Assembly (NCBI GenBank): GCA_024742695.1
Contig: JANSXY010000006.1
Span: 1 to 64,000, forward strand
Origin: Paracoccaceae bacterium
GTDB taxonomy: Bacteria > Pseudomonadota > Alphaproteobacteria > Rhodobacterales > Rhodobacteraceae
Direction of reading: 5' to 3'
Length of the DNA: 64,000 nucleotides
In this document: positions 1 through 64,000 of the stretch, in pieces
Numbering within the stretch: the first letter of the stretch is position 1
Layout of the letters: every line of letters starts with the position of its first letter
Notes under the pieces: model-generated
What the model saw: the letters and a program-made list of their open reading frames with translations, nothing else
Databases searched by the model: none
What the model was told of the DNA's origin: nothing
Program-made: the position numbers and the translations under genes

Positions 1-637
1 CATCTGCGACGTCTTCGACCTGGAGAACTTCCCGGGCAAGCGGTCGCTGGAAAAGCGCCCGATCAACAACATGGAATGGGCGCTGCTGTGTGACGGCGTC
101 GCCAAGGAAGACGTCTACGACGTGCTGGAGACCGAAGAAGGCCAGGCCCAGGCGCTGGCCAAGCTCGACACGATCAAGGACGAGGTGATCTGGTGGTCGG
201 CCGGCGCCGACACGCCGCAGCTTCTGGCCGACGGCGAGGTCGTGATCGGCTCCACCTACAACGGCCGCCTGTTCTCGGTGATCGAGGAGCAGGGCCAGCC
301 GGTGAAGATGCTGTGGGACGCGCAGGTGTTCGACCTTGACGGCTGGATCGTTCCGGCCGGCCTGCCCGAAGACCGGCTCGCCCGGGTGATGGACTTCCTG
401 TATTTCGCTACCGACACGCAGCGGCTGGCGGATCAGGCCAAGTACATCTCCTACGGTCCGGCCCGCGCCTCTTCGGCGCCGCTGGTCTCGACCCATGCCG
501 ACCTCGGCATCGAGATGGCGCCGCACATGCCGACCGATCCGGAGAACGCCAAGAACACCTTCCTGTACAACTACGAATGGTGGGCGGACTACCGCGACGA
601 CCTGGATTCGAAGTTCCAGGCCTGGCTGGCGCAGTGA
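1..637 (+). CDS. Polyamine-type ABC transporter solute-binding protein (C-terminal part)
   Basis: The gene starts before the window; the frame is open from base 2 and the methionine at 71 is internal, so about 211 residues remain. The product resembles the C-terminal lobe of a PotD/PotF-type periplasmic binding protein: a GSTYNGR segment, a VFDLDGWIVPAG hinge-like segment, and an end rich in aromatic residues (YNYEWWADY). Such proteins capture spermidine or putrescine-like solutes and hand them to a membrane permease pair. Two permease genes follow on the same strand, so an operon is likely. No ATP-binding subunit lies downstream; it is probably encoded upstream, outside the window. Substrate is inferred from family only. 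Confidence 0.85.
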   Translation, partial: ICDVFDLENFPGKRSLEKRPINNMEWALLCDGVAKEDVYDVLETEEGQAQALAKLDTIKDEVIWWSAGADTPQLLADGEVVIGSTYNGRLFSVIEEQGQPVKMLWDAQVFDLDGWIVPAGLPEDRLARVMDFLYFATDTQRLADQAKYISYGPARASSAPLVSTHADLGIEMAPHMPTDPENAKNTFLYNYEWWADYRDDLDSKFQAWLAQ

Positions 638-732
638 TCGCCTGGCGCGGGGCGGGCCACGGCCTGCCCCGCCCGTGAACCGGCACGGGGCGGCACCGGC
701 CGCCCCGCCCCCACCGCCACGCGGAGGACGCC

Positions 733-852
733 ATGCCCAAGGGCTACATCATCGGCCATATCACGGTGAACGACCCCGCCTGTCGGGAGGTCGCCGGGAA
801 TCGCCGCCGCACGGCGGATAGCGTCATCATTCTCGTGGAGGGTACGGAATGA
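733..852 (+). pseudogene. 39-codon remnant of a DUF1330 protein
   Basis: A short frame with a good ribosome-binding site (GGAGG at 723-727) encodes 39 residues. The first 15, MPKGYIIGHITVNDP, match the usual start of DUF1330 proteins (normally about 95 residues, dimeric alpha-beta barrel fold). The rest is arginine-rich and unlike the family, so most of the domain seems to have been lost by deletion. Its TGA stop overlaps the ATG of the next permease gene (ATGA at 849-852), which suggests translational coupling and may explain why the remnant persists. It could instead be a real small leader peptide; the sequence alone does not decide. Confidence 0.6.
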
Positions 853-2540
853 CCGATGCCGCGCTCGACAGCGCCGGCCCGTCGCAGGGCCGCAAGGCGG
901 ATCCGGCCGAGACCACCGGCCCGATGCTGGCCGCCGACGGCACGCCGCTCAAGCGCAGCCTCGCCCGCGCCCTGCGCCGCCAGAAACTGCGCGCGCTGGC
1001 GCTGATCGCGCCGCTGCTGATCTTCATCCTCGTCACCTTCATCGCGCCGATCGCGGACATGCTGTTCCGCTCGGTCGAGAACCAGATCGTGGCCGAGACG
1101 CTGCCGCGCACCGTGCAGGCTGTCGAGGCGTGGGACTACGAAAGCGGCGAGGCGCCGGCGGAAGAGGCCTACCGCGCGCTGCTGTTCGACATGGTCGTGG
1201 CCGTGGAAAGGAAGCTGCACACGCGGCTTGGCACCCGGCTGAATTACGAGACCACCGGCATTTCCTCGCTGTTCCGCAAGACCGGGCGCGGGGTGGACGA
1301 CATCGGCGAGGACCATATGGACGCCTTCGCCGCCATCGACGCGCGCTGGGAGGATCCGGCGGTCTGGGCCGGGCTGATGGGCGCGCCCGAGTGGCTGGCG
1401 GCGCAGGCCGACTGGGCCGCCGCCGATCCGGCGAACCGCGGTCCCGAACCGGCCTTCGCGCTGGCGCCGGGCATCGCCGACGCGCTGCCGGCGACCGCGC
1501 CGCTTTACGCGGATTTCGCGGCATTCGTGCAATCCGAGAACGACAGCCCGGTGGAGGAAGACCCCTGGGCGCCGCTTTACGTCGCGCTCCACACCGATCT
1601 GATCGCCGATCCCGAGGCCGCGGCGCGGCTTGCGGGCGGCAATGCCGATCTGGTGGCGGCCGCCGCCGCGGCGGCGCCGGGCTTCGAGGTCGACAGCGTC
1701 AAGGCGGCCTTCCTCGACATCGACGAGGATTGGGGCGACGCCGAGGTCTGGGGCACCATCAAGGCCTTCGCGCCGGCCTATACGCCGGGCTATTTCCTCA
1801 GCGCCGTCGATCTTCAGAAGACCCCGGCGGGGGTGACCCAACAGCCCGAGAACCAGCAGATCTACATCATGCTGTTCGAGCGTACGCTGTTCATGAGCCT
1901 GATGATCATGGGCTCGTGCATCCTGCTGGGCTACCCGATCGCCTACCTTCTGGCGACGCTGCCGCTGCGGGTGTCGAACGTCCTGCTGATCCTTGTCCTG
2001 CTGCCGTTCTGGACCTCGCTTCTGGTGCGGACCTCGGCCTGGAAGGTGCTGTTGCAGCAGCAGGGCGTGATCAACGACATCCTCGTCTGGCTCGGCCTCG
2101 TGAACGATGCGGAGCGGCTGGTGATGATCAACAACCAGTTCGGCACGATCGTGGCGATGACGCACATCCTGCTGCCGTTCATGATCCTGCCGCTCTACTC
2201 GGTGATGAAGACGATCCCGCCAACCTACGTGCGCGCGGCCAAGTCGCTGGGCGCGACGAACTGGACGGCGTTCTGGCGCGTCTACTTCCCGCAATCGGTG
2301 CCGGGGATCGGCGCGGGCTGCATCCTCGTCTTCATCCTGGCGATCGGCTACTACATCACGCCGGAACTGGTCGGCGGCACGACCGGCACGTTCATCTCGA
2401 ACCGGATCGCCTATCACATCTCCTCGTCGCTGAACTGGGGCCTGGCCGCGGCGCTGGGCACGATCCTGCTGGCGGTGGTGCTGCTGCTCTACTGGCTCTA
2501 CGACCGGATCGTCGGCATCGACAACGTGAGCCTGGGGTAA
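849..2540 (+). CDS. ABC transporter permease, PotB-like, with large insertion
   Basis: This 563-residue inner-membrane permease is one half of the polyamine-type importer. A cytoplasmic N-terminus leads to a first membrane helix at about residues 47-68. Residues about 75-340 are a long, acidic, mostly alanine-rich region that should lie in the periplasm. The usual permease core follows, with the coupling helix (EAA loop) near 462-481, RAAKSLGATNW, which contacts the ATPase. PotB relatives are usually about 280-420 residues, so the insertion is large. The start at 849 is preceded by GGAGGG (836-841) and overlaps the stop of the small upstream frame. The next permease follows after four bases. 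Confidence 0.88.
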   Translation: MTDAALDSAGPSQGRKADPAETTGPMLAADGTPLKRSLARALRRQKLRALALIAPLLIFILVTFIAPIADMLFRSVENQIVAETLPRTVQAVEAWDYESGEAPAEEAYRALLFDMVVAVERKLHTRLGTRLNYETTGISSLFRKTGRGVDDIGEDHMDAFAAIDARWEDPAVWAGLMGAPEWLAAQADWAAADPANRGPEPAFALAPGIADALPATAPLYADFAAFVQSENDSPVEEDPWAPLYVALHTDLIADPEAAARLAGGNADLVAAAAAAAPGFEVDSVKAAFLDIDEDWGDAEVWGTIKAFAPAYTPGYFLSAVDLQKTPAGVTQQPENQQIYIMLFERTLFMSLMIMGSCILLGYPIAYLLATLPLRVSNVLLILVLLPFWTSLLVRTSAWKVLLQQQGVINDILVWLGLVNDAERLVMINNQFGTIVAMTHILLPFMILPLYSVMKTIPPTYVRAAKSLGATNWTAFWRVYFPQSVPGIGAGCILVFILAIGYYITPELVGGTTGTFISNRIAYHISSSLNWGLAAALGTILLAVVLLLYWLYDRIVGIDNVSLG

Positions 2541-2544
2541 TCCG

Positions 2545-3729
2545 ATGACCGTTTTCGTCTCCGAACACCCGCTGCCAAGCCTGACCGGCTTCGTCATGCC
2601 GCTGACCGCGGCGCTGGGCGGCTTCTTCGGCCTGCTGGCCGGCAGCGCCGGCGGCAGCACCCTGCTGGGGATCGTCGCCGGCCTCGCGATCGGCGCGGCG
2701 ATGGCCTTCGCGCTGATCCGCCTTGCGCCGGACCGGCGCATCGGGCGCACCGCCGCGGCGGCGGCGCTCGGCCTCGTCGGCCTCGTCGTGGGCGGGATCA
2801 CCGGGATGGTCGCCGGCGTGGCGGGCGGGCTGGTGCTGGGCTGGTTCGTCTACTGGCTGGGCAGCGGGCGCTACCGCGCCGGCGTACCGGTCTACGCGAC
2901 CGGGCCGCAGGTGTTGTGGCACAACACCTTCCTGTTCATCTGCGGCGCGATCTTCTTCTTCCTGATCGCGCCGATCCTCACGGTCATCCCGCTGAGCTTC
3001 AACGCCGAGGATTTCTTCACCTTCACCCCGGCGATGCTGGCCTTCGATCCCGAGGGCTACTCGCTCAAGCATTACCGTGACTTTCTCACCAATCCCGATT
3101 GGCAACAGGCGCTGAGGAACTCGGTCCAGATCGCGCCGGCGGCGACGATCCTGTCGGTGTCGCTGGGCACGCTTGCGGCGATCGGCCTGTCGCAAAGCCA
3201 CGTGCCGTTCCGCCGCGCGATCATGGCGATCCTGATCTCGCCGATGATCGTGCCGCTGATCATCTCGGCGGCGGGGATGTATTTCTTCTACTCGCGGATC
3301 GGATTGCAGGGCACCTATGCGGGCGTGGTGCTGGCCCATGCCGCGCTGGGCATCCCCTTCGTCATCATCACCGTGACGGCAACGCTGGTGGGCTTCGACA
3401 AGTCGCTGACGCGGGCCTCGGCCAGCCTGGGCGCCGGGCCGGTGCGCACCTTCTTCAAGATCCAGATGCCGCTGATCCTGCCCGGCGTGATCTCGGGCGG
3501 GCTGTTCGCCTTCATCACGTCGTTCGACGAGGTGGTGGTGGTGCTGTTCGTCGGCTCCGCCAACCAGCAGACGCTGCCCTGGCAGATGTTCACCGGCCTG
3601 CGCGAGCAGATCAGCCCGACGATCCTCGCCGTCGCCACGATCCTCGTGGTGATCTCGATCGCGCTGCTGACCACGGTGGAACTTCTGCGCCGCCGCTCGG
3701 AACGGTTGCGCGGCATGACGCCGGGCTGA
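2545..3729 (+). CDS. ABC transporter permease, PotC-like, with N-terminal membrane extension
   Basis: This is the second inner-membrane permease (394 residues) of the importer. The C-terminal 270 residues are the BPD_transp_1 fold, including the EAA coupling loop (TRASASLGAGPVRTFF) and the end segment with TILAVATILVVISIALL. The first 130 residues are extra: they contain three or four glycine/alanine-rich hydrophobic stretches (for example GGFFGLLAGSAGG) not found in PotC of enterobacteria, which is about 264 residues. It lies four bases after the first permease and ends just before a strong terminator, so it is the last gene of the operon. Confidence 0.88.
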   Translation: MTVFVSEHPLPSLTGFVMPLTAALGGFFGLLAGSAGGSTLLGIVAGLAIGAAMAFALIRLAPDRRIGRTAAAAALGLVGLVVGGITGMVAGVAGGLVLGWFVYWLGSGRYRAGVPVYATGPQVLWHNTFLFICGAIFFFLIAPILTVIPLSFNAEDFFTFTPAMLAFDPEGYSLKHYRDFLTNPDWQQALRNSVQIAPAATILSVSLGTLAAIGLSQSHVPFRRAIMAILISPMIVPLIISAAGMYFFYSRIGLQGTYAGVVLAHAALGIPFVIITVTATLVGFDKSLTRASASLGAGPVRTFFKIQMPLILPGVISGGLFAFITSFDEVVVVLFVGSANQQTLPWQMFTGLREQISPTILAVATILVVISIALLTTVELLRRRSERLRGMTPG

Positions 3730-3761
3730 GCGCGCCGCACGCCAGGCGGCGGGAGAACGCG

Positions 3762-3795
3762 AACGGGCCGGGCCATATCGTGGCCCGGCCCGTTT
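3762..3795 (+). terminator. Terminator hairpin after the permease operon
   Basis: A perfect 14-bp inverted repeat, AACGGGCCGGGCCA at 3762-3775 and its complement at 3781-3794, with loop TATCG, followed by TTTCACGTT. It sits between the end of the permease operon and the 3' end of the opposing tRNA gene, so it may stop transcription from both sides. The T-run is short, but the stem is very stable. Confidence 0.75.
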
Positions 3796-3823
3796 CACGT
3801 TGGCCCCGTTGCGCGGGAGCAGG

Positions 3824-3910
3824 TGGTGCGGTCGAGAAGACTCGAACTTCCACGGGAGTTACCCCACAGCGACCTCAACGCTGCGCGTCTACCAATTCCG
3901 CCACGACCGC
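3824..3910 (-). tRNA. tRNA-Leu (anticodon GAG)
   Basis: Read on the minus strand, an 87-base tRNA with a 7-bp acceptor stem (GCGGTCG/CGACCGC), discriminator A and encoded CCA. The anticodon stem CAGCG/CGCTG closes the loop TTGAGGT, giving anticodon GAG, which reads CUC and CUU. The long variable arm and the D-loop GGTAGACGC are typical of leucine tRNAs. The T-arm carries GTTCGAGTC. All stems pair. Confidence 0.96.
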
Positions 3911-3961
3911 ACTGCCTTGGCTTGGTGGCCGCGTCTTAGCGAAGGACCCAGGTGTTGTGAA

Positions 3962-3992
3962 GAGGAAAAATCGGGGCGCCGGGCGCCCCGAT
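3962..3992 (-). terminator. Rho-independent terminator of the PG-binding protein gene
   Basis: On the minus strand, a perfect 10-bp stem ATCGGGGCGC/GCGCCCCGAT with a 3-base loop, followed by a run of five T and CCTC. It lies just after the stop codon at 4007 and before the tRNA-Leu gene. Confidence 0.85.
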
Positions 3993-4006
3993 CGGGCCTT
4001 GCGGGC

Positions 4007-5410
4007 CTAGTTGCGGAACAGCAGGAACGGCAGCCGGGCGGCCAGCGGCAGGGCATCGACCTTGCTGCGTTCCGGTGCCGCCGCGGCGGTCTCGATCACC
4101 GGTTCGGCGGGGTCCGCCGCGGGCGCCGGTTCAGGGGCGGCTTCCGGGGCGAGGGCGAAGCTCGGCAGGGTGGCGGGCACCGGCGCCGCCGGGGCCGGCG
4201 CCTCGGCCCGGCCGCCGACCGCGTAGGCCGCCTTGCGGATCAGGTCCGAGCGTTCCGGCTGGCCGGGCGCGAAGACCGGCGTCGCGCCCGATGCGGCCAG
4301 CCCCATGTCGAACCAGTCAAGCGCCAGGTCAGGCCGCTGCGCGGTGCCGAAGCCCTGCGCGAGGTGGTGGCCCATCAACTCGCCGTAGACCTGCTCGCCC
4401 AGCGTCGCGAGCAGCAGTGCCGAGCCCAGCGCCACGCCCATGTCGTCGGTCCGGTAGCCGACCGACAGGCAGATCTTCGCGGTGGCCGCCAGTTGCGCCG
4501 GCTGCATGCCCGAGGACAGAGCGAAGCTTTGCACGCCGGGCACCACCTGCGCGGCGGGTTTCAGCGACAGCGCCGAGACGTGATCGGCCATCGCCGGGCC
4601 GAAGCCCCCGCATTGCTCGGCGATCTGGGCCGGCGTCACGCCGGGCAGCCGGGCGGCCATCTCCTCGCCCTGTGCGATCGCATAGGTCCGGGCCAGGCAG
4701 AACTGCTCGCTCAGCGCCTGCATCGGGTCGCTCATCGTCGCCAGGGTGACGAAACCGCCGTTCGTCGAGGTCAGCAGGCTGACCTTGTTGCAATGCGAGG
4801 CAAGCGAGGCCTGCACCACGTCGCCGCCAAGGAAGTTCGGCAGCGCGGGCTGCGCCGGAACCAGCGCCGGAAGCGACGGCTCCGCCGCCTTCGGTTCGGG
4901 TTCGGGCGTTGCGACCGGCACGCTGTCGGCCAGCGGCCGGATGCCCATCGCCTCGTCGCGCCAGGCGACCAGCAGGCCGCGCATCCCCATCGGGTTCTGC
5001 GCAGCCTGTTGCGCGGTCAGCATCCCGCCGGCGACGGCGCGGTGATAGGAGTTGACGAGGTGCGAGCGTTCGAAGTCCGTCAGCTGGCCGGTCGGCGGAT
5101 AGCCCAGCGTCAACTGGTACTGCGAAACGGCGCTGCGGGTGCGCGGCCCCATCGCACCGTCGGGCACGCCGGCGTCGAACCCGAAATGGTTCAGCGCCAC
5201 CTGCACCTCGCGGGTCGCCTCGCGCACCGGGCTGGCGGTGTAGACGCGCCGCGTGGTGTTCCGGTTCTTGTTGACCTCGTTGACGATGGCGCCGCCGATG
5301 ATGCCGCCCACGATGCCGCCCACAAGCCCGTCGTTGGCCCGGGCCGTCGTGCCCGCCGTGAGCATCAGCGAAACCGCCACCGCCCAGGCCGAAATCCTTT
5401 GTCCGATCAT
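4007..5410 (-). CDS. Secreted peptidoglycan-binding domain protein
   Basis: A 467-residue exported protein. Residues 1-25 form a signal peptide ([17 protein letters not shown], then TTARA). Residues 31-42 are a glycine zipper ([12 protein letters not shown]), which may insert in or oligomerise at a membrane. A PG_binding_1 domain follows at about 65-115 ([24 protein letters not shown]). The rest has no domain I recognise; an alanine/proline-rich stretch lies near the C-terminus. The start at 5410 is chosen because GGAG stands eight bases upstream and it begins the signal peptide; an ATG 33 bases further upstream is less likely. A related PG-binding module occurs in the protein at 30585-32384. 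Function beyond cell-wall association is unknown. Confidence 0.75.
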
Positions 5411-5470
5411 CCCGTTCACTCCTTCAAATGCCGTACTGTCCACGCCGCCACCCTGCCCGGCAGCCCCGCG

Positions 5471-5501
5471 GATCGGAAATATCCGGTGGGAAGTGTCCCA
5501 C
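5471..5501 (-). repeat. Partial copy of the GGATATTTCC intergenic repeat
   Basis: On the minus strand: a hairpin GTGGGA-CACT-TCCCAC followed by CGGATATTTCCGATC. This resembles the second hairpin and tail of the repeat copies at 19854-19915, 47382-47452 and 57388-57452, but the G-run hairpin and the final GGACCAAAATG are missing. It lies between divergent genes rather than after a stop codon, so it may be a decayed copy or a chance match. Confidence 0.4.
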
Positions 5502-5580
5502 GGTCGGGGCGATCTGGCAATGGAAACGGCGGTATCCTATGAATCGCGCGGGCGGCGGCGCGACGAGGGGGCGAAAACGC

Positions 5581-6228
5581 ATGGTCGAATGGATCCACAG
5601 CGCGCAGCCGGTACCCTACGAGACGGCGCTGGCCGCGATGGAGGCCCGCGTGGCCGAGATCGCCGCCGGACGCGCGGACGAGGCGATCTGGCTGCTGGAA
5701 CACCCGCCGCTCTACACCGCGGGCACCTCGGCCGATCCCGCCGACCTCGTCGATCCCGACCGGTTCCCGGTGTTCCGCGCCGGGCGCGGCGGGCAGTACA
5801 CCTATCACGGGCCGGGCCAGCGCGTCGCCTACGTGATGCTCGACCTCAATGCCCGCGGCCGCGACGTGCGCCGCTTCGTCTGCGCGCTGGAAGACTGGGT
5901 GATCGCCACGCTGGCGGAATTCAACGTGGTGGGCGAACGCCGGGCCGGTCGCGTCGGCGTCTGGATCGCCCGGCCCGACAAGCCGCCGCTGCCCGACGGC
6001 ACCCCGCGCGAGGACAAGATCGCCGCGATCGGGGTGAAGCTGCGCCGCTGGATCAGCTTTCACGGCATCTCGATCAACGTCGAACCCGATCTCGCGCATT
6101 TCGACGGGATCGTGCCCTGCGGGATCACCGGCCACGGCGTCACCAGCCTTGTCGACCTCGGCCTGCCGGTGACGATGGCCGATGTCGACGTGGCGCTGAA
6201 ATCCGCCTTCCCGCGGATTTTCGCCTGA
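5581..6228 (+). CDS. lipB: Octanoyltransferase LipB
   Basis: Transfers the octanoyl group from acyl carrier protein to the lipoyl domains of 2-oxoacid dehydrogenases and the glycine cleavage system, the first step of lipoate synthesis, in the cytoplasm. The 215-residue product has the family signatures [10 protein letters not shown] (41-50), [12 protein letters not shown] (69-80), the catalytic lysine in AIGVKLRRW (about K153) and the acyl-thioester cysteine in GIVPCGI (about C180). The start at 5581 gives the usual MVEW beginning and has a GAGGGGG upstream; in-frame ATGs at 5539 and 5428 would add an unrelated arginine-rich extension. It is divergent from the PG-binding gene. No lipA is in the window. 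Confidence 0.95.
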
Positions 6229-6352
6229 TCCGACCCGCACCAAAGCCGGTATAGTCCGCGCAAGGAATTCGTGCGACAAGGGGCCCACTGGACGCCGACG
6301 GGGCCCCGCCCTACGTCGACTCGCGTCCGCAACCGAAGCCAAGGAAGACGCG

Positions 6353-6763
6353 ATGAAACTGAAGCTTTTCGCCACGCTCTCCGCCGTCGCACTGGCCGCG
6401 CCGGCTTTCGCCCAGGACGCCGCCAAGGGCGAGCGGGAGTACAACAAGTGCAAGTCCTGCCACATGATCGAGGCCGATGACGGCACCTCGATCGTCAAGG
6501 GCGGCAAGACCGGCCCGAACCTTTACGGCGTGATCGGCCGCCAGGTCGCCAGCGTCGACGGGTTCCGCTACGGCGACTCGATCCTCGCGGTGGGCGAAAC
6601 CGGGCTGGTCTGGACCGAGGAAGAACTGGTCGCCTACGTGACCGACCCGAAGGCCTGGCTGGCCGAGAAGACCGGCGATGCCGGCGCCCGGTCGAAGATG
6701 ACCTTCAAGCTGGCCAAGGGCCAGGAAGATGTCGCGGCCTACCTGGCCTCGCTGACCCAGTAG
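6353..6763 (+). CDS. cycA: Cytochrome c (c2/c550 type)
   Basis: A 136-residue periplasmic electron carrier between the cytochrome bc1 complex and terminal oxidases. Residues 1-20 are a signal peptide ending AFA. Haem is attached at CKSCH (C33, C36, H37); the likely methionine ligand is M116 in RSKMTFKL. Length and motifs fit the large class I cytochromes c2/c550 of Rhodobacterales. The oxidase subunit I gene lies 165 bases downstream on the same strand; in Paracoccus denitrificans cycA also sits beside ctaDII. Two inverted repeats separate the genes, so they may be transcribed separately. Confidence 0.93.
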   Translation: MKLKLFATLSAVALAAPAFAQDAAKGEREYNKCKSCHMIEADDGTSIVKGGKTGPNLYGVIGRQVASVDGFRYGDSILAVGETGLVWTEEELVAYVTDPKAWLAEKTGDAGARSKMTFKLAKGQEDVAAYLASLTQ

Positions 6764-6803
6764 GTGGCTGACGGGCGCGACGGCGCCCGCCGACATGTCC
6801 GGG

Positions 6804-6836
6804 GGGTGAGGCAATTTTTCCCATTCTGCCTCACCC
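6804..6836 (+). other. Inverted repeat between cycA and ctaD
   Basis: GGGTGAGGCA (6804-6813) and its exact complement TGCCTCACCC (6827-6836) flank a 13-base AT-rich loop. A second hairpin, CGGGCGC/GCGCCCG, lies just upstream at 6772-6789. There is no T-run after either, so they may be a weak terminator, an mRNA-end stabiliser for cycA, or an operator for ctaD. A weak promoter-like pair (TTGCCG at 6844, TAAAAC at 6867) follows. Confidence 0.5.
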
Positions 6837-6928
6837 TTCGCGATTGCCGATCCCCGACGCGGCCGATAAAACCGGGTCATGGTCCGGCCGGTCGGGAGAC
6901 CCGGCCAGAACGCAAATGGGAGATCAGC

Positions 6929-8602
6929 ATGGCCGACGCAGCCATTCATGGCCACGGCGAGCATGACACGCGCGGGTTCTTCACCCGCTGGTTCATGTCC
7001 ACCAACCACAAAGACATCGGTATCCTTTACCTGTTCACCGCGGGCCTCGTCGGCCTGATCTCGGTCATCTTTACCATCTACATGCGGCTGGAACTGATGG
7101 ATCCGGGCGTGCAGTACATGTGCCTGGAAGGTGCGCGGCTGACCGCCGCCGCGGCCGGCGAATGTACGCCGAACGGCCATTTGTGGAACGTGATGATCAC
7201 CTATCACGGCGTCCTGATGATGTTCTTCGTCGTGATCCCGGCGCTGTTCGGCGGCTTCGGCAACTACTTCATGCCGCTGCATATCGGCGCGCCGGACATG
7301 GCGTTCCCGCGGATGAACAACCTCAGCTACTGGATGTTCGTCGCGGGCGTGGCGCTGGGCGTGGCCTCGATGCTGGCGCCGGGCGGCAACGACCAGTCCG
7401 GTTCGGGCGTGGGCTGGGTGCTCTACCCGCCGCTGTCGACGAACGAGGGCGGCTATTCGATGGATCTTGCGATCTTCGCGGTCCACGTCTCGGGCGCCTC
7501 GTCGATCCTGGGCGCGATCAACATGATCACGACCTTCCTGAACATGCGGGCGCCGGGCATGACCCTGCACAAGGTGCCGCTGTTCGCCTGGTCGATCTTC
7601 ATCACCGCCTGGCTGATCCTGCTGGCGCTGCCGGTTCTGGCCGGCGCGATCACCATGTTGCTGACCGACCGTAACTTCGGCACCACCTTCTTCGATCCGT
7701 CGGGCGGCGGCGACCCGATCCTCTACCAGCACATCCTGTGGTTCTTCGGGCACCCGGAGGTCTACATAATCATCGTGCCGGGCTTCGGGATCATCAGCCA
7801 CGTCATCGCGACCTTCTCGAAGAAGCCGGTGTTCGGTTACCTGCCGATGGTCTACGCGATGGTGGCGATCGGCGTGCTGGGCTTCGTCGTCTGGGCGCAC
7901 CACATGTACACCGTCGGCATGTCGCTGACCCAGCAGAGCTACTTCATGCTGGCCACGATGGTCATCGCGGTGCCCACCGGCATCAAGGTCTTCTCGTGGA
8001 TCGCGACGATGTGGGGCGGCTCGGTCGAGTTCAAGACGCCGATGCTCTGGGCCTTCGGCTTCCTGTTCCTGTTCACCGTCGGCGGCGTGACCGGCGTGGT
8101 GCTGTCGCAGGCGCCGGTGGACCGGGTGTATCACGACACCTACTACGTCGTGGCGCATTTCCACTACGTGATGTCGCTGGGCGCGGTCTTCGCGATCTTC
8201 GCGGGCATCTACTACTGGATCGGCAAGATGTCGGGCCGGCAGTACCCGGAATGGGCGGGCAAGCTTCACTTCTGGATGATGTTCATCGGCTCGAACCTGA
8301 CCTTCTTCCCGCAGCACTTCCTGGGCCGCCAGGGTATGCCGCGCCGGTACATCGACTATCCGGAGGCCTTCGCCTACTGGAACAAGATCTCGTCCTACGG
8401 TGCGTTCCTGTCCTTCGCGTCCTTCGTCTTCTTCCTCGGCGTGATGTACTACACGCTGACCCGCGGCGCGCGGGTGACCGAGAAGAACTACTGGAACGAA
8501 TACGCGGACACGCTGGAATGGACCCTGCCCTCGCCGCCGCCCGAACACACGTTCGAGCAGCTGCCGAAGCGCGAGGACTGGGACAAGGCGCACGCGCACT
8601 GA
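6929..8602 (+). CDS. ctaD: Cytochrome c oxidase subunit I (aa3 type)
   Basis: The catalytic subunit of the aa3 oxidase in the cytoplasmic membrane: reduces oxygen to water and pumps protons. The 557-residue product has about 12 membrane helices. Seen motifs are the haem a ligand region [10 protein letters not shown], the CuB/active-site [13 protein letters not shown] with the His-Tyr pair, [10 protein letters not shown], and the haem ligands in [11 protein letters not shown]. The start at 6929 follows GGGAGA and gives the usual STNHKDIG 22 residues in; an upstream frame opening at 6764 lacks homology. Subunits II and III are not in the window, as in other Rhodobacterales where ctaD stands apart. 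A strong terminator follows. Confidence 0.97.
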
Positions 8603-8624
8603 TCGCCGGCCCTTGACCGGATCG

Positions 8625-8655
8625 AAGGCCCCGGGGAAACCCGGGGCCTTCTTCG
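8625..8655 (+). terminator. Terminator after ctaD
   Basis: A perfect 11-bp stem AAGGCCCCGGG/CCCGGGGCCTT around a GAAA tetraloop (8636-8639), followed by CTTCGTT, 22 bases after the ctaD stop. Confidence 0.85.
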
Positions 8656-8813
8656 TTCGCGGCGGCCGGCCGGCCGTTCCGGTACCGATATCCCGGCGGT
8701 AAGAACGCGCCCGGCTTTGACGCCGACACGACCGTGACCTATCTGGCCGGTCGGGCGCGGCCGGACCGCACCGGATCGACCGCCCCGACCCACCGGCGAA
8801 GACGAGAGACCCG

Positions 8814-9320
8814 ATGCCTTACGAATGGCTTCCCCCCCGCGACGGCGAAACCCGGCTGCACCTGTGGCCCTATCGTTCGCTTCCGCGGCGCGGCTTCGTG
8901 TGGTTCATCGGCGGCACCGCGGCGCTGCTGCTGCTGCCGCTGATCGCGGTTCTGGGCTCGCCCGTGCTGTGGGGGTTGCTGCCGTTCCTGCTGGGTGCCG
9001 TGGGCGCGATCTGGTGGGCGCTGAACCGGTCCTACCGCGACGGCGAGATCGTGGAGGACCTGTGCCTCGGCCCGGAACGGATGACGCTGGATCGGCACGG
9101 GCCGCGCGGCGCCCATCAGCACTGGGAGGCAAACCCCTACTGGGTCAGCCTGCATCTGCATCCCAAGGGCGGGCCGGTTCCGCAATACCTCACGCTGCGC
9201 GGCGGCCCGCGCGAGGTGGAACTCGGCGCCTTCCTTGCCGAAGAGGAGCGCGTCGCGCTGAAGGACGAACTGGAAACCGCGCTGGCGCAGGCCCGTTCCG
9301 CCCCCGCGCCGGCACGGTAG
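8814..9320 (+). CDS. DUF2244 integral membrane protein
   Basis: A 168-residue inner-membrane protein of the DUF2244 family. Two adjacent hydrophobic helices lie at about residues 27-47 and 50-70 (FVWFIGGTAALLLLPLIAV; VLWGLLPFLLGAVGAIWWAL), followed by a soluble domain with the conserved NPYWVSLHLHP and an ELGAFLAEEER segment near the end. Members are often found near cytochrome oxidase genes, as here just after ctaD, which suggests but does not show a role in oxidase biogenesis. The ctaD terminator lies between them, so transcription is likely separate. Confidence 0.8.
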   Translation: MPYEWLPPRDGETRLHLWPYRSLPRRGFVWFIGGTAALLLLPLIAVLGSPVLWGLLPFLLGAVGAIWWALNRSYRDGEIVEDLCLGPERMTLDRHGPRGAHQHWEANPYWVSLHLHPKGGPVPQYLTLRGGPREVELGAFLAEEERVALKDELETALAQARSAPAPAR

Positions 9321-9392
9321 CTGCGGGGATTTGCGCCCGGTCAAGGCGCGCGATCCGTCGCCGACGTAGTGGCGGGGACAACGGAGGGCCAC

Positions 9393-9782
9393 ATGAAACT
9401 GGGCTACATCATTCTCTACGTCGCCGACGTGCCTGACACGATGGCGTTCTACCAACGGGCCTTCGGGCTGGAGCCGGGCTTCGTGCATGACAGCGGCGAC
9501 TACGGCGAGATGCGCACCGGCGAGACCCGGCTTGCATTCTCGTCGATCCGGCTGATGGCCGCGATCGGCAAGCAGGTCGCCACCGAACCGCCCGCGCGGC
9601 CATCGTTCGAGATCGCCTTCGAAACCGACGATGTGGACGCGGCGCTGGCCCGCGCGGTCGCGGCGGGGGCCGACACGATACGCCAGGCGACGCGGATGGA
9701 CTGGGGTCAGACCATCGCCTATGTCCGCGCGCCCGAGGGCACGGTGATCGAGATCTGCACCCCGGTCGCGCCCCGCACATGA
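9393..9782 (+). CDS. VOC family (glyoxalase/bleomycin resistance fold) protein
   Basis: A 129-residue single-domain member of the vicinal oxygen chelate superfamily. It starts GYIILYVADVPDTMAFYQRAFGLEPGF in the usual beta-alpha-beta-beta pattern and ends with the characteristic AYVRAPEGTVIEICTP, whose glutamate is a typical metal ligand. Substrate cannot be told. The start at 9393 has GGAGG seven bases upstream; an in-frame ATG at 9369 is unlikely. The gene is convergent with yqeY. Confidence 0.85.
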   Translation: MKLGYIILYVADVPDTMAFYQRAFGLEPGFVHDSGDYGEMRTGETRLAFSSIRLMAAIGKQVATEPPARPSFEIAFETDDVDAALARAVAAGADTIRQATRMDWGQTIAYVRAPEGTVIEICTPVAPRT

Positions 9783-9820
9783 GCCCGCGCGCCGCCCGGC
9801 TTCGCACCGGCGCGGCACCG

Positions 9821-10279
9821 CTAGGCCAGCCTGTCCTTCACCAGGGGCCCGACCGCGCCGAAATCCATCTGGCCGGTGTATTGCGCCTTGAGGGCGCCCA
9901 TCACCTTGCCCATGTCGCGGATCGAGGTGGCCCCGGTATCCGAGATCGCGCTGGCGACTGCGGCCTCGACCTCGTCGGCCGTCAGCTGCCGCGGCAGGAA
10001 TCCCTCGATCACCTTGATCTCGGCGAGTTCCTTCTCCGCCAGCTCCAGCCGGCCGGCCTCTTCGTAGGCCCGCGCGCTTTCCTGGCGCTGTTTCACCATC
10101 TTGCCGAGGATCGCGAGGATCTCTGCCTCGCCGACGCCGCCCTCCGCGCCCTCGCCACGGCTGGCGATGTCACGATCCTTGATCGCGGCGTTGATCAGGC
10201 GCAGGGTCGACAGCCGGTCGGCATCCTTGGCCTTCATCGCATCCTTGAGCGCCGTGTCGATCCGGCTGCGCATTTCCAT
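9821..10279 (-). CDS. yqeY: GatB/YqeY domain protein
   Basis: A 152-residue cytoplasmic protein of the YqeY family, which resembles the tRNA-binding tail of the GatB amidotransferase subunit. Seen features are the helical N-terminus (RSRIDTALKDAMKAKDADRLSTLRLINAAIKDRDI), the KQRQESARAYEEAGRLELAEKE segment split here by alanines, and the end AQYTGQMDFGAVGPLVKDRL that is the GatB-like tail. Its exact role is unknown; it may aid aminoacyl-tRNA quality. The start at 10279 follows GGAAGGA; an ATG 18 bases upstream overlaps that site. A good promoter lies at 10313-10341. Confidence 0.92.
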   Translation of the reverse strand: MEMRSRIDTALKDAMKAKDADRLSTLRLINAAIKDRDIASRGEGAEGGVGEAEILAILGKMVKQRQESARAYEEAGRLELAEKELAEIKVIEGFLPRQLTADEVEAAVASAISDTGATSIRDMGKVMGALKAQYTGQMDFGAVGPLVKDRLA

Positions 10280-10312
10280 GATCGGGTCCTTCCCCAAGGT
10301 TCCGAAGCCCTG

Positions 10313-10341
10313 ACATTACTCAAATCGCAGACCGGTGACAA
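10313..10341 (-). promoter_or_regulatory. Candidate sigma-70 promoter of yqeY
   Basis: On the minus strand, TTGTCA (-35, 10341-10336), a 17-base spacer, and TAATGT (-10, 10318-10313), about 35 bases before the yqeY start codon. Confidence 0.55.
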
Positions 10342-10400
10342 CTGCGCGCGAAAGCCGCAACCAACTGATTTTATTGAAAAACTCAAATGCGCCGAAGCGC

Positions 10401-10429
10401 TTGACCCCAGCGCCCGCCCCCCGTAGTTT
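10401..10429 (+). promoter_or_regulatory. Candidate sigma-70 promoter of carA
   Basis: TTGACC (10401-10406), a 17-base spacer and TAGTTT (10424-10429), some 34 bases before the carA start. It lies in a locally AT-rich divergent intergenic region shared with yqeY. Confidence 0.5.
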
Positions 10430-10462
10430 CCGCGGGATTTTGGCCGCCACGGGAGTCGCGCC

Positions 10463-11629
10463 ATGCCAGCTGCCCAAAGCAAGACCGGAAAACCGACCGC
10501 CTGCCTCGCGCTGGCCGATGGCACGGTGTTCTTCGGCCGGGGTTTCGGCGCGACGGGCGAGACCGTGGCGGAGCTTGTCTTCAACACTGCGATGACCGGC
10601 TATCAGGAGATCATGACAGACCCGTCCTATGCCGGGCAGGTCGTGACCTTCACCTTCCCCCATATCGGCAACACCGGGGTCAACGACGAGGATGACGAAA
10701 CGGCCGATCCGGTCGCCGCCGGCATGGTGGTGAAATGGGATCCGACCGAACCGTCGAACTGGCGCGCGATGGGGCCGCTGGAAGACTGGCTGGCGCGGCG
10801 CGGACGGATCGGCATCGGCGGGATCGACACGCGGCGGCTGACCCGCGCGATCCGCCAGCAGGGCGCGCCGCATGTCGCACTGGCGCACGATCCCGAGGGG
10901 CGGTTCGACATCGCGGCGCTGGTTGCCAAGGCGCGGGGCTGGTCGGGCCTTGTCGGGCTCGACCTCGCACGCGAGGTGACCTGCGCGCAATCCTACCGCT
11001 GGAACCAGACCCGCTGGGCCTGGCCCGACGGCTTCGGCACCCGCGCGGGCGAGGGCCTGCGCGTGGTGGCCGTGGATTATGGCGCGAAGCGCAATATCCT
11101 GCGCTGCCTCGCCTCGGCGGGCTGCGACGTCACGGTTCTGCCGGCGAGTGCGACGGCGGAAGAGGTTCTGGCGCTCGATCCCGAGGGGGTGTTCCTGTCG
11201 AACGGGCCGGGCGACCCCGCCGCGACCGGGGCCTATGCCGTGCCGATGATCCGGGGCGTTCTGGAACGTGACCTGCCGGTGTTCGGTATCTGCCTCGGCC
11301 ACCAGATGCTCGCGCTCGCGCTGGGGGCGAAGACGATCAAGATGAACCACGGCCATCATGGCGCCAACCACCCGGTCAAGGACATCGAGACCGGCAAGGT
11401 GGAAATCACCTCGATGAACCATGGCTTCACCGTCGACAGCCAGACCCTCCCCGACGGCGTGAAGGAGACCCATGTCTCGCTGTTCGACGGGTCGAACTGC
11501 GGCATCCGCATGGCCGACCGGCCGGTGTTCAGCGTGCAGTACCACCCCGAGGCCAGCCCCGGCCCGCAGGACAGCTACTACCTGTTCGAGCGGTTCGCCG
11601 CCGCGATGCAGGCCCGCCGCGCCGCCTGA
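10463..11629 (+). CDS. carA: Carbamoyl-phosphate synthase small subunit
   Basis: The glutamine-hydrolysing subunit of carbamoyl-phosphate synthase, feeding ammonia to CarB for arginine and pyrimidine synthesis. The 388-residue product has the N-terminal CPSase_sm_chain domain (TGYQEIMTDPSYAGQVVTFTFP, IGGIDTRRLTR) and a C-terminal class I glutamine amidotransferase domain with the nucleophile elbow FGICLGHQ, the glycine-rich SNGPGDP and the catalytic HPEAS near the end. Length is normal for the family. carB is not in the window. It has its own promoter, divergent from yqeY. Confidence 0.97.
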   Translation: MPAAQSKTGKPTACLALADGTVFFGRGFGATGETVAELVFNTAMTGYQEIMTDPSYAGQVVTFTFPHIGNTGVNDEDDETADPVAAGMVVKWDPTEPSNWRAMGPLEDWLARRGRIGIGGIDTRRLTRAIRQQGAPHVALAHDPEGRFDIAALVAKARGWSGLVGLDLAREVTCAQSYRWNQTRWAWPDGFGTRAGEGLRVVAVDYGAKRNILRCLASAGCDVTVLPASATAEEVLALDPEGVFLSNGPGDPAATGAYAVPMIRGVLERDLPVFGICLGHQMLALALGAKTIKMNHGHHGANHPVKDIETGKVEITSMNHGFTVDSQTLPDGVKETHVSLFDGSNCGIRMADRPVFSVQYHPEASPGPQDSYYLFERFAAAMQARRAA

Positions 11630-11653
11630 CGGCGGCAGCGCGGCCGGTCTGGA

Positions 11654-11669
11654 TTAAGGTTTCGTTAAC
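11654..11669 (+). promoter_or_regulatory. CtrA-type binding site before the glycosyltransferase gene
   Basis: TTAA (11654-11657), seven bases, TTAA (11665-11668) then C: the full TTAA-N7-TTAAC motif known for the alphaproteobacterial cell-cycle and motility regulator CtrA. It stands 40 bases before the start codon at 11708. Such an AT-rich motif is rare by chance in this GC-rich sequence. Confidence 0.6.
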
Positions 11670-11707
11670 CACGACGACGGAATGCTAGCGCAACCGAGGG
11701 TTGCGTC

Positions 11708-13570
11708 ATGTCCGCTGTTGCCGAGTTCCTGCCCAAGCCGGGGGCGTCCCCGGCCCCCTGGCCCGCCACGGCCCCGCGCCGCCGGCTGGGCCGCATCCTG
11801 CGCGAGATGGACGCGATCAGCCCCGACCACCTGCTCAGCGCCGTGGCGATGGAGGCGCGAACCCGCGCGCCCTTGGCCGAGATCCTGCGCGCCGAAGGCT
11901 GGGTGGCGGAACCGGCGCTGCTGGCCGCCCTGTCGCGTCTGTGGGGCCGGCCCGTCGCCGACCTCGCCGCGACGCCACCGGATCGTGCCGCGCTGCAAGT
12001 CCTGGGCACGGAATTCTGTCTTGCCGAGCGGATCGTGCCCATCGCCGGGCCGGATGGCGCCATACGGATCGCCACCAGCCGGCCGGATCGCTTCGCCGAG
12101 ATCGCGCCGCGCCTGCCGCCGGACTGGCGGCAGATGGAGATCGCGGGCCGCGACGCGCCCGAGAATGCCGTGCTGGCCGAAGCGGCCGACAGCCTCACCC
12201 GGATGGCCGAGGCCCGTACGCCCGATGCGCTCAGTTGCCGGGGCTTCGGCCAGTCACGGCCGGGCCGGCAGACCGCCCTTGCGCTTGCGGCGGGGCTTGG
12301 CCTTGCCCTCCTCGCGGGGCTGTTCGCCCTCGGCGCGGGACTTGCGGCCCTGCTGGTGTGGACGACGCTGGTGATCGCCCTGCAATCGGGACTGAAGCTG
12401 GCCGCGCTGGCGGCGGCCTCCCGCCCCCGGCGCCCCGATCCGCCGGGCCGCGCCGTGCCGCGGCTGCCGATCGTCTCGATCCTCGTCGCACTGCACAGGG
12501 AACCCGAAACCGCGCCCAGCCTGATCGCGCGCCTGTCGCGGATCGACTATCCGCGCGCCCTGCTCGACGTGCTGCTGGTGACCGAAGAGGATGATCGCGA
12601 AACCCGCGCGGCGCTCGACGCGGCGGGCCTGCCGCGCTGGATTCGCCAGGTCTCGGTCCCGCCCGGTTCGATCCGGACCAAGCCGCGGGCGCTGAATTAC
12701 GCCTTGCCGCTCACCCGCGGCGAGATCGTCGGGGTCTACGACGCCGAGGATTCGCCCGCCCCCGAACAGGTCCGCGACGTGGTGGACAGCTTTCGCACCG
12801 CGGGGCCCGAGGTGGCCTGCGTGCAATGCGTGCTGGATTACTACCGCCCGCGCACCAACTGGCTGTCGCGGTGCTTCACCGCCGAATACGCCGTGTGGTT
12901 CCGCGTGATCCTGCCCGGCCTCGCCCGGCTCGGCCTGGTCGTGCCGCTGGGCGGAACCTCGATGTTCATCCGCCGCGCCGTGCTGACCGGGATCGGCGGC
13001 TGGGATGCCCATAACGTCACCGAGGATGCCGACCTCGGCCTTCGGCTGGCCCGGTCGGGCTACCGCACCAACGTGATCGCCAGCGTCACGATGGAAGAGC
13101 CGAATTGCCGGCCGCTGCCGTGGATCCGGCAGCGGTCCCGCTGGCTGAAGGGCTACGCGATGACCTGGATGGTGCACATGCGCCACCCCGAACGGCTCTG
13201 GCGCGACCTCGGCCCCTGGCGGTTCCTTGGCGTGCAGGTGCTGTTCCTTGGCACCCTGTCGCAATTCCTGCTGGCGCCGTTTCTGTGGGCGGTGTGGCTG
13301 GCCGGACCCTTCGGCCTGGCCGATGCGGCCGGGCTGCTGCCTCCGATCCTGCTTTACATCGTCGCCGCCGCGCTCGACATCGCCGCGATGGCCTGGGCCG
13401 TGCGCGGGCCCGGGCACCGGCACCTGTGGCCCTGGCTGCCGACGATGATCGCCTACTTTCCGCTCGCCACCCTGGCCGCCTGGAAGGGCGTGGCCGAGAT
13501 CCTGCGCAAGCCGTTCTACTGGGACAAGACCGAGCACGGCATCCTTGCCGCGCCGCCTACCGGCTTCTGA
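11708..13570 (+). CDS. Family 2 membrane glycosyltransferase with MshEN-like N-terminal domain
   Basis: A 620-residue inner-membrane enzyme. Residues about 24-165 resemble the N-terminal domain of type II secretion ATPases (T2SSE_N/MshEN), a fold that binds c-di-GMP in MshE: RLGRILREMDAI at 26-37 and PLAEILRAEGWV at 55-66 fit the repeated motif, though some conserved positions (a glycine, a glutamine) differ. A membrane pair at about 188-230 follows. The GT2 catalytic domain runs from about 252, with DAED (345-348), TED (438-440) and QRSRW (475-479), the set seen in processive, cellulose-synthase-like enzymes. Three or more membrane helices end it. It likely makes or extends an extracellular polysaccharide; the sugar is unknown. 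Its end overlaps the opposing GntR gene by 14 bases. Confidence 0.85.
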   Translation: MSAVAEFLPKPGASPAPWPATAPRRRLGRILREMDAISPDHLLSAVAMEARTRAPLAEILRAEGWVAEPALLAALSRLWGRPVADLAATPPDRAALQVLGTEFCLAERIVPIAGPDGAIRIATSRPDRFAEIAPRLPPDWRQMEIAGRDAPENAVLAEAADSLTRMAEARTPDALSCRGFGQSRPGRQTALALAAGLGLALLAGLFALGAGLAALLVWTTLVIALQSGLKLAALAAASRPRRPDPPGRAVPRLPIVSILVALHREPETAPSLIARLSRIDYPRALLDVLLVTEEDDRETRAALDAAGLPRWIRQVSVPPGSIRTKPRALNYALPLTRGEIVGVYDAEDSPAPEQVRDVVDSFRTAGPEVACVQCVLDYYRPRTNWLSRCFTAEYAVWFRVILPGLARLGLVVPLGGTSMFIRRAVLTGIGGWDAHNVTEDADLGLRLARSGYRTNVIASVTMEEPNCRPLPWIRQRSRWLKGYAMTWMVHMRHPERLWRDLGPWRFLGVQVLFLGTLSQFLLAPFLWAVWLAGPFGLADAAGLLPPILLYIVAAALDIAAMAWAVRGPGHRHLWPWLPTMIAYFPLATLAAWKGVAEILRKPFYWDKTEHGILAAPPTGF

Positions 13571-14189
13571 TCGCGCCGGCGTCCAGCTTCAGCCGGGTTT
13601 CGAACGCCTTCGAGATATGCGCCCGGAGCGCCGCCTGCGCGGCCTCGCCGTCGCCCGCCTCGATCGCCCGGACTATCGCGTCATGTTCGGCCAGCGCCGT
13701 CTCGCCCCGGCCCTCGGCCGCCAGCGACGTGCTGGCCAGAAGCGCCATAGACCGATGCACGAGATCGAGTTGCTGCACGAGGTAGCGATTGTGCGACGCG
13801 AGGTGGATCTGCTTGTGGAACCGCCGGTTGGCGCGCGACAGCGCCGCCGGATCGTCCAGCAGCGCCCTGTCTTCCTCGATCATGTCGCGCAACACCTTGA
13901 CCTCTTCGGGGCTGGCGTGTTTCGCGGCGAGTTTCGCCGCCAGACCCTCCAGTTCCGCCCGCACCACATACAGTTCCGCCAGCTGGTTGTGGTTGAGCGA
14001 GGCGACGATCAGGCTGCGGCCGTCGCGGGCCAGCATCGATTGCGTTTCCAGCCGTTGCAGCGCCTCGCGCACCGGGGTGCGCGACACGCCAAGCCGTTCC
14101 GCGAGTTCGGATTCCACCAGGCGGTCGCCGGGTTTGTAGTCGCCCCGGTCGATCGCTTCGAGGATCAGGGTATACGCGTCTTTCTGCAT
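13557..14189 (-). CDS. GntR family regulator, FadR/FCD type
   Basis: A 210-residue DNA-binding regulator. Residues 1-65 form the winged helix-turn-helix (RLVESELAERLGVSRTPVREALQRLE), and about 75-200 the all-helical FCD ligand domain, with ELYVVRAELEGLAAKLAA, a histidine in RRFHKQIHLAS and HDAIVRAIEAGD that usually bind a metal and a carboxylic acid. The ligand is unknown. The start at 14189 begins the HTH domain; the longer upstream frame has no homology. It is convergent with, and overlaps by 14 bases, the glycosyltransferase gene, and divergent from the HAD gene, which may be its target. Confidence 0.88.
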   Translation of the reverse strand: MQKDAYTLILEAIDRGDYKPGDRLVESELAERLGVSRTPVREALQRLETQSMLARDGRSLIVASLNHNQLAELYVVRAELEGLAAKLAAKHASPEEVKVLRDMIEEDRALLDDPAALSRANRRFHKQIHLASHNRYLVQQLDLVHRSMALLASTSLAAEGRGETALAEHDAIVRAIEAGDGEAAQAALRAHISKAFETRLKLDAGAIRSR

Positions 14190-14304
14190 GCCGGTGTAGT
14201 CCAAGCCGTTCGGGGCGACAGCTAAGCACCCGGTCCCGCCCGGCACAAGCCGCAAGCGGCGGTTTCGGTTGCGGCGCGCTGCCGCTGCGCCTAGCGTCGG
14301 GGCC

Positions 14305-14952
14305 ATGGTCGCCGAAAACTTTCACCACGTCCGCGCCTGGGTCTTCGACCTCGACAACACGCTCTACCCGCCCTCGGCGCGGCTGTTCGACCAGATCGAG
14401 GTCCGGATGACAGCCTTCGTGATGCAGGCACTCGGCGTCGAACGCGGCGAGGCCGACCGGCTGCGCCGACACTACTGGCAGCTATACGGCACCACGCTGG
14501 CCGGGCTCATGCACGAACACGATGTCGATCCGGCGCCCTACCTGACCGATGTGCACGACATCGCGCTCGACCATCTCGATCACGACCCCGCGTTGCGCGC
14601 GGGCATCGCGGCGCTGCCGGGCCGGCGGATCGTCTACACCAACGGCTGCGCGCCCTATGCCGAACGGGTGATCGCGGCGCGCGGGCTCGACGGGCTCTTC
14701 GACGCGGTCTACGGCGTCGAACATGCGGGCTTTCGCCCGAAACCCGAACGCGCGGCCTTCGAGGCGATCTTCGCCCGCGACGGCATCGAACCGGGCCGGG
14801 CAGCGATGTTCGAGGACGACCCCCGCAACCTCGCCGCGCCGCATCAGATGGGGATGCGCACCGTCCATGTCGCGCCGGAACCCGAGCCGGCGGACCATAT
14901 CCACCATCACACCGCGGACCTCGCCGGGTTCCTCGCCCGGCTGCGACGCTGA
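14305..14952 (+). CDS. Pyrimidine 5'-nucleotidase-like HAD hydrolase
   Basis: A 215-residue soluble phosphatase of the haloacid dehalogenase superfamily, closest to the SDT1-like pyrimidine 5'-nucleotidase group. Motif I is FDLDNTLYP (14-22) with the nucleophile D15 and acid D17; motif II TNG follows IVY; the motif III lysine is in FRPKPE; motif IV is MFEDDPRNL. A helical cap lies between motif I and II. It would dephosphorylate UMP/CMP-like or similar small substrates; this is family inference. The start at 14305 avoids an alanine-rich leader from an upstream ATG. Confidence 0.85.
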   Translation: MVAENFHHVRAWVFDLDNTLYPPSARLFDQIEVRMTAFVMQALGVERGEADRLRRHYWQLYGTTLAGLMHEHDVDPAPYLTDVHDIALDHLDHDPALRAGIAALPGRRIVYTNGCAPYAERVIAARGLDGLFDAVYGVEHAGFRPKPERAAFEAIFARDGIEPGRAAMFEDDPRNLAAPHQMGMRTVHVAPEPEPADHIHHHTADLAGFLARLRR

Positions 14953-15048
14953 GCCGCAGGCGACCCCATGCCGCGCTGCGGCGAAAGGCCCCTTTGCGAC
15001 GCGGCCGCATTCGCTCCATCTCCTGCCTCGTGTGAACAGGAGATTTCC

Positions 15049-15249
15049 ATGTCGATTCAGACCGCCCAGGCGGGCGCTGCCCGTCCGTCCGTTTCCCTCG
15101 CCCTTTTCGCCGTCGCCGTGGCGCTGCTTGCCGTCGCCGGGGTCGCACTGGCCGTGAAGACCTGGGGCCTCGTGGCGCTTGGGCTGACCGCGCTGGCCAC
15201 CGTTCCGGTGATGTTCGTGGTCCTGATCCTGCTGACCCTAGGCAAGTAA
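15049..15249 (+). CDS. Small two-helix membrane protein
   Basis: A 66-residue protein with two hydrophobic stretches, about residues 16-36 (VSLALFAVAVALLAVAGVAL) and 42-63 (LVALGLTALATVPVMFVV), joined by a KTWG turn. The start at 15049 follows AACAGGAG with good spacing. No family name is recognised. Composition and a clear ribosome-binding site support it as real. It lies 97 bases after the nucleotidase gene. Confidence 0.65.
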   Translation: MSIQTAQAGAARPSVSLALFAVAVALLAVAGVALAVKTWGLVALGLTALATVPVMFVVLILLTLGK

Positions 15250-15317
15250 CCGCAGGGCCGGACCTTGGCCGGGGCGCCGCCCCGGCCTATTGTCCCTGTC
15301 GCAAGCAGGGGGCGCGA

Positions 15318-16517
15318 ATGGCCGATATCCATGCCGACATCCTCGTATCCGGCGGCGGCGTCGCCGGGCTGACGGCCGCCGCGGCGTTCGGCACGGCCGG
15401 GTTCTCGGTGATCTGCGTCGATCCCGAACCGCCGGTGACCGATGCCGCGGCCGAGGGGGCGGATTTGCGCACCACCGCCTTCCTGCACCCCTCGATCCCG
15501 GTGCTGGAGGCCGCCGGCCTCTGGGCGCGGCTGGAACCCCATGCCGCGGCCCTGCAGGTGATGCGGATCGTCGATGCCGGCGGAGAAGAGCCGGAACCCC
15601 GGATCGTCAAGGATTTCGACGCCTCCGACATTTCCGACGCGCCGTTCGGCTGGAACCTTCCGAACTGGCTGTTGCGGCGCGAGATGGTGGCGCGGCTGGC
15701 CGAGATGCCGGGCGTGGATTTCCGCCCCGGCACCGCCACGACCGGCCTGCTGGCCCGCGATCGCGAGGCGATCGTCACGCTGTCGACCGGCGACCGGGTG
15801 CGCGCCCGCATGGTGGTGGCCGCCGATGGCCGCAATTCCACGATGCGGCAGGCACTGGACATTCCGGTGCGCACCCTGCGCTACGGCCAGCGGGCGCTGG
15901 CCTTCGCCGTCACCCATCCGATCCCGCACCAGGATGTCTCGACCGAGATCCACCGCTCCGGCGGGCCGTTCACGCTGGTGCCCCTGCCCGACCGCGACGG
16001 TCTGCCCTGCTCGGCGATCGTCTGGATGGAACAGGCCGCCGAGGTCGAACGCCTCGCCGCCCTGCCGGTGCCGGAATTCGAGGCGGCGATGAACCGCCGC
16101 TCCTGCGGGCTGTTCGGGCCGCTGACGCTGGTCACGCGCCGCAGCACCTGGCCGATCATCAGCCAGGTGGCGCAGCGGATGCACGGGCCGCGCACCGCGC
16201 TTGTGGCCGAGGCGGCGCATGTGGTGCCGCCGATCGGCGCGCAGGGCCTGAACATGAGCCTGGCGGACCTGCGCTGCCTGCTCGACCTGGCCGCCGCCGA
16301 TCCCGCCGGGATCGGCGACGCGGCGATGCTGGCGGCCTACGATCGCGCCCGGCATCTCGAGGTGCAGGCGCGGGTGGCCGGGATCGACATGCTCAACCGC
16401 GCCTCGATGCTGGGCGCGCAGCCGCTGCGCGACATGCGCGCGGCGGCGCTGAACGCGCTCTACTCGCTCGCCCCGGTCCGGCGCACGCTTATGCGCGCCG
16501 GCCTTGGTGTGCGCTAA
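15318..16517 (+). CDS. UbiH/Coq6-family FAD-dependent monooxygenase
   Basis: A 399-residue flavoprotein hydroxylase of the UbiH/UbiF/Coq6 type, likely acting on a ubiquinone precursor ring. It shows the FAD-binding GxGxxG variant SGGGVAGLTAAAAFG (11-25), the central VVAADGRNSTMR (DG motif), and the second FAD motif VAEAAHVVPPIGAQGLNMSLAD, where UbiH usually has GDAAH. The C-terminal helix ends RRTLMRAGLG as in the family. Which hydroxylation it performs cannot be told. Its TAA overlaps the TAG of the opposing aminotransferase gene. Confidence 0.87.
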   Translation: MADIHADILVSGGGVAGLTAAAAFGTAGFSVICVDPEPPVTDAAAEGADLRTTAFLHPSIPVLEAAGLWARLEPHAAALQVMRIVDAGGEEPEPRIVKDFDASDISDAPFGWNLPNWLLRREMVARLAEMPGVDFRPGTATTGLLARDREAIVTLSTGDRVRARMVVAADGRNSTMRQALDIPVRTLRYGQRALAFAVTHPIPHQDVSTEIHRSGGPFTLVPLPDRDGLPCSAIVWMEQAAEVERLAALPVPEFEAAMNRRSCGLFGPLTLVTRRSTWPIISQVAQRMHGPRTALVAEAAHVVPPIGAQGLNMSLADLRCLLDLAAADPAGIGDAAMLAAYDRARHLEVQARVAGIDMLNRASMLGAQPLRDMRAAALNALYSLAPVRRTLMRAGLGVR

Positions 16518-17659
16518 CCGGCGCGTGCCCGGCCCAGCACCGCGTCCAGCGCCGGCGTCAGCCGCGCCAGCGTTCCGGGCACGTCATAAAGCTTGTCGAG
16601 CCCGAACAGCCCGATCCGGAAGGTGCGGAATTCCGGCCCCTCGCCGATCTGCAGGGGCACGCCCGCGGCGATCTGCAGCCCCTGCGCGGCAAAGGCCCGA
16701 CCCGACTGCACCTCCGGATCGTCGGTATAGCTGACCACCACGCCCGGCGCGCCGAACCCCTGGGCGGCGACCGGGCGCACCCCCAGCCCCGTCAGATGCG
16801 CCCGCACCGCGTTGCCCAGCTCCCACTGCGCGTCGCGCAGCCGGTCGAACCCGTGGGCCTTCGTCTCGGCCATCGTGTCACGGAACGCGGCCAGGCCGTC
16901 GGTGGGCATCGTGGCGTGATAGGCATGGCCGCCGCCCTCGTAGGCCGCCATGATCGCGCGCCATTTCCTCAGGTCGAGCGCGAAGGAATTCGAGGCGGTC
17001 GCCTCCAGCCGTTCCGCCGCCCGCGCCGACAGCATCACCAGCCCCGCCGACGGGGTCGAGGACCAGCCCTTCTGCGGGGCCGAGATCAGCACGTCGACCC
17101 CGGTGGCCGCCATGTCGACCCAGGCGCAGCCCGAGGCGATGCAGTCCAGCACCATCAGCGCGCCGACCTCGTGCGCGGCGGCGGCCAACGCCGTAACGTA
17201 ATCGTCCGGCAGGATCAGCCCTGCCGAGGTTTCGACATGCGGCGCGAAGACGACATCGGGCTTCGCGGCGCGGATCTGCGCCACCACCTCCTCGATCGGC
17301 GGCGGGGCATAGGCGGGCCGCGCGGCGTTCCCCGCCGGCCGCGCCATCGCCACCGTCACCTCGCGGGCGAAACCGCCGGCGTCGAGGATCTGGCTCCAGC
17401 GGAAGGAAAACCAGCCGTTGCGGACGACGAAGGCATGCGCGCCGTTCGCGAACTGCCGCGCCACCGCCTCCATCGCGTAGCTGCCGCCACCGGGCACCAG
17501 CGCCACCGCCTCGGCGCCGTAGACCTCGCGCAGCATCGCCGAGATGTCGCGCATGACGCCCTGGAACCGCGCCGACATGTGGTTGAGCGACCGGTCGGTG
17601 AACACGACCGAGAATTCCTGCAACCCGTCCGGGTCGATATTCGCGAGCAATCCGGGCAT
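16514..17659 (-). CDS. Class V aminotransferase, alanine-glyoxylate aminotransferase-like
   Basis: A 381-residue PLP enzyme of fold type I, class V. The PLP lysine is in SAPQKGWSS (about K197) and the aspartate that pairs with the pyridine nitrogen in LVLD-like MVLDCIAS (about D172); an early GGGSYAMEAVARQF loop (57-70) binds the phosphate. It resembles the serine-glyoxylate/alanine-glyoxylate transaminases. Substrate is not certain. The start at 17659 has AGGGGAGGGG upstream; the longer frame adds an arginine-rich leader. It is convergent with the monooxygenase, overlapping it by four bases. Confidence 0.85.
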   Translation of the reverse strand: MPGLLANIDPDGLQEFSVVFTDRSLNHMSARFQGVMRDISAMLREVYGAEAVALVPGGGSYAMEAVARQFANGAHAFVVRNGWFSFRWSQILDAGGFAREVTVAMARPAGNAARPAYAPPPIEEVVAQIRAAKPDVVFAPHVETSAGLILPDDYVTALAAAAHEVGALMVLDCIASGCAWVDMAATGVDVLISAPQKGWSSTPSAGLVMLSARAAERLEATASNSFALDLRKWRAIMAAYEGGGHAYHATMPTDGLAAFRDTMAETKAHGFDRLRDAQWELGNAVRAHLTGLGVRPVAAQGFGAPGVVVSYTDDPEVQSGRAFAAQGLQIAAGVPLQIGEGPEFRTFRIGLFGLDKLYDVPGTLARLTPALDAVLGRARAG

Positions 17660-17736
17660 CGGCCCCTCCCCTGCTGATCGCCCCCGACTACCGCGCCGAC
17701 CGCCGCAAGGCAAAGCCTATCGCGGCATACCGGCCG

Positions 17737-18195
17737 TCAGCCCAGCGGGCCGGGCAGGCGTTCCTCGCTCAGCAACACGTTCGCCTCGACCTGCCCGACG
17801 CCCGGCAGGGTCATCACCCGGCGGCGCAGGATCCGCTCGAAATCGGCGATGTCGCGGGCCACGACGCGCAGGCGATAGTCGTAAAGCCCCAGAACGTGCT
17901 GCACCACCTGAACCTCGGGGATCGCGCTGACCGCGCGTTCGAAATCCTCCAGCCCGACGCGGCCCTTCGCGGCCAGCTTCACGCCCAGGAACACCGTCAC
18001 GCCGAAGCCCAGCGCCGACAGGTCCACCCGCGGCCGGCGGCCGCGGATCACGCCGGCCTCGGTCAGCCGCCGGATCCGCCGCCAGGCCGCCGATTGCGTC
18101 AGGCCCACGCGGCGGCCGACCTCGCCCGCGCCAAGATCGGCCTCGGCCACCAGCAGCCGCAGGATCGCCCGGTCGGTATCGTCCAGCGCGGTCAC
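17737..18195 (-). CDS. Lrp/AsnC family regulator (second of pair)
   Basis: A 152-residue regulator with an N-terminal helix-turn-helix (LDDTDRAILRLL, GRRVGLTQSAAWRRIRRLTEAGVI) and a C-terminal RAM/AsnC_trans_reg domain (VQHVLGLYDYRLRVVARDI) that binds amino acids and oligomerises. The start is GTG at 18195, which overlaps the TGA of the upstream Lrp gene (GTGA), so the two are translationally coupled. The pair is divergent from ilvC and may control it; in R-type Lrp systems branched-chain amino acids are common effectors. The exact ligand is unknown. Confidence 0.9.
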   Translation of the reverse strand: MTALDDTDRAILRLLVAEADLGAGEVGRRVGLTQSAAWRRIRRLTEAGVIRGRRPRVDLSALGFGVTVFLGVKLAAKGRVGLEDFERAVSAIPEVQVVQHVLGLYDYRLRVVARDIADFERILRRRVMTLPGVGQVEANVLLSEERLPGPLG

Positions 18196-18650
18196 AGCGG
18201 CAGCCCCGCGCCGTCCTTGACCGTCGCAACCAGCATCAGCGCCTCGATATCGGCGATATGCGGCAGCGCGAGAATCCGGTCGCGATAGATCTCCTGGTAG
18301 TGGCCCATGTCGCGGGCGATCACGTTCAGCCGAACGTCGACCCGGCCCAGGAAGGTCTGGATCTCGATCACCTCGGGCACCTCGCGCGCGGCGGCAAGGA
18401 ACTCGTCGAAGGCGCGGGGGTTGGTCTTGTCCAGCGTGAAGCGCAGCGACACCTCGACCTCCCAGCCCAGCGCGCGCCAGTCGATCACCGCCTCCGTCCG
18501 GCCCAGCACACCGCGGTCGCGCAGCTTCTCCAGCCGCCGCCAGGCCGTCGCCGGCGTGACCCCGGCCCGGCCCGCCAGTTCCGCCGCGGTCAGCTCCGGC
18601 TCGGCCAGAACGTGCCGCAGCAGGCGCCGATCGGTATCGTCCAGTTGCAT
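18192..18650 (-). CDS. Lrp/AsnC family regulator (first of pair)
   Basis: A 152-residue Lrp/AsnC protein with HTH ELTAAELAGRAGVTPATAW and the C-terminal ligand domain (PEVIEIQTFLGRVDVRLNVIARDM). It is about as long as its neighbour but clearly diverged. I take ATG at 18650; a TTG two codons upstream is possible. The gene lies head-to-head with ilvC across 134 bases. Tandem, coupled Lrp genes could form a mixed oligomer. Siroheme decarboxylases (AhbA/AhbB, NirDLGH) share this fold and also occur as pairs, but no haem d1 genes are near, so a regulatory role is preferred. Confidence 0.9.
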   Translation of the reverse strand: MQLDDTDRRLLRHVLAEPELTAAELAGRAGVTPATAWRRLEKLRDRGVLGRTEAVIDWRALGWEVEVSLRFTLDKTNPRAFDEFLAAAREVPEVIEIQTFLGRVDVRLNVIARDMGHYQEIYRDRILALPHIADIEALMLVATVKDGAGLPL

Positions 18651-18760
18651 GATCAATCCGAATTTCAGGTTATTGCCGCATGAGTATTTCCATAATCCGG
18701 CGGTTTCATCAAACTCTGCGACGCATTCCGCGCCAGAATCCGCAGACTGCGCGCATCTGA

Positions 18761-19807
<1,047 letters not shown>

Positions 19808-19827
19808 TCGCGCGGGCGACAGGTTTC

Positions 19828-19850
19828 GGGGCCGGCCGCGCGCCGGCCCC
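19828..19850 (+). terminator. Hairpin after ilvC
   Basis: A perfect 9-bp stem GGGGCCGGC/GCCGGCCCC with loop CGCGC, 20 bases after the ilvC stop, followed by GTGCATTTTGG. Likely the ilvC terminator. Confidence 0.6.
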
Positions 19851-19853
19851 GTG

Positions 19854-19915
19854 CATTTTGGTCCGGAAATATCCCTGGGGGAGGTGCCGCAGGCACCCGG
19901 GGGGCAGCGCCCCCC
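19854..19915 (-). repeat. Two-hairpin intergenic repeat, copy A (after glmM)
   Basis: On the minus strand, starting 21 bases after the glmM stop: hairpin 1 GGGGGGC-GCT-GCCCCCC, hairpin 2 GGTGCC-TGC-GGCACC, then a tail with AGGGATATTTCC and GGACCAAAATG. The same order is seen at 47382-47452 and 57388-57452. Hairpin 2 differs in sequence among copies while keeping its pairing. Confidence 0.8.
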
Positions 19916-19936
19916 GCCCGGTCGCGGCCGCGCCGC

Positions 19937-21280
19937 TCAGGCCGCCGCGGTGACGGCGGCGACGATCTCGTCCACCACCTCGGCCAGCAGCCCCTCGTCC
20001 TCGCACTCGCCCATGACACGCACCAGCGGTTCGGTCCCCGACTTGCGGATCAGGATCCGGCCCGACCCGGCCACCCGCGCCTCTGCCGCGGCGATCACCG
20101 CCTGCACCGCCTCGGCCGCCAGCGGGTTCGACCCGGCGCCGTAGCGCACGTTCTTGAGCATCTGCGGCACGGTCTCGAACTGCCGCGCCAGCGTCGATGC
20201 CCGCGCGCCGGTCTCCACCATCGCGGCGAGGAACTGCAAGCCCGCCATCAGCCCGTCGCCGGTGGTGGCGTGATCGGTCATCACGATATGGCCCGATTGC
20301 TCGCCCCCCAGGTTGAAGCCGCCGGCCCGCATCCGTTCCACCACGTACCGGTCGCCCACCGCCGTGCGTTCCAGCCGCAGGCCGCGGCCTTCCAGGAACC
20401 GCTCCAGCCCGAGGTTCGACATCACCGTGGCGACCAGCGCGCCGCCCCTGAGCCGCCCGGTCTCGGCCCAGCGCGCGGCGAACAGCGCCATGATCTGGTC
20501 GCCGTCGGCGACATGGCCGGTCTCGTCGATCAGGATCACCCGGTCGGCATCGCCATCAAGGCAGATGCCCAGGTCGGCGCCGTGGGCCACGACGGCTTCG
20601 GCCGCGGCCTGCGGATGGGTCGATCCGCAGCGGTCGTTGATGTTGCTGCCGTTCGGCGCGGTGCCCAGCGGGACGACATCGGCGCCCAGTTCCCACAGCA
20701 CCTCGGGCGCGGCGCGGTAGGCCGCGCCATGCGCGCAATCGACCACCACCTTCAGCCCCGACAGGGTACCGCGGCCCGAAAACGTCGTCTTGCAGTACTC
20801 GACATAGCGGCCGCGGCCGTCGTCGATCCGCTTGGCACGGCCGATGTCGCTGGGCTCCACCGCGGCCACCGGCCCCTCCAGCAGGCTTTCGATCTCCGCC
20901 TCGGCGCCGTCCGACAGCTTGAACCCGTCGGGGCCGAAGAACTTGATGCCGTTGTCGGCCGCCGGGTTGTGGCTGGCCGAGATCATGATCCCGAGATCGG
21001 CGCGCATCGACCGGGTCAGGAACCCCACCGCCGGCGTCGGGACCGGCCCCAGCAGCAGCACGTTCATCCCCGCCGAGGTCAGCCCGGCGGTCAGCGCGGT
21101 TTCCAGCATGTAGCCGGACAGCCGCGTGTCCTTGCCGATCACCACGCGGTGGCCGTTCTTACCGTCGGTGCGGAAGAACCGGCCCGCCGCCGCACCCAGC
21201 TTCAGCGCCGTCTCGGCGGTCATCGGATGGGTATTGGCGCGGCCGCGGACCCCGTCGGTCCCGAAAAGCTTGCGGGTCAT
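19937..21280 (-). CDS. glmM: Phosphoglucosamine mutase
   Basis: Interconverts glucosamine-6-phosphate and glucosamine-1-phosphate, on the path to UDP-GlcNAc for peptidoglycan and LPS. The 447-residue product starts [10 protein letters not shown], has the phosphoserine loop [21 protein letters not shown], the metal-binding DGDADR and the sugar-binding GGEQSGH, and ends with the phosphate-binding [12 protein letters not shown]. Length is normal. Its ATG overlaps the TGA of folP by the ATGA arrangement, so it is coupled to the folate genes, an order also seen in other bacteria with folP-glmM. A two-hairpin repeat follows. Confidence 0.97.
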
Positions 21281-22281
21281 CTGCTGTCTCCTTGCGTCAC
21301 GGCCTGCCATAGCAGCAAGCCCTGAACGATCTCTGACACGTCGTGCACGCGATGGATCTGCACGCCCTGCGCCAGCCCCGCCAGCGTCAGGGCCAGCGTG
21401 CCCGGCGCGCGGGCGTCGGCCGCCTCGGCGCGCCCGATGGTGCCGATGAAGCGCTTGCGCGACACGCCCAGCAGCACCGGGTAGCCCAGCCCGTGAAACA
21501 GCGACAGGCCGCGGACCAGGGCGAGGTTGTGCGCCGCGGTCTTGCCGAAGCCGATGCCGGGGTCGATCACGATCCGGTCGCGGGCGATTCCCGCCGCCTC
21601 GGCCGCCGCCACCCGGCCGGCCAGCGCGTCGTAGACATCCAGCAGCACGTCCTCGTAGCGCGGATCGTCCTGCATCGTTTCGGGCCGCCCCTGCGCATGC
21701 ATCAGGCACAGCGGCGCATCGGCCTTCGCCGCCACCCCCGCCAGCGCCGGATCGTATGTAAGCGCCGAGACATCGTTGACGATCCGCGCCCCGGCCGCCA
21801 GCGCGGCTTCGGCCACCGCCGCCTTGCGGGTGTCCACGGAAACCACTGCGGCATCCGCCAGCGCGGCGATCACCGGCAGCACCCGCGCGGCCTCGTCCGC
21901 CGCCGGCACGTCGGCCGCGCCGGGCCGGGTGCTTTCGCCGCCGATGTCGAGGATGTCGGCCCCGGCCGCCGCCAGCGCCCGGCCCTGCGCCACCGCCGCC
22001 TCGGCGCGATCGAACCGGCCGCCGTCGGAAAAGCTGTCGGGGGTGACGTTGACGATCCCCATCACTCTCGGAGTGTCGAGCGCGAGCCCCGCCAGCGCCG
22101 GGCGCGGCAGGCAGAGCCGGTCGAGCAGCGGCGCGGGCAGATCGCCGGCCGCGACGATCTCGCGCGTGCCATCGCGGCCCAGCCGCTCGGCCCGGTCGAA
22201 CCAGCACCAGCCACCGGCCAGCACCCGCGCGCCGCGGGGCCGGGCCGGATCGGTCATCGCGATCGGTCGAAAGTAATCCAT
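21277..22281 (-). CDS. folP: Dihydropteroate synthase
   Basis: Condenses 6-hydroxymethyl-dihydropterin diphosphate with p-aminobenzoate, the sulfonamide-sensitive step of folate synthesis. The TIM-barrel core begins near residue 70 with [15 protein letters not shown], then [15 protein letters not shown], the [12 protein letters not shown] strand, and [14 protein letters not shown], ending in RKRFIGTIG. The first 70 residues are an N-terminal extension absent in E. coli FolP (282 residues, here 334), with a [11 protein letters not shown] motif; I have seen such extensions in related alphaproteobacteria. The start at 22281 gives MDYFRP; an ATG six codons upstream is possible. It sits between folB and glmM. 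Confidence 0.95.
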
Positions 22282-22329
22282 CGGCGCCGCTTCAACCACG
22301 TGCCGCGCGCGATTGGCAAGCCCCGGGCG

Positions 22330-23244
22330 TCAGGCCCGTTCGACCGGCACGCGGCTTCCTGCCGGAACTGACACATCGCCGTGAACGACCAGCGCGATGG
22401 CCGCCAGCGACTCGGCCAGCCATAGCGCCAGCGCGACGCCATCGCGCGCCTCGGCCTTGGGCCCGTCGACGGCATCCAGCACGATCTTCGACGGCGCCCA
22501 GACCACCGTCTGGCCGTTGCGGATCGCCCAGTCGATCTCTGTCCTCGTCGCGACGACAAGGCAGCGCGGGTCACGCGCGGCCAGCGCCCAGGCGTTCTGC
22601 TCGATGGCCAGCAGATCGATCCGCCGTTGGGTCGGGCGATGTCCCGTCACCGGCACCGGCGAGTCGGGCATGCCCACCGTCAGGATCACCGGCAGCCCGC
22701 GCGCGACCAGCGCGTCAAGCCGGGCGGACAGGTCGGGCGCCGCGATCTCGGCGTTCGACAGGTGCACCACAAGCGGTTGCAACGCCGTCTCCACCCCCTC
22801 GGCATCGACCGCGCGGACCGGGGCCTGCGCGCGCGAGCGCACGATCTCCACCCCCAGCGCGCCGGGGCCGCGATCGAGTTTCTCGACGCGCACGAAGACC
22901 CGCATCGCCTGCGGCTCGGCGAGGATGCGTTCGCCGACACGCTCGGCCAGCGTCTCCAGCAGGTTCAGCCGTTCCTCGGCCAGTTCGGCCGCGATCGCCT
23001 CGGTGATCCGGTCGTAGGACAGGATCCGGTCGACATCGTCCTCCAGCGGCGCGGGATGCGGGCGCACCTCGACCACCACGTTGAAGCGCAGGCGCTGCAT
23101 CTGCCCGCGCTCCTGCTGGAAGGCGCCGATATCGGCCGCCACGATGTGGTCGCGCAGGCTGATCCGGTCGCGCGGATCGGCGCCGGCCGAGGCTTCGGAG
23201 CGTTCCTCGGGATGGGCGAAGGCAAGGAGGATGTCTGTGGTCAT
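22330..23244 (-). CDS. folB: Dihydroneopterin aldolase with C-terminal amino-acid-kinase-like region
   Basis: Residues about 28-137 match FolB, which cleaves dihydroneopterin to 6-hydroxymethyl-dihydropterin and glycolaldehyde: AADIGAFQQERGQMQRL holds the likely substrate-binding glutamate (E45), and RVFVRVEKLDRGPGAL the catalytic lysine (about K122). FolB is normally about 120 residues; here the protein is 304. Residues about 155-300 are extra. Their pattern (AIEQNAWALAARDPR; VVWAPSKIVLDA; DGVALALWLAESLAAIALVVHGD) resembles the C-terminal part of amino acid kinase-fold proteins. This second assignment is inference. It heads a minus-strand group folB-folP-glmM. Confidence 0.85.
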   Translation of the reverse strand: MTTDILLAFAHPEERSEASAGADPRDRISLRDHIVAADIGAFQQERGQMQRLRFNVVVEVRPHPAPLEDDVDRILSYDRITEAIAAELAEERLNLLETLAERVGERILAEPQAMRVFVRVEKLDRGPGALGVEIVRSRAQAPVRAVDAEGVETALQPLVVHLSNAEIAAPDLSARLDALVARGLPVILTVGMPDSPVPVTGHRPTQRRIDLLAIEQNAWALAARDPRCLVVATRTEIDWAIRNGQTVVWAPSKIVLDAVDGPKAEARDGVALALWLAESLAAIALVVHGDVSVPAGSRVPVERA

Positions 23245-23333
23245 CGGCAGGATCCGGCAAGTGGTGGGCGCATCCTAGCGCGCGCCTGGCCGTGCGAAGC
23301 GGCGAAGGCGACGCCGGGCGGGTCGCCGGCGAC

Positions 23334-24014
23334 CTAGGGGCGCGCCGTCGCCCGGTCAGGCCGGTAGAACAGGTGGCCGCCGATCTCGGCCGTCTTGGCG
23401 AACTTGCGCGCCCAGAACGGCTCCACGAAATCCGCGTGGAAATGCGTGGCCCCGCCGGTCAGCCGCCGCGGCGCACCGTCGATCATCACCCGCGCGATCT
23501 TCGCCGCCCGGTTCCAGGCCTTCCGGTCGTCGACGGTTTCGGCCTTGCCATCGCACATGAACGAGAACTGGCAGGAACCGAGCCGCGCCTGGTTGACCAC
23601 CTTGCAGACCGTCGAGGGATAGCGCGGGCTGTCCACCCGGTTCAGCACCACCTCGGCCACCGCGACCTGCCCGGCCACCGGCTCGCCCCGGGCCTCGAAA
23701 TAGAGCGCCTTTGCGAGGCATTCGAACTGCGCGTCGCCCTGCGGCACCGGTTGCGCGGCCAGCCAGGCCGCGTCGATCCTTTCGGGCCAGTGCGACGGAC
23801 GCGCGCGCGGCGCACGGGTCGCCGCCCGGATCCGGGATGCGACGCGGCCCAGCGCATCGCGTTCATGCGACAGCAGGGTGACCAGTTGCGCGTCAAGCGG
23901 AACGATGACCGCGGTCGGATCGGTCGATGTGCTCAGCCGTTCTTCCGCAGCCGCGGGGGCGAGCGGAAACGCGAGCGATACGAATGCGCAAAGTGCAATT
24001 CTTGCAACGGCCAT
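23334..24014 (-). CDS. SleB-type cell wall hydrolase (Hydrolase_2)
   Basis: A 226-residue exported protein: a signal peptide (MAVARIALCAFVSLAFPLA, then PAAA) and a C-terminal Hydrolase_2 (SleB-like) domain at about 95-220. The domain shows CLAKALYFEARGEPVAGQVAV, with the catalytic glutamate in ARGE, then NRVDSPRYPSTVC, CQFSFMCDG and THFHADFVEPFW. Such enzymes cut the glycan strand of peptidoglycan as lytic transglycosylases. The start at 24014 is chosen for the signal peptide; a GTG at 24098 would bury it. No spore genes are expected here, so a role in wall turnover is likely. Confidence 0.85.
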   Translation of the reverse strand: MAVARIALCAFVSLAFPLAPAAAEERLSTSTDPTAVIVPLDAQLVTLLSHERDALGRVASRIRAATRAPRARPSHWPERIDAAWLAAQPVPQGDAQFECLAKALYFEARGEPVAGQVAVAEVVLNRVDSPRYPSTVCKVVNQARLGSCQFSFMCDGKAETVDDRKAWNRAAKIARVMIDGAPRRLTGGATHFHADFVEPFWARKFAKTAEIGGHLFYRPDRATARP

Positions 24015-24155
24015 GAAGGCTATCCGCTCGGCCAGTCTGGCCGCGGTCCCTTGATCCAACCGGACGATTGGATAACGGAAATTAACCCTTGCGTCCACCA
24101 GGCCTGCCGCCGCAGTGCGGCATGACGCCCGGGTGATTCTGGTAAATGGCTGGAA

Positions 24156-26708
24156 TCAGGCGCCTTCGCCGGAAATGTGCGGATCGCGAAGCGCGAAATG
24201 CGCGGCCGCGAGCCGGGCCACCGGCACCCGGAACGGCGAGCAGGAGACGTAGTCGAATCCCGAATCACGGCAGAAGGCGATCGATTCGGGATTCCCCCCG
24301 TGTTCGCCGCAGACCGACAGCGTCAGGTCCGGGCGCGCCTTGCGGCCGCGATCGGCGCCGATATGCAGAAGCTCTCCCACCCCCTCGGTGTCGAGAATGT
24401 GGAACGGATCCTCGGCATAGACGCCCTGGTTGACATAGGCGCCCATGAACCGCCCGGCATCGTCGCGCGACAGGCCGTAGGTCATCTGCGTCAGGTCGTT
24501 GGTACCGAAGGACAGGAAGGCAGCGTGCTGCGCGATCTCGCCGGCCCGCAACGCCGCGCGCGGGGTTTCGACCATCACGCCGAGCCGGTAGGCGAAATCC
24601 GCCCGCATCTCGGTGCGGACCGCGGCGGCCACGGCATCGACGCGGGTCTTGACCAGTTCGACCTCGCGCCGGGCCGAGACCAGCGGGATCATGATCTCGG
24701 GCACCACCGGGGCGCCGCGGCGGCTGGCCTCCACCGTCGCCTCGAAAATCGCGCGGGCCTGCATGTCGTAGATTTCCGGCACCGTGATCCCCAGCCGGAC
24801 GCCGCGCATCCCCAGCATCGGGTTGAACTCGCGCAGCGCCTCCACCCGGCGGGTGACTTCCGACAGCGGCCGCGCCAGCGCCTCGGCCAGTTCGCGCATC
24901 TCCTCCCGGTCGTGCGGCAGGAACTCGTGCAGCGGCGGATCGAACAGCCGTATGCAGACCGGCAGGCCCGCCATGATGTCGAAAAGCGCGATGAAATCGG
25001 CCCGTTGCATCGGCAACAGCCGATCCAGCGCCACCTTCCTGTCCTTCGCGGTGTCGGCGAAGATCATCTCGCGCATCACCGTCAGGCGGTCTTCCTCGAA
25101 GAACATGTGTTCGGTGCGGCACAGGCCGATGCCCTCGGCGGCGAAATCGCGGGCGGTGCGCGCGTCGTCGGGCGTGTCGGCATTGGCGCGCACACCGATG
25201 TCGCGCGCCGCGTCCGCCCAGGCCAGAAGCTGGTGGAACGCCTCGTCCAGCGCCGGCGGCAGCATTTCCGCGCTGCCGGCAAGGATCTCGCCCGAGGTGC
25301 CGTCGACGGTGATCACCTCGCCCTCGCCCAGCCGCCGGCCGCCGGGGCCGATCACCACCTTGTCGCGCGGATCGAGCCGAAGATCGGAGGCGCCGACGAT
25401 GCAGGGCAGGCCAAGGCCGCGGGCGATCACCGCGGCATGGCTGGTCATGCCGCCGCGCTCGGTCACCACCGCCGAGGCCGCATGCATGCCGCGGATGTCC
25501 TCCGGCGCGGTCTCGCGCCGGATCAGGATGCAATCCTCGCCGCGCGCGGCGCTGGCCTGCGCGGCGGCAGAGGTGAAGACGATCCGCCCGGTCGCCGCGC
25601 CGGGACTGGCCGGGATGCCGCGCGCAATCCGGTCGCGTGGCGCGCGCGGGTCGACCTGGTGGTGCAGAAGCTCGGACAGCGCCCGTGGCTCCACCCGCAG
25701 CACCGCTTCGTCGGGCGCGATGATCCCGGCCTCTGCCAGCGTCACCGCGATCCGCACCGAAGCGCGCGAGGACCGCGCGACGCGGGTCGCGTCGATCACC
25801 CGCAGGGTGCCGCTTTCGATCGCGAATTCGATCTGCATTTCCTCGCGCAGCCGGGCGCGGCAGGCTTCGCCCTCGCGCACCAGTTCGGCGAAGACCTCGG
25901 GCGCGCGCTGTTCCAGCGACGGGCCGCGCGCGTCGCGGGTCAGGTACAGCGTTTCCTCGGCCGCGCCGCCCTTCGGCGCCAGGCTCTGGCCGTGGAACCG
26001 GCCGGTGACTTGGCGCTGCCCGGTGACCGGATCGACCAGCTGGATCGTGCCCACCCCCGACAGACCCGGGCCGATCCCCAGCGCCATGCGCTGCACCACA
26101 AGGCCCAGCGGCGCCTCGGCGGGCGCGCCCTTGGCCTGCCGCAAGAGCCGCGCCGTCGTGCCCTCCCAGGCACGCGCCATCGAGCGCAGCACCTCGGCCA
26201 GCTGCCGCGCCGGATCCTCGGGAAACGGCGCCTCCATCTCGGCCTCGTAGGCCGCCAGCGCACGGTCGAGCGCGCCGGGGCCCGGCGGCGCGGCGAACAT
26301 TTCCGGGTCGAGCCGGGCGACATGCACCGCAAAGGCCTGCACGAAGGCAAGGTAGAGCGCATCGGCCGCCGCCGCGCCGTGGCTTTCGGTCAGCGCCGCG
26401 TGGCGCGCGGCATTCATGCCGACGTTCAGGATCGTGCTGGGGCCGCCCCATTCCGGATCGGCCGGCGAGGGCCGGACGGACACCAGCGGTTCATCGCCGA
26501 ACAGCCCGATCAGCGTGCGCGTATCGGGCAGGGTGCCCGCCGCGATGGCACGCACCGTATCGCAGGGCAAGGCGACCGTCAGCGGCACCGGAAGGTCCAG
26601 CCGGACCAGCCGCTGCAGGCACTTCGCGCGCCAGCCATGGCGTTCCGTCGCCACGCGCGCACTGGGCGTGATCTCGGCAAACGCGCTGAAATCAGATGGT
26701 TTCTGCAC
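24156..26708 (-). CDS. Pyruvate, phosphate dikinase-like protein with altered ATP-grasp region
   Basis: About 850 residues, similar in length and order to pyruvate phosphate dikinase (ATP + Pi + pyruvate to PEP). The C-terminal parts are well kept: phosphohistidine domain ERGGMTSHAAVIARGLGLPC, and PEP/pyruvate barrel with REFNPMLGMRGVRLG, SFGTNDLTQMTYG and the proton-donor cysteine in VCGEHGGNP. The N-terminal nucleotide region is poor: where the family has a GARxSMPGMMDT loop this has PADPEWGGPSTILNVGM, and the FGNxGxxSGTGVAF loop reads GIGPGLSGVGTIQLV. It may be a true enzyme of an unusual subgroup or one that no longer uses ATP. GTG at 26708 follows AGGAG; upstream in-frame ATGs at 26738 and 26756 are alternatives. 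Confidence 0.75.
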   Translation of the reverse strand: MQKPSDFSAFAEITPSARVATERHGWRAKCLQRLVRLDLPVPLTVALPCDTVRAIAAGTLPDTRTLIGLFGDEPLVSVRPSPADPEWGGPSTILNVGMNAARHAALTESHGAAAADALYLAFVQAFAVHVARLDPEMFAAPPGPGALDRALAAYEAEMEAPFPEDPARQLAEVLRSMARAWEGTTARLLRQAKGAPAEAPLGLVVQRMALGIGPGLSGVGTIQLVDPVTGQRQVTGRFHGQSLAPKGGAAEETLYLTRDARGPSLEQRAPEVFAELVREGEACRARLREEMQIEFAIESGTLRVIDATRVARSSRASVRIAVTLAEAGIIAPDEAVLRVEPRALSELLHHQVDPRAPRDRIARGIPASPGAATGRIVFTSAAAQASAARGEDCILIRRETAPEDIRGMHAASAVVTERGGMTSHAAVIARGLGLPCIVGASDLRLDPRDKVVIGPGGRRLGEGEVITVDGTSGEILAGSAEMLPPALDEAFHQLLAWADAARDIGVRANADTPDDARTARDFAAEGIGLCRTEHMFFEEDRLTVMREMIFADTAKDRKVALDRLLPMQRADFIALFDIMAGLPVCIRLFDPPLHEFLPHDREEMRELAEALARPLSEVTRRVEALREFNPMLGMRGVRLGITVPEIYDMQARAIFEATVEASRRGAPVVPEIMIPLVSARREVELVKTRVDAVAAAVRTEMRADFAYRLGVMVETPRAALRAGEIAQHAAFLSFGTNDLTQMTYGLSRDDAGRFMGAYVNQGVYAEDPFHILDTEGVGELLHIGADRGRKARPDLTLSVCGEHGGNPESIAFCRDSGFDYVSCSPFRVPVARLAAAHFALRDPHISGEGA

Positions 26709-26754
26709 TGCGGCATGCTCCTGCTTCCGCGGCAGCATACGCCGTTGCGGCCAC

Positions 26755-26781
26755 AAGACAAGCCCGCCGGAAGGCCGGCGG
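26755..26781 (-). terminator. Hairpin after glyS
   Basis: On the minus strand, CCGCCGG-CCTT-CCGGCGG (26781-26764) followed by GCTTGTCTTG, just after the glyS stop. Probably a terminator or attenuator before the dikinase-like gene. Confidence 0.5.
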
Positions 26782-26783
26782 CG

Positions 26784-29033
26784 TCAGCCTTCGATGCGGG
26801 TCAGGTCGCCGACCGCGAGGCAGGCGGTGCGGATCCGGCTGAGCAGGTTCAGCCGGTTGCGGCGCACCACCGGGTTGTCGGCATTCACCTGCACCGCCTC
26901 GAAGAACGCGTCAACCGGCGCGCGCAGCGCCGCCATGCCCTGCATGGCCGCGGCGAAATCCTCGGCCTCGATCGCCGGGGCGATCGCGCCTTCCGCCCGG
27001 TCGAGCGCGGCGAAGAGCGCGCGCTCCGCCTCGGTCTCGGCGAATTTCGGATCGGCGCCGAAGGAATATTCCACCCCGTCCTTCGCCTCGGCCTGGGTAA
27101 GGATGTTGTTGGCGCGCCGAAAGCCCTGCACCAGGTTCTCGCCATCCTCGGTCGCGAGGAACGCGCCCAGCGCCTCGGCCCGGCGCACCAGCAGCACGAG
27201 GTCGTCGTTGCCCGGCAGCGCAAGGCAGGCGTCGATCACGTCGTGGCGGATGCCCCGGTCGCGCAGGTAGACCTTCAGCCGGTCGTGGAAGAAGGCCAGC
27301 AGATCGTCGCGCCCCGCCGGGATCGTCGCGCGCAGGCGGTCGAGCCAGCTGCCCTCTTCGACCTGCGCCGCAGGCGCGCCGGCCAGCCGTTCGGTCAGCG
27401 CCTCGACCGCCGCGCCGATCACGCCGCGCCCAGCGATGTCGTCGAGCATGTCGTGCAGTCGGAACAGGTCGCGCTCTTCTTCGGTGTCCAGGTTGTCGCG
27501 GATCTCGTGGTCCAGAAGCTGGATGTCGATCACCTCGGCCAGCGGCAGCCGCAGGTCGGAGGCCAGCAACAGCCGGATCACCCCCAGCGCCGCGCGGCGC
27601 AGCGCGAACGGATCCTTCGAGCCGGTCGGCTTTTCGTCGATCGCCCAGAACCCGGTCAGCGTGTCGAGCTTGTCGGCCAGCGCCACGGCCACGGATACCG
27701 GCGCCACCGGCACCTCGTCGGAGGGGCCGAGCGGCGCGTAATGCGCCTCGCAGGCGGCGGCGACCTCGGCGGGCATCCCCGCCGCGGCGGCGTAATAGCG
27801 CCCCATGATGCCCTGAAGCTCGGGAAACTCACCGACCATGGCCGAGCGCAGATCGGCCTTGGCCACCCGCGCGGCCTGTTCCGCAAGGTCCGGATCGGCG
27901 CCGACCCGCGGCGCGATCAGCCGCGCCAGCCGCGCGATCCGGTCCACCCGGTCGGCCTGGCTGCCGAGCTTGTTGTGGAAGGTGACGCCGGCCAGCCCCT
28001 CGATCCAGGCGGTCATGCCGGAACCGGCCACGCGCAGATCGTTGTTCCAGAAGAATTGCGCATCGGCCAGCCGCGCCGCCAGCACCTTGCCGTTCCCGGC
28101 GAGGATCGTGGCGCCGTGATCGGCGGTCTCGCGGTTCGCGACCGTGACGTAGCGCACGATCTTGCCCGATTTCGGGTCGCGCACGGAAAAGAACTTCTGA
28201 TGTTCGCGCATCGAGGTCTGCAGAACCTCGGGCGGCAGGTCGAGGAACCGCTCGCCGATCGGCCCCATCAGCACGACCGGCCACTCCACCAAGCCCGCCA
28301 CCTCGGCCAGAAGCGCCTCGTCGGCCACCACCTGCAACCCCGCGGCGAAGGCCATGTTGTCGGCTTCGGCCCGGATCAGCGCGGCGCGTTCGGCCGGGTC
28401 GAGCACCACGAAGGCCCGCTTCAGCCGCGTGGCATAATCCTCGAACGAGGTGACGGCGAATTCGGCGGGCGCGTGGAACCGGTGGCCGCGCGTCCGGTCC
28501 GCGGCCGCGATCCCGTCGATGTCCAGCGGCACCACGCTGGCCCCGGCCTCGTCATGCAGGATGCACAGGATCGATTGCAACGGCCGCACCCAGCGCAGGT
28601 TCCCCGCGCCCCAGCGCATCGATTTCGGCCAGGGAAAGGTTCGGATCACCCGCTCCAGCACCTCGGCCACGATCTCGGCCGCCGGGCGGCCGGGCCTTTC
28701 GATCACCGCGAAGAAGGCGCGGCCCTTGCCGGCCTCGCGCAACTCCAGCGCGTCGCGCGCCAGCCCGGTGGAGCGCAGGAAGCCGGCGATCGCGGCCTCG
28801 GGCGCATCCTCGCGCGGGCCTTTCCGTTCCTCGACGATCCGCGGGCTTTCCGCCGTCAGCCCCGCCACCGCCAGCGCCAGCCGCCGCGGGGTGGAAAACG
28901 CCTCGGCGGCGGCATAGGTCAGCCCGGCCTCGACCAGCCCGTCGGTAACGAGCTTTTTCAGGTCGGCGCGGGCGCGGGCCTGCATCCGCGCCGGGATTTC
29001 CTCGGACAGAAGCTCGATCAGAAGGTCCGGCAT
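26784..29033 (-). CDS. glyS: Glycine-tRNA ligase beta subunit
   Basis: The large subunit of the heterotetrameric bacterial glycyl-tRNA synthetase; with GlyQ it charges tRNA-Gly. The 749-residue product starts with the conserved LLIELLSEEIPARMQ, and has the VPMS-like core (GDKLDTLTGFW here as ADKLDTLTGFW), the DPFALRRAALGVIRL segment and the C-terminal DALR anticodon-binding region. Length is normal for alphaproteobacteria (about 690-750). The ATG at 29033 is one base after the stop of the small anchored protein, so glyQ, that gene and glyS are a coupled operon. Confidence 0.96.
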   Translation of the reverse strand: MPDLLIELLSEEIPARMQARARADLKKLVTDGLVEAGLTYAAAEAFSTPRRLALAVAGLTAESPRIVEERKGPREDAPEAAIAGFLRSTGLARDALELREAGKGRAFFAVIERPGRPAAEIVAEVLERVIRTFPWPKSMRWGAGNLRWVRPLQSILCILHDEAGASVVPLDIDGIAAADRTRGHRFHAPAEFAVTSFEDYATRLKRAFVVLDPAERAALIRAEADNMAFAAGLQVVADEALLAEVAGLVEWPVVLMGPIGERFLDLPPEVLQTSMREHQKFFSVRDPKSGKIVRYVTVANRETADHGATILAGNGKVLAARLADAQFFWNNDLRVAGSGMTAWIEGLAGVTFHNKLGSQADRVDRIARLARLIAPRVGADPDLAEQAARVAKADLRSAMVGEFPELQGIMGRYYAAAAGMPAEVAAACEAHYAPLGPSDEVPVAPVSVAVALADKLDTLTGFWAIDEKPTGSKDPFALRRAALGVIRLLLASDLRLPLAEVIDIQLLDHEIRDNLDTEEERDLFRLHDMLDDIAGRGVIGAAVEALTERLAGAPAAQVEEGSWLDRLRATIPAGRDDLLAFFHDRLKVYLRDRGIRHDVIDACLALPGNDDLVLLVRRAEALGAFLATEDGENLVQGFRRANNILTQAEAKDGVEYSFGADPKFAETEAERALFAALDRAEGAIAPAIEAEDFAAAMQGMAALRAPVDAFFEAVQVNADNPVVRRNRLNLLSRIRTACLAVGDLTRIEG

Positions 29034-29034
29034 C

Positions 29035-29511
29035 CTAGTCTTCCGCGCTGTCGTTGAGCTGGTGCCAGGCAAAGGCCCGGCCATCGGGATAGACGGCGAT
29101 CACCCGGTCCACGCCCGGATAGATCTCGCGCTCGGACAGGAAGGCCAGGGCGGTGCCGTCGGCGATGTCCGGGCCGATCCGCGCGGCATCGAAACAGTCG
29201 AACCACGGCGGCGCGATCAGCGGCTCCGCCGCCTCGTAGATCTCGTAAGTCTCGGTCATGTGCGCCAGCGACATCGGCGTGGTGAAGCAGCCGCGAAACC
29301 GCAGCGGCGAACTGTCGGCGTCTATCCCCTCGAACCCGTCCGCGAGGATCGGTTCCGGCTGGCCGGTGGCCAGAAGCGTCAACTGCATCCGCGCCTGTGG
29401 CGCATCGGCCGCGACGGGTTCGTAGAAGGCGTGGACCTGCAGCCAGTACATCGCCACGCCGGCGACGGCCCCGATCAGCACGATCGCCCCTCCGACAAGC
29501 TTGCCATTCAC
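29035..29511 (-). CDS. Membrane-anchored protein between glyQ and glyS (DUF6446-like)
   Basis: A 158-residue protein with one N-terminal membrane helix ([21 protein letters not shown]) and a periplasmic part with [11 protein letters not shown] and [13 protein letters not shown], containing two cysteines, and an ending [15 protein letters not shown] believe this is the family called DUF6446, which occurs between glyQ and glyS in Rhodobacterales, but the name is from memory. Start is GTG at 29511, overlapping the glyQ TGA (GTGA) with a GGGGGG upstream. Its stop is one base before the glyS ATG. Function is unknown; tight coupling to the synthetase may only reflect expression. Confidence 0.75.
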
Positions 29512-30434
29512 GCCGTCCCCCCGCCGCCACCGGCCTCTGTTCGTACGAAGGCGTCCGCGCAGCGCTTCGCCAGCGCCCTGACCCGCCCGATATAGGCCTG
29601 GCGCTCGGTCACGGAAATCACGCCGCGCGCATCCAGAAGGTTGAACAGGTGACTGGCCTTGATGCACTGGTCATAGGCCGGGTGCGCCATCACGATCCGC
29701 CGGCCCGAGGCGTCGTGTTCTTCCGCCGCGAGAATCCGCTCGCATTCCGCCTCGGCATCCTCGAAATGGCGCAACAGCATCTCGGTTTCGGCCTGGTCGA
29801 AGTTCCAGCGGCTGTATTCCTGTTCGGTCTGGCGGAAGATGTCGCCATAGGACAGCGGGATCGGCGATTGCGGGTCGTTGAACGGCATTTCCATCACGTG
29901 GTCGATGCCCAGGACATACATCGCCAGCCGCTCCAGCCCGTAGGTCAGCTCGCCCGAGACCGGCTTGCAGTCATGCCCGCCGACCTGCTGGAAATAGGTG
30001 AACTGGCTCACCTCCATCCCGTCGCACCAGACTTCCCAGCCCAGCCCCCAGGCGCCAAGCGTCGGGCTTTCCCAGTCGTCCTCGACGAACCGGATGTCGT
30101 GCAGGTCAAGGTCGATCCCGATCGCCGCCAGCGAACCGAGGTACAGCTCCTGCAGGTCCGGCGGCGAGGGTTTGATCAGCACCTGGTACTGGTAATAGTG
30201 TTGCAGACGGTTCGGGTTCTCGCCGTAGCGCCCGTCGGTGGGCCGGCGCGAGGGCTGGACGTAGGCCGCCGCCCAGGGTTTCGATCCCAGCGCGCGCAGC
30301 GTGGTGGCCGGGTGGAAGGTGCCTGCGCCCACTTCCATGTCGTAGGGCTGCAGGATCGCGCAGCCCTTCGAGGCCCAGTAGGACTGAAGCCGCAGGATCA
30401 CGTCCTGAAAGCAGCGCGGGGTGGCGTCGGTCAT
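29508..30434 (-). CDS. glyQ: Glycine-tRNA ligase alpha subunit
   Basis: The catalytic alpha subunit of glycyl-tRNA synthetase, class II fold. The 308-residue product shows [26 protein letters not shown] split over the motif 2-like start, then [40 protein letters not shown] (motif 2 arginines) and [11 protein letters not shown] (motif 3). The last residues are glycine-rich (GGGGGTA). It is the first gene of glyQ-anchor-glyS, with a good promoter 34-62 bases upstream. Confidence 0.97.
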
Positions 30435-30467
30435 GGATCGGACTCGCGGCTTGCCGAGGGCGCGTTC

Positions 30468-30496
30468 TCAATAGGCAACAGCCCCGGAAGGGTCAA
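30468..30496 (-). promoter_or_regulatory. Candidate sigma-70 promoter of the glyQ operon
   Basis: On the minus strand, TTGACC (30496-30491), a 17-base spacer and TATTGA (30473-30468), about 34 bases before the glyQ start codon. Confidence 0.55.
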
Positions 30497-30584
30497 TCGA
30501 CCCACGGGATTTTCAGATGACGCTAAGGCTCAGCCTGATAGGGTCTCGCCGGATTCGAACACTCGACTGAAAGGATGCAAGGGC

Positions 30585-32384
30585 ATGCGCGCTGTCTTCG
30601 CGGTTCTGGCGCTTCTCGTCTCAACCCTCACGGCCACCGTCGCGGCGGCGCAGGAGGCCTGGATCCAGGTCGAGGCGCGGCCGACACGCGCCGAGGCCGA
30701 GGATCGCGCCCGCGCCTATGCCCGCACGCTGCCCGATGTCACGGGCTACGAGATGGCCGCGGGCTGGCACGCGATCGTGCTGGGCCCGTACCAGATCGAG
30801 GAAGCGGCGCGTCAGCTGAACCTCTTGCGCCGCGAAGGGCTGATCCCGGGCGACAGTTTCCTGACCGATGGCCGGGTGCTGCGGACCCGGTTCTGGCCCC
30901 CGGCGGATACGGCCGCGGCCGACAGCGCGGCGGCGGAGGCCGTTGCCGAACCCGCTCAGGCCACGGTGGCGCCGGAACCGGCGGAGGCGGCGGCGGAGCC
31001 CGTGGCGGCGGCGCCGGAACCCGTGCCGCAGCGGATCGTCGATCCCTTCCCGCCCGCCGAAGGCTATACCGAGGCGCGCAATTCCGAGGCGCTGCTGACG
31101 CGGGAAGAGCGTGAGGAACTGCAGCGCGCGCTGGCCTGGTTCGGATACTATACCGCCGGCATCGATGGCGCCTTCGGCCCGGGAACCCGCGCCGGCATGT
31201 CCGAATGGCAAAGCCGCAACGGCTTCGATCCCAACGGCATTCTGGGCGCGCGCCAGCGGGCGATCCTGCTGGCCGCCTGGCGCGACGACCTTGCGGCGAT
31301 GGGGCTTCGGCTGGTGCGCGACGACCGCGCCGGAATCGAGATCGAACTGCCCACCGCGATGGTCGAGTTCGACCATTACGAGGCGCCCTTCGCCCATTTC
31401 CGGGAAAAGGACGGGTCGGGCGTGCGGGTTTACCTGATTTCCCAGCAGGGCGACGCGACCACGCTGTTCGGCCTTTACGAGATCATGCAGACGCTCGAGA
31501 TCGTGCCGCTGGACGGTCCGCGCGAACGCCGCGCGTCCAGCTTCACGATCGAGGGGCGGAACGCGACGCTGGCTTCCTACACGCAGGCGGAGCTGTCCGG
31601 CGGGCTGATCAAGGGGTTCACCCTTGTCTGGGATCCGCGCAAGGCGGCCCGGATCGACAAGGTGCTGGACGCGATGAAGGCCAGCTTCCGTCCGTTCGGC
31701 GACGTGGCGCTCGATGACGCGCTGGCGGCACCGGATTCGGCGGCGCGGGCCGACATGCTGGCGGGGCTGGAAGTGCGGCGGCCCGAACGGGTCCGCTCGG
31801 GCGTGTTCGTCGATGGCGCCGGGCGGGTGCTGACCGCCTACGAGTCGGTGGACGGCTGCGACCGGCTGACCGTCGACCAGGGCACCGAAGCCGCGTTGAC
31901 GGCCAGCGATGCCGGGGCGGGCCTCGCGCTCTTGACCCCGGTCACCGCGCTGGCGCCCGCCGACTACGCCGCGTTCCGCGCCGAAACCCCGCGCTCGGGG
32001 GCCGAGATCGCGCTGGCGGGCTTCGCCTACGCCGACCTGCTCGACACCCCGGTGATGACCTTCGGCCGCTTCGCCGGACCGGGCGGATTCGACGGCGCGC
32101 CGGGGCTTCTGCGCCTCGATCTAGAGGCGCTGGAGGGCGACACCGGAGGCGCGATCTTCGACACCTCCGGCGCGGTTCTGGGCCTCTTGCTGCCGCGTTC
32201 GGCCGGCGGCGCCCGGCCCGCGCCCGAAGGCGCGGCGCTGGCGCGCGATGCCGGGGCGATCACCGCCTTCCTGCTGGCCAACGGGGTCGATCCGCGAACC
32301 GAGGTCGCCGCCGGCGCAATGGCGGCCGAGGATCTTGGCCGCCGCGCCACCGGCATGGCGACGCGGGTGGCCTGCTGGAACTGA
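30585..32384 (+). CDS. Secreted SPOR-like / PG-binding / trypsin-like domain protein
   Basis: A 599-residue exported protein. Residues 1-22 are a signal peptide ending VAAAQ. Residues about 24-100 look like a SPOR-type repeat (AWIQVEARPTRAEAEDRARAY, WHAIVLGPYQ). An Ala/Pro/Glu-rich linker (105-160) leads to a PG_binding_1 domain at about 172-232 (AGIDGAFGPGTRAGMSEWQ). After a middle region with no clear family, residues about 404-540 resemble a trypsin-like protease, but the His position (VLTAYESVDGC, 415-425) and the Ser position (GDTGG, 518-522, usually GDSGG) are changed, so it is probably inactive. The ATG at 30585 starts the signal peptide. It likely binds cell wall in the periplasm. Confidence 0.75.
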   Translation: MRAVFAVLALLVSTLTATVAAAQEAWIQVEARPTRAEAEDRARAYARTLPDVTGYEMAAGWHAIVLGPYQIEEAARQLNLLRREGLIPGDSFLTDGRVLRTRFWPPADTAAADSAAAEAVAEPAQATVAPEPAEAAAEPVAAAPEPVPQRIVDPFPPAEGYTEARNSEALLTREEREELQRALAWFGYYTAGIDGAFGPGTRAGMSEWQSRNGFDPNGILGARQRAILLAAWRDDLAAMGLRLVRDDRAGIEIELPTAMVEFDHYEAPFAHFREKDGSGVRVYLISQQGDATTLFGLYEIMQTLEIVPLDGPRERRASSFTIEGRNATLASYTQAELSGGLIKGFTLVWDPRKAARIDKVLDAMKASFRPFGDVALDDALAAPDSAARADMLAGLEVRRPERVRSGVFVDGAGRVLTAYESVDGCDRLTVDQGTEAALTASDAGAGLALLTPVTALAPADYAAFRAETPRSGAEIALAGFAYADLLDTPVMTFGRFAGPGGFDGAPGLLRLDLEALEGDTGGAIFDTSGAVLGLLLPRSAGGARPAPEGAALARDAGAITAFLLANGVDPRTEVAAGAMAAEDLGRRATGMATRVACWN

Positions 32385-32400
32385 GCCGGCTGTCGGGGCG

Positions 32401-33993
32401 TCAGCCCCGCGCCGTCATCGCGGGCGTCATCCGGATCAGCGTCGGCCCCGGATGCGCCAGCGCGTCGCGGACCGCCCCGGCCAGGGCGTCGAGGCTGTCG
32501 GGTTCCGCCGCCGCCGCGCCCCAGGCCCGCGCCAGCGCGCCGAAATCGGGGTTGCGCGCCACCACCGCGTTGGGCGCGATCTGGCTGCGCAGCATGCTGT
32601 CCTCGATCTCCTTGAGCTTGCCGTTGTCCCACAGAAGGATCGGCAAGGGCCGGCCCAGTTCCACCGCCGTGCCCAGTTCCTGGATCGTGTATTGCAGACC
32701 GTAATCCCCGGCGATGGCGACCACCGGGACATCGGGCAGCCCCACCTTGCCGCCGATCGCGGCGGGCAGCGCGTAGCCCAGCGTACCGAAGCCGAAGGGA
32801 TGGTGCCACAGCCCCGGTTCGGGCAAGTCCCAGACCTCCTTGGCGACATAGGCGAACTGCGTCATGTCCGAATAGATCCGGGTTTCGGCCGGCAGCACCG
32901 CGCGCAGCGCGTCGCAGACCGGCACGATCCCCGGCCGCTCGGCATCCGCCTCGGCGCGCCAGCGGGCGCGGGCCTGCGCGACCTCGGCCGCGGTCCAGTC
33001 GCTGTTGCCTTCCGGCAGCGTCTTCGTCAACGCCGACAGGACCGCCGCCGCATCGCCCCGGATCGCCAGGTCGGCCGGCGTATCGGCCAGTTCGGCGGGA
33101 TCGATATCGACCCGGATCAGCGGGCAGGCATGGCCCAGGTCCGGTCGCCACAGGTCGACCTCCGACAACTCGCTGCCCACGACGACAACCAGGTCCGCCC
33201 GCGCGATGACGGCGGCGCTGTCGGGCCGGGCGAGGAAACTGCCGAAGGCCAGCGGATCGCCGGGTGCGACGACACCGCGCCCGGCATAGGTGGTGAAACT
33301 CGCCGCCTGCCGGCGGGCCAGCAACGCCCGCGCCGGCCCCGTCGCCCCGCGCGCACCACCGCCGAAAACGAACAGTGGCCGGCGGGCCGCCGCGATCATC
33401 GCGGCCGCACGGGTCACATCCGGCGCACCGGCGCCTATGGGCGCGCCGGGCGGCGGCGGCGGCGGCGGCGCGGGCGCGCCCAGCACCCCGATCGGCAGTT
33501 GCACGTGTTTCGGGCGCGGCCGGTCCAGCGCGAACTCGGCCAGCGCCCGGTCGATCAGGTGATAGGCCGTCGCGGCGTCCTGCGCGGTTCTCGACCAGTC
33601 GCAGACGGTCGCCGCCGCGCCCTCCTGATCGGGCATCTCGTGCAGCCGCGCCCGGCCGATGCCCAGGTCCGCCGTGTCGAGGCAGGACGAGATCGCCAGC
33701 ACCGGAACGCTATCGGACAGCGCCTGCCCGAGCGGCGTCATCAGGTTGGTCAGCCCCGGCCCGGTGATCACGTAGGCCACGCCGGGCCGGCCGGTGGCGC
33801 GGGCATAGCCGTCGGCCATGAACCCCGCGCCCTGTTCGTGGCGCGCCAGGACATGGGTGATGCCCGCTTCCTCGATGCCGCGATAAAGCTCGACGTTGTG
33901 AACGCCGGGGATGCCGAAGATAACCTCGACCCCGCGCGCCTTCAGCATCGCCGAGATCTGCGCGCCCAGCGGCCGCATCGCGCCATCCGTCAT
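32401..33993 (-). CDS. Thiamine-diphosphate-dependent decarboxylase/synthase family enzyme
   Basis: A 530-residue member of the acetolactate synthase/benzoylformate decarboxylase family. The N-terminal PYR domain has the activating glutamate in LARHEQGAGFMADGYARA (about E53); the C-terminal PP domain has the ThDP/Mg motif GDYGLQYTIQELG to LLWDNGKLKEI. The region LHEMPDQEGAAATVCDWSRT and LPILLWDNG suggest the 5-guanidino-2-oxopentanoate decarboxylase (AruI) type, but sulfopyruvate or other 2-oxoacid enzymes cannot be excluded. A seven-proline run (PAPPPPPPPGAP, near residue 175) lies in the linker to the middle domain. It starts one base after the trkH stop, so the two are likely co-transcribed, though their roles differ. 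Confidence 0.8.
   Translation of the reverse strand: MTDGAMRPLGAQISAMLKARGVEVIFGIPGVHNVELYRGIEEAGITHVLARHEQGAGFMADGYARATGRPGVAYVITGPGLTNLMTPLGQALSDSVPVLAISSCLDTADLGIGRARLHEMPDQEGAAATVCDWSRTAQDAATAYHLIDRALAEFALDRPRPKHVQLPIGVLGAPAPPPPPPPGAPIGAGAPDVTRAAAMIAAARRPLFVFGGGARGATGPARALLARRQAASFTTYAGRGVVAPGDPLAFGSFLARPDSAAVIARADLVVVVGSELSEVDLWRPDLGHACPLIRVDIDPAELADTPADLAIRGDAAAVLSALTKTLPEGNSDWTAAEVAQARARWRAEADAERPGIVPVCDALRAVLPAETRIYSDMTQFAYVAKEVWDLPEPGLWHHPFGFGTLGYALPAAIGGKVGLPDVPVVAIAGDYGLQYTIQELGTAVELGRPLPILLWDNGKLKEIEDSMLRSQIAPNAVVARNPDFGALARAWGAAAAEPDSLDALAGAVRDALAHPGPTLIRMTPAMTARG
33448..33470. repeat. GGC-type trinucleotide repeat coding for polyproline
   Basis: A run of CGG/GGC triplets inside the ThDP enzyme gene. 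On the coding (minus) strand it gives seven consecutive prolines, which is prone to slippage and usually needs EF-P for translation. Confidence 0.7.
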
Positions 33994-33994
33994 C

Positions 33995-35443
33995 TCACAC
34001 CCTCCAGAATCGCGGCAGGACCACGACCATCACGACCAGCAGTTCCAGCCGACCAAGGAACATCGCCAGCGTCAGCAGCCACTTCGCGGTGTCGTTGAGC
34101 GCCCCGAAATTCCCGGCCGGCCCGATGATCGGCCCCAGCCCCGGCCCGATATTGGCGATTGCCGTCGCCGCGCCGGAGACCGAGGTGACCATGTCCAGCC
34201 CGGTCAGCGACAGCGCCACGGCGAACAGGCCCAGCGACAGCACGAAGATCACGAAGAAGGCGATCACCGAATCGATCACGTCGTCGCCCACCGGCTTGCC
34301 GTCGTAACGCGGCGTGAACATCCCGGACGGCGAGTGGATGCGCCGGATCTCGGCCCTGATCGCGGCGACAAGGATCTGGTAGCGGAAGATCTTGACCGAG
34401 CACGAGGTCGACCCGGCGCAACCGCCGATCAGCCCGATGAAGAAGAACAGCACCATCGGGAACGTGCCCCAAAGCTGGTAGTCGACCGAGGCATAGCCGG
34501 TGCCGGTGATGATCGAGGTGACGTTGAACAGCCCTTCGCGCAGCGCGTGTTCGAGATTGTCGTCATTCGCGATCACCCGATAGGCGGTGACGGTCAGCAC
34601 CAGAACCACGATGGCCCAGAAGAAGCCGCGCACCTGCACGTCCTGCCACAGCGGCCGCACGGACCCGGCCATCACCTGCACGTAGCGCACGAAGGGCAGG
34701 CCGGCGAGAACCATGAACACCGAAGCCACGTATTCAGGCGGGCCCTGGAACGCACCGAACGAGGCGTCATAGGTCGAAAAACCGCCCGTCGACAGCGTGG
34801 TGAGCGCGTGGTTCAGCGCCTCGTACCCGGTCATGCCGACCGCGAGATAGGCGAAATGGCAGGCCACCGTCAGCCCGACATAGGCCGCCGCGATCCGCGC
34901 CGCGATCTCGGCCGCGCGCGGCAGCACCTTGCCGCCGGTATCGAAGGCCTCGGACCGGAAGATCTGCATGCCGCCGACCCTGAGTTCGGGCAAGAACACC
35001 ATCGCCACCACGATGATCCCGATGCCGCCGAACCATTGCAGCATCGACCGCCACAGCAAGAGCCCCTGCGGCAGGTCGTCGAGGCCGGAAAACACGGTGG
35101 ACCCCGTCGTCGTCAGGCCCGACATCGCCTCGAACACCGCGTCGACCGGGCGCGCGCCGGTGGCGCCCAGAAGGAACGGAAGCGCGCCGAACAGCGGCAG
35201 CACCAGCCAGACCGACGACGCCAGCAGGAAGGTCTGCTGCAACGTCAGCCGCCCGGTCACCGCGTTGGCGCAGGCCAGGGCGATCAGTCCGCCGGCCAGA
35301 ACCGTGATCACCGCGCATTCGAAGAACACCGGCCAGTGGCCGTTCCCCGCGACCAGATCGAACCCCATCGGCACCAGCATCGTGGCCCCGAGCGCGGCGA
35401 CGAGCAGGCCGATCACGTGACCGATGGGGCGCAGATCCAGCAT
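33995..35443 (-). CDS. trkH: TrkH family potassium uptake protein
   Basis: An inner-membrane K+ translocating subunit (482 residues) that works with the cytosolic NAD-binding protein TrkA. It has the four pore-loop repeats of the superfamily: AMSGLTTTGSTVFSG, TTLSTGGFSTYDASF, SIITGTGYASVDYQ and SVSGAATAIANIGPGLG, each with the selectivity glycine, and about ten membrane helices. TrkA is not in the window. The stop lies one base before the start of the ThDP enzyme gene. The start at 35443 is a standard ATG after a coding gap with no alternative. Confidence 0.95.
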   Translation of the reverse strand: MLDLRPIGHVIGLLVAALGATMLVPMGFDLVAGNGHWPVFFECAVITVLAGGLIALACANAVTGRLTLQQTFLLASSVWLVLPLFGALPFLLGATGARPVDAVFEAMSGLTTTGSTVFSGLDDLPQGLLLWRSMLQWFGGIGIIVVAMVFLPELRVGGMQIFRSEAFDTGGKVLPRAAEIAARIAAAYVGLTVACHFAYLAVGMTGYEALNHALTTLSTGGFSTYDASFGAFQGPPEYVASVFMVLAGLPFVRYVQVMAGSVRPLWQDVQVRGFFWAIVVLVLTVTAYRVIANDDNLEHALREGLFNVTSIITGTGYASVDYQLWGTFPMVLFFFIGLIGGCAGSTSCSVKIFRYQILVAAIRAEIRRIHSPSGMFTPRYDGKPVGDDVIDSVIAFFVIFVLSLGLFAVALSLTGLDMVTSVSGAATAIANIGPGLGPIIGPAGNFGALNDTAKWLLTLAMFLGRLELLVVMVVVLPRFWRV

Positions 35444-35490
35444 GAGGGCAACGCTTGGCCGCGGCCCCCGGTGCTGTCAAGCCGAAGGGG

Positions 35491-36588
35491 TCAGCCGGCG
35501 TGGTAGAGCGAGGCGAAGAGCCGCGGATCGAGGCTTTCGGCCGCGAAGGTCGGCCCCTCGGTCAGCACGCTGACCGCATCGTGGCTGTGCAGGCTTTCCT
35601 GGTGGCTCGCCACCACGCGGAAATCGCCGATCCGGACATCGGCCAGCAGCACGCCGGCGAAGCTTCGCGCGGCATCCTCCACGAAGATCGGGTTGGCGGC
35701 GTTCAGCTCGGCGAAGGCCTGTTCGTCCTCGCGCTTGACCATCACCTGCGTCTCGGTCGGCACCGCGCGGCGGGCCATGTCGATCAGATCCTCGAACCAC
35801 AGGCACTGGCCCTCCTCGACCACCGCCGAGATCCGCGCGACCGAACGCTGCGAATGCGGCGTGGCCAGCTGGCCGCGCACCTGCCGGGCGTGTTCGCTGA
35901 GTTCCAGAGAACAGGGGCAGGTCGAGGAATAGACATAGTCGAGATGCACGATCTTGCGCCGCACCCCGGCGGTTTCGACCAGTTCCAGCGCGATGTCGTA
36001 GTATTGCCAGCCGGCAAGTCCCGACCGCAGCGCCGGCACCTTGACCGGGAACGAGAACCGCATCTGGATCCGCGCGTCGAAACTGCCCAGGTCGGTCTTG
36101 TAATCGTCCAGCGCCGCCTCGATCACCTCGAAGCTGAAGGTCCGTTCGGCATGGGCATAGAACGAGCGCATGATGCGGCTCATGTTGATGCCCTTCTTCT
36201 CGGCCTCCAGGCTCACCGTGCCGGTGACCGAGGTCTCCAGCGTGAGGTCGCCGTTGTCGCGGGTGTGGTAGCGGATCGGCAGCCGGAAGTTGGAAATGCC
36301 GACATGCTGGATCTGCGTACGGGCGCCCACGATCAGGCTGGCGGGACCGTTCTGCAGGTCGGGCAGGCTGTCCTTGTAGGCCGCGTCGACCGCGAAATCC
36401 TCGGGATAGGCGCGCGACAGGGCCGGGTAATCGGCCGCCTGCCCGGGCAGCAGCCGGGCGATGGCCGGGTCGAGCCGGGCGATCTCCGTCACGCTGGCCT
36501 GCGCGGCCCAGCGCCGCAGCACCTTCAGCGCCTCCGCGGCGTCCTCGCTGTCCGGTGCGCCCGGGGCCCGGTTGGGATGGATGTTCAT
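35491..36588 (-). CDS. folE2: GTP cyclohydrolase FolE2
   Basis: The type IB enzyme making 7,8-dihydroneopterin triphosphate from GTP, the first folate step; the folB and folP genes at 22-23 kb serve the same pathway. The 365-residue product has the metal-binding cysteine in YSSTCPCSLELSEHARQ and a conserved glutamate region VKREDEQAFAE, PIFVEDAARS. FolE2 can use metals other than zinc and in many bacteria is switched on by zinc shortage; I find no clear Zur box before it. The start at 36588 follows AGGGAGAG; the longer frame gives a non-conserved leader. Confidence 0.95.
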   Translation of the reverse strand: MNIHPNRAPGAPDSEDAAEALKVLRRWAAQASVTEIARLDPAIARLLPGQAADYPALSRAYPEDFAVDAAYKDSLPDLQNGPASLIVGARTQIQHVGISNFRLPIRYHTRDNGDLTLETSVTGTVSLEAEKKGINMSRIMRSFYAHAERTFSFEVIEAALDDYKTDLGSFDARIQMRFSFPVKVPALRSGLAGWQYYDIALELVETAGVRRKIVHLDYVYSSTCPCSLELSEHARQVRGQLATPHSQRSVARISAVVEEGQCLWFEDLIDMARRAVPTETQVMVKREDEQAFAELNAANPIFVEDAARSFAGVLLADVRIGDFRVVASHQESLHSHDAVSVLTEGPTFAAESLDPRLFASLYHAG

Positions 36589-36686
36589 CGCGACTCTCCC
36601 TGCGGCCGTTCGCGGGTCCGCCGCCCAGAATGCGACAGCGCCCCGCCCTTGTCCAATACCAAGCACGTTACGCCGCCCGCCGGCGG

Positions 36687-37862
36687 TCAGATCACTTCCA
36701 GCGCCTGCGACAGGTCGGCCAGCAGGTCGTCGGCATCCTCCAGCCCCACCGACAGCCGGATCAGCCCCGGCGTGATCCCCAGCACGCGTTTCTGATCCTC
36801 GGGCAGGCGTTGATGCGTCGTGGTGGCCGGATGTGTCGCGATCGTCTTGGAATCGCCGAGATTGTTCGAGATCTTCACGATCCTCAGCGCGTTCAGCAGC
36901 GCGAAGGCGGCCCGCTGCCCGCCCGCCACCTCGACCGAGATCACGGTGCCGCCGGCCCCCATCTGCCGCATCGCGAGATCGTGCTGCGGATGGCCGGGCA
37001 GACCGGGAAACAGCACACGGGCGAGTTTCGGATGCCCGTCAAGCGCCTCGGCCAGCCGTTGCGCGGTGGCGGCCTGGGCGCGCACCCGCAAGTCCAGCGT
37101 CTCCATGCCTTTCAGCATCACCCAGGCGTTGAACGGGCTCATCGCCGCGCCGGTATGCTTGAGGTAGGGCTCGACGACCTTGCGCACGTGGTCGCGGCTG
37201 CCGCAGATCACCCCGCCAAGGCATCGGCCGCCGCCGTCGATATGCTTGGTCGCCGAATAGACGACCACGTCGGCCCCCTGCGCCACCGCCCGCGAATAGA
37301 CCGGCGTGGCGAAGACGTTGTCGACGATCACCAGCGCACCGGCGGCATGGGCGATCTCGGCCACCGCGGCGATGTCGATCACCTCCAGCGTCGGGTTCGA
37401 GACGGTTTCGAAGAACACCGCGCGGGTGCCCGGCCGCACCGCGGCGCGCCAGGCCGCCAGATCGGTGCCGTCGACGAGCGTGACCTCCACGCCGAACCGC
37501 CCGAGAATATCCAGCACGTATAGGCAGGATCCGAACAGCGCCCGCGCAGCCACGACATGGTCGCCGGCCTTCAGCATCGAGGTCAGCGCGGCGTTGACCG
37601 CCGCCATCCCGCTGGCCGTCGCGAAGGCATCCTCGGCGCCCTCGATGGCGGCGATCCGCTCCTCGAACATCCGCACCGTCGGGTTGCCGTAGCGGGCATA
37701 GATGAATTCGTCCGCGCCGGCCTCGACGAACCGCGCCTCGGCCTGTTCGGCGCTGTCGTAGACGAACCCCTGGGTCAGGAAGATCGCCTCGGACATCTCG
37801 CCGTACTGGCTGCGGCGGACGCCTTCGTGAATGAGCTTGGTACGTGTCTTCCAGTCGGCCAT
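36687..37862 (-). CDS. metZ: O-succinylhomoserine sulfhydrylase
   Basis: A 391-residue PLP enzyme of the Cys/Met metabolism family that makes homocysteine from O-succinylhomoserine and sulfide. Signs are YGNPTVRMFEERIAAIEGAE, ATASGMAAVNAAL, the DNVFATP aspartate and the PLP lysine in YSATKHIDGGGRCLGGV; the DGGGR stretch after the lysine is typical of MetZ rather than MetB/MetC. The start has GGAGGGG upstream. A SAM-II riboswitch lies at 37921-37977 in the leader, so synthesis should fall when S-adenosylmethionine is high. This supports the methionine-pathway call. Confidence 0.95.
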   Translation of the reverse strand: MADWKTRTKLIHEGVRRSQYGEMSEAIFLTQGFVYDSAEQAEARFVEAGADEFIYARYGNPTVRMFEERIAAIEGAEDAFATASGMAAVNAALTSMLKAGDHVVAARALFGSCLYVLDILGRFGVEVTLVDGTDLAAWRAAVRPGTRAVFFETVSNPTLEVIDIAAVAEIAHAAGALVIVDNVFATPVYSRAVAQGADVVVYSATKHIDGGGRCLGGVICGSRDHVRKVVEPYLKHTGAAMSPFNAWVMLKGMETLDLRVRAQAATAQRLAEALDGHPKLARVLFPGLPGHPQHDLAMRQMGAGGTVISVEVAGGQRAAFALLNALRIVKISNNLGDSKTIATHPATTTHQRLPEDQKRVLGITPGLIRLSVGLEDADDLLADLSQALEVI

Positions 37863-37920
37863 CAGCCCCTCCGCATCGGTTCCCGGAACGGCCGCGGGCG
37901 GCGACGGGGCCGTCCCTCAA

Positions 37921-37977
37921 CCTCTTTAGCGGCTTGTTTTACGTGGCCCGCAATCCGGTGCACAAATCGCCACGGCC
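37921..37977 (-). promoter_or_regulatory. SAM-II riboswitch in the metZ leader
   Basis: Minus-strand RNA. Stem P1 pairs CGTGGC (37974-37969) with GCCACG (37947-37942). The conserved loop GATTTG follows the first strand, and after the second come TAAAACAAGCC and GCTAAAGAGG, the pseudoknot strand of SAM-II. These match the alphaproteobacterial metA/SAM-II consensus closely. SAM-II binds S-adenosylmethionine and lowers expression of methionine genes. The pseudoknot strand ends 58 bases before the metZ start, further than when it masks the ribosome-binding site directly. Confidence 0.85.
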
Positions 37978-37980
37978 CTG

Positions 37981-38009
37981 CAGGTACTGCCAAGCGCGGA
38001 ACCGGTCAA
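37981..38009 (-). promoter_or_regulatory. Candidate sigma-70 promoter of metZ
   Basis: On the minus strand, TTGACC (38009-38004), a 17-base spacer and TACCTG (37986-37981). Transcription would begin at or just before the riboswitch P1 stem. Confidence 0.6.
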
Positions 38010-38094
38010 CACCGTCATGCAGACGACATGCCCGCGTCACCCGCCTGTCGCGGCAACGGGCTATGCCGGCCGCAACATCTGGTAGGCGGCGGCG

Positions 38095-39042
38095 ATGTCC
38101 CTTCTGGCGGTGAATGCAATCGGCACGGTCCCGGCGTTTGCGCAAGCCGGGGCGGGGCCGCTGGCGGCCACACTGGCCGACCGCCTCGCGGCGCTGCCGC
38201 CCGGCGCGCCGGTCGTGGTCATGATCCACGGCTACAGTTTCGCGCCCGATAGTCCGCGCCACGATCCGCACCGCCACATCCTGTCGCTGACGCCCGATCC
38301 CGGCTGCTGGAAGGCGGTGTCCTGGCCGCGCCACCTGGGCTTCGGCCGCGCGCCGCGGCAGGGGCTGGCGATCGCCTTCGGCTGGCAGGCCCGGGGCACC
38401 CTGTGGCGCGCGGGGCTGGAGGCGTTGCGCGCCGGCCGGGCGCTGGCCCGCCTGGTGACAGAGATCCGCCACCTGCGGCCCGACGCGCCGGTCGACCTCG
38501 TGGCCCACAGCCTTGGCGCGCGGGTGGCGCTGGCGGCGCTGCCCCGGCTCGCCCCCGGCGATGCCGGGCGGATCATCCTGATGGCGGCGGCCGAGTTCCG
38601 GCGCCGCGCCCGCGCCGCGATGGACAGCCCGGCGGGCCGCGCCGCCGAGGTGCTGAACGTCACCAGCCGCGAGAACGACCCGTTCGATCTCTGCGTCGAA
38701 CTCGTGCTGGGCGCGGGCAGCGGCCGTACCCTGGGCCACGGGCTGGGGCGCCGGCAGGCCAACTGGCTCGACCTGCAGATCGACGATCCGGCCAGCCTTT
38801 CCGCGCTGCGCGGACTGGGCTTCCGCGTCGCCGCGCCGGCCGTCGCGGTATGCCACAGGTCGTCCTACCTGCGGCCGGGCCTGTTCCCGCTCTACCGTGT
38901 GCTGATCCATGACCGGGCGCGCTGGCCGCTGCCGATGCTGGCCGCCGCGCTGCCCGAGCGGCAGTCGCCGCGCTGGTCACGGCTTCTTGCGGCGCCACGC
39001 GTCCCGCTGCCCTTGCCGCTGCGGCGAAATGCGTCATCCTGA
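38095..39042 (+). CDS. Alpha/beta hydrolase (esterase/lipase-like)
   Basis: A 315-residue protein with an alpha/beta hydrolase core: the oxyanion segment VVVMIHGYSF (41-49) and nucleophile elbow VDLVAHSLGAR (133-143, serine about 139), a variant of GxSxG with A-H-S-L-G. An aspartate in RENDPFDLC and a histidine near RVLIHDRARW could complete the triad. Substrate is unknown. The N-terminus is hydrophobic (LLAVNAIGTVPAFAQAG) and might be a weak signal peptide. The gene is divergent from metZ and 21 bases before a glutathione transferase gene. Confidence 0.75.
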   Translation: MSLLAVNAIGTVPAFAQAGAGPLAATLADRLAALPPGAPVVVMIHGYSFAPDSPRHDPHRHILSLTPDPGCWKAVSWPRHLGFGRAPRQGLAIAFGWQARGTLWRAGLEALRAGRALARLVTEIRHLRPDAPVDLVAHSLGARVALAALPRLAPGDAGRIILMAAAEFRRRARAAMDSPAGRAAEVLNVTSRENDPFDLCVELVLGAGSGRTLGHGLGRRQANWLDLQIDDPASLSALRGLGFRVAAPAVAVCHRSSYLRPGLFPLYRVLIHDRARWPLPMLAAALPERQSPRWSRLLAAPRVPLPLPLRRNASS

Positions 39043-39063
39043 GGCCCGACAAGGGGGACGGAC

Positions 39064-39765
39064 ATGACCGCAGAGATCGATCTATACTACTGGCCCACGC
39101 CGAACGGCTGGAAGATCACCATCGCGCTGGAAGAGATGGGGCTGCCCTACCGGGTGCACCTGATCGACATCGGCGCGGGCGACCAGTTCGCGCCCGATTT
39201 CCTGAAGATCGCGCCGAACAACCGGATGCCGGCGATCGTCGACCCCGAGGGGCCCGACGGGCAGCCGGTGTCGATCTTCGAATCCGGCGCGATCCTGCAA
39301 TACCTCGCCCGCAAGACCGGCCGGTTCCAAGGCGAGACCGAGCGCGACCGCATCGAGGTCGAGCAATGGCTGATGTGGCAGATGGGCGGCGTCGGGCCGA
39401 TGGCCGGGCAGGCGCATCATTTCCTCAAATACGCCCCCGCCCTCGATCCGCCGCAGGATCTGCCCTATGCCAAGGATCGCTACCGCCGCGAGGTCGCGCG
39501 GCTTTACGGCGTGCTCGACCGTCGGCTGGCCGACCGCGATTTCGTCGCCGGCAACTTTGTTTCGATCGCGGATTTCGCGATCTGGCCCTGGGCGAGCCTG
39601 TGGGAAGGCCAGCAACAGACGCTGGATGACAAGCCCAATCTCGCCGCCTGGCTTGACCGGATGGCGGCGCGGCCGGCGGTGCAGCGCGGCCGCGCGGTGG
39701 CCGCCGAGAAGCGCGGCAACCTTCAGACCGACCGCAAGGCCCAGGAAACGCTGTTTCGCCGGTGA
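39064..39765 (+). CDS. Glutathione S-transferase family protein, Nu-class-like (YghU/YfcG)
   Basis: A 233-residue cytosolic protein. The thioredoxin-like N-domain starts DLYYWPTPNGWKITIALEEMGLPY, where the TPNG-W-K motif is the mark of the Nu class (E. coli YfcG, YghU) with disulfide-bond reductase activity; the cis-proline/glutathione motif is NNRMPAIVD then SIFESGAILQYLA. The C-terminal helical domain has MGGVGPMAGQAHHF, also of this class, and SIADFAIWPW. It is probably a glutathione-dependent disulfide reductase. GGGGGACG is upstream. Confidence 0.88.
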   Translation: MTAEIDLYYWPTPNGWKITIALEEMGLPYRVHLIDIGAGDQFAPDFLKIAPNNRMPAIVDPEGPDGQPVSIFESGAILQYLARKTGRFQGETERDRIEVEQWLMWQMGGVGPMAGQAHHFLKYAPALDPPQDLPYAKDRYRREVARLYGVLDRRLADRDFVAGNFVSIADFAIWPWASLWEGQQQTLDDKPNLAAWLDRMAARPAVQRGRAVAAEKRGNLQTDRKAQETLFRR

Positions 39766-39841
39766 CCGGGCGCGCCGGCCGGCGACGCACGGCCCGACGC
39801 CCGGCACGGCGCCCGGCAAGGCAGGGCGACAGAGCGGGCTG

Positions 39842-40453
39842 TCAGCCGTCCTTCTCCGTCTCCTCGATGCCGTAGCGCTTCAGCAGCCCGCCCTGCGCGA
39901 TGAAGAAGGCGAAGACCGCGACGGTCAGCCCGAAGGTCTTGAAGTTCACCCAGGCCTGGTCGGACATCGTGCGCCACACGATCTCGTTCAGCACCGCCAG
40001 CGCCACGAAGAAGGCCGCCAGCCGCCGGGTCAGGATCATCCAGCCCTCGCGCTGCATCGGCATCGCCTGATCCATGACCAGCATCAGCCAGGACTGGCCG
40101 CGCAGCAGCCCGATGCCCAGCACCCCGGCGAACATCAGATAGATGATCGTCGGCTTCATCTTGAAGAACCGCTCGTCGTTCAGCCACACCGTCAGCCCGC
40201 CGAACACCACGACCAGCACCAGCGTCACGATCTGCATCGCCGCGATCTTGCCGGTCAGCCGCCACAGCGCGAAGGTCGTCGCCGCCAGCAGCGGGATGAA
40301 CAGCGCCGTGGCGACGATGAACCCGCCATACTCTGCCCCGGCCACCGTCACGGTTTCGTCCTTGAGCCGGGTGAAGGCCACGAAGAAAGCGATCAGAGGC
40401 CCGAATTCCAGCCCGATCTTCACCCAGGGATTGACCTTGCGCTCGTCCATCAT
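39842..40453 (-). CDS. yciB: Inner membrane-spanning protein YciB (septation protein IspZ family)
   Basis: A 203-residue integral membrane protein with about five or six helices (IGLEFGPLIAFFVAF, YGGFIVATALFIPLL, MQIVTLVLVVVFGGLTVWL, TIIYLMFAGVLGIGLL, WVNFKTFGLTVAVFAFFIAQG). The conserved GPLIAFF, WLNDERFFKMKPTIIY and NEIVWR stretches mark the YciB/IspZ family, tied to cell division and envelope function in Shigella and E. coli. Two ATGs in tandem (40453, 40450) begin it, overlapping the stop of the EamA gene. It follows ftsY and the transporter in one minus-strand group. Confidence 0.93.
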   Translation of the reverse strand: MMDERKVNPWVKIGLEFGPLIAFFVAFTRLKDETVTVAGAEYGGFIVATALFIPLLAATTFALWRLTGKIAAMQIVTLVLVVVFGGLTVWLNDERFFKMKPTIIYLMFAGVLGIGLLRGQSWLMLVMDQAMPMQREGWMILTRRLAAFFVALAVLNEIVWRTMSDQAWVNFKTFGLTVAVFAFFIAQGGLLKRYGIEETEKDG

Positions 40454-41355
40454 CGCCCCGCGAATTCCACGATCACCGCGCCCGCGGCGATCAATGCCAT
40501 CAGGGCCAGCCGCCGCGGCCCCACCTTTTCCCCCAGCACCGCCCAGCCGATCAGCGCGGCGAAGACCGTCGAGGTTTCGCGCAGCACCGCCGCCTCGCCG
40601 ACCTTGTCGATCCGGGTGGCAAGCATCACGCCGCCGAAACTGACATAGGCGACAAGCGCGCCCAATGCACCCCTCGCCATCAGCGGCCCCAGCGTCGGAC
40701 GATCCGGCATCCGCCGCCAGCGCGCCCAGGCGATCACCGGGAAATCGAAGGCGGTGAGCAGGAAGAACCAGGCGAGGAAGGTGAACGGGTCGGGCGACTG
40801 CCGGATGCCCCAGGCGTCGAAGGTGGTATAGGCCGCCGTCAGCACCCCGCAGGCCACTGCCCAGAAGATGCCGGCGCGCAGCATCGCCCGGTCGGGCACC
40901 GGGCCTTTCAGGTTGAACCGCGACAGCGCGAGGATCCCGAACGACAGGCAGCCGACGCCCAGCCATTGCGCCGCCGTGTAGCTTTCGGAAAACACCACCG
41001 CGGCCACGGCCACGGTGATCATCGGCCCGGTGCCGCGCACCACAGGGTAGACCACCGTGTAGGGCGCCCGTTCATAGGCCATCGCCATCGTCAGCTTGTA
41101 GGCGAAATGCAGCACGACCGCCCCGGCGAAGATCGGCCAGAGATGCGGTTCGGGCCAAGGCACCAGGAACAGCGCGATCGGCGCGGAGAAGATCACCAGC
41201 CACAGGTCGATCGCGCCGCGCGCCAGCCACGGATCGTGCCGGCCCTTCTGCAACGCGCCGAAGAACGCATGCGCGACCGCCGAGGTCAGCGCCAGGAGCG
41301 CCGCGATCCGCGCGCCCTCGGCACTGCCTTCGAGCCCGACGATCCACTCGCTCAT
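40450..41355 (-). CDS. EamA/DMT family transporter
   Basis: A 301-residue membrane protein of the drug/metabolite transporter superfamily with ten predicted helices in two EamA repeats. Typical stretches are ALTSAVAHAFFGALQKGR, PVVRGTGPMITVAVAAVVFSES (end of the first repeat), and RETSTVFAALIGWAVLGEKVG in the second. Substrate cannot be told. The stop overlaps the yciB start. The ATG at 41355 begins directly before the first helix; a longer frame adds an arginine-rich leader. Confidence 0.9.
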   Translation of the reverse strand: MSEWIVGLEGSAEGARIAALLALTSAVAHAFFGALQKGRHDPWLARGAIDLWLVIFSAPIALFLVPWPEPHLWPIFAGAVVLHFAYKLTMAMAYERAPYTVVYPVVRGTGPMITVAVAAVVFSESYTAAQWLGVGCLSFGILALSRFNLKGPVPDRAMLRAGIFWAVACGVLTAAYTTFDAWGIRQSPDPFTFLAWFFLLTAFDFPVIAWARWRRMPDRPTLGPLMARGALGALVAYVSFGGVMLATRIDKVGEAAVLRETSTVFAALIGWAVLGEKVGPRRLALMALIAAGAVIVEFAGR

Positions 41356-41383
41356 GCCCGGAGCGGCCCTCGCGGGGCGGCCG

Positions 41384-42568
41384 TCATCCCCCGGCCCCCA
41401 CCAGCGCGCGGGCGAACTCCTCGGGATCGAACGGCGCAAGGTCGTCGATCTGCTCGCCGACGCCGATCGCGTGGATCGGCAGGCCGAAGCGGTCGGCCAG
41501 CGCCACCAGCACCCCGCCCTTGGCGGTGCCGTCGAGCTTGGTCATCACCAGCCCGGTGACATCGGCGAGCTTGCGGAACGTCTCGACCTGGCTCAGCGCG
41601 TTCTGGCCGGTGGTCGCGTCGAGCACGAGGATCGTGTTGTGCGGGGCCTCCGGATCCTTCTTGCGGATCACCCGGACGATCTTGGCCAGTTCCTCCATCA
41701 GGTCGGCGCGGTTCTGCAGCCGCCCCGCGGTGTCGATCATCAGCAGGTCGGCGCCCGCCTGCTGCGCATGCGCCAGCGCGTCGAAGGCAAGGCTGGCGGG
41801 ATCCGAGCCTTCGGGCGCGGTCATCACCGGCACGCCGGCGCGCTGGCCCCAGATCTGCAACTGTTCCACCGCCGCGGCGCGGAACGTGTCGCCCGCGGCG
41901 ATCACCACCTGCTTGCCGGCGGCGCGGAACTGGCTGGCCAGCTTGCCGATCGTCGTGGTCTTGCCCGATCCGTTGACGCCGACGACCAGCACCACCTGCG
42001 GCCGCTTCGGGTACAGCGGCAGGGGCCGGGCCACCGGTTCCATGATCCGGGCGATCTCGGCCGCCAGCAGGCCCTTGATCTCGCTGACCGACAGCCGCTT
42101 GCCCATCCGTCCCTCGGCGAGGTTGGCGGTGACGCGCAGCGCCGTGTCGACCCCCATGTCGGAGGCGATCAGAAGCTCTTCGAGACTTTCGAGCATCGCG
42201 TCGTCGAGCACCCGGCGCGGTTCCTCCGGCGCACCGGGGCGGCCGAACAGCCGGCCCAGGATGCCGGGCTTCTGCGCCAGCGGCGCGCCAGACACCGCCG
42301 CCGTTTCCGGCGGGCCGGGCGGCAGTTCCTGCGGCGCCGGGGCCGGAAGGTCATCGGGCGGCGGCGCGGGAACCTCCGACGGCGCGGGCGGTTCCTCGGC
42401 CGGCGCGGCCGGCGGCACCTCGTCGGGCCGGGGCGGGATCTCGCGCGGCGGTTCGGGCGCGGCGGCGGGGTCGGGCTCGCCGCCCTCGGCCACGATCGCC
42501 TCCAGCCCCTCCTCGAGCTTCGAGGAGGATCTGAACAGCCGGTCCTTCAGTTTGCCGAACAGCGACAT
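41384..42568 (-). CDS. ftsY: Signal recognition particle receptor FtsY
   Basis: The SRP receptor GTPase that brings ribosomes making membrane proteins to the SecYEG translocon. The 394-residue product starts with an amphipathic MSLFGKLKDRLFRSSSKLEEGL, then an acidic, very proline-rich linker (about 30-110), the helical N domain (DAMLESLEELLIASDMGVDTA) and the G domain with GVNGSGKTTTIGKLA, GDTFRAAAVEQL, IDTAGRLQN, TKLDGTAKGG and the closing GVGEQIDDLAPFDP. All GTPase motifs are intact. It leads the group ftsY-EamA-yciB. Confidence 0.97.
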   Translation of the reverse strand: MSLFGKLKDRLFRSSSKLEEGLEAIVAEGGEPDPAAAPEPPREIPPRPDEVPPAAPAEEPPAPSEVPAPPPDDLPAPAPQELPPGPPETAAVSGAPLAQKPGILGRLFGRPGAPEEPRRVLDDAMLESLEELLIASDMGVDTALRVTANLAEGRMGKRLSVSEIKGLLAAEIARIMEPVARPLPLYPKRPQVVLVVGVNGSGKTTTIGKLASQFRAAGKQVVIAAGDTFRAAAVEQLQIWGQRAGVPVMTAPEGSDPASLAFDALAHAQQAGADLLMIDTAGRLQNRADLMEELAKIVRVIRKKDPEAPHNTILVLDATTGQNALSQVETFRKLADVTGLVMTKLDGTAKGGVLVALADRFGLPIHAIGVGEQIDDLAPFDPEEFARALVGAGG

Positions 42569-42678
42569 CGCCAGCCCCGCGCCAAGTTTCGTCCCTGCCT
42601 ATCCTGTCGCGTCCGCAAGGAAAAGACCGCCGGCCCCGCAGCGGCGACATTGCCCTGATTTGGCCGCGATCGGATGGC

Positions 42679-43896
42679 ATGGCGGGGTTCATGACCAAGC
42701 ACCATGATTCCCTTGGGACTGCCGGGGAGCCCGCGCCCTTCGACAGTCTCGAAGGGGCGGTACGGGCGACCGTGCGGGCCGCCGCGGGACCGACCGCTCC
42801 GGCCGCGAACCGCCCACAGCCGCCGCCCGCCGCCAACACCGCCACCGCGCCGGCGCCGGCCCGCGGCGCCACCGCACGGCTTCGCCCCTATCTTGCGCCG
42901 CTGCCGGGTTTGCGGCTTCTGCCTCTGCCGCTTCTGGCGTTCGCCGCGCTGACCGGCGGCTGGGCCGTTGCGCTGGCGCTGGCCGCGGTGCTGCTTGCCG
43001 TCCTCGTGCAGGGCGCCCCGGATGCCGCCGTCGACGACACCGGCGACACGCCGCATCTTGCCGCCGCGCTGGTCGCCGGCGGGGCATTGACACTGCTGGC
43101 CGTGCTGCACGCGCTCGACGGCGGCACCGCGATGGGCGCCTGGGCCTGGTTCGGCCTGCTTCTCGCCGCCGCGCTGTGGCTCGGGCAGATCGGGCTCGCG
43201 GCCGGGCACGCGCTGATCCACGCCGGGCGCGGCAAGGCCCGGCTTGGTCTGGCCTTCTACGCGCTGGTCTGGGCCGGGCCGCTCGCATCGGCCCACCGCC
43301 TCGTCCACCATCGCGCCGCCGCCACCGCCGACGATCCGTTCACCGCCGATCCCGACGAAGGGTTCTGGGGCTATCTGGGCCGGGCCTGGCCCGAGGCCAT
43401 CGTCGCGGGTTGGGAGATCGAGGCCGAAACCGCCCGCACCGGGCCGGGCGCCACGGCGCTGCATCCCTATCTGCTCTACGCCGCCGGCGGCGCCGCGGCG
43501 AGCCTTGCGATCGCGGCGGTGGCCGGGTTCGGGGCGGTGGTCCTGCATCTCGCGATCTCGGCGCTGGTGCAGGTCCAGCTCATGCTGTGCGATTTCGTCC
43601 GACACCATGGCCGGCAGCGCCGCCGCCGCGGTACCGGCGAGGTCGAGCCATACGGGCTGGCGCATGAATGGGTCGCGCCCGATCCGGTGGCATGGCTGCG
43701 CCGCGGCGCTCCTGCCCGGCCCGGCGACCATGCCGCGCATGACGAAAGCACACCGGCGCCCGGCGCCGCGCCGCGGCTGCCGTTGCCGTTCCCGGCGATG
43801 TCGGCGCTGGCGCTCGTACCGCCGCTGTGGAACCGGGCGCTGGCGGCGCGGACCGTGCGGGCGCAACGGCCACGGCCCGGCGGCGTACGGCCCTGA
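42679..43896 (+). CDS. AlkB-like membrane di-iron monooxygenase family protein, divergent
   Basis: A 405-residue membrane protein with an unrelated Pro/Ala-rich first 65 residues. From about 70 it follows alkane 1-monooxygenase: helices, GHALIHAG (176-183, first His box, usually HELxHR), HRLVHHRAAATADDPFTA (206-223, second box), a CDFVRHHGRQR to EVEPYGLAHEW stretch (like the NYVQHYGLRR region), and DHAAHDESTP (350-359) in place of the third box LQRHSDHHAH, ending with the family FPAMSALALVPPLWNRAL. Several ligands are moved or missing, so activity on alkanes is doubtful. ATG at 42691 is an alternative start. Confidence 0.7.
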   Translation: MAGFMTKHHDSLGTAGEPAPFDSLEGAVRATVRAAAGPTAPAANRPQPPPAANTATAPAPARGATARLRPYLAPLPGLRLLPLPLLAFAALTGGWAVALALAAVLLAVLVQGAPDAAVDDTGDTPHLAAALVAGGALTLLAVLHALDGGTAMGAWAWFGLLLAAALWLGQIGLAAGHALIHAGRGKARLGLAFYALVWAGPLASAHRLVHHRAAATADDPFTADPDEGFWGYLGRAWPEAIVAGWEIEAETARTGPGATALHPYLLYAAGGAAASLAIAAVAGFGAVVLHLAISALVQVQLMLCDFVRHHGRQRRRRGTGEVEPYGLAHEWVAPDPVAWLRRGAPARPGDHAAHDESTPAPGAAPRLPLPFPAMSALALVPPLWNRALAARTVRAQRPRPGGVRP

Positions 43897-43949
43897 CCTG
43901 CCCGATCCGGGGGCTTCCGGGGCGACGCGGCTTCTGGCAGACTGACGGG

Positions 43950-44348
43950 ATGAAACTCTTGCCTGCCGTTTTTCTCGCCGCATTCGCCACCGCCGCCACC
44001 GCCGCGGAAACCCCCGTTTCGCCGGAAGCCTTCGACGCCTTCTCGCAGGGTCGCACCCTGGTCTATTCCGACGGCGACCGCGCCTACGGGATCGAGCAGT
44101 ACCTGCCCGGCCGGCAGGTGCTTTGGGCCTTCATCGGCGAGGAATGCCGCCGCGGGCACTGGTATCCCGACGGATCGGAAATCTGCTTCGTCTACGAAAA
44201 CAATCCGGTTCCGCAGTGCTGGAGCTATTTCAACACGGCCGACGGGCTGCGCGCCCGGTTTCGCGACGATCCCGCCGACGCGCCGATGATCTCGGTGCGC
44301 GAAAGCGCCGATGCGATGCCCTGCAGCGGGCCGATGCTGGGCGTCTGA
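43950..44348 (+). CDS. Small secreted protein of unknown function
   Basis: A 132-residue protein with a signal peptide (MKLLPAVFLAAFATAATA, cut after ATA-A) and a periplasmic part with FIGEECRRGHWYPDGSEICFVYEN and CWSYF, holding four cysteines that could form disulfides. The pattern of a hydrophobic core with RGHWYPDG and YENNPVPQCW looks conserved but I cannot name a family. It is convergent with xseA, with four bases between stops. Confidence 0.7.
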   Translation: MKLLPAVFLAAFATAATAAETPVSPEAFDAFSQGRTLVYSDGDRAYGIEQYLPGRQVLWAFIGEECRRGHWYPDGSEICFVYENNPVPQCWSYFNTADGLRARFRDDPADAPMISVRESADAMPCSGPMLGV

Positions 44349-44352
44349 CGGT

Positions 44353-45927
44353 CTAGAACAATTCGCCCTGCCCGCCCGGCCCCGGCTTGCCCCTGCCGGC
44401 GGGGCGCGTGCCGCGCCCGCCCGGCACGGCATCCAGCCGGCCGTCGTGGAACTCGATCTCCAGCGCCGCCGCGCCGGCCGCCGCGGTGCGGCTGGTCGCC
44501 ACCGCGCCGTCGGCACGGATCACCGCGTAGCCGCGCCGAAGCGTTTCCGCATAGCCCAGCGTCTGGCGCATCCGGTCGAGCGCCGAAAGCCGGTCCGCCA
44601 GCGCCGCCAGCCGATCGGCGGGCGCCACCGTCAGCCGCCCGGCCAGCGCATCGAGTTGCGCACGGTCGGCGGCCGCGCGCCGGGCCATCCGCCCGGTCGC
44701 CGGCGCCAGCCGGGCCGCGAGCCGGTCGAGCCCGGTACGCGCCAGCGCCGCACCGCGCGCCAGCGCCGGGGCCAGCCGGTCGCCGCGCTGCGCCAGCGCT
44801 CGCCGCTCGGCCGCGATGAACCGCGCCAGAAGCTCGGGGCGGGCCTGCCCGGCCAGCCCGGCGAAAACCGCGCGCTTGCGATGCACCGCGGACAGCAGCG
44901 CCGGTTCCAGCCGCTGCGCGACAAGGTCGGCGCGCTGCCGCGCCGGGCCGGTCAGCGCCTCGGGCCGGCCCAGGCCGCGGGAAAGATCGGCCAGCCGCAC
45001 CCGCCGCGCCTCGGCCCGCTGCGCCATCGCCCGCGCCAGCCGGCCGCCGAGTTCACCGGTCCGGCCCAGCAGGTCCAGCCGCACCGGCACCGCCATCTCG
45101 GCCGCCGCGGTCGGCGTCGGCGCGCGGCGGTCGGCGGCATGGTCGATCAGCGTGGTGTCGGTCTCGTGCCCGACGGCCGAGATCAGCGGAATCGCGCTTT
45201 CCGCCGCCGCGCGGACGACGATTTCCTCGTTGAAGCCCCACAGGTCTTCCAGCGATCCGCCGCCGCGGGCGACGATGATCAGGTCGGGCCGCGGTACCGG
45301 CCCGCCGGGGGCAAGCGCGTTGAAGCCGCGAATCGCCGCGGCCACCTCGGGCGCGCAGGCCTGGCCCTGCACCGCCACCGGCCAGATCAGCACGCGCCGG
45401 GGGAACCGGTCCCGCAGCCGGTGCAGGATGTCGCGGATCACCGCGCCGGAGGGCGAGGTGACGACGCCGATCACCTCGGGCAGGTAGGGGATCGGCTTCT
45501 TGCGGGCGGCGTCGAACAGCCCCTCGGCCGCCAGCGCGGCGCGGCGTTTTTCCAGCATCGCCATCAGCGCGCCGGCACCCGCCGGGGCGAGGTCGTCGAC
45601 GATCAGCTGGTATTTCGACTGCCCCGGATAGGTCGTCATCCGGCCGGTGGCGATGACCTCCAGCCCCTCCTCGGGCCGCACCGACAGCCGCGCCACCTGG
45701 CCCTTCCACGCCACCGCGTCGAGCGTGGCGCGATCGTCCTTCAGCGCGAAATAGACATGGCCCGAACGCGGCATCGACACGCGGCCGATCTCGCCCCGCA
45801 CCCGGACCCGGCCGAAGGCGCCCTCGATCGTGCGCCTGACCGCGCCCGACAGTTCCGAAACGGTGAATTCCGGCGCGTTGCCCGCCGTCTCGTCGCCCGG
45901 CCCGTCATCCTGTTCGAACAGTTCCAT
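44353..45927 (-). CDS. xseA: Exodeoxyribonuclease VII large subunit
   Basis: Large subunit of exonuclease VII, which trims single-stranded DNA to oligonucleotides. The 524-residue product has an N-terminal OB domain (FTVSELSGAVRRTIEGAFGRVRVRGEIG, GHVYFALKDDRATLDAV), the catalytic core with EVIGVVTSPSGAVIRDILH, IVARGGGSLEDLWGFNEE and AVGHETDTTLIDHAADRRAPTPTAAAE, then a long coiled-coil and a tail ending GQGELF. The ATG at 45927 gives the family MELFEQD-like start; the longer frame is an arginine-rich leader. XseB is not in the window. It is divergent from purD. Confidence 0.96.
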   Translation of the reverse strand: MELFEQDDGPGDETAGNAPEFTVSELSGAVRRTIEGAFGRVRVRGEIGRVSMPRSGHVYFALKDDRATLDAVAWKGQVARLSVRPEEGLEVIATGRMTTYPGQSKYQLIVDDLAPAGAGALMAMLEKRRAALAAEGLFDAARKKPIPYLPEVIGVVTSPSGAVIRDILHRLRDRFPRRVLIWPVAVQGQACAPEVAAAIRGFNALAPGGPVPRPDLIIVARGGGSLEDLWGFNEEIVVRAAAESAIPLISAVGHETDTTLIDHAADRRAPTPTAAAEMAVPVRLDLLGRTGELGGRLARAMAQRAEARRVRLADLSRGLGRPEALTGPARQRADLVAQRLEPALLSAVHRKRAVFAGLAGQARPELLARFIAAERRALAQRGDRLAPALARGAALARTGLDRLAARLAPATGRMARRAAADRAQLDALAGRLTVAPADRLAALADRLSALDRMRQTLGYAETLRRGYAVIRADGAVATSRTAAAGAAALEIEFHDGRLDAVPGGRGTRPAGRGKPGPGGQGELF

Positions 45928-46106
45928 GCCCACCTCGCCGGGGAAACCTGCGGCAGCCGCGCCGCGGATGCAAGCCCGCCGGCGGGGCCGCGGGCCATGC
46001 CGGGCGCGGGATCCGGCCGCGCCGGCCGGCGCCGCGCCGCGCAAGGCTTCAATCCCCCGGCCGCCTCGGCTAGACACGCCGCAACGAGGGCCAAGCGGGG
46101 GCGGCG

Positions 46107-47375
46107 ATGAACATCCTCATTCTGGGCGGCGGCGGCCGGGAACATGCGCTGGCCTGGGCGGTGGCGCAGAACCCGAAATGCGACCGGCTGATCGTGGCGC
46201 CGGGCAATGCCGGGATCGCGGAACTGGCCGAATGCGCCGCGCTCGACATCCTCGACGGCGATGCGGTGGTGGCGTTCTGCGCCGAGGAGGCGGTGGATTT
46301 CGTGATCGTCGGGCCCGAGGCGCCGCTGGCCGCCGGGGTGGTCGACGCGCTCGACTCCGCCGGCATCCGCGCCTTCGGGCCCTCGGCCGCGGCGGCGCGG
46401 CTGGAAGCCTCGAAAGCCTTCACCAAGGAGGTCTGCGACGCCTGCGGCGCGCCGACCGCCGCCTGGGCGCGGTTCGACACCGAGGCGGCGGCGCTGGACG
46501 ACCTGCGGGCGCGCGGCGCGCCGATCGTGGTGAAGGCCGACGGGCTGGCGGCGGGCAAGGGCGTGACCGTCGCGATGAAGCCGGAAGAGGCCGAGGCGGC
46601 GGTGCGCGAGATGTTCGCGGGCGCGCATGGCGCGGCCGGCGCGGAGGTGGTGATCGAGGAATTCATGGCCGGCGAGGAAGCGAGCTTCTTCGTGCTGTGC
46701 GATGGCGAGACGGTGCTGCCGATCGGCACCGCGCAGGATCACAAGCGGGTGGGCGAGGGCGATACCGGGCCCAACACCGGCGGCATGGGCGCCTATTCCC
46801 CGGCCCCGGTACTGACCGAGGCGATCGCGCGCCAGGCGCTTGACGAGATCGTGAAACCCACCGTCGCCGAACTCGCCCGTCGCGGCACGCCGTATCGCGG
46901 CGTGCTTTACGCCGGGCTGATGATCGACGGCGGCCGGGCGCGGCTGGTGGAATACAACGTCCGGTTCGGCGACCCGGAATGCCAGGTGCTGATGATGCGG
47001 CTGGGGGCACAGGCGCTCGACCTGATGCTGGCCTGCGCCGAGGGGCGGCTGGCCGAGGCCCGGGTGAACTGGGCCGAGGATCATGCCCTGACGGTGGTGA
47101 TGGCGGCGAACGGCTACCCCGGGCCGGTGGCGAAGGGCAGCCAGATCCGGGGCCTTGGCGAATTGCCCGAGGATTCGCGGCGGATGGTGTTCCATGCCGG
47201 GACTTCGGCGCGCGATGGCCAGATCGTGGCGGCCGGCGGCCGGGTGCTGAACGTTACCGCGCGCGGCGCGACGCTGGCCGAGGCGCGCGACGCGGCCTAT
47301 GCGATGGTGGACGCGATCGACTGGCCGGGCGGGTTCTGCCGGCGCGACATCGGCTGGCGGGCGCTGGGGCGGTGA
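46107..47375 (+). CDS. purD: Phosphoribosylamine-glycine ligase
   Basis: Second step of purine synthesis: joins phosphoribosylamine and glycine with ATP. The 422-residue product starts MNILILGGGGREHALAWA, has FGPSAAAARLEASKAFTKEVC, the ATP-grasp loop PIVVKADGLAAGKGVTVA, the metal-binding NVRFGDPECQVLMMRL, and DHKRVGEGDTGPNTGGMGAYSP. Length is normal. A two-hairpin repeat begins seven bases after the stop. Confidence 0.97.
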   Translation: MNILILGGGGREHALAWAVAQNPKCDRLIVAPGNAGIAELAECAALDILDGDAVVAFCAEEAVDFVIVGPEAPLAAGVVDALDSAGIRAFGPSAAAARLEASKAFTKEVCDACGAPTAAWARFDTEAAALDDLRARGAPIVVKADGLAAGKGVTVAMKPEEAEAAVREMFAGAHGAAGAEVVIEEFMAGEEASFFVLCDGETVLPIGTAQDHKRVGEGDTGPNTGGMGAYSPAPVLTEAIARQALDEIVKPTVAELARRGTPYRGVLYAGLMIDGGRARLVEYNVRFGDPECQVLMMRLGAQALDLMLACAEGRLAEARVNWAEDHALTVVMAANGYPGPVAKGSQIRGLGELPEDSRRMVFHAGTSARDGQIVAAGGRVLNVTARGATLAEARDAAYAMVDAIDWPGGFCRRDIGWRALGR

Positions 47376-47381
47376 AGGCGC

Positions 47382-47452
47382 GAGGGGGCTGTCCGCCCCC
47401 TCTGCCGCCCTGCGGCGGCATTCACCCCCGAGGATATTTCCAGGCCAAAATT
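47382..47452 (+). repeat. Two-hairpin intergenic repeat, copy B (after purD)
   Basis: Starts seven bases after the purD stop: hairpin 1 GAGGGGGC-TGTCC-GCCCCCTC (47382-47402), hairpin 2 TGCCGCC-CTGC-GGCGGCA (47403-47420), tail CCCCCGAGGATATTTCC and GGCCAAAATT. It lies between convergent genes, as do copies A and C. Confidence 0.8.
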
Positions 47453-47475
47453 CCCCGGACGCGCGCCGCCGCGGT

Positions 47476-48189
47476 TCACCCGCCGCAGGCCAGCGCGCGG
47501 GTGAAACCGTCGGAGCCATCGACCGGGCCGAGCGGGCGGCTGGCAAGGCCGCCGGGGCCGAGGCGAGTGGCCATGACCTGCGTCCAGCCGGCATCGGCGG
47601 TCACGATCTCGGGGCCGGCGCCGCAGTCGCGGATCCCGCCGGAGATGAAGGGCTCGCCGATCCGGTGGTTCGACAGGCCCGGCGCCTCGGCCACCGGGTC
47701 CAGCCGGTCGGGGCCGGTGCCAAAGCGCCAGACGCGCAGGATCTTCGCCAGGTGCGGGCGGTCGACGGCGGCGATTTCCACGGCGCCGTCCCCGTCGAGA
47801 TCGGCGGCGCCGGCGGGCGCGATCCAGCGAAACCGGGTGCCGATGTGGGGGGTGGCGGCGCGGCGGGCGAGCCGGCCCTCGACCAGGCCCCAGACCGCGA
47901 CCCGGCCGCCGAGATCGGCATGGCTTTCGACGACGATCACCTCCGGCGCGCCGTCGCCGTCGAGATCGGCGAGACGCGGCGCGGTATCCTCGAAGACCAG
48001 AATCTCGGGCAGCCGCGCGGTCTGGCGCGCGCCGGTGGCCAGCGTCACGGTCAGCGCGCCGTATTCGATCGCGTCGCCGAGCACGGCATGCGGATAGCGG
48101 CCGGTCGGCTCGCCGTAGCGCGCCTCGGCGATGCTGCCGGCCGTCGCGGGGGCGGCAAGCAGCGCCAGCGCGACGGCGGCGGCGCGCAT
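47476..48189 (-). CDS. Exported FG-GAP/VCBS-repeat protein
   Basis: A 237-residue protein with a signal peptide (MRAAAVALALLAAPATAGS). Two calcium-loop-like repeats are visible: RLADLDGDGAPEVIVVES (72-89) and AADLDGDGAVEIAAVD (129-144), as in FG-GAP/VCBS beta-propellers, with a third weaker one toward the end (CGAGPEIVTAD). It likely forms a small propeller or part of one in the periplasm. Function is unknown. The gene starts two bases after the ferredoxin stop, so they are co-transcribed. Confidence 0.8.
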   Translation of the reverse strand: MRAAAVALALLAAPATAGSIAEARYGEPTGRYPHAVLGDAIEYGALTVTLATGARQTARLPEILVFEDTAPRLADLDGDGAPEVIVVESHADLGGRVAVWGLVEGRLARRAATPHIGTRFRWIAPAGAADLDGDGAVEIAAVDRPHLAKILRVWRFGTGPDRLDPVAEAPGLSNHRIGEPFISGGIRDCGAGPEIVTADAGWTQVMATRLGPGGLASRPLGPVDGSDGFTRALACGG

Positions 48190-48191
48190 CG

Positions 48192-49026
<835 letters not shown>

Positions 49027-49049
49027 GGCCGGCGTCCCGGCCCGGTCTT

Positions 49050-50522
49050 TCATTCGACCGACAACGCCACGAAGCGCGGTTCGCCGGCGCGGCGCACGAG
49101 CAGCAGCAGCGACTTGCGCCCGGCGTCGCGCGCCTCCTCGATCCGGTCCTCGAGATCGCCGGGCTGGGCGACCTTCTGCTGGCCGGCCTCGGTGATCACG
49201 TCGCCGGCGCGCAGGCCCTTCTCGTAGGCCTCGCTCAACTCGTCGATCTCGCGCACCACGAGACCGGTGCTGCCGGGCGCGAGGCCCAGCGTCTCGGCCT
49301 CGGCCTCGTCCACCGGGCCCAGCGTCAGGCCGAGGATTTCCGCCTCGGCCGGTTCCTGCGCGGCGGCGGCCGGCACCGCCTCGCCCTCGGCCAGTTCGCG
49401 CCGGCCCAGCGTGACGTCGAGCACCTCGCGCGCGCCTTCGCGCAGCACGACGACCTCGACGGTCTTGCCGACGGCGGTATCGGCCACGCGGCGCACCAGT
49501 TCACGGGTATCGGCGACATCGGCCCCGTCGAACGACAGGATGACGTCGCCGGCCAGCATCCCGGCCTCGGCGGCGGGGCCGGGCGGCACGTCGGTGACCA
49601 GCGCGCCCCGCGCCTCGGTCAGTTCCATCGCCTCGGCGACATCGTCGGTGACGTCCTGGATCCGGACGCCAAGCCAGCCGCGGCGGGTTTCGCCGAACTC
49701 GCGCAGCTGCTCGACCACGTTCGTGACCACGTTCGACGCCATCGAGAAACCGATGCCGATCGAGCCGCCGTTCGGGCTGAGGATCGCGGTGTTCACGCCG
49801 ATCACCTCGCCGTCCATGTTGAACAGCGGCCCGCCGGAGTTGCCGCGGTTGATCGCCGCGTCGGTCTGGATGTAGTCGTCATAGGTGCCGCTGAGCGCCC
49901 GGCCACGGGCCGAGACGATGCCGGCCGAGACCGAGAAGCCCTGCCCCAGCGGGTTGCCCATCGCCATCACCCAGTCGCCGACGCGCATCTCGTCGCTGTC
50001 GCCGAAGCTGACAAACGGCAGCGGGTCGGCGCTGTCGACCTTCAGAAGCGCGATGTCGGTCTTCGGGTCGGTGCCGACGACCTCGGCCACAAGCCGTTCG
50101 CCCGAGAAGAATTCCACCTCGACCTCGTCGGCGCCGTCGATCACGTGATTGGTGGTCACGATGAAGCCGTCGGCCGAGATCACGAAGCCCGAGCCCAGCG
50201 CGTTCGACCGGCGCGGCGCGCGGTCGCCCGGGCCGTTGCGGTTCTGGAAATCGCGGAAGAAATCCTCGAAGGGGGAGCCTTCGGGCACGATCGGACCACC
50301 GCCCAGCGGGCCGGCCACGGTTGTCGTGGTGGTGATGTTCACGACCGAGTCGCTGATGCTTTCGGCAAGGTCGGCAAAGCTTTCGGGTACGCCGCGCGCT
50401 TCGGCGCTGGCGACCTGGGTCAGCGCCAGGGCAAGCGCCACGGCCATCGCCCAGGCGAGCCGCAGGAAACCCGGCGCGGCGCCGGTCGGCGGCAGGGCGA
50501 GAGTGCGTGCTTGGGACGTCAT
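49050..50522 (-). CDS. degP: Do/DegP-type periplasmic serine protease
   Basis: An exported HtrA protease-chaperone for misfolded envelope proteins. The 490-residue product has a signal peptide (to about residue 40), a trypsin-like domain with H126 (TTNHVIDGA), D156 (PKTDIALL) and S229 (NRGNSGGPL), and two PDZ domains at about 285-375 and 400-485 (RRGWLGVRIQDV; GLVVREIDELSEAYEKGL). A phenylalanine-rich LA loop (PFEDFFRDF) is present. The start at 50522 follows AGAGGAGA. It follows hflK-hflC-DUF2065, the usual order in alphaproteobacteria; these deal with membrane and periplasmic protein quality. Confidence 0.95.
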   Translation of the reverse strand: MTSQARTLALPPTGAAPGFLRLAWAMAVALALALTQVASAEARGVPESFADLAESISDSVVNITTTTTVAGPLGGGPIVPEGSPFEDFFRDFQNRNGPGDRAPRRSNALGSGFVISADGFIVTTNHVIDGADEVEVEFFSGERLVAEVVGTDPKTDIALLKVDSADPLPFVSFGDSDEMRVGDWVMAMGNPLGQGFSVSAGIVSARGRALSGTYDDYIQTDAAINRGNSGGPLFNMDGEVIGVNTAILSPNGGSIGIGFSMASNVVTNVVEQLREFGETRRGWLGVRIQDVTDDVAEAMELTEARGALVTDVPPGPAAEAGMLAGDVILSFDGADVADTRELVRRVADTAVGKTVEVVVLREGAREVLDVTLGRRELAEGEAVPAAAAQEPAEAEILGLTLGPVDEAEAETLGLAPGSTGLVVREIDELSEAYEKGLRAGDVITEAGQQKVAQPGDLEDRIEEARDAGRKSLLLLVRRAGEPRFVALSVE

Positions 50523-50649
50523 GACAATCTCCTCTCGATCCGCCCTCGCAACGAAGGCGTTTGCATCGGGCAATGTCGGCGCCTCCGGGCGAAGCTGCAA
50601 GGCACGGACCCGTCGCGCGCCGTCACATGGCCGTGACGGGGCGAGTCAA

Positions 50650-50844
50650 TCAGACGCCGAGCGACCGGGCAAGCCAGATCGCGGCCACCCCAAGCGCCAC
50701 CGCGCCAAGGCCGATCATCCGGCGGATGTCGACGGGGATGCGGCGCAGCAGTTCCAGCACGTCCTCGATGCGCGAGGGGGCCAGCGCGAGCACCAGCCCC
50801 TCCACCACCAGCACCATGCCGAGGCCGAAAACGACGAGCGCCAT
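50650..50844 (-). CDS. DUF2065 small membrane protein
   Basis: A 64-residue two-helix membrane protein (ALVVFGLGMVLVVEGLVLALAP; MIGLGAVALGVAAIWLA) with the conserved linker RIEDVLELLRRIP and the RRMIGLGAVALG turn of DUF2065. It sits between hflC and degP, the typical place for this family, and has no assigned function. Confidence 0.88.
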   Translation of the reverse strand: MALVVFGLGMVLVVEGLVLALAPSRIEDVLELLRRIPVDIRRMIGLGAVALGVAAIWLARSLGV

Positions 50845-50855
50845 CTGCGCCCCGG

Positions 50856-51725
50856 TCAGCGGCCCTGGTCGTTCTTCAGATAGTCGAAGAACTCGCTGTC
50901 CGGCGCCATCACCATCGACGAGTTCTCGCCACGCAGCGCGCGTTCGTACGAGGTCAGCGACCGGGTGAAGGCGAAGAACTCGGGATCGCGGCCGAAGGCC
51001 TCGGCGTAGATCGCGTTGCGCTCCGCATCGGCCTCGCCGCGGATCACCTCGGACTGGCGGCGCGAATCGGAGACCAGTTCCACCACCGTCCGGTCGGCGC
51101 TGGCACGGACCCGCTGCGCGGCCTCGTTGCCGCGCGCGATCTCGTCGGCGGCCTCGCGTTCGCGTTCGGCGCGCATCCGGGCGAAGGTGGCGGCGAGGTT
51201 CTGCTCGGGCAGGTCGGTGCGCGTCAGCCGCACGTCGATCACCTCGATGCCCAGCGCGCGGGCCTGGGTGCGGGCGATGTCGCGGATCCGGTTCATCAGC
51301 GGGGTCCGGTCATCCGACAGAACCGTGGTCGAGGGAACCGAGCCCAGCACCTCGCGGATCGCGGCGTTCAGGATCCGGTCGAGCCGGCCCTGCGCCGCGC
51401 GCAGGCCCTCGGCGCCGACCGCCTCGCGGAACGTCACCACGTTGTCGATCCGCCAGCGCGCGAAGGCATCGACGACCAGCCGGCGGTCATCCAGCGGCGT
51501 GACTTCCAGCGGCTGGGTCGGCAGGCCGAGGATCCGGTCGTCGTAGCGCACGACATCCTGGATCAGCGGCAACTTGAAGGACAGGCCCGGGTCTTCCTTG
51601 ACGGCCTTGACCTGGCCGAACTGAAGCACCAGCGCCTTCTCGCGTTCATCGACGATGAAGATCGACGAAAGGCCGAGCGCGACCAGGACGACGACGATCG
51701 GCAAAAGCAGGGTCGAACGGTTCAT
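50856..51725 (-). CDS. hflC: Protease modulator HflC
   Basis: A 289-residue SPFH/band 7 protein anchored by one N-terminal helix (LLLPIVVVLVALGLSSIFIV). With HflK it forms a large periplasm-facing cage around the FtsH protease and limits its activity on membrane proteins. Seen are the start EREKALVLQFGQVK, the RWRIDNVVTFREAVG stretch and the helical end SDRRQSEVIRGEADAERNAIYAEAFGRDPEFFAF. Its ATG overlaps the hflK stop by one base. Confidence 0.95.
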   Translation of the reverse strand: MNRSTLLLPIVVVLVALGLSSIFIVDEREKALVLQFGQVKAVKEDPGLSFKLPLIQDVVRYDDRILGLPTQPLEVTPLDDRRLVVDAFARWRIDNVVTFREAVGAEGLRAAQGRLDRILNAAIREVLGSVPSTTVLSDDRTPLMNRIRDIARTQARALGIEVIDVRLTRTDLPEQNLAATFARMRAEREREAADEIARGNEAAQRVRASADRTVVELVSDSRRQSEVIRGEADAERNAIYAEAFGRDPEFFAFTRSLTSYERALRGENSSMVMAPDSEFFDYLKNDQGR

Positions 51726-52864
51726 CAGTTGGTCCCCCCGGTGCGGCGCAATTCGTTCAACGGCAGGTAGGGCACGACGCCGGACGCATCCTGTCCGCCG
51801 ATCCCGTCGAGGATCATCAGGTCCATGCCGCCAAGCACCTTTTCCATGGTCTCCAGATACATCCGCCGCCGGGTGACTTCCGGCGCCTTCACGTATTCCT
51901 CGTAGACGGCGAGGAAACGGCTCGCCTCACCCTGCGCGTTGTTGACGACCTCGGCGCGATAGGCCTCGGCCTGTTCGAGAAGCTGGGCGGCCTCGCCGCG
52001 CGCGCCGGCGACGACGCGGTTGGCATAGGCATCGGCCTCTTTCTCCAGCCGGTCGCGTTCCTGCTGCGCGGCCTGCACCTCGCGGAAGCTGTCGATCACC
52101 TCGCGCGGCGGGTCGGCGCGGTCGAAGTTCACCCGGATCACGTTGATGCCCGAGTCGTAGCTGTCGAGCGTTTCCTGGACCAGCGCGAGCAGATCGGCCG
52201 CGATCACGCCGCGGTCGCGGTTCAGGATCGGCGCCAGTTCCGATCGCGCGATGATGTCGCGCATCGCGGATTCCGACACCGCGCGGATCGTGTCCGCCGG
52301 ATCGGCGAGGTTGAACAGGAACTGCGCCGGGTCGCGGATGTTCCAGACCACCTGGAACTCGATGTCGACGATGTTCTGGTCGCGGGTCAGCATCAGGCCG
52401 CTGTCGACGCCGCCGGAGCGGGCCTGGCCAACCTCTGTCGTCCGTTCGCCGGTCACCTGCACGATCTCGGCCGAAATGATCGGCCAGGGCGCGAAGTTCA
52501 GACCGGGGTTGCCCACTGACGAGAAGCTGCCGAACATCAGTTCGACCGAGCGTTCCTCGGGCTTCACGGTGTAGAAGCTCGCGTAGGCCCACAGCGCCGC
52601 CGCGGCCAGCGCCGCGATCCCCAGCGTGCCGCGGCTGAACGCCGGGCCGCCGGAACCGGAACCGCCGGGGCCACCACCGCCGTTCACCGGCCCGCGCGGT
52701 CCGCGGCCGCCCATCAGCACGCGCAACTGCTCCTGCCCCTTCTTCACGATCTCGTCGATCTCGGGGATCTGAGGTCCGTCGTTCGGCCGGCGGGGGCCGC
52801 GCTTGTCCTCGTCGTCGTCGCGTCCGCCGCCGCCCCCGCCCCAGGGGCCACCGTTTCCAGCCAT
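51725..52864 (-). CDS. hflK: FtsH protease activity modulator HflK
   Basis: A 379-residue SPFH/band 7 partner of HflC. A glycine-rich, cytoplasmic N-terminus (GGPWGGGGGGRDDDEDKRGPRR) precedes one membrane helix near residue 75-95 (GTLGIAALAAAALWAYASFYTV), then VKPEERSVELMFG and the long helical region with ERDRLEKEADAYANRVVAGARGEA. The ATG at 52864 gives the usual MxGxGGPWG start; in-frame ATGs further upstream add a less conserved stretch. It heads hflK-hflC-DUF2065-degP. Confidence 0.94.
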   Translation of the reverse strand: MAGNGGPWGGGGGGRDDDEDKRGPRRPNDGPQIPEIDEIVKKGQEQLRVLMGGRGPRGPVNGGGGPGGSGSGGPAFSRGTLGIAALAAAALWAYASFYTVKPEERSVELMFGSFSSVGNPGLNFAPWPIISAEIVQVTGERTTEVGQARSGGVDSGLMLTRDQNIVDIEFQVVWNIRDPAQFLFNLADPADTIRAVSESAMRDIIARSELAPILNRDRGVIAADLLALVQETLDSYDSGINVIRVNFDRADPPREVIDSFREVQAAQQERDRLEKEADAYANRVVAGARGEAAQLLEQAEAYRAEVVNNAQGEASRFLAVYEEYVKAPEVTRRRMYLETMEKVLGGMDLMILDGIGGQDASGVVPYLPLNELRRTGGTN

Positions 52865-52934
52865 GTGCGCTTCCATCCGTTCCTTGGTCATGTCCATCGG
52901 CCTGCCTTGCGAATTGGGCATCCGGGGCCGAAAA

Positions 52935-54296
52935 TCAAGCGGTGCGCACCGGTTTGCGCATCGTCACCATCTCTTCGCTGATCGTGGGGTGAACCGCGAC
53001 CGTGCGGTCGAAATCCTCTTTCGTCGCGCCCATGCGGATCGCGACGGCGGCCAGCTGGATCATTTCGCCGGCCTCGGGCGCGACGATGTGACATCCCAGC
53101 ACGCGCCGGGTTTCGGCATCGACGACCAGCTTCATCATCACCCGGTCCGGCCGCCCGGCGAACAGCGAGCGCATCGGCCGGAACGAGGTGCAGAAGACCT
53201 CGATCGGCCCCCGATCGCGCGCCTGCTCCTCGGTCAGGCCGACGGTGCCCAGTTCCGGCTGGGTGAAGACGGCCGAGGGCACCAGATCGTGATCCATCTT
53301 CCGCGGCCGGCCGCCGAACACCGTGTCGGCGAAGGCGTGGCCCTCGCGGATCGCCACCGGGGTCAGGTTGATCCGGTCGGTCACGTCGCCCACCGCGTAG
53401 ATCGAGGGCACGCCGGTCTGGCTCCACCCGTCGACCTTGATCTCGCCGCGCCGGCCCAGCGTGACGCCGGCCTCGGCCAACCCCATGCCATCGGTGTTCG
53501 GAACCCGGCCGGTGGCGTAGACCACCGCGTCGAAGACCGCCTCGCGCCCGGTGGAGGCCCGCACCCGAAGCCCGCCGGCTTCCCTGTCGATCCGCACCAC
53601 TTCGGTGCCGACATGCAGGTCGATCCCGCCCTCGCGCATCCGTTCGGCGACCAGCCCGCGCGCCTCGTCGTCGAAGCCGCGCAGCACCTGCGCGCCCCGG
53701 TAGTACTGCGTGACCTGCGCGCCCAGCCCGTTCAGGATGCAGGCGAACTCGCAGGCGATGAAGCCGCCGCCGACGATCAGCACCTTTCCCGGCAGCGCTT
53801 CGAGCCGGAAGATGTCGTTCGAGGTCAACACGTGTTCGGCGCCGGGAAACTCGGGCACGAAGGGCCGCCCGCCGGTGGCGACGAGGATGTGCGCCGCCGT
53901 TACCTCGCGCCCGTCGGCCAGCCGCACGGTATGCGGATCGGCGATCTCGGCGCGCGTGTCGTGCACCGTCACGCCCGCGCCCGATAGCCCGGCGCGATAG
54001 GCCGCCTCCAGCCGGTCAAGCTCGGCATCCAGCTTGCCGCGGAACACCGGCCAGTCGAACCCGCCGCGGCTGATCTGCCAGCCATAGGCCGCGGCATCGG
54101 CCATCGCCTCGGGATAGGACGAGGCGAAAACCATCAGCTTCTTCGGAACGCAGCCGCGGATCACGCAGGTGCCGCCCATCCGGTATTCCTCGGCCAGCGC
54201 GACGCGCGCGCCGTGCTCGCCCGCCGCGATCCGGGCCGCGCGCACCCCGCCCGATCCGCCGCCGATCACGAACAGGTCGACATCGAACTGCGCCAT
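52935..54296 (-). CDS. gor: Glutathione-disulfide reductase
   Basis: Reduces oxidised glutathione with NADPH, in the cytoplasm. The 453-residue product has the FAD motif IGGGSGGVRAARIAAG, the redox-active disulfide GGTCVIRGCVPKK (C44 and C49), the NADPH motif VGGGFIACEFACILNGLGA, and the C-terminal dimer domain with the catalytic His-Glu in VHPTISEEM. It should supply reduced glutathione to the transferases in this window. The ATG at 54296 is used; a GTG two codons upstream would overlap the rpiA stop. Confidence 0.95.
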   Translation of the reverse strand: MAQFDVDLFVIGGGSGGVRAARIAAGEHGARVALAEEYRMGGTCVIRGCVPKKLMVFASSYPEAMADAAAYGWQISRGGFDWPVFRGKLDAELDRLEAAYRAGLSGAGVTVHDTRAEIADPHTVRLADGREVTAAHILVATGGRPFVPEFPGAEHVLTSNDIFRLEALPGKVLIVGGGFIACEFACILNGLGAQVTQYYRGAQVLRGFDDEARGLVAERMREGGIDLHVGTEVVRIDREAGGLRVRASTGREAVFDAVVYATGRVPNTDGMGLAEAGVTLGRRGEIKVDGWSQTGVPSIYAVGDVTDRINLTPVAIREGHAFADTVFGGRPRKMDHDLVPSAVFTQPELGTVGLTEEQARDRGPIEVFCTSFRPMRSLFAGRPDRVMMKLVVDAETRRVLGCHIVAPEAGEMIQLAAVAIRMGATKEDFDRTVAVHPTISEEMVTMRKPVRTA

Positions 54297-54298
54297 CG

Positions 54299-55048
54299 TC
54301 ACACCCCCGCCGCCGCGCTGCCCTTGCCGGCGGGCGCCTCGATGACCTCGGTCGTGCCGTCGGGATGGCCGATCACCAGCCGGTCGCAGATATCGACGAA
54401 AAGGCCGTTCTCGACCACGCCGGGCACCTGGTTGAGCACCAGCGCCAGCCCGCGCGGATCGCCGATCCGGCCCAGTTGCAGGTCGATCACGTAGTTCCCC
54501 TCGTCGGTGACGAAGGGCTCCGCCCCGGCAAGCCGCAGCGCCGAGGCGCGGCCATCGACATCGAAGGCCGCCAGCGCCTCTTCGATCAGCGCCTGGGTGG
54601 TGCGCCAGCCGAAGCGGATCACCTCCACCGGCAGGGGAAAGGCGCCCAGCGTCGCCACCCGCTTGCCCGCGTCGGCGATCACCACCATCCGGTCGGAGGC
54701 GGTGGCGACGATCTTCTCGATCAGATGCGCGCCGCCGCCGCCCTTGATCAGCACGAGGTCGCCATCGACCTCGTCGGCGCCGTCGATGGTGAGATCGAGC
54801 CAGCGCGCCGTGTCGAGCGAAACCACGTCAAGGCCAAGGCTGCCGGCCAGGTCGGCGGTCCGCTTCGAGGTCGGCACGCAGGTCAGCCGCAGGTTTTCCC
54901 GGCTGGCCCGCGCCGCCAGGCAGCGCAACATGAACGCGGCGGTGGAGCCGGTGCCGAGGCCCAGCTTCATTCCGTCCTCGACGAACCCGACCGCGCGTTC
55001 GGCCGCGGCCTGCTTCGCCCGGTCGCCGGGCGACAATTCGGCAGCCAT
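54299..55048 (-). CDS. rpiA: Ribose-5-phosphate isomerase A
   Basis: Interconverts ribose-5-phosphate and ribulose-5-phosphate in the pentose phosphate and Calvin pathways. The 249-residue product has GLGTGSTAAFMLRCLA, TSKRTADLAGSLGLDV, the catalytic TIDGADEVDGDLVLIKGGGGAH and a closing PGVVENGLFVDICDRLVIG. It precedes gor by two bases or less, so the two are likely co-transcribed. A longer C-terminus (GTTEVIEAPAGKG) than E. coli RpiA (219 residues) is common in alphaproteobacteria. Confidence 0.97.
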   Translation of the reverse strand: MAAELSPGDRAKQAAAERAVGFVEDGMKLGLGTGSTAAFMLRCLAARASRENLRLTCVPTSKRTADLAGSLGLDVVSLDTARWLDLTIDGADEVDGDLVLIKGGGGAHLIEKIVATASDRMVVIADAGKRVATLGAFPLPVEVIRFGWRTTQALIEEALAAFDVDGRASALRLAGAEPFVTDEGNYVIDLQLGRIGDPRGLALVLNQVPGVVENGLFVDICDRLVIGHPDGTTEVIEAPAGKGSAAAGV

Positions 55049-55161
55049 CCGTCCCCCATCTCTTCACACCGGCCTCGTTATAGGGAAGATGCCGATAGGG
55101 TGCGAGCGCCAAATCGCCGGATGCCGGAGCACCGAACCGGGGCGGTCAAGCGGGGGCCGGA

Positions 55162-55866
55162 ATGTATGTGCTGCACTATGCGCCAGACAATGCCTCGGGC
55201 ATCGTCCGGGTCGCGCTGGAGGAGCTCGGCCTGCCCTATCGCGCCGCGTTGGTCGACCGGGCGGCACGGGCGCAACACGCGCCCGCCTACCGCGCGCTGA
55301 ATCCCCTCGGCCAGATCCCGGTGCTGGAAACCGCCGAGGGCCCGATCTTCGAGACCGGCGCGATCCTGCTGTGGCTGTCGGAAGTGCACGGCGGGCTGGC
55401 GCCGGCGCCGGGCGCGCCCGGGCGCGGGCGCTACCTGACCTGGCTGTTTTTCCTGTCGAACACGGTTCACGCCGATCTGCTGCGGCTGTTCTACCCGCAG
55501 CGCTATGTCGCGCCGGCCGAGATCGGCGGCCATCACGCCCGGATGGCCGATCGTATCGCCGGCCACTTCGGCCAGCTCGACCGGATCGCGGCGGCGGGCG
55601 ACGGCGCGGTGTTCCGGCTGGTGGCGGAGGATGCCGCGCCGGGGCTGATCGACATCTACGCCGGCTTCCTGATGCGCTGGTCCGTGCTTTACCCCTACGA
55701 CGGCCCGCGCTGGTTCGAGGCGGTGCGGTTCCCGCATCTGCACGCCATGGCGCGGCGCCTTGAACGCCGGCCATCGGCGCTGGCCGTGGCCAAGGCGGAA
55801 GGGCTGGGCCCGACGCCGTTCAGCGCCCCGCGCCTCCCCGAACCGCCCGAGGGCAGCGCGACCTGA
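55162..55866 (+). CDS. Glutathione S-transferase family protein
   Basis: A 234-residue cytosolic protein with the thioredoxin-like N-domain (MYVLHYAPDNASGIVRVALEELGLPYRAALVDR), the cis-proline and glutathione motif NPLGQIPVLETAEGPIFETGAILLWLSE, and a helical C-domain (LTWLFFLSNTVHADLLRLFYP, LIDIYAGFLMRWSVLYPYDG). It resembles the general GstA-like bacterial group; a more exact class or substrate cannot be given. It is divergent from rpiA. Confidence 0.88.
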   Translation: MYVLHYAPDNASGIVRVALEELGLPYRAALVDRAARAQHAPAYRALNPLGQIPVLETAEGPIFETGAILLWLSEVHGGLAPAPGAPGRGRYLTWLFFLSNTVHADLLRLFYPQRYVAPAEIGGHHARMADRIAGHFGQLDRIAAAGDGAVFRLVAEDAAPGLIDIYAGFLMRWSVLYPYDGPRWFEAVRFPHLHAMARRLERRPSALAVAKAEGLGPTPFSAPRLPEPPEGSAT

Positions 55867-55996
55867 GCGCCTTTCGCCGCCCGATGGTCGTTTTCGGCAC
55901 TGCCGCGGGCCGCGAAGTCTCGCACAGAATTCGGCACCGGACTGGCGGATTTCGCGGAAAACCCCGCTCCGGCGCGCGGATCAATCGGGGGCCATG

Positions 55997-57376
55997 ATGT
56001 TCTTGTCCGTCTTCGACATGTTCAAGGTCGGCATCGGGCCGTCGTCATCGCACACGATGGGGCCGATGGTGGCCGCCGGGCGGTTCCTCGACCTGCTGCG
56101 CGCCTCGCCGTTCCAGGCTCATGGGCTGCGGGCCTCTCTGCACGGCTCGCTGGCCTTCACCGGCAAGGGCCATGCCACCGACCGCGCCACGATTCTCGGC
56201 CTCGCGGGGTTCCGGCCCGACGACTATGACGCCGCGCGCGCCGAGGCGGCGCTGGCCGCGATCACCGAGGCCGGCCGCGTCACGCCGCCGGGGCTGGGCG
56301 AGATGGATTTCGACCCCGCGCGCGATCTCGCCTTCGATTTCGGCCCGGCGCTGCCCGGCCATGCCAACGGGATGATCCTGTCGGCCACCGACGCCCAGGG
56401 CGACGTGATCCTGCAGGAGACCTATTACTCGATCGGCGGCGGCTTCGTTCTGACCGCGGCGGAACAGGCCGCGGTGGACGACGCGGCGCTGGCCGAACGC
56501 TCGCCGGTGCCGTTCCCGTTCCGCTCGGCCGCCGAGATGCTGGGGATGGCGGCGGCCTCGGGCCTGTCGGTGGCCGCGATGAAGCGGCAGAACGAACGGG
56601 TGTTCCGCAGCGATGCCGAGATCGACGCGGGCCTTGCCCGGATCTGGGCGGTGATGAAGGCCTGCATGGATCGCGGGCTGGCCACCGACGGGATCCTGCC
56701 CGGCGGGCTGAAGGTACGGCGCCGCGCGAAGGCGATCCACGAGGCGCTGCTGGCCGAACGCGGCATGAACCTGACCGCGCCGCATGTCATCAACGACTGG
56801 ATGAGCGTTTACGCGATGGCGGTGAACGAGGAGAACGCCGCCGGCGGCCAGGTCGTCACCGCGCCGACGAACGGGGCCGCGGGCGTGGTGCCGGCGGTGA
56901 TCCGCTACTGGCTCGACCACGTGCCGGGGGCCTCCGAGAAGCGGCTGGGGGATTTCCTGCTGACCGCGGCGGCGATCGGCGGGCTGATCAAGCACAACGC
57001 CTCGATCTCGGGGGCGGAATGCGGTTGCCAGGCCGAGGTCGGATCGGCCGCGGCGATGGCGGCGGCGGGATTGGCGGCGGTGCTGGGCGGTACGCCCGAA
57101 CAGGTGGAAAACGCGGCCGAAATCGCGCTGGAACACCACCTGGGCATGACCTGCGACCCGGTGAAGGGGCTGGTGCAGGTGCCGTGCATCGAACGCAACG
57201 GCCTGGGCGCGATCAAGGCGGTGTCCGCCGCCTCGCTCAGCCTGCGCGGCGACGGCCAGCATTTCGTGCCGCTGGACGCGGCGATCGAGACGATGCGCCA
57301 GACCGGGGCGGACATGCACGAACGCTACAAGGAAACCTCGCTCGGCGGGCTTGCCGTCAACGTCCCGAACTGCTGA
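55997..57376 (+). CDS. sdaA: L-serine ammonia-lyase, iron-sulfur-dependent
   Basis: A single-chain 4Fe-4S enzyme that deaminates L-serine to pyruvate and ammonia. The 459-residue product starts [21 protein letters not shown] (beta domain) and has the alpha domain with [38 protein letters not shown] and [22 protein letters not shown], carrying the cluster cysteines. A tandem ATG at 55994 is an equally possible start. A two-hairpin repeat begins 12 bases after the stop. Confidence 0.96.
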
Positions 57377-57387
57377 CCCGTCGCGGC

Positions 57388-57452
57388 GGGGGGCTGTCTG
57401 CCCCCCGGCGGCCTGCGGCCGCTCCCCCCGAGGATATTTAAGGACCAAAATG
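57388..57452 (+). repeat. Two-hairpin intergenic repeat, copy C (after sdaA)
   Basis: Starts 11 bases after the sdaA stop: hairpin 1 GGGGGGC-TGTCT-GCCCCCC (57388-57406), hairpin 2 GCGGCC-TGC-GGCCGC (57408-57422), tail CCCCCCGAGGATATTTAA and GGACCAAAATG. It lies between convergent sdaA and the DUF697 gene. Confidence 0.8.
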
Positions 57453-57454
57453 TC

Positions 57455-58456
57455 TCAGGCGCGGTCGGCGGACCCGAAGAGGCCGGTGAGCGCGCGGCCG
57501 GTCAGCCGGCTGACGCGCGGTTTCGGCAGGGCGGCGAAGGGCAGAGGCCGGCAGACCTCGATCGCGGCAATGCCGACGCGGGCGGTGAGCGCGCCGTTCA
57601 CCACCCCCTCGCCGAACCGGCGCGAGATTTTCGAGACCAGCCCGCCGCCGGCCACCGACTGGATCAGGTCGTCGCCCACCGCCACCGCGCCGGTGGCCGC
57701 GAGATGCGCGAAGACGCTGCGCGCCAGCCGCCAGCTGCCGAAGGTACCGGCCCGGCCGCCGTAGATCTCGGCGATCCGGCGGATCATCCGCAGGTTGGCG
57801 ACCAGCGCCGCGGCGACGTCGGCCAGCGCCAGCGGCACCACGGCGGTGACGGCGGCGACCATCCGCGCCGCCGCCTCGACCTCGGCCCGCGCGGCGGCGT
57901 CGAGCGGGGCCATCAGCTCGCGTTCGGCCAGCGCCAGAAGGTCGGGCGCGTCGATCATCTCGGCCTGGCGCTCGGCCAGCCGGGCGCGGCCCCAGGCCAG
58001 GTCGGGCCGACCGCCGTAGAGCCGGACGAGGCCGTCGGTCACCCGTCGCGCGGCGGCGAGATCGGTGGCCGACAGCGCCGCCCTGTGCAGCCCGTCGAGC
58101 CGGCGCAGCCGCGCCCAGGCCGCGACTTCGCGCAGCGCGAGGACTAGCGCGGCGACGAGCGCCAGGGCCGCCAGCGCCGCGGCGGCGGCGCCCAGCCAGG
58201 GGCTGCGGTCGAGCAGGCCGGTGACGAAATCCCAGGCCGCGACGGAGACGGCGAGGCCGATGAAGCCCGCCAGCCCGGCCCAGAACGCCCGCGCCAACGG
58301 CGAGGCCGGACGCGCGGCCACCGCGGCGGCGGCCTGCATCGCGCGGCCCTCTGCCGCTGCATCCGCGTCGGGCACGGGCGGCGCGGTATCCGGGCTCTCG
58401 CCGGCCGCGTCGAGCGGAACGATGACGGGGCCCTGCCGGGGTCTCGGGTCGGTCAC
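57455..58456 (-). CDS. DUF697/TIGR01620 (YcjF-like) membrane protein
   Basis: A 333-residue membrane protein of the YcjF/DUF697 family. Two hydrophobic segments at about 58-80 and 88-108 ([40 protein letters not shown]) are followed by the helical DUF697 domain ([73 protein letters not shown]). The start is GTG at 58456, overlapping the ycjX TGA (GTGA). YcjX-YcjF pairs are common and linked to stress and envelope functions; the biochemical role is not known. Confidence 0.88.
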
Positions 58457-59865
58457 AGGCGGTCTCCGATCAGGAAGTCGGCGGCGCGATCGAGCCGGAT
58501 ATGCGGCAGGCCGTCGCCGGGCTTTCGGGTGATCTTCGCGGGGGCGAAATCCATCGCGCCGTAGTCGGCGTCGAGCCAGCGGTCGGCGCCGTCGCGCGCC
58601 GGAACCAGCAACTGCGCGGGATCGGCGGGCAATTCGCCCGGCCAATAGGCGGCATGGCTGCCGTCGGCGCGCCGGCCGCGCACCGCGGGCAGGGTCCGGC
58701 CGCCATGCTCCACCTCGGTCTCGGTGGTCGCGCGCAGCGCGGCGATCGCCGTCGCCTGCGTCGCCGCCCCGGCGAAATCGGCGCGATCGCGCGCCTCGCG
58801 CAGCATCGCCGTCAGGATCGCGGCCAGCGCCGGATGCTGGCTGTGGTGCAGGTGATCGGCCCTGGTGGCCGCGAACAGGATCCGGTCGGTGCGCGACAGG
58901 CCGACAAGCCGCAGCAGCCAGCCGGCGCGGCCGGGGCGGAAGGCCGTGAGCGTTTCGGCCATCGCGCGGCGCAGATCCTCGGTCGCGCGGGGGCCGGCAT
59001 GGATCGCGCCCAGCGCGTCGACCAGCACCACCTGCCGGTCGATCCGGGCGAAATGGTCGCGAAAGAACGGCCGCACCACGCGGGCCTTGTAGGCCTCGAA
59101 CCGGCGTTCGAACTCGCGCCAGAGGCTTTGCCGGCCCGGCCGTTCGGGTGCGGCGAGCGGCGCGAAGGTGAGCGCGGGCGAACCGTCGAGGTCGCCGGGC
59201 AGCAGGAACCGGCCCGGCGTGCAATCCGACCAGCCCTCGGCGCGCGCGGCGCGCAGGTGATCGGCGAAGAGCCGGGCGAGATCGCGGGCGCGGGTTTCCT
59301 CGAACGGCGCCGCGCCGTCCGTGGCCTGCTGGGCCTGAAGGAACGGGTCCGCCCCGGCACGGCCGGGGATCCGGGCCAGCACCTCCGCCGCCCACGCGCC
59401 GTAGTCGCGCTCCATCAGCGTGAGGTCCAGAAGCCATTCGCCGGGGTAATCGACGATGTCGAGATGCACGGTGCGCGGCCCGGTCAGCGCGCCCATCATC
59501 CCGGCGGGCTGCACCCGCAGCGAGAGCCTGAGTTCGCTGACCGCGCGGGTGCTGTCGGGCCAATGGGGCTCCGGCCCGGCCAGCGCGGCCAGGTGGCCCT
59601 CGTAGTCGAACCGGGGCACCGTGGGATCGGGCTGCGGCTGCAGCCAGGCCGCGCGAATCGCGCCGCTCGCCGCCGGGCCGAAGCCGGGCATCCGGCCGCG
59701 GTCGAGCAGGTTCGAGACCAGCGAGGTGATGAACACGGTCTTGCCCGACCGCGCCAGCCCGGTGACACCAAGCCGGATCACCGGTTCGAACAGCGCCTCG
59801 CTCACGCTGGCGCCGATGTTTTCGACGCCGCGGGCGAGATCGTCGGCGATGGACGAGATGGACAA
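58453..59865 (-). CDS. YcjX family P-loop protein
   Basis: A 470-residue GTPase-like protein of the YcjX/DUF463 family. Motifs are the P-loop GLARSGKTVFITSLV (36-50), a DxxG-like IVDYPGEWLLDLTLM, and FAATRADHLHH in the place of NKxD. The start is TTG at 59865 with AGAGG eight bases upstream; the first ATG would lose the conserved start. It is coupled to the DUF697 gene by a GTGA overlap, as for ycjX-ycjF of E. coli, a stress-induced pair. Confidence 0.88.
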   Translation of the reverse strand: MSISSIADDLARGVENIGASVSEALFEPVIRLGVTGLARSGKTVFITSLVSNLLDRGRMPGFGPAASGAIRAAWLQPQPDPTVPRFDYEGHLAALAGPEPHWPDSTRAVSELRLSLRVQPAGMMGALTGPRTVHLDIVDYPGEWLLDLTLMERDYGAWAAEVLARIPGRAGADPFLQAQQATDGAAPFEETRARDLARLFADHLRAARAEGWSDCTPGRFLLPGDLDGSPALTFAPLAAPERPGRQSLWREFERRFEAYKARVVRPFFRDHFARIDRQVVLVDALGAIHAGPRATEDLRRAMAETLTAFRPGRAGWLLRLVGLSRTDRILFAATRADHLHHSQHPALAAILTAMLREARDRADFAGAATQATAIAALRATTETEVEHGGRTLPAVRGRRADGSHAAYWPGELPADPAQLLVPARDGADRWLDADYGAMDFAPAKITRKPGDGLPHIRLDRAADFLIGDRL

Positions 59866-60024
59866 GGCGGGGCCTCTCTTTCGGGGCCCAAGATAGGCGC
59901 CGGGGCGGCGGCTGTGTAGGGGCGATTGCCAAGCGGCCCGGTCGCGGGCTAGACCGCCGCGACGGAACGGGCGGCCCGAACCCGTCGGCCGGGCCGGCCC
60001 ATTGCACGAGAGGCGCCCTTCGCC

Positions 60025-60798
60025 ATGCCGCGCTACGCGCTGAAGATCGAATACCATGGCGGCGGCTTCGCCGGCTGGCAGCGGCAGGCTGCGCAAGCCT
60101 CGATCCAGCAGGAGGTGGAGGCGGCGATCGCGCGGCTGGAGCCCGCGGCCCCGGCGATCGCCGCGGCCGGGCGCACCGACGCCGGGGTGCATGCCACGGG
60201 ACAGGTGGCGCATGTCGATCTTGGCCGCGCCTGGGATCCGTTTCGCCTGCAGGAGGCGATCAACCATCACCTGAAACCGGCGCGGATCGCGGTGCTCGCC
60301 GCGGCCGTGGTGGACGCGGGGTTCCATGCCCGGTTCTCCGCCGTCGAGCGGCGCTACCTGTTCCGCCTGCTGGCGCGCCGAGCGCCGGCAACCCATGACG
60401 CGGGCCTGGTCTGGCAGGTGCGCCAGCCGCTGGATGCCGAGGCGATGCGGGCCGGCGCGGCACATCTGGTCGGGCGGCACGATTTCACCACCTTCCGCTC
60501 TGCCCAGTGCCAGGCCGAGAGCCCGGTCAAGACGCTGGACGAGATCGCGATCGAGGAGGTCGCGGTGCCGCATGGCGTGGAGTACCGGTTCCGGCTGCGC
60601 GCCCGCAGCTTCCTGCACAACCAGGTCAGGTCGATCGTGGGCACGCTGGAGCGTGTCGGCGCCGGGGCCTGGGCGCCGGGCGCGGTGGCGCAGGCGCTGG
60701 CCGCGCGCGACCGGGCCGCCTGTGGCCCGGTCTGCCCGCCGCAGGGTCTGTACCTGGCGCAGGTGGTCTATCCCGAGGATCCGTTCGCGGCCGCCTGA
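60025..60798 (+). CDS. truA: tRNA pseudouridine synthase A
   Basis: Makes pseudouridine at positions 38-40 of tRNA anticodon stems. The 257-residue product has the catalytic aspartate in [18 protein letters not shown] (D52), HYDFxTF-like [13 protein letters not shown], and the closing [21 protein letters not shown]. Length is typical. It is convergent with the exonuclease gene, and both stop codons lie in a shared inverted repeat. Confidence 0.97.
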
Positions 60799-60819
60799 CG
60801 GCGCGCGCACCGTCAGGCG
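60792..60819. terminator. Palindromic hairpin over the truA and exonuclease stop codons
   Basis: A perfect 10-bp inverted repeat CGCCTGACGG/CCGTCAGGCG with an 8-base loop. Each arm contains a GCC-TGA end of one of the two convergent genes, so both genes share the structure. It probably acts as a two-way terminator or mRNA end. Confidence 0.55.
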
Positions 60820-62870
60820 TTGAGATCCTTCAGCAGCCGTCCGTGTTTCTTCACCTCGGCCAGCACGTCGCCGAAGGTGTGGATGCCGCGCGCCTCCAGC
60901 ATCGGCAACAGCCGCAGCAGCGCCTCCGCCGTCGCCACCGTATCGCCGATCGCGGTATGGCGCGCCTCCTCGGGGATGGTGATTCCCAGCCGATGCGTCA
61001 GCGCGTCGAGGCTGTGACCTTCAAGCTGTCCGAAGACGACCGCCGACAGAAGCACCGTGTCGAGGATCGGGTGGTCGAACCGCGCGCCGATGCCGGCCTC
61101 GTGGCGGCGCAGGAATTCCATGTCGAACGGCGCGTTGTGGGCGACCAGCACAGCGCCGGCGGCGAAGGCGTGGAACTGCCGGCCGACCGTATCGATGCCG
61201 GGCGCCTCGGCCACCATCGCCTCGGTGATCCCGTGCACCTCGGTCGAGGCGGCGGGGATCGACCGGCCGGGATTGACCAGCGTGTCGAACACTTCCTTTT
61301 CCACCCGCCGGCCGTTGACGATCCGCACCGCGGCGATCTGCACGATCTCGTCGCCCTCGCTGGGCAGCAGGCCGGTGGTTTCGGTGTCGAAGACGACATA
61401 GGTGAGATCCTGCAGCCGCGCCTGAAGCACCTCGGCGCTGCGGACCTTGGACAGCAGGTCGAAATCGTAGACCACCGCGCGCGGGATCGGGGCGGGACGG
61501 CGATGGGCGCGACGCGCGTCGCGGATCGGCAGTCGCAGCCGCGCGCGGCCATCAGGCAGCGCCTCGGGCCAGATCTCGGTGCCGTGGGTGTCGAGCACGG
61601 TGCGCCCGGTGACGTCGGCAAGACCCACCTCCAGCGGCGCGGCCAGAAGCCGGTCGAGCCGGCCGATGTTCAGCGTCGGCCCGGACCACGACAGATCGAT
61701 CACCGCGCCGGCGCCGTCCTCTTCGATCGCGAGCGCGAGGTCGCGGGCGTCCTCGATCCCGGCGGCGAGCCCCGACAGCAGCGCGACGAGGCCGAAGGCG
61801 TCGCAGCGCAGGATCAGGGCCGCGGCATCGACCGTCAGGGGCCGGCCCTCGGCCTCGATCCGGGCGCGGATCGCATCGGCGAGATCGGCGGCGCGGGTCA
61901 GCGGCAAGGGCCACCAGGTCGCCCGGCTGCGGTCATAGCGGGCGCCGAGATCGGTGATCGCGCGCGCCAGCGTGCCGGCCTCTTCGGCGATCGCGGCGTC
62001 GAGCGCGGCATCCGCCGCCCCCTCCTTGACCGAGATCGCGGTCATCAGGTTCGCCGCCGGGCGGCGGACCCGGTCGAAGACCTCGGCCAGCAGATCCTCG
62101 CGGTCGGCATGGGCGGCGAGATCGGCGGTCACGTCGCGCAGCGTCAGCACGTAGCCCGGCCTGTCGCCCGCGCCCTCCACCAGTCGCATCCGCCCCGCCA
62201 GCACCCGCGCCTCGGCGGTCGTCGCGCAGACGAGGTCCGAGGCGGCATCGGGATCGTCGGTTTCCAGCAGCCGGTCATAGGCATGGGCGACCGGCGCCTC
62301 GCGCAGGTAGTCGAACACCCGGCGGTCGAGCCCCGGCGCGGCGGCGCCGCCAAGCAGATCGACGGCCTGGCCGTTGTAGAACACCAGCTGGTGATCGGGC
62401 GTGCACAGCAGCACCCCGACCGGCACGTCGGAAAGCAGCGTCTCCAGCCGATCCTTTTCCGCCGCCAGACGGGTGGTTTCGCGGGCCACCGCCTCGGCCA
62501 GCGCGTTGCGGGTTTCGGCCAGCGTCAGCGTCACCGCCTCGGCGGCGGGCGCCAGATCGCCCAGATAGCGCGCCGGCGCGGTATCGATCCCGTCGGCGAC
62601 CGCGGCATGGGCGCGGGCGCGCATGCCCCCGGCCAGCCGTTCGATCGCGCGGGCCACGTTCTCGTCGAACAGGAACCAGATCCAGGCGACGAGGCCGAGG
62701 ATCGCGAAGCCCGTCACGGCGCCGGCCAGCGTGAAGGCGGGCAGAAGCGCCGGATCGGCGGCGCGGCGCCAGCCCAGCCAGAGCCCGGCGCCCAGCGCCA
62801 GCCAGCAGCCGAGGACGAGGGCGGCGAAGAACAGGAAGACGCGCAGCCGCAGGCTCAGCCGCTCAAACAT
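60813..62870 (-). CDS. Membrane PAS/degenerate kinase-DnaQ-type exonuclease fusion
   Basis: A 685-residue membrane protein. Helices at about 9-30 and 47-68 leave almost no periplasmic sensor. A HAMP-like and coiled region leads to a PAS domain at about 140-250 (LLSDVPVGVLLCTPDHQLVFYN). At 258-450 lies a histidine-kinase-like part whose usual His is replaced (FDRVRRPAANLM, where kinases have HELRTPL) and whose ATP-binding motifs are not seen. The C-terminus (490-660) is a DEDDh 3'-5' exonuclease: VFDTETTGL (D495, E497), HNAPFDMEFL (D583), HTAIGDT (H638, D643), all present. It is probably an active nuclease held at the membrane. It overlaps the response regulator gene by eight bases. The ATG at 62870 is preferred to one ten codons earlier. 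Confidence 0.85.
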   Translation of the reverse strand: MFERLSLRLRVFLFFAALVLGCWLALGAGLWLGWRRAADPALLPAFTLAGAVTGFAILGLVAWIWFLFDENVARAIERLAGGMRARAHAAVADGIDTAPARYLGDLAPAAEAVTLTLAETRNALAEAVARETTRLAAEKDRLETLLSDVPVGVLLCTPDHQLVFYNGQAVDLLGGAAAPGLDRRVFDYLREAPVAHAYDRLLETDDPDAASDLVCATTAEARVLAGRMRLVEGAGDRPGYVLTLRDVTADLAAHADREDLLAEVFDRVRRPAANLMTAISVKEGAADAALDAAIAEEAGTLARAITDLGARYDRSRATWWPLPLTRAADLADAIRARIEAEGRPLTVDAAALILRCDAFGLVALLSGLAAGIEDARDLALAIEEDGAGAVIDLSWSGPTLNIGRLDRLLAAPLEVGLADVTGRTVLDTHGTEIWPEALPDGRARLRLPIRDARRAHRRPAPIPRAVVYDFDLLSKVRSAEVLQARLQDLTYVVFDTETTGLLPSEGDEIVQIAAVRIVNGRRVEKEVFDTLVNPGRSIPAASTEVHGITEAMVAEAPGIDTVGRQFHAFAAGAVLVAHNAPFDMEFLRRHEAGIGARFDHPILDTVLLSAVVFGQLEGHSLDALTHRLGITIPEEARHTAIGDTVATAEALLRLLPMLEARGIHTFGDVLAEVKKHGRLLKDLNA

Positions 62871-63288
62871 GGCCTCCCGGCGTGGCGGCCGCCTCCGCAC
62901 CCGGTTCGTCGCCCAGAAGCCGCCGCACCTCGGCGCGCAACTCCTTGAGTTCGAAGGGCTTGGCGATGAACCCGTCAGCCCCCAGCGCCAGGCCCTTGCG
63001 GCGTTCCATCGCCGAGCCGCGGGCCGTCATCATCAGGATCTTGACGTCGCTGAGCGCCGGGTCCATCCGCACGTCCTGGCAGATCTCGTAACCCGAGACC
63101 TCGGGCAGCATCACGTCCAGCAGCACGAGGTCGGGATGCGTGTCGCGGATCCGTCCCATCGCGTCGCGGCCGTTGGCGATGCGATCGTGCTGGTAGCCCT
63201 CGCGGGACATCAGGTAGTCGAGCGCGATGGCAATGTTGTCCTCGTCCTCGACGATGAGAACCTTGTGCTTTCTACCGCCGTCGGCCAT
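62863..63288 (-). CDS. Single-domain response regulator (CheY-like)
   Basis: A 141-residue receiver protein with no output domain. The acidic pocket E14/D15, phospho-acceptor D58 (LVLLDVMLP), T88 (MMTAR) and K110 (AKPFE) are all present. A short helical tail follows (LLGDEPGAEAAATPGGHV). It lies upstream of, and overlaps by eight bases, the PAS/kinase-like exonuclease gene, so it may be its partner, but since that protein lacks a phospho-accepting His, the phosphate donor would be another kinase. An in-frame start at 63288 follows GAGGTTGAG. Confidence 0.92.
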   Translation of the reverse strand: MADGGRKHKVLIVEDEDNIAIALDYLMSREGYQHDRIANGRDAMGRIRDTHPDLVLLDVMLPEVSGYEICQDVRMDPALSDVKILMMTARGSAMERRKGLALGADGFIAKPFELKELRAEVRRLLGDEPGAEAAATPGGHV

Positions 63289-63289
63289 C

Positions 63290-63823
63290 TCAACCTCCCT
63301 CGCAGGCCGCCTTCACCAGGGCGTCATCGGGGCCGACCTCGCGCCAGTCGACACCCGACAACGTTCCGTCGTCTTCAAGCTGCGCGCCGTCGAGCAGATC
63401 GGCACGCCGATGGTTCGTGCAGTCGAACGCGACCGAAACCTGCCGGGTCGGAGACCAGCGTTCGAGGATCAGCACCGGCGCGACGATCAGCGCCGGATCG
63501 GCGGCGGAGCGCAGGATGCCCGCGCGGTCGACCGCCACGAACCGCAGCTTCAGCGGCACGACATAGGTCCAGGGGCGGAACCAGTCCTGCCGGCCCGGCG
63601 CGGAGGCGACGACGATCTCTTCGGGCAGTTGCGCCGTCACGCGGCTGTACCAGGTGGATTCGTTCCAGACCGCGAAGCCCAGCATGCCAAGGCCGATGCC
63701 CGCGGGGATCATCCATTTCGGCAGCGGCCGGCCGGTGATCCGGCGGATCGCGTAGCTGGCGATCAGCAAGATCCCCGCGACGCCGAAAGCCGCCGAGAGG
63801 GTGGAGATGAAATCGATCAGCAT
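63290..63823 (-). CDS. Two-helix membrane protein of unknown function
   Basis: A 177-residue protein with two N-terminal helices (about 6-25, ISTLSAAFGVAGILLIASYA; 38-54, MIPAGIGLGMLGFAVW) and a soluble C-terminal part with WYSRVTAQLPEEIVVAS, PWTYVVPLKLRFVAVD and VSVAFDCTNHRRADLLDG. I do not recognise a family. It ends one base before the response regulator start, so it is part of the same minus-strand group. Confidence 0.75.
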   Translation of the reverse strand: MLIDFISTLSAAFGVAGILLIASYAIRRITGRPLPKWMIPAGIGLGMLGFAVWNESTWYSRVTAQLPEEIVVASAPGRQDWFRPWTYVVPLKLRFVAVDRAGILRSAADPALIVAPVLILERWSPTRQVSVAFDCTNHRRADLLDGAQLEDDGTLSGVDWREVGPDDALVKAACEGG

Positions 63824-63848
63824 GGCAGGCCCCGCCGGGCGCGTCCGG

Positions 63849-64000
63849 TCATGTCAGCGCCCCCTTGCCGTGGCCCGCGGCCGATTGCATCGTGCGCACC
63901 ACCACGAAAGCGTCGCGCAGGTGGCTGCGTTCGAAATCCGACAGGTCGGAAGGCGCGAGGAAGTTGTCGGGCTTGCGGCCCGACTTGACCAGCGCGGCCT
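63849..64000 (-). CDS. DUF294-type nucleotidyltransferase protein (C-terminal end only)
   Basis: The last 49 residues of a gene that begins outside the window. The segment SGRKPDNFLAPSDLSDFER and SHLRDAFVVVRTMQSAA resemble the C-terminal substrate-binding part of DUF294 (nucleotidyltransferase-like) proteins, which have CBS/cNMP domains before it. DUF294 genes are often next to DnaQ-type exonuclease genes. The stop is 26 bases before the next gene's start on the same strand. Confidence 0.6.
   Translation of the reverse strand, partial: AALVKSGRKPDNFLAPSDLSDFERSHLRDAFVVVRTMQSAAGHGKGALT

Follow-up and report, generated by a model that had tools for sequence, protein, structure and literature searches.

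In Caulobacter, DivL is a cell-cycle protein that works on the kinase CckA. Its residue R553, three after Y550, is described as needed for full binding of phosphorylated DivK (PMC4211667). A second group of described systems, the SLC5/STAC systems (CbrA/B, CrbS/R, also named MxtR/ErdR, and RpuS/R), includes the transcription activators CrbR and RpuR. In P. putida, according to the portions of PMC9927547 that treat these genes, the exonuclease gene pp_0353 forms an operon with the CBS-protein gene pp_0354 that is bound by ErdR (CrbR), and deletion of pp_0353 slowed growth on pyruvate. Growth of P. putida on acetate is described as unaffected by the pp_0353 and pp_0354 deletions, and in P. aeruginosa the exonuclease gene is reported to adjoin actP. 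In the open-licence literature searched we found no account of the protein described here, a fusion of a kinase-like part to an exonuclease, and nothing on DUF294 together with an exonuclease.

Results

A membrane-held fusion beside a single-domain receiver

The window, that is, the whole 64,000-nucleotide stretch analyzed (contig JANSXY010000006.1 of a Paracoccaceae bacterium), carries near its end a gene for a 685-residue protein whose parts are listed in Table 1. The length is counted from an ATG; an alternative, longer start would be the GTG at 62900. An earlier sequence-only reading had described two helices and a PAS-like region, and both were recovered, the helices by prediction and the PAS domain by matches to PAS_4 (residues 147-249, E 1.3e-5) and PAS_8 (from residue 141). 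The predicted structure (pLDDT 87.8) contains a DHp hairpin and an ATPase-like fold, which is the outcome of the structure check that had been proposed. A search for the domain set and its neighbors in other genomes found the fusion encoded in all 80 loci kept, 79 of them with a receiver match, so the fusion is not a chance product.

Table 1. Features of the fusion gene and its neighbors, in window coordinates.
Feature	Coordinates	Strand	Basis
Fusion gene, 685 aa: membrane helices, PAS, pseudokinase (DHp and CA-like), DEDDh exonuclease	60813..62870	-	ORF, Pfam, predicted structure
DEDDh 3'-5' exonuclease domain, residues 490-660; D495, E497, D583, H638, D643	60891..61403	-	Pfam, conservation, fold comparison
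CA part, residues 324-454: HATPase-like fold lacking ATP motifs; W395 at the G1 Asp position	61509..61901	-	Predicted fold, profile alignment, conservation
DHp-like two-helix hairpin, residues 248-319	61914..62129	-	Helices 248-282 and 288-319; profile match to VicK, ThkA and other kinases
Degenerate H-box: D266 replacing His, conserved R269, P271	62058..62075	-	Alignment to VicK HELRTP; conservation
PAS domain, residues 141-249	62124..62450	-	Pfam PAS_4, PAS_8; predicted fold
Membrane hairpin and stalk: two long helices at the N-terminus, residues 7-89	62604..62852	-	Predicted helices H7-36, H43-89; hydrophobic by eye
Single-domain response regulator (CheY-like), 141 aa; D58, T88, K110, acid pair E14/D15	62863..63288	-	ORF, Pfam, alignment
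177-aa protein, N-terminal part hydrophobic, no Pfam match	63290..63823	-	ORF, Pfam; syntenic in 77/80 family loci
3' end of cNMP-CBS-DUF294-DUF294_C gene, 607 aa	63849..64000	-	Continues past window to C48:65672

The receiver gene overlaps the fusion gene by 8 bases (62863-62870), as had been noted; its product matched Response_reg (E 7.5e-26) as the sole family above the Pfam cut-off and has no output domain. The further protein said to lie just before the receiver is indeed encoded there. These genes belong to an acetate-uptake cluster of acs, DUF4212, an SSS symporter, cNMP-CBS-DUF294, the uncharacterized 177-aa protein, the receiver and the exonuclease fusion. Over 141 aligned receivers, the Asp equivalent to D58 and the Lys were each kept in 140 and Thr/Ser in 138, and the acid pair was acidic in 140 at its first position and in 138 at its second; the receiver of locus L163 has lost its Asp. 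No SLC5/STAC-type kinase occurs in the window's operon. On contig C4 the source genome encodes a kinase of this type, accompanied by a second single-domain receiver, and no DNA-binding output was seen in either receiver, each showing just Response_reg above the cut-off. Exonuclease-side, kinase-side and other-family receivers formed separate groups in a weakly supported tree (2 of 37 branches starred, one very long row).

The kinase fold is kept and its active residues are lost

No Pfam family was named for the kinase-like part of the fusion. A profile of residues 130-472 nevertheless matched the solved kinase VicK (E 7.5e-16), and in that alignment D266 falls on the phospho-His of HELRTP, with R269 and P271 at its Arg and Pro. 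In the predicted structure the CA part resembled PrrB (Z 13.8, rmsd 2.7, 126 aligned), which places the region in the DHp-CA fold, and the kinase-like part also gave a structural match to DivL (4q20).

The sequence-only reading had seen an Asp (in FDRVRRPA) in place of the phospho-accepting His and no clear ATP-binding motifs, and wider sampling agreed on both points. His was found at this position in 0 of 156 family loci having the kinase-like part and in 0 of 20 loci from a phylum-wide search. The G1-box Asp position was Trp in 139 of 140 sequences (Ala in the other) and in 20/20 phylum-wide, and no Asn was conserved in the N-box stretch across the 140 sequences examined. The region is a histidine kinase by fold, but it has no H-box His, N-box Asn or G1 Asp. 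The Arg three residues after the His position was kept in 138/140 sequences with a receiver (the window and 139 others) and in 20/20 phylum-wide loci; the Pro at +5 was kept in just 10 of those 20.

Could the kinase-like part still be active, with Asp or Glu as phospho-acceptor? The position is acidic in 133 of the 139 receiver-bearing loci (D 113, E 20), as this would predict. It is, however, Ala, Thr, Ser or Val in the others (A 3, T 1, S 1, V 1) and can be Pro, Thr, Met or Gln in the phylum-wide set (E 11, P 4, T 2, M 1, Q 1, D 1), the ATP-site Asp is Trp and the N-box is unrecognizable. With the His and N-box absent and Trp in the G1 box, we rejected an active kinase, and rate the chance of one as next to negligible.

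The exonuclease domain is intact

RNase_T (PF00929) matched fusion residues 492-650 with an E of 1.3e-37. The DEDDh set that the sequence-only reading had called intact has stayed so in relatives: D495, E497 and D583 were kept in 81/81 aligned rows (the window and 80 others), H638 and D643 in 80/81, the remaining row being gapped there, and all five residues were present in 20/20 phylum-wide loci. The closest fold was PolC (VIA Z 24.6, rmsd 1.9, 191 aligned), followed by the DnaQ chains 1j53 and 2gui (Z 21.0-21.4), and the closest sequence was the PolC-type 2p1j (E 4.7e-28). As judged from residues, profile and modeled fold, the domain is a DEDDh 3'-5' exonuclease of the DnaQ/RNase T superfamily. 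The sequences and the predicted structure thereby establish the domain order, the operon, the loss of the kinase residues and the integrity of the nuclease and receiver residues.

We considered a replicative proofreading subunit, given the resemblance to PolC and DnaQ, but rejected it: its neighborhood is a metabolic one, and contig C11 encodes a separate DnaQ-like protein, which matches the fusion over the exonuclease domain alone (37%). A different substrate was also weighed, namely that the DEDDh domain takes a nucleotide off some protein or small molecule, reversing the DUF294 nucleotidyltransferase in a cycle controlled by the receiver. A DUF294 gene lay inside the retrieved stretch at 21/29 class-level and 17/20 phylum-search loci, and exonuclease, CBS, DUF294 and DUF294_C form one polypeptide in L108 and L110 (Pfam) and likewise in L106 (BLAST), all of which would suit such a cycle. 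We consider it quite improbable nonetheless, as the domain is nearest in fold and sequence to PolC and DnaQ, enzymes acting on nucleic acid, and we know of no protein substrate for such a DEDDh domain.

The receiver and the kinase-like part occur together

The sequence-only reading had suggested that the receiver may bind the dead-kinase part. Across 200 loci, a count that includes some genomes twice (e.g., L007 and L115) and L085-L094 from other families and leaves out the exonuclease-only rows L095-L113, the receiver and kinase-like part occurred together in 139, the kinase-like part alone in 17, neither in 44 and the receiver alone in 0. Dereplication below 80% identity left 115 rows (59/12/44); here L223 was reassigned to the rows with a receiver, on the strength of a degenerate one seen by eye, and L044 was dropped for its start at a contig end. 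The genomes without a match that the family and order searches list are a part of all those without one. A receiver was thus found beside 0/44 loci without a kinase-like part. These 44 loci keep the membrane-PAS-exonuclease arrangement, so the regulation would be dispensable in many family genomes.

The R-x-P docking box was missing in 15 of the 17 loci with a kinase-like part and no detected receiver. The two that retained it were L044 and L086, the latter having a receiver 4.6 kb away, within the kinase operon. In 12 of the 59 dereplicated rows with a receiver the box was changed, including L163 and a close relative, L035 (P to L). The correlation between receiver and kinase-like part reflects 4 independent pairs of events on well supported branches, or 6 on all branches, with 0 in the opposite direction (the branches of L216 and L222 are long); a sign test on these pairs gave p 0.125-0.5, too few pairs for significance. 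The co-occurrence and the loss of the box support the receiver acting on the kinase-like part, as far as comparison of sequences goes, but the covariation test did not: mutual information between receiver and DHp (159 pairs, Neff 73, L163 and L223 excluded) showed no clear enrichment of the expected interface, which supplied 2 of the 100 highest pairs where 0.9 would be expected, and PAS was over-represented. We think that lineage dominates this signal.

That negative result, the small number of independent changes and the highly variable sequence of residues 275-465 would all fit a kinase-like part that is a leftover dimer stalk, with the receiver working elsewhere and both lost together as neighboring DNA in a few events. 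We regard this as unlikely. A clade of eight loci (L156, L158, L159, L161, L162, L206, L208 and L209) has lost the receiver only, its CA-like part remaining while the docking helix has decayed, and phylum-wide the Arg at +3 was invariant in loci of which 19/20 had the receiver alongside.

It is also conceivable, though fairly unlikely, that docking on the dead kinase passes information to the receiver or a membrane complex rather than to the nuclease, the fusion being a phosphate sink, stabilizer or platform for the symporter, DUF294 protein and nuclease, with the nuclease always on. Pseudokinases can serve as scaffolds, the PAS part is strongly conserved in the family alignment, and the 44 loci above retain membrane-PAS-exonuclease without the kinase-like part. 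Against this, the docking Arg is kept with the receiver but gone from most loci in which none was detected, which fits read-out by the fusion, and a sink would have no need of an attached nuclease whose active-site residues are conserved.

The module extends across the phylum, often near an SLC5/STAC-type kinase

Among 398 Pseudomonadota genomes, 44 gave a match to the PAS-pseudokinase profile. In all 20 loci examined, which are part of those 44 genomes, the exonuclease follows the PAS-pseudokinase; the receiver adjoins the fusion in 19 (none was seen at L271), and the equivalent of D58 was kept in 19/19 of these receivers. An SLC5/STAC-type (CbrA-like) kinase was near the fusion in 6/6 loci from other families of the class, visible in L227 as just 71 residues at a contig end and separated from the fusion by DUF294 in L225, and in 14/20 phylum-search loci, with none seen nearby in the other 6. 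A profile of ten kinase N-terminal parts matched the CbrXA SLC5-STAC structure 10ed (E 1.2e-100). Pfam SSF matched only 5 of these ten; for the C4 kinase it was not matched by hmmscan, yet scored 24.9 bits in another search.

In Paracoccus denitrificans PD1222 (L279) the kinase (PDEN_RS25405, 3542-6247), receiver (PDEN_RS25410, 6237-6602) and fusion (6599-8719) genes overlap, and in Cupriavidus necator C39 the kinase, receiver, fusion, DUF294 and acs lie in a single cluster. The module is linked to an SLC5/STAC-type histidine kinase, nearby in other families and elsewhere in the source genome. From these alignments and profiles, both the co-presence of receiver and kinase-like part and the nearness of this kinase outside the family are established. 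On the family and phylum searches we rejected random genomic neighbors. None of the three outcomes named as refuting the sequence-only reading was seen: no intact His or N-box appeared in the loci examined, the nuclease acidic residues were kept and the neighbors were not random.

Discussion

The best explanation, which we put at an even chance, is a two-component system linked to carboxylates in which the fusion forms the output arm and a nuclease serves as effector. A separate SLC5/STAC-type (CbrA/CrbS/RpuS-like) histidine kinase probably phosphorylates the single-domain receiver. The receiver would then dock on the DHp hairpin of the fusion, where a normal kinase would be met, as the comparative data suggest. 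No phosphate transfer would occur at the docking site, because the His and ATP site are gone from the fusion. Docking, together with the PAS domain and membrane part, may shift the dimer and so switch the attached DEDDh exonuclease, and we infer that the receiver controls nuclease activity in this way. The exonuclease would trim 3' ends, most likely of RNA, in connection with acetate/pyruvate use, and the neighboring DUF294 nucleotidyltransferase may act together with it. The arrangement suggests that bacteria control a nuclease by a signaling switch instead of a gene activator.

More tentatively, and at somewhat less than an even chance, we propose that this is a phylum-wide pathway, running from a transporter-like kinase through a lone receiver to a membrane pseudokinase that reads it and turns 3'-end trimming by its fused exonuclease on or off, so that a carboxylate signal would reach RNA (or DNA) without a transcription factor. 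If so, two-component signaling acts through a nuclease, the DivL principle of a dead kinase reading a receiver extends to a large Pseudomonadota family, and the unexplained exonuclease gene of the P. putida acetate/pyruvate regulon gains a frame. Single-domain receivers are common and, to our knowledge, many have no known target; here a candidate target can be named, with its docking residue. Genetics is feasible, because the set of kinase, receiver and fusion is present in both Paracoccus denitrificans PD1222 and Cupriavidus necator.

DivL shares with the fusion a PAS domain, a DHp-CA fold lacking the phospho-His, an Arg at +3 and a single-domain receiver partner, a putative one in the case of the fusion; the receiver was genetically linked to the fusion in 139/156 family and 19/20 phylum-wide loci. 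The phospho-His position is Tyr in DivL and mostly Asp or Glu in the fusion family. Unlike DivL, the fusion carries a nuclease and sits in a carboxylate operon. PolC and DnaQ (Pol III epsilon) are nearest to the exonuclease domain in fold and sequence and share its catalytic residues, but the exonuclease of the fusion lies outside any polymerase, is membrane-held and is joined to signaling domains. The P. putida protein pp_0353, compared here by its published description, is likewise an RNase_T exonuclease beside a CBS protein within the CrbS/R (MxtR/ErdR) regulon; that description gives it an RNase_T match alone, in contrast to the fusion with its membrane-PAS-pseudokinase part and receiver. 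The SLC5/STAC systems share with the module their kinase type and a link to acs, an SSS symporter, a CBS/DUF294 protein and an exonuclease. In contrast to CrbR and RpuR, the receiver here has no output domain, and the nuclease is attached to the pseudokinase.

Results

The window makes up the first 64,000 bases of contig C48, and its genome (4.16 Mb, 99.7% complete) has its best named relatives in the Rhodobacteraceae/Paracoccaceae. The start of the gene for the fusion, a membrane-PAS-pseudokinase-exonuclease protein, overlaps the receiver gene by 8 bases, and the 177-aa protein encoded 5' of the receiver gene had no match in Pfam. The 177-aa protein is also encoded directly before a short membrane-PAS-exonuclease form that lacks the kinase-like part and the receiver. 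The other flank of the fusion gene looks ordinary, and from the sequence we take it to encode serine dehydratase-like (55760-57376, plus strand), YcjX/YcjF-like (57455-60810, minus strand) and tRNA pseudouridine synthase TruA (60025-60798, plus strand) proteins.

Window genes of the fusion cluster
Feature	Position	Strand	Remarks
Fusion gene	60813-62870	minus	685 aa; RNase_T E 1.3e-37, PAS_4 E 1.3e-5 (Pfam)
Receiver gene	62863-63288	minus	Response_reg E 7.5e-26 (Pfam)
177-aa protein gene, 5' of receiver gene	63290-63823	minus	hydrophobic N-terminal part

Past the window end, the same strand carries a gene for a 607-aa cNMP-CBS-DUF294-DUF294_C protein, next a VC_2705-family sodium:solute symporter (SSS) with its DUF4212 small subunit and, farther out, an acetate-CoA ligase gene (acs). 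The order acs-DUF4212-SSS-DUF294-177-aa protein-receiver-fusion recurs across 80 loci from other genomes, with the receiver near the fusion in 79/80, DUF294 in 78/80, the 177-aa protein in 77/80, SSS in 71/80, DUF4212 in 62/80 and acs in 58/80; many, not all, of the absences are due to short contigs. Locus L062 gave no match for the 177-aa protein or DUF4212, and its SSS match was just 29%. A plasmid of Marivivens sp. JLT3646 has the identical order, with the genes annotated.

By fold and sequence, the nearest relatives of the exonuclease domain are the PolC and DnaQ exonucleases, and all five catalytic residues are kept. Judged by its predicted fold and its residues, the fusion is a DEDDh exonuclease. 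Loci L106, L108 and L110, from three further genomes of the class, carry the exonuclease and CBS-DUF294-DUF294_C in a single open frame (722, 711 and 742 aa), which argues that nuclease and nucleotidyltransferase work together. In two genomes (L097:598-2103, plus strand; L098:1471-2979, minus strand) the exonuclease domain follows a multi-helix membrane protein, presumably EamA-like, within a single open frame.

AlphaFold2 modelled both the whole fusion (62 sequences, pLDDT 87.6) and residues 130-472 (48 sequences, pLDDT 87.8) with helices, a PAS domain, a DHp hairpin formed by 248-282 and 288-319, and a CA-like domain; the whole-fusion model also has the exonuclease. Structure comparison by Foldseek and VIA-align led to histidine kinases. 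DivL (4q20) was one of them, at Foldseek E 1.3e-8 and VIA Z 13.1 over 196 aligned residues, with an rmsd of 14.9 that we think reflects differently placed domains; CA domains matched at Z 13.8, rmsd 2.7. A sequence profile of the kinase-like part matched VicK (E 7.5e-16) and ThkA (E 5.6e-14), and by BLAST the DHp of locus L087 was 29% identical over 58 aa (E 6e-6) to the HisKA part of the Paracoccus denitrificans kinase. From these matches it follows that the kinase-like part is the descendant of a kinase. Weak matches to HisKA were found in 4/62 scanned members (best E 5.1e-4) and to HATPase_c in 1/62 (E 0.052); those of them that were inspected individually all fell under the curated cut-off. 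When aligned with HELRTP, D266 takes the place of the phospho-His, R269 that of the Arg and P271 that of the Pro, and the G1-box Asp is aligned with W395. The fusion is no histidine kinase by function.

Whole-protein searches at E <= 1e-35 matched 112/248 genomes of the family and 112/196 of the order, and many matched genomes carried the shorter form without the kinase-like part. Among 200 loci, which take in some genomes fetched twice and ten loci from other families, 139 combined the kinase-like part with a receiver, 17 had the former with no receiver detected, 44 neither, and 0/200 a receiver without the kinase-like part. Within the 17, the L044 sequence opens on a contig end; for L086 a receiver was located 4.6 kb off, next to its SLC5/STAC-type kinase (L225); and inspection of L223 by eye showed a degenerate receiver. 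The main receiver-less clade (L156, L158, L159, L161, L162, L206, L208, L209) retains the CA-like part, its H-box helix is shortened and the R-x-P box is gone. On a 115-row tree restricted to alignment columns of the membrane part, the PAS domain and the exonuclease, presence of the kinase-like part changed 6 times, at least 4 of them forced by well supported branches, with gain and loss indistinguishable and the independent events too few for a claim of significance. The tree puts locus L200 (G317:C26), which has neither kinase-like part nor receiver, next to the window's protein with a support of 86 that is not starred. Its exonuclease is 79% identical to the window's, and it is placed apart from the large clade without the kinase-like part, on a branch that is not strongly supported. 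In L163 the receiver (3570-3959, minus strand) has Asp->N, Lys->L, Thr->I and the second acid->H, and the fusion alongside has a diverged H-box with V in the His position; judged from these sequences, the receiver and its reader seem to degenerate in step.

A profile search (E <= 1e-30) found the PAS-pseudokinase part in 44/398 Pseudomonadota genomes. We fetched 20 of the 44, of which 2 belong to the window's class and 18 to others; contig ends truncate L265 and L276. The receiver adjoins the fusion in 19/20 loci, with Asp and Lys kept in 19/19. The His of the H-box is missing from all 20; position +3 is Arg in 20/20, position +5 is Pro in 10/20, the G1 position is Trp in 20/20, and the exonuclease residues are intact in 20/20. 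An SLC5/STAC-type kinase at >=50% identity is present in 14/20 (in L259 as two overlapping frames), DUF294 in 17/20, SSS in 7/20 and acs at >=60% in 3/20.

In other families of the class, 6/6 loci have a HELRTP-containing histidine kinase in the vicinity of the fusion; five of the six kinases are mostly complete and share 42-44% identity with the window genome's kinase over 850-920 aa, and in L227 the kinase was seen as 71 residues only, at a contig end. A profile of ten N-terminal parts of these kinases matched one solved structure, 10ed (E 1.2e-100), which is CbrXA SLC5-STAC (PMC13022988). Pfam SSF matched 5/10 of these kinases (best E 3.1e-10); hmmscan gave no SSF match for the window genome's kinase, though another search scored 24.9 bits. 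A stretch of contig C4 (L234:2132-6898, minus strand) holds this kinase, a separate single-domain receiver that shares 42% identity with the window's, and, upstream, a helix-turn-helix protein that we take to belong to the short-chain fatty acid regulator family. SLC5/STAC-type kinases were present in 26/41 genomes searched, the window's included, and a receiver was near the kinase in 12/12 fetched loci of these 26. Within the window's order, the kinase, receiver and fusion genes of P. denitrificans PD1222 overlap, and in genome G311 the kinase directly adjoins the fusion; in Cupriavidus necator C39 (a record without annotation) kinase, receiver, fusion, DUF294 and acs form one cluster.

Discussion

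The physiological setting of the proposed fusion circuit is carboxylate use. According to passages of PMC9927547, the Pseudomonas putida exonuclease gene pp_0353 shares its operon with a CBS-domain gene under CrbS/R (MxtR/ErdR) control and is required for normal growth on pyruvate, not on acetate; a role in mRNA decay is its authors' speculation. The matching passages of papers on CrbS/R and RpuS/R (PMC5715377, PMC5436829, PMC9100948) give no description of the fusion.

The SLC5/STAC-type kinase of P. denitrificans PD1222 begins within the frame of a hydrophobic protein of 82 codons (L279:3300-3545, plus strand). In Pseudomonas the small CbrX likewise precedes CbrA (PMC6591292), a likeness of position.

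DivL, as passages of PMC4211667 describe it, is a kinase core minus its His that senses whether a single-domain receiver is phosphorylated, and mutation of R553, three after Y550, like that of three other interface residues, lowered DivK~P binding 8-15 fold. The equivalent Arg is the most constant H-box residue of the fusion family; both DivL and the fusion lack the phospho-His. From this precedent and the shared Arg we infer a route in which the SLC5/STAC-type kinase would act on the single-domain receiver, the receiver on the pseudokinase part of the fusion, and the pseudokinase on the attached exonuclease. By analogy, the fusion would work like DivL, as a receiver-reading pseudokinase, its known parts joined in a new and widespread circuit.
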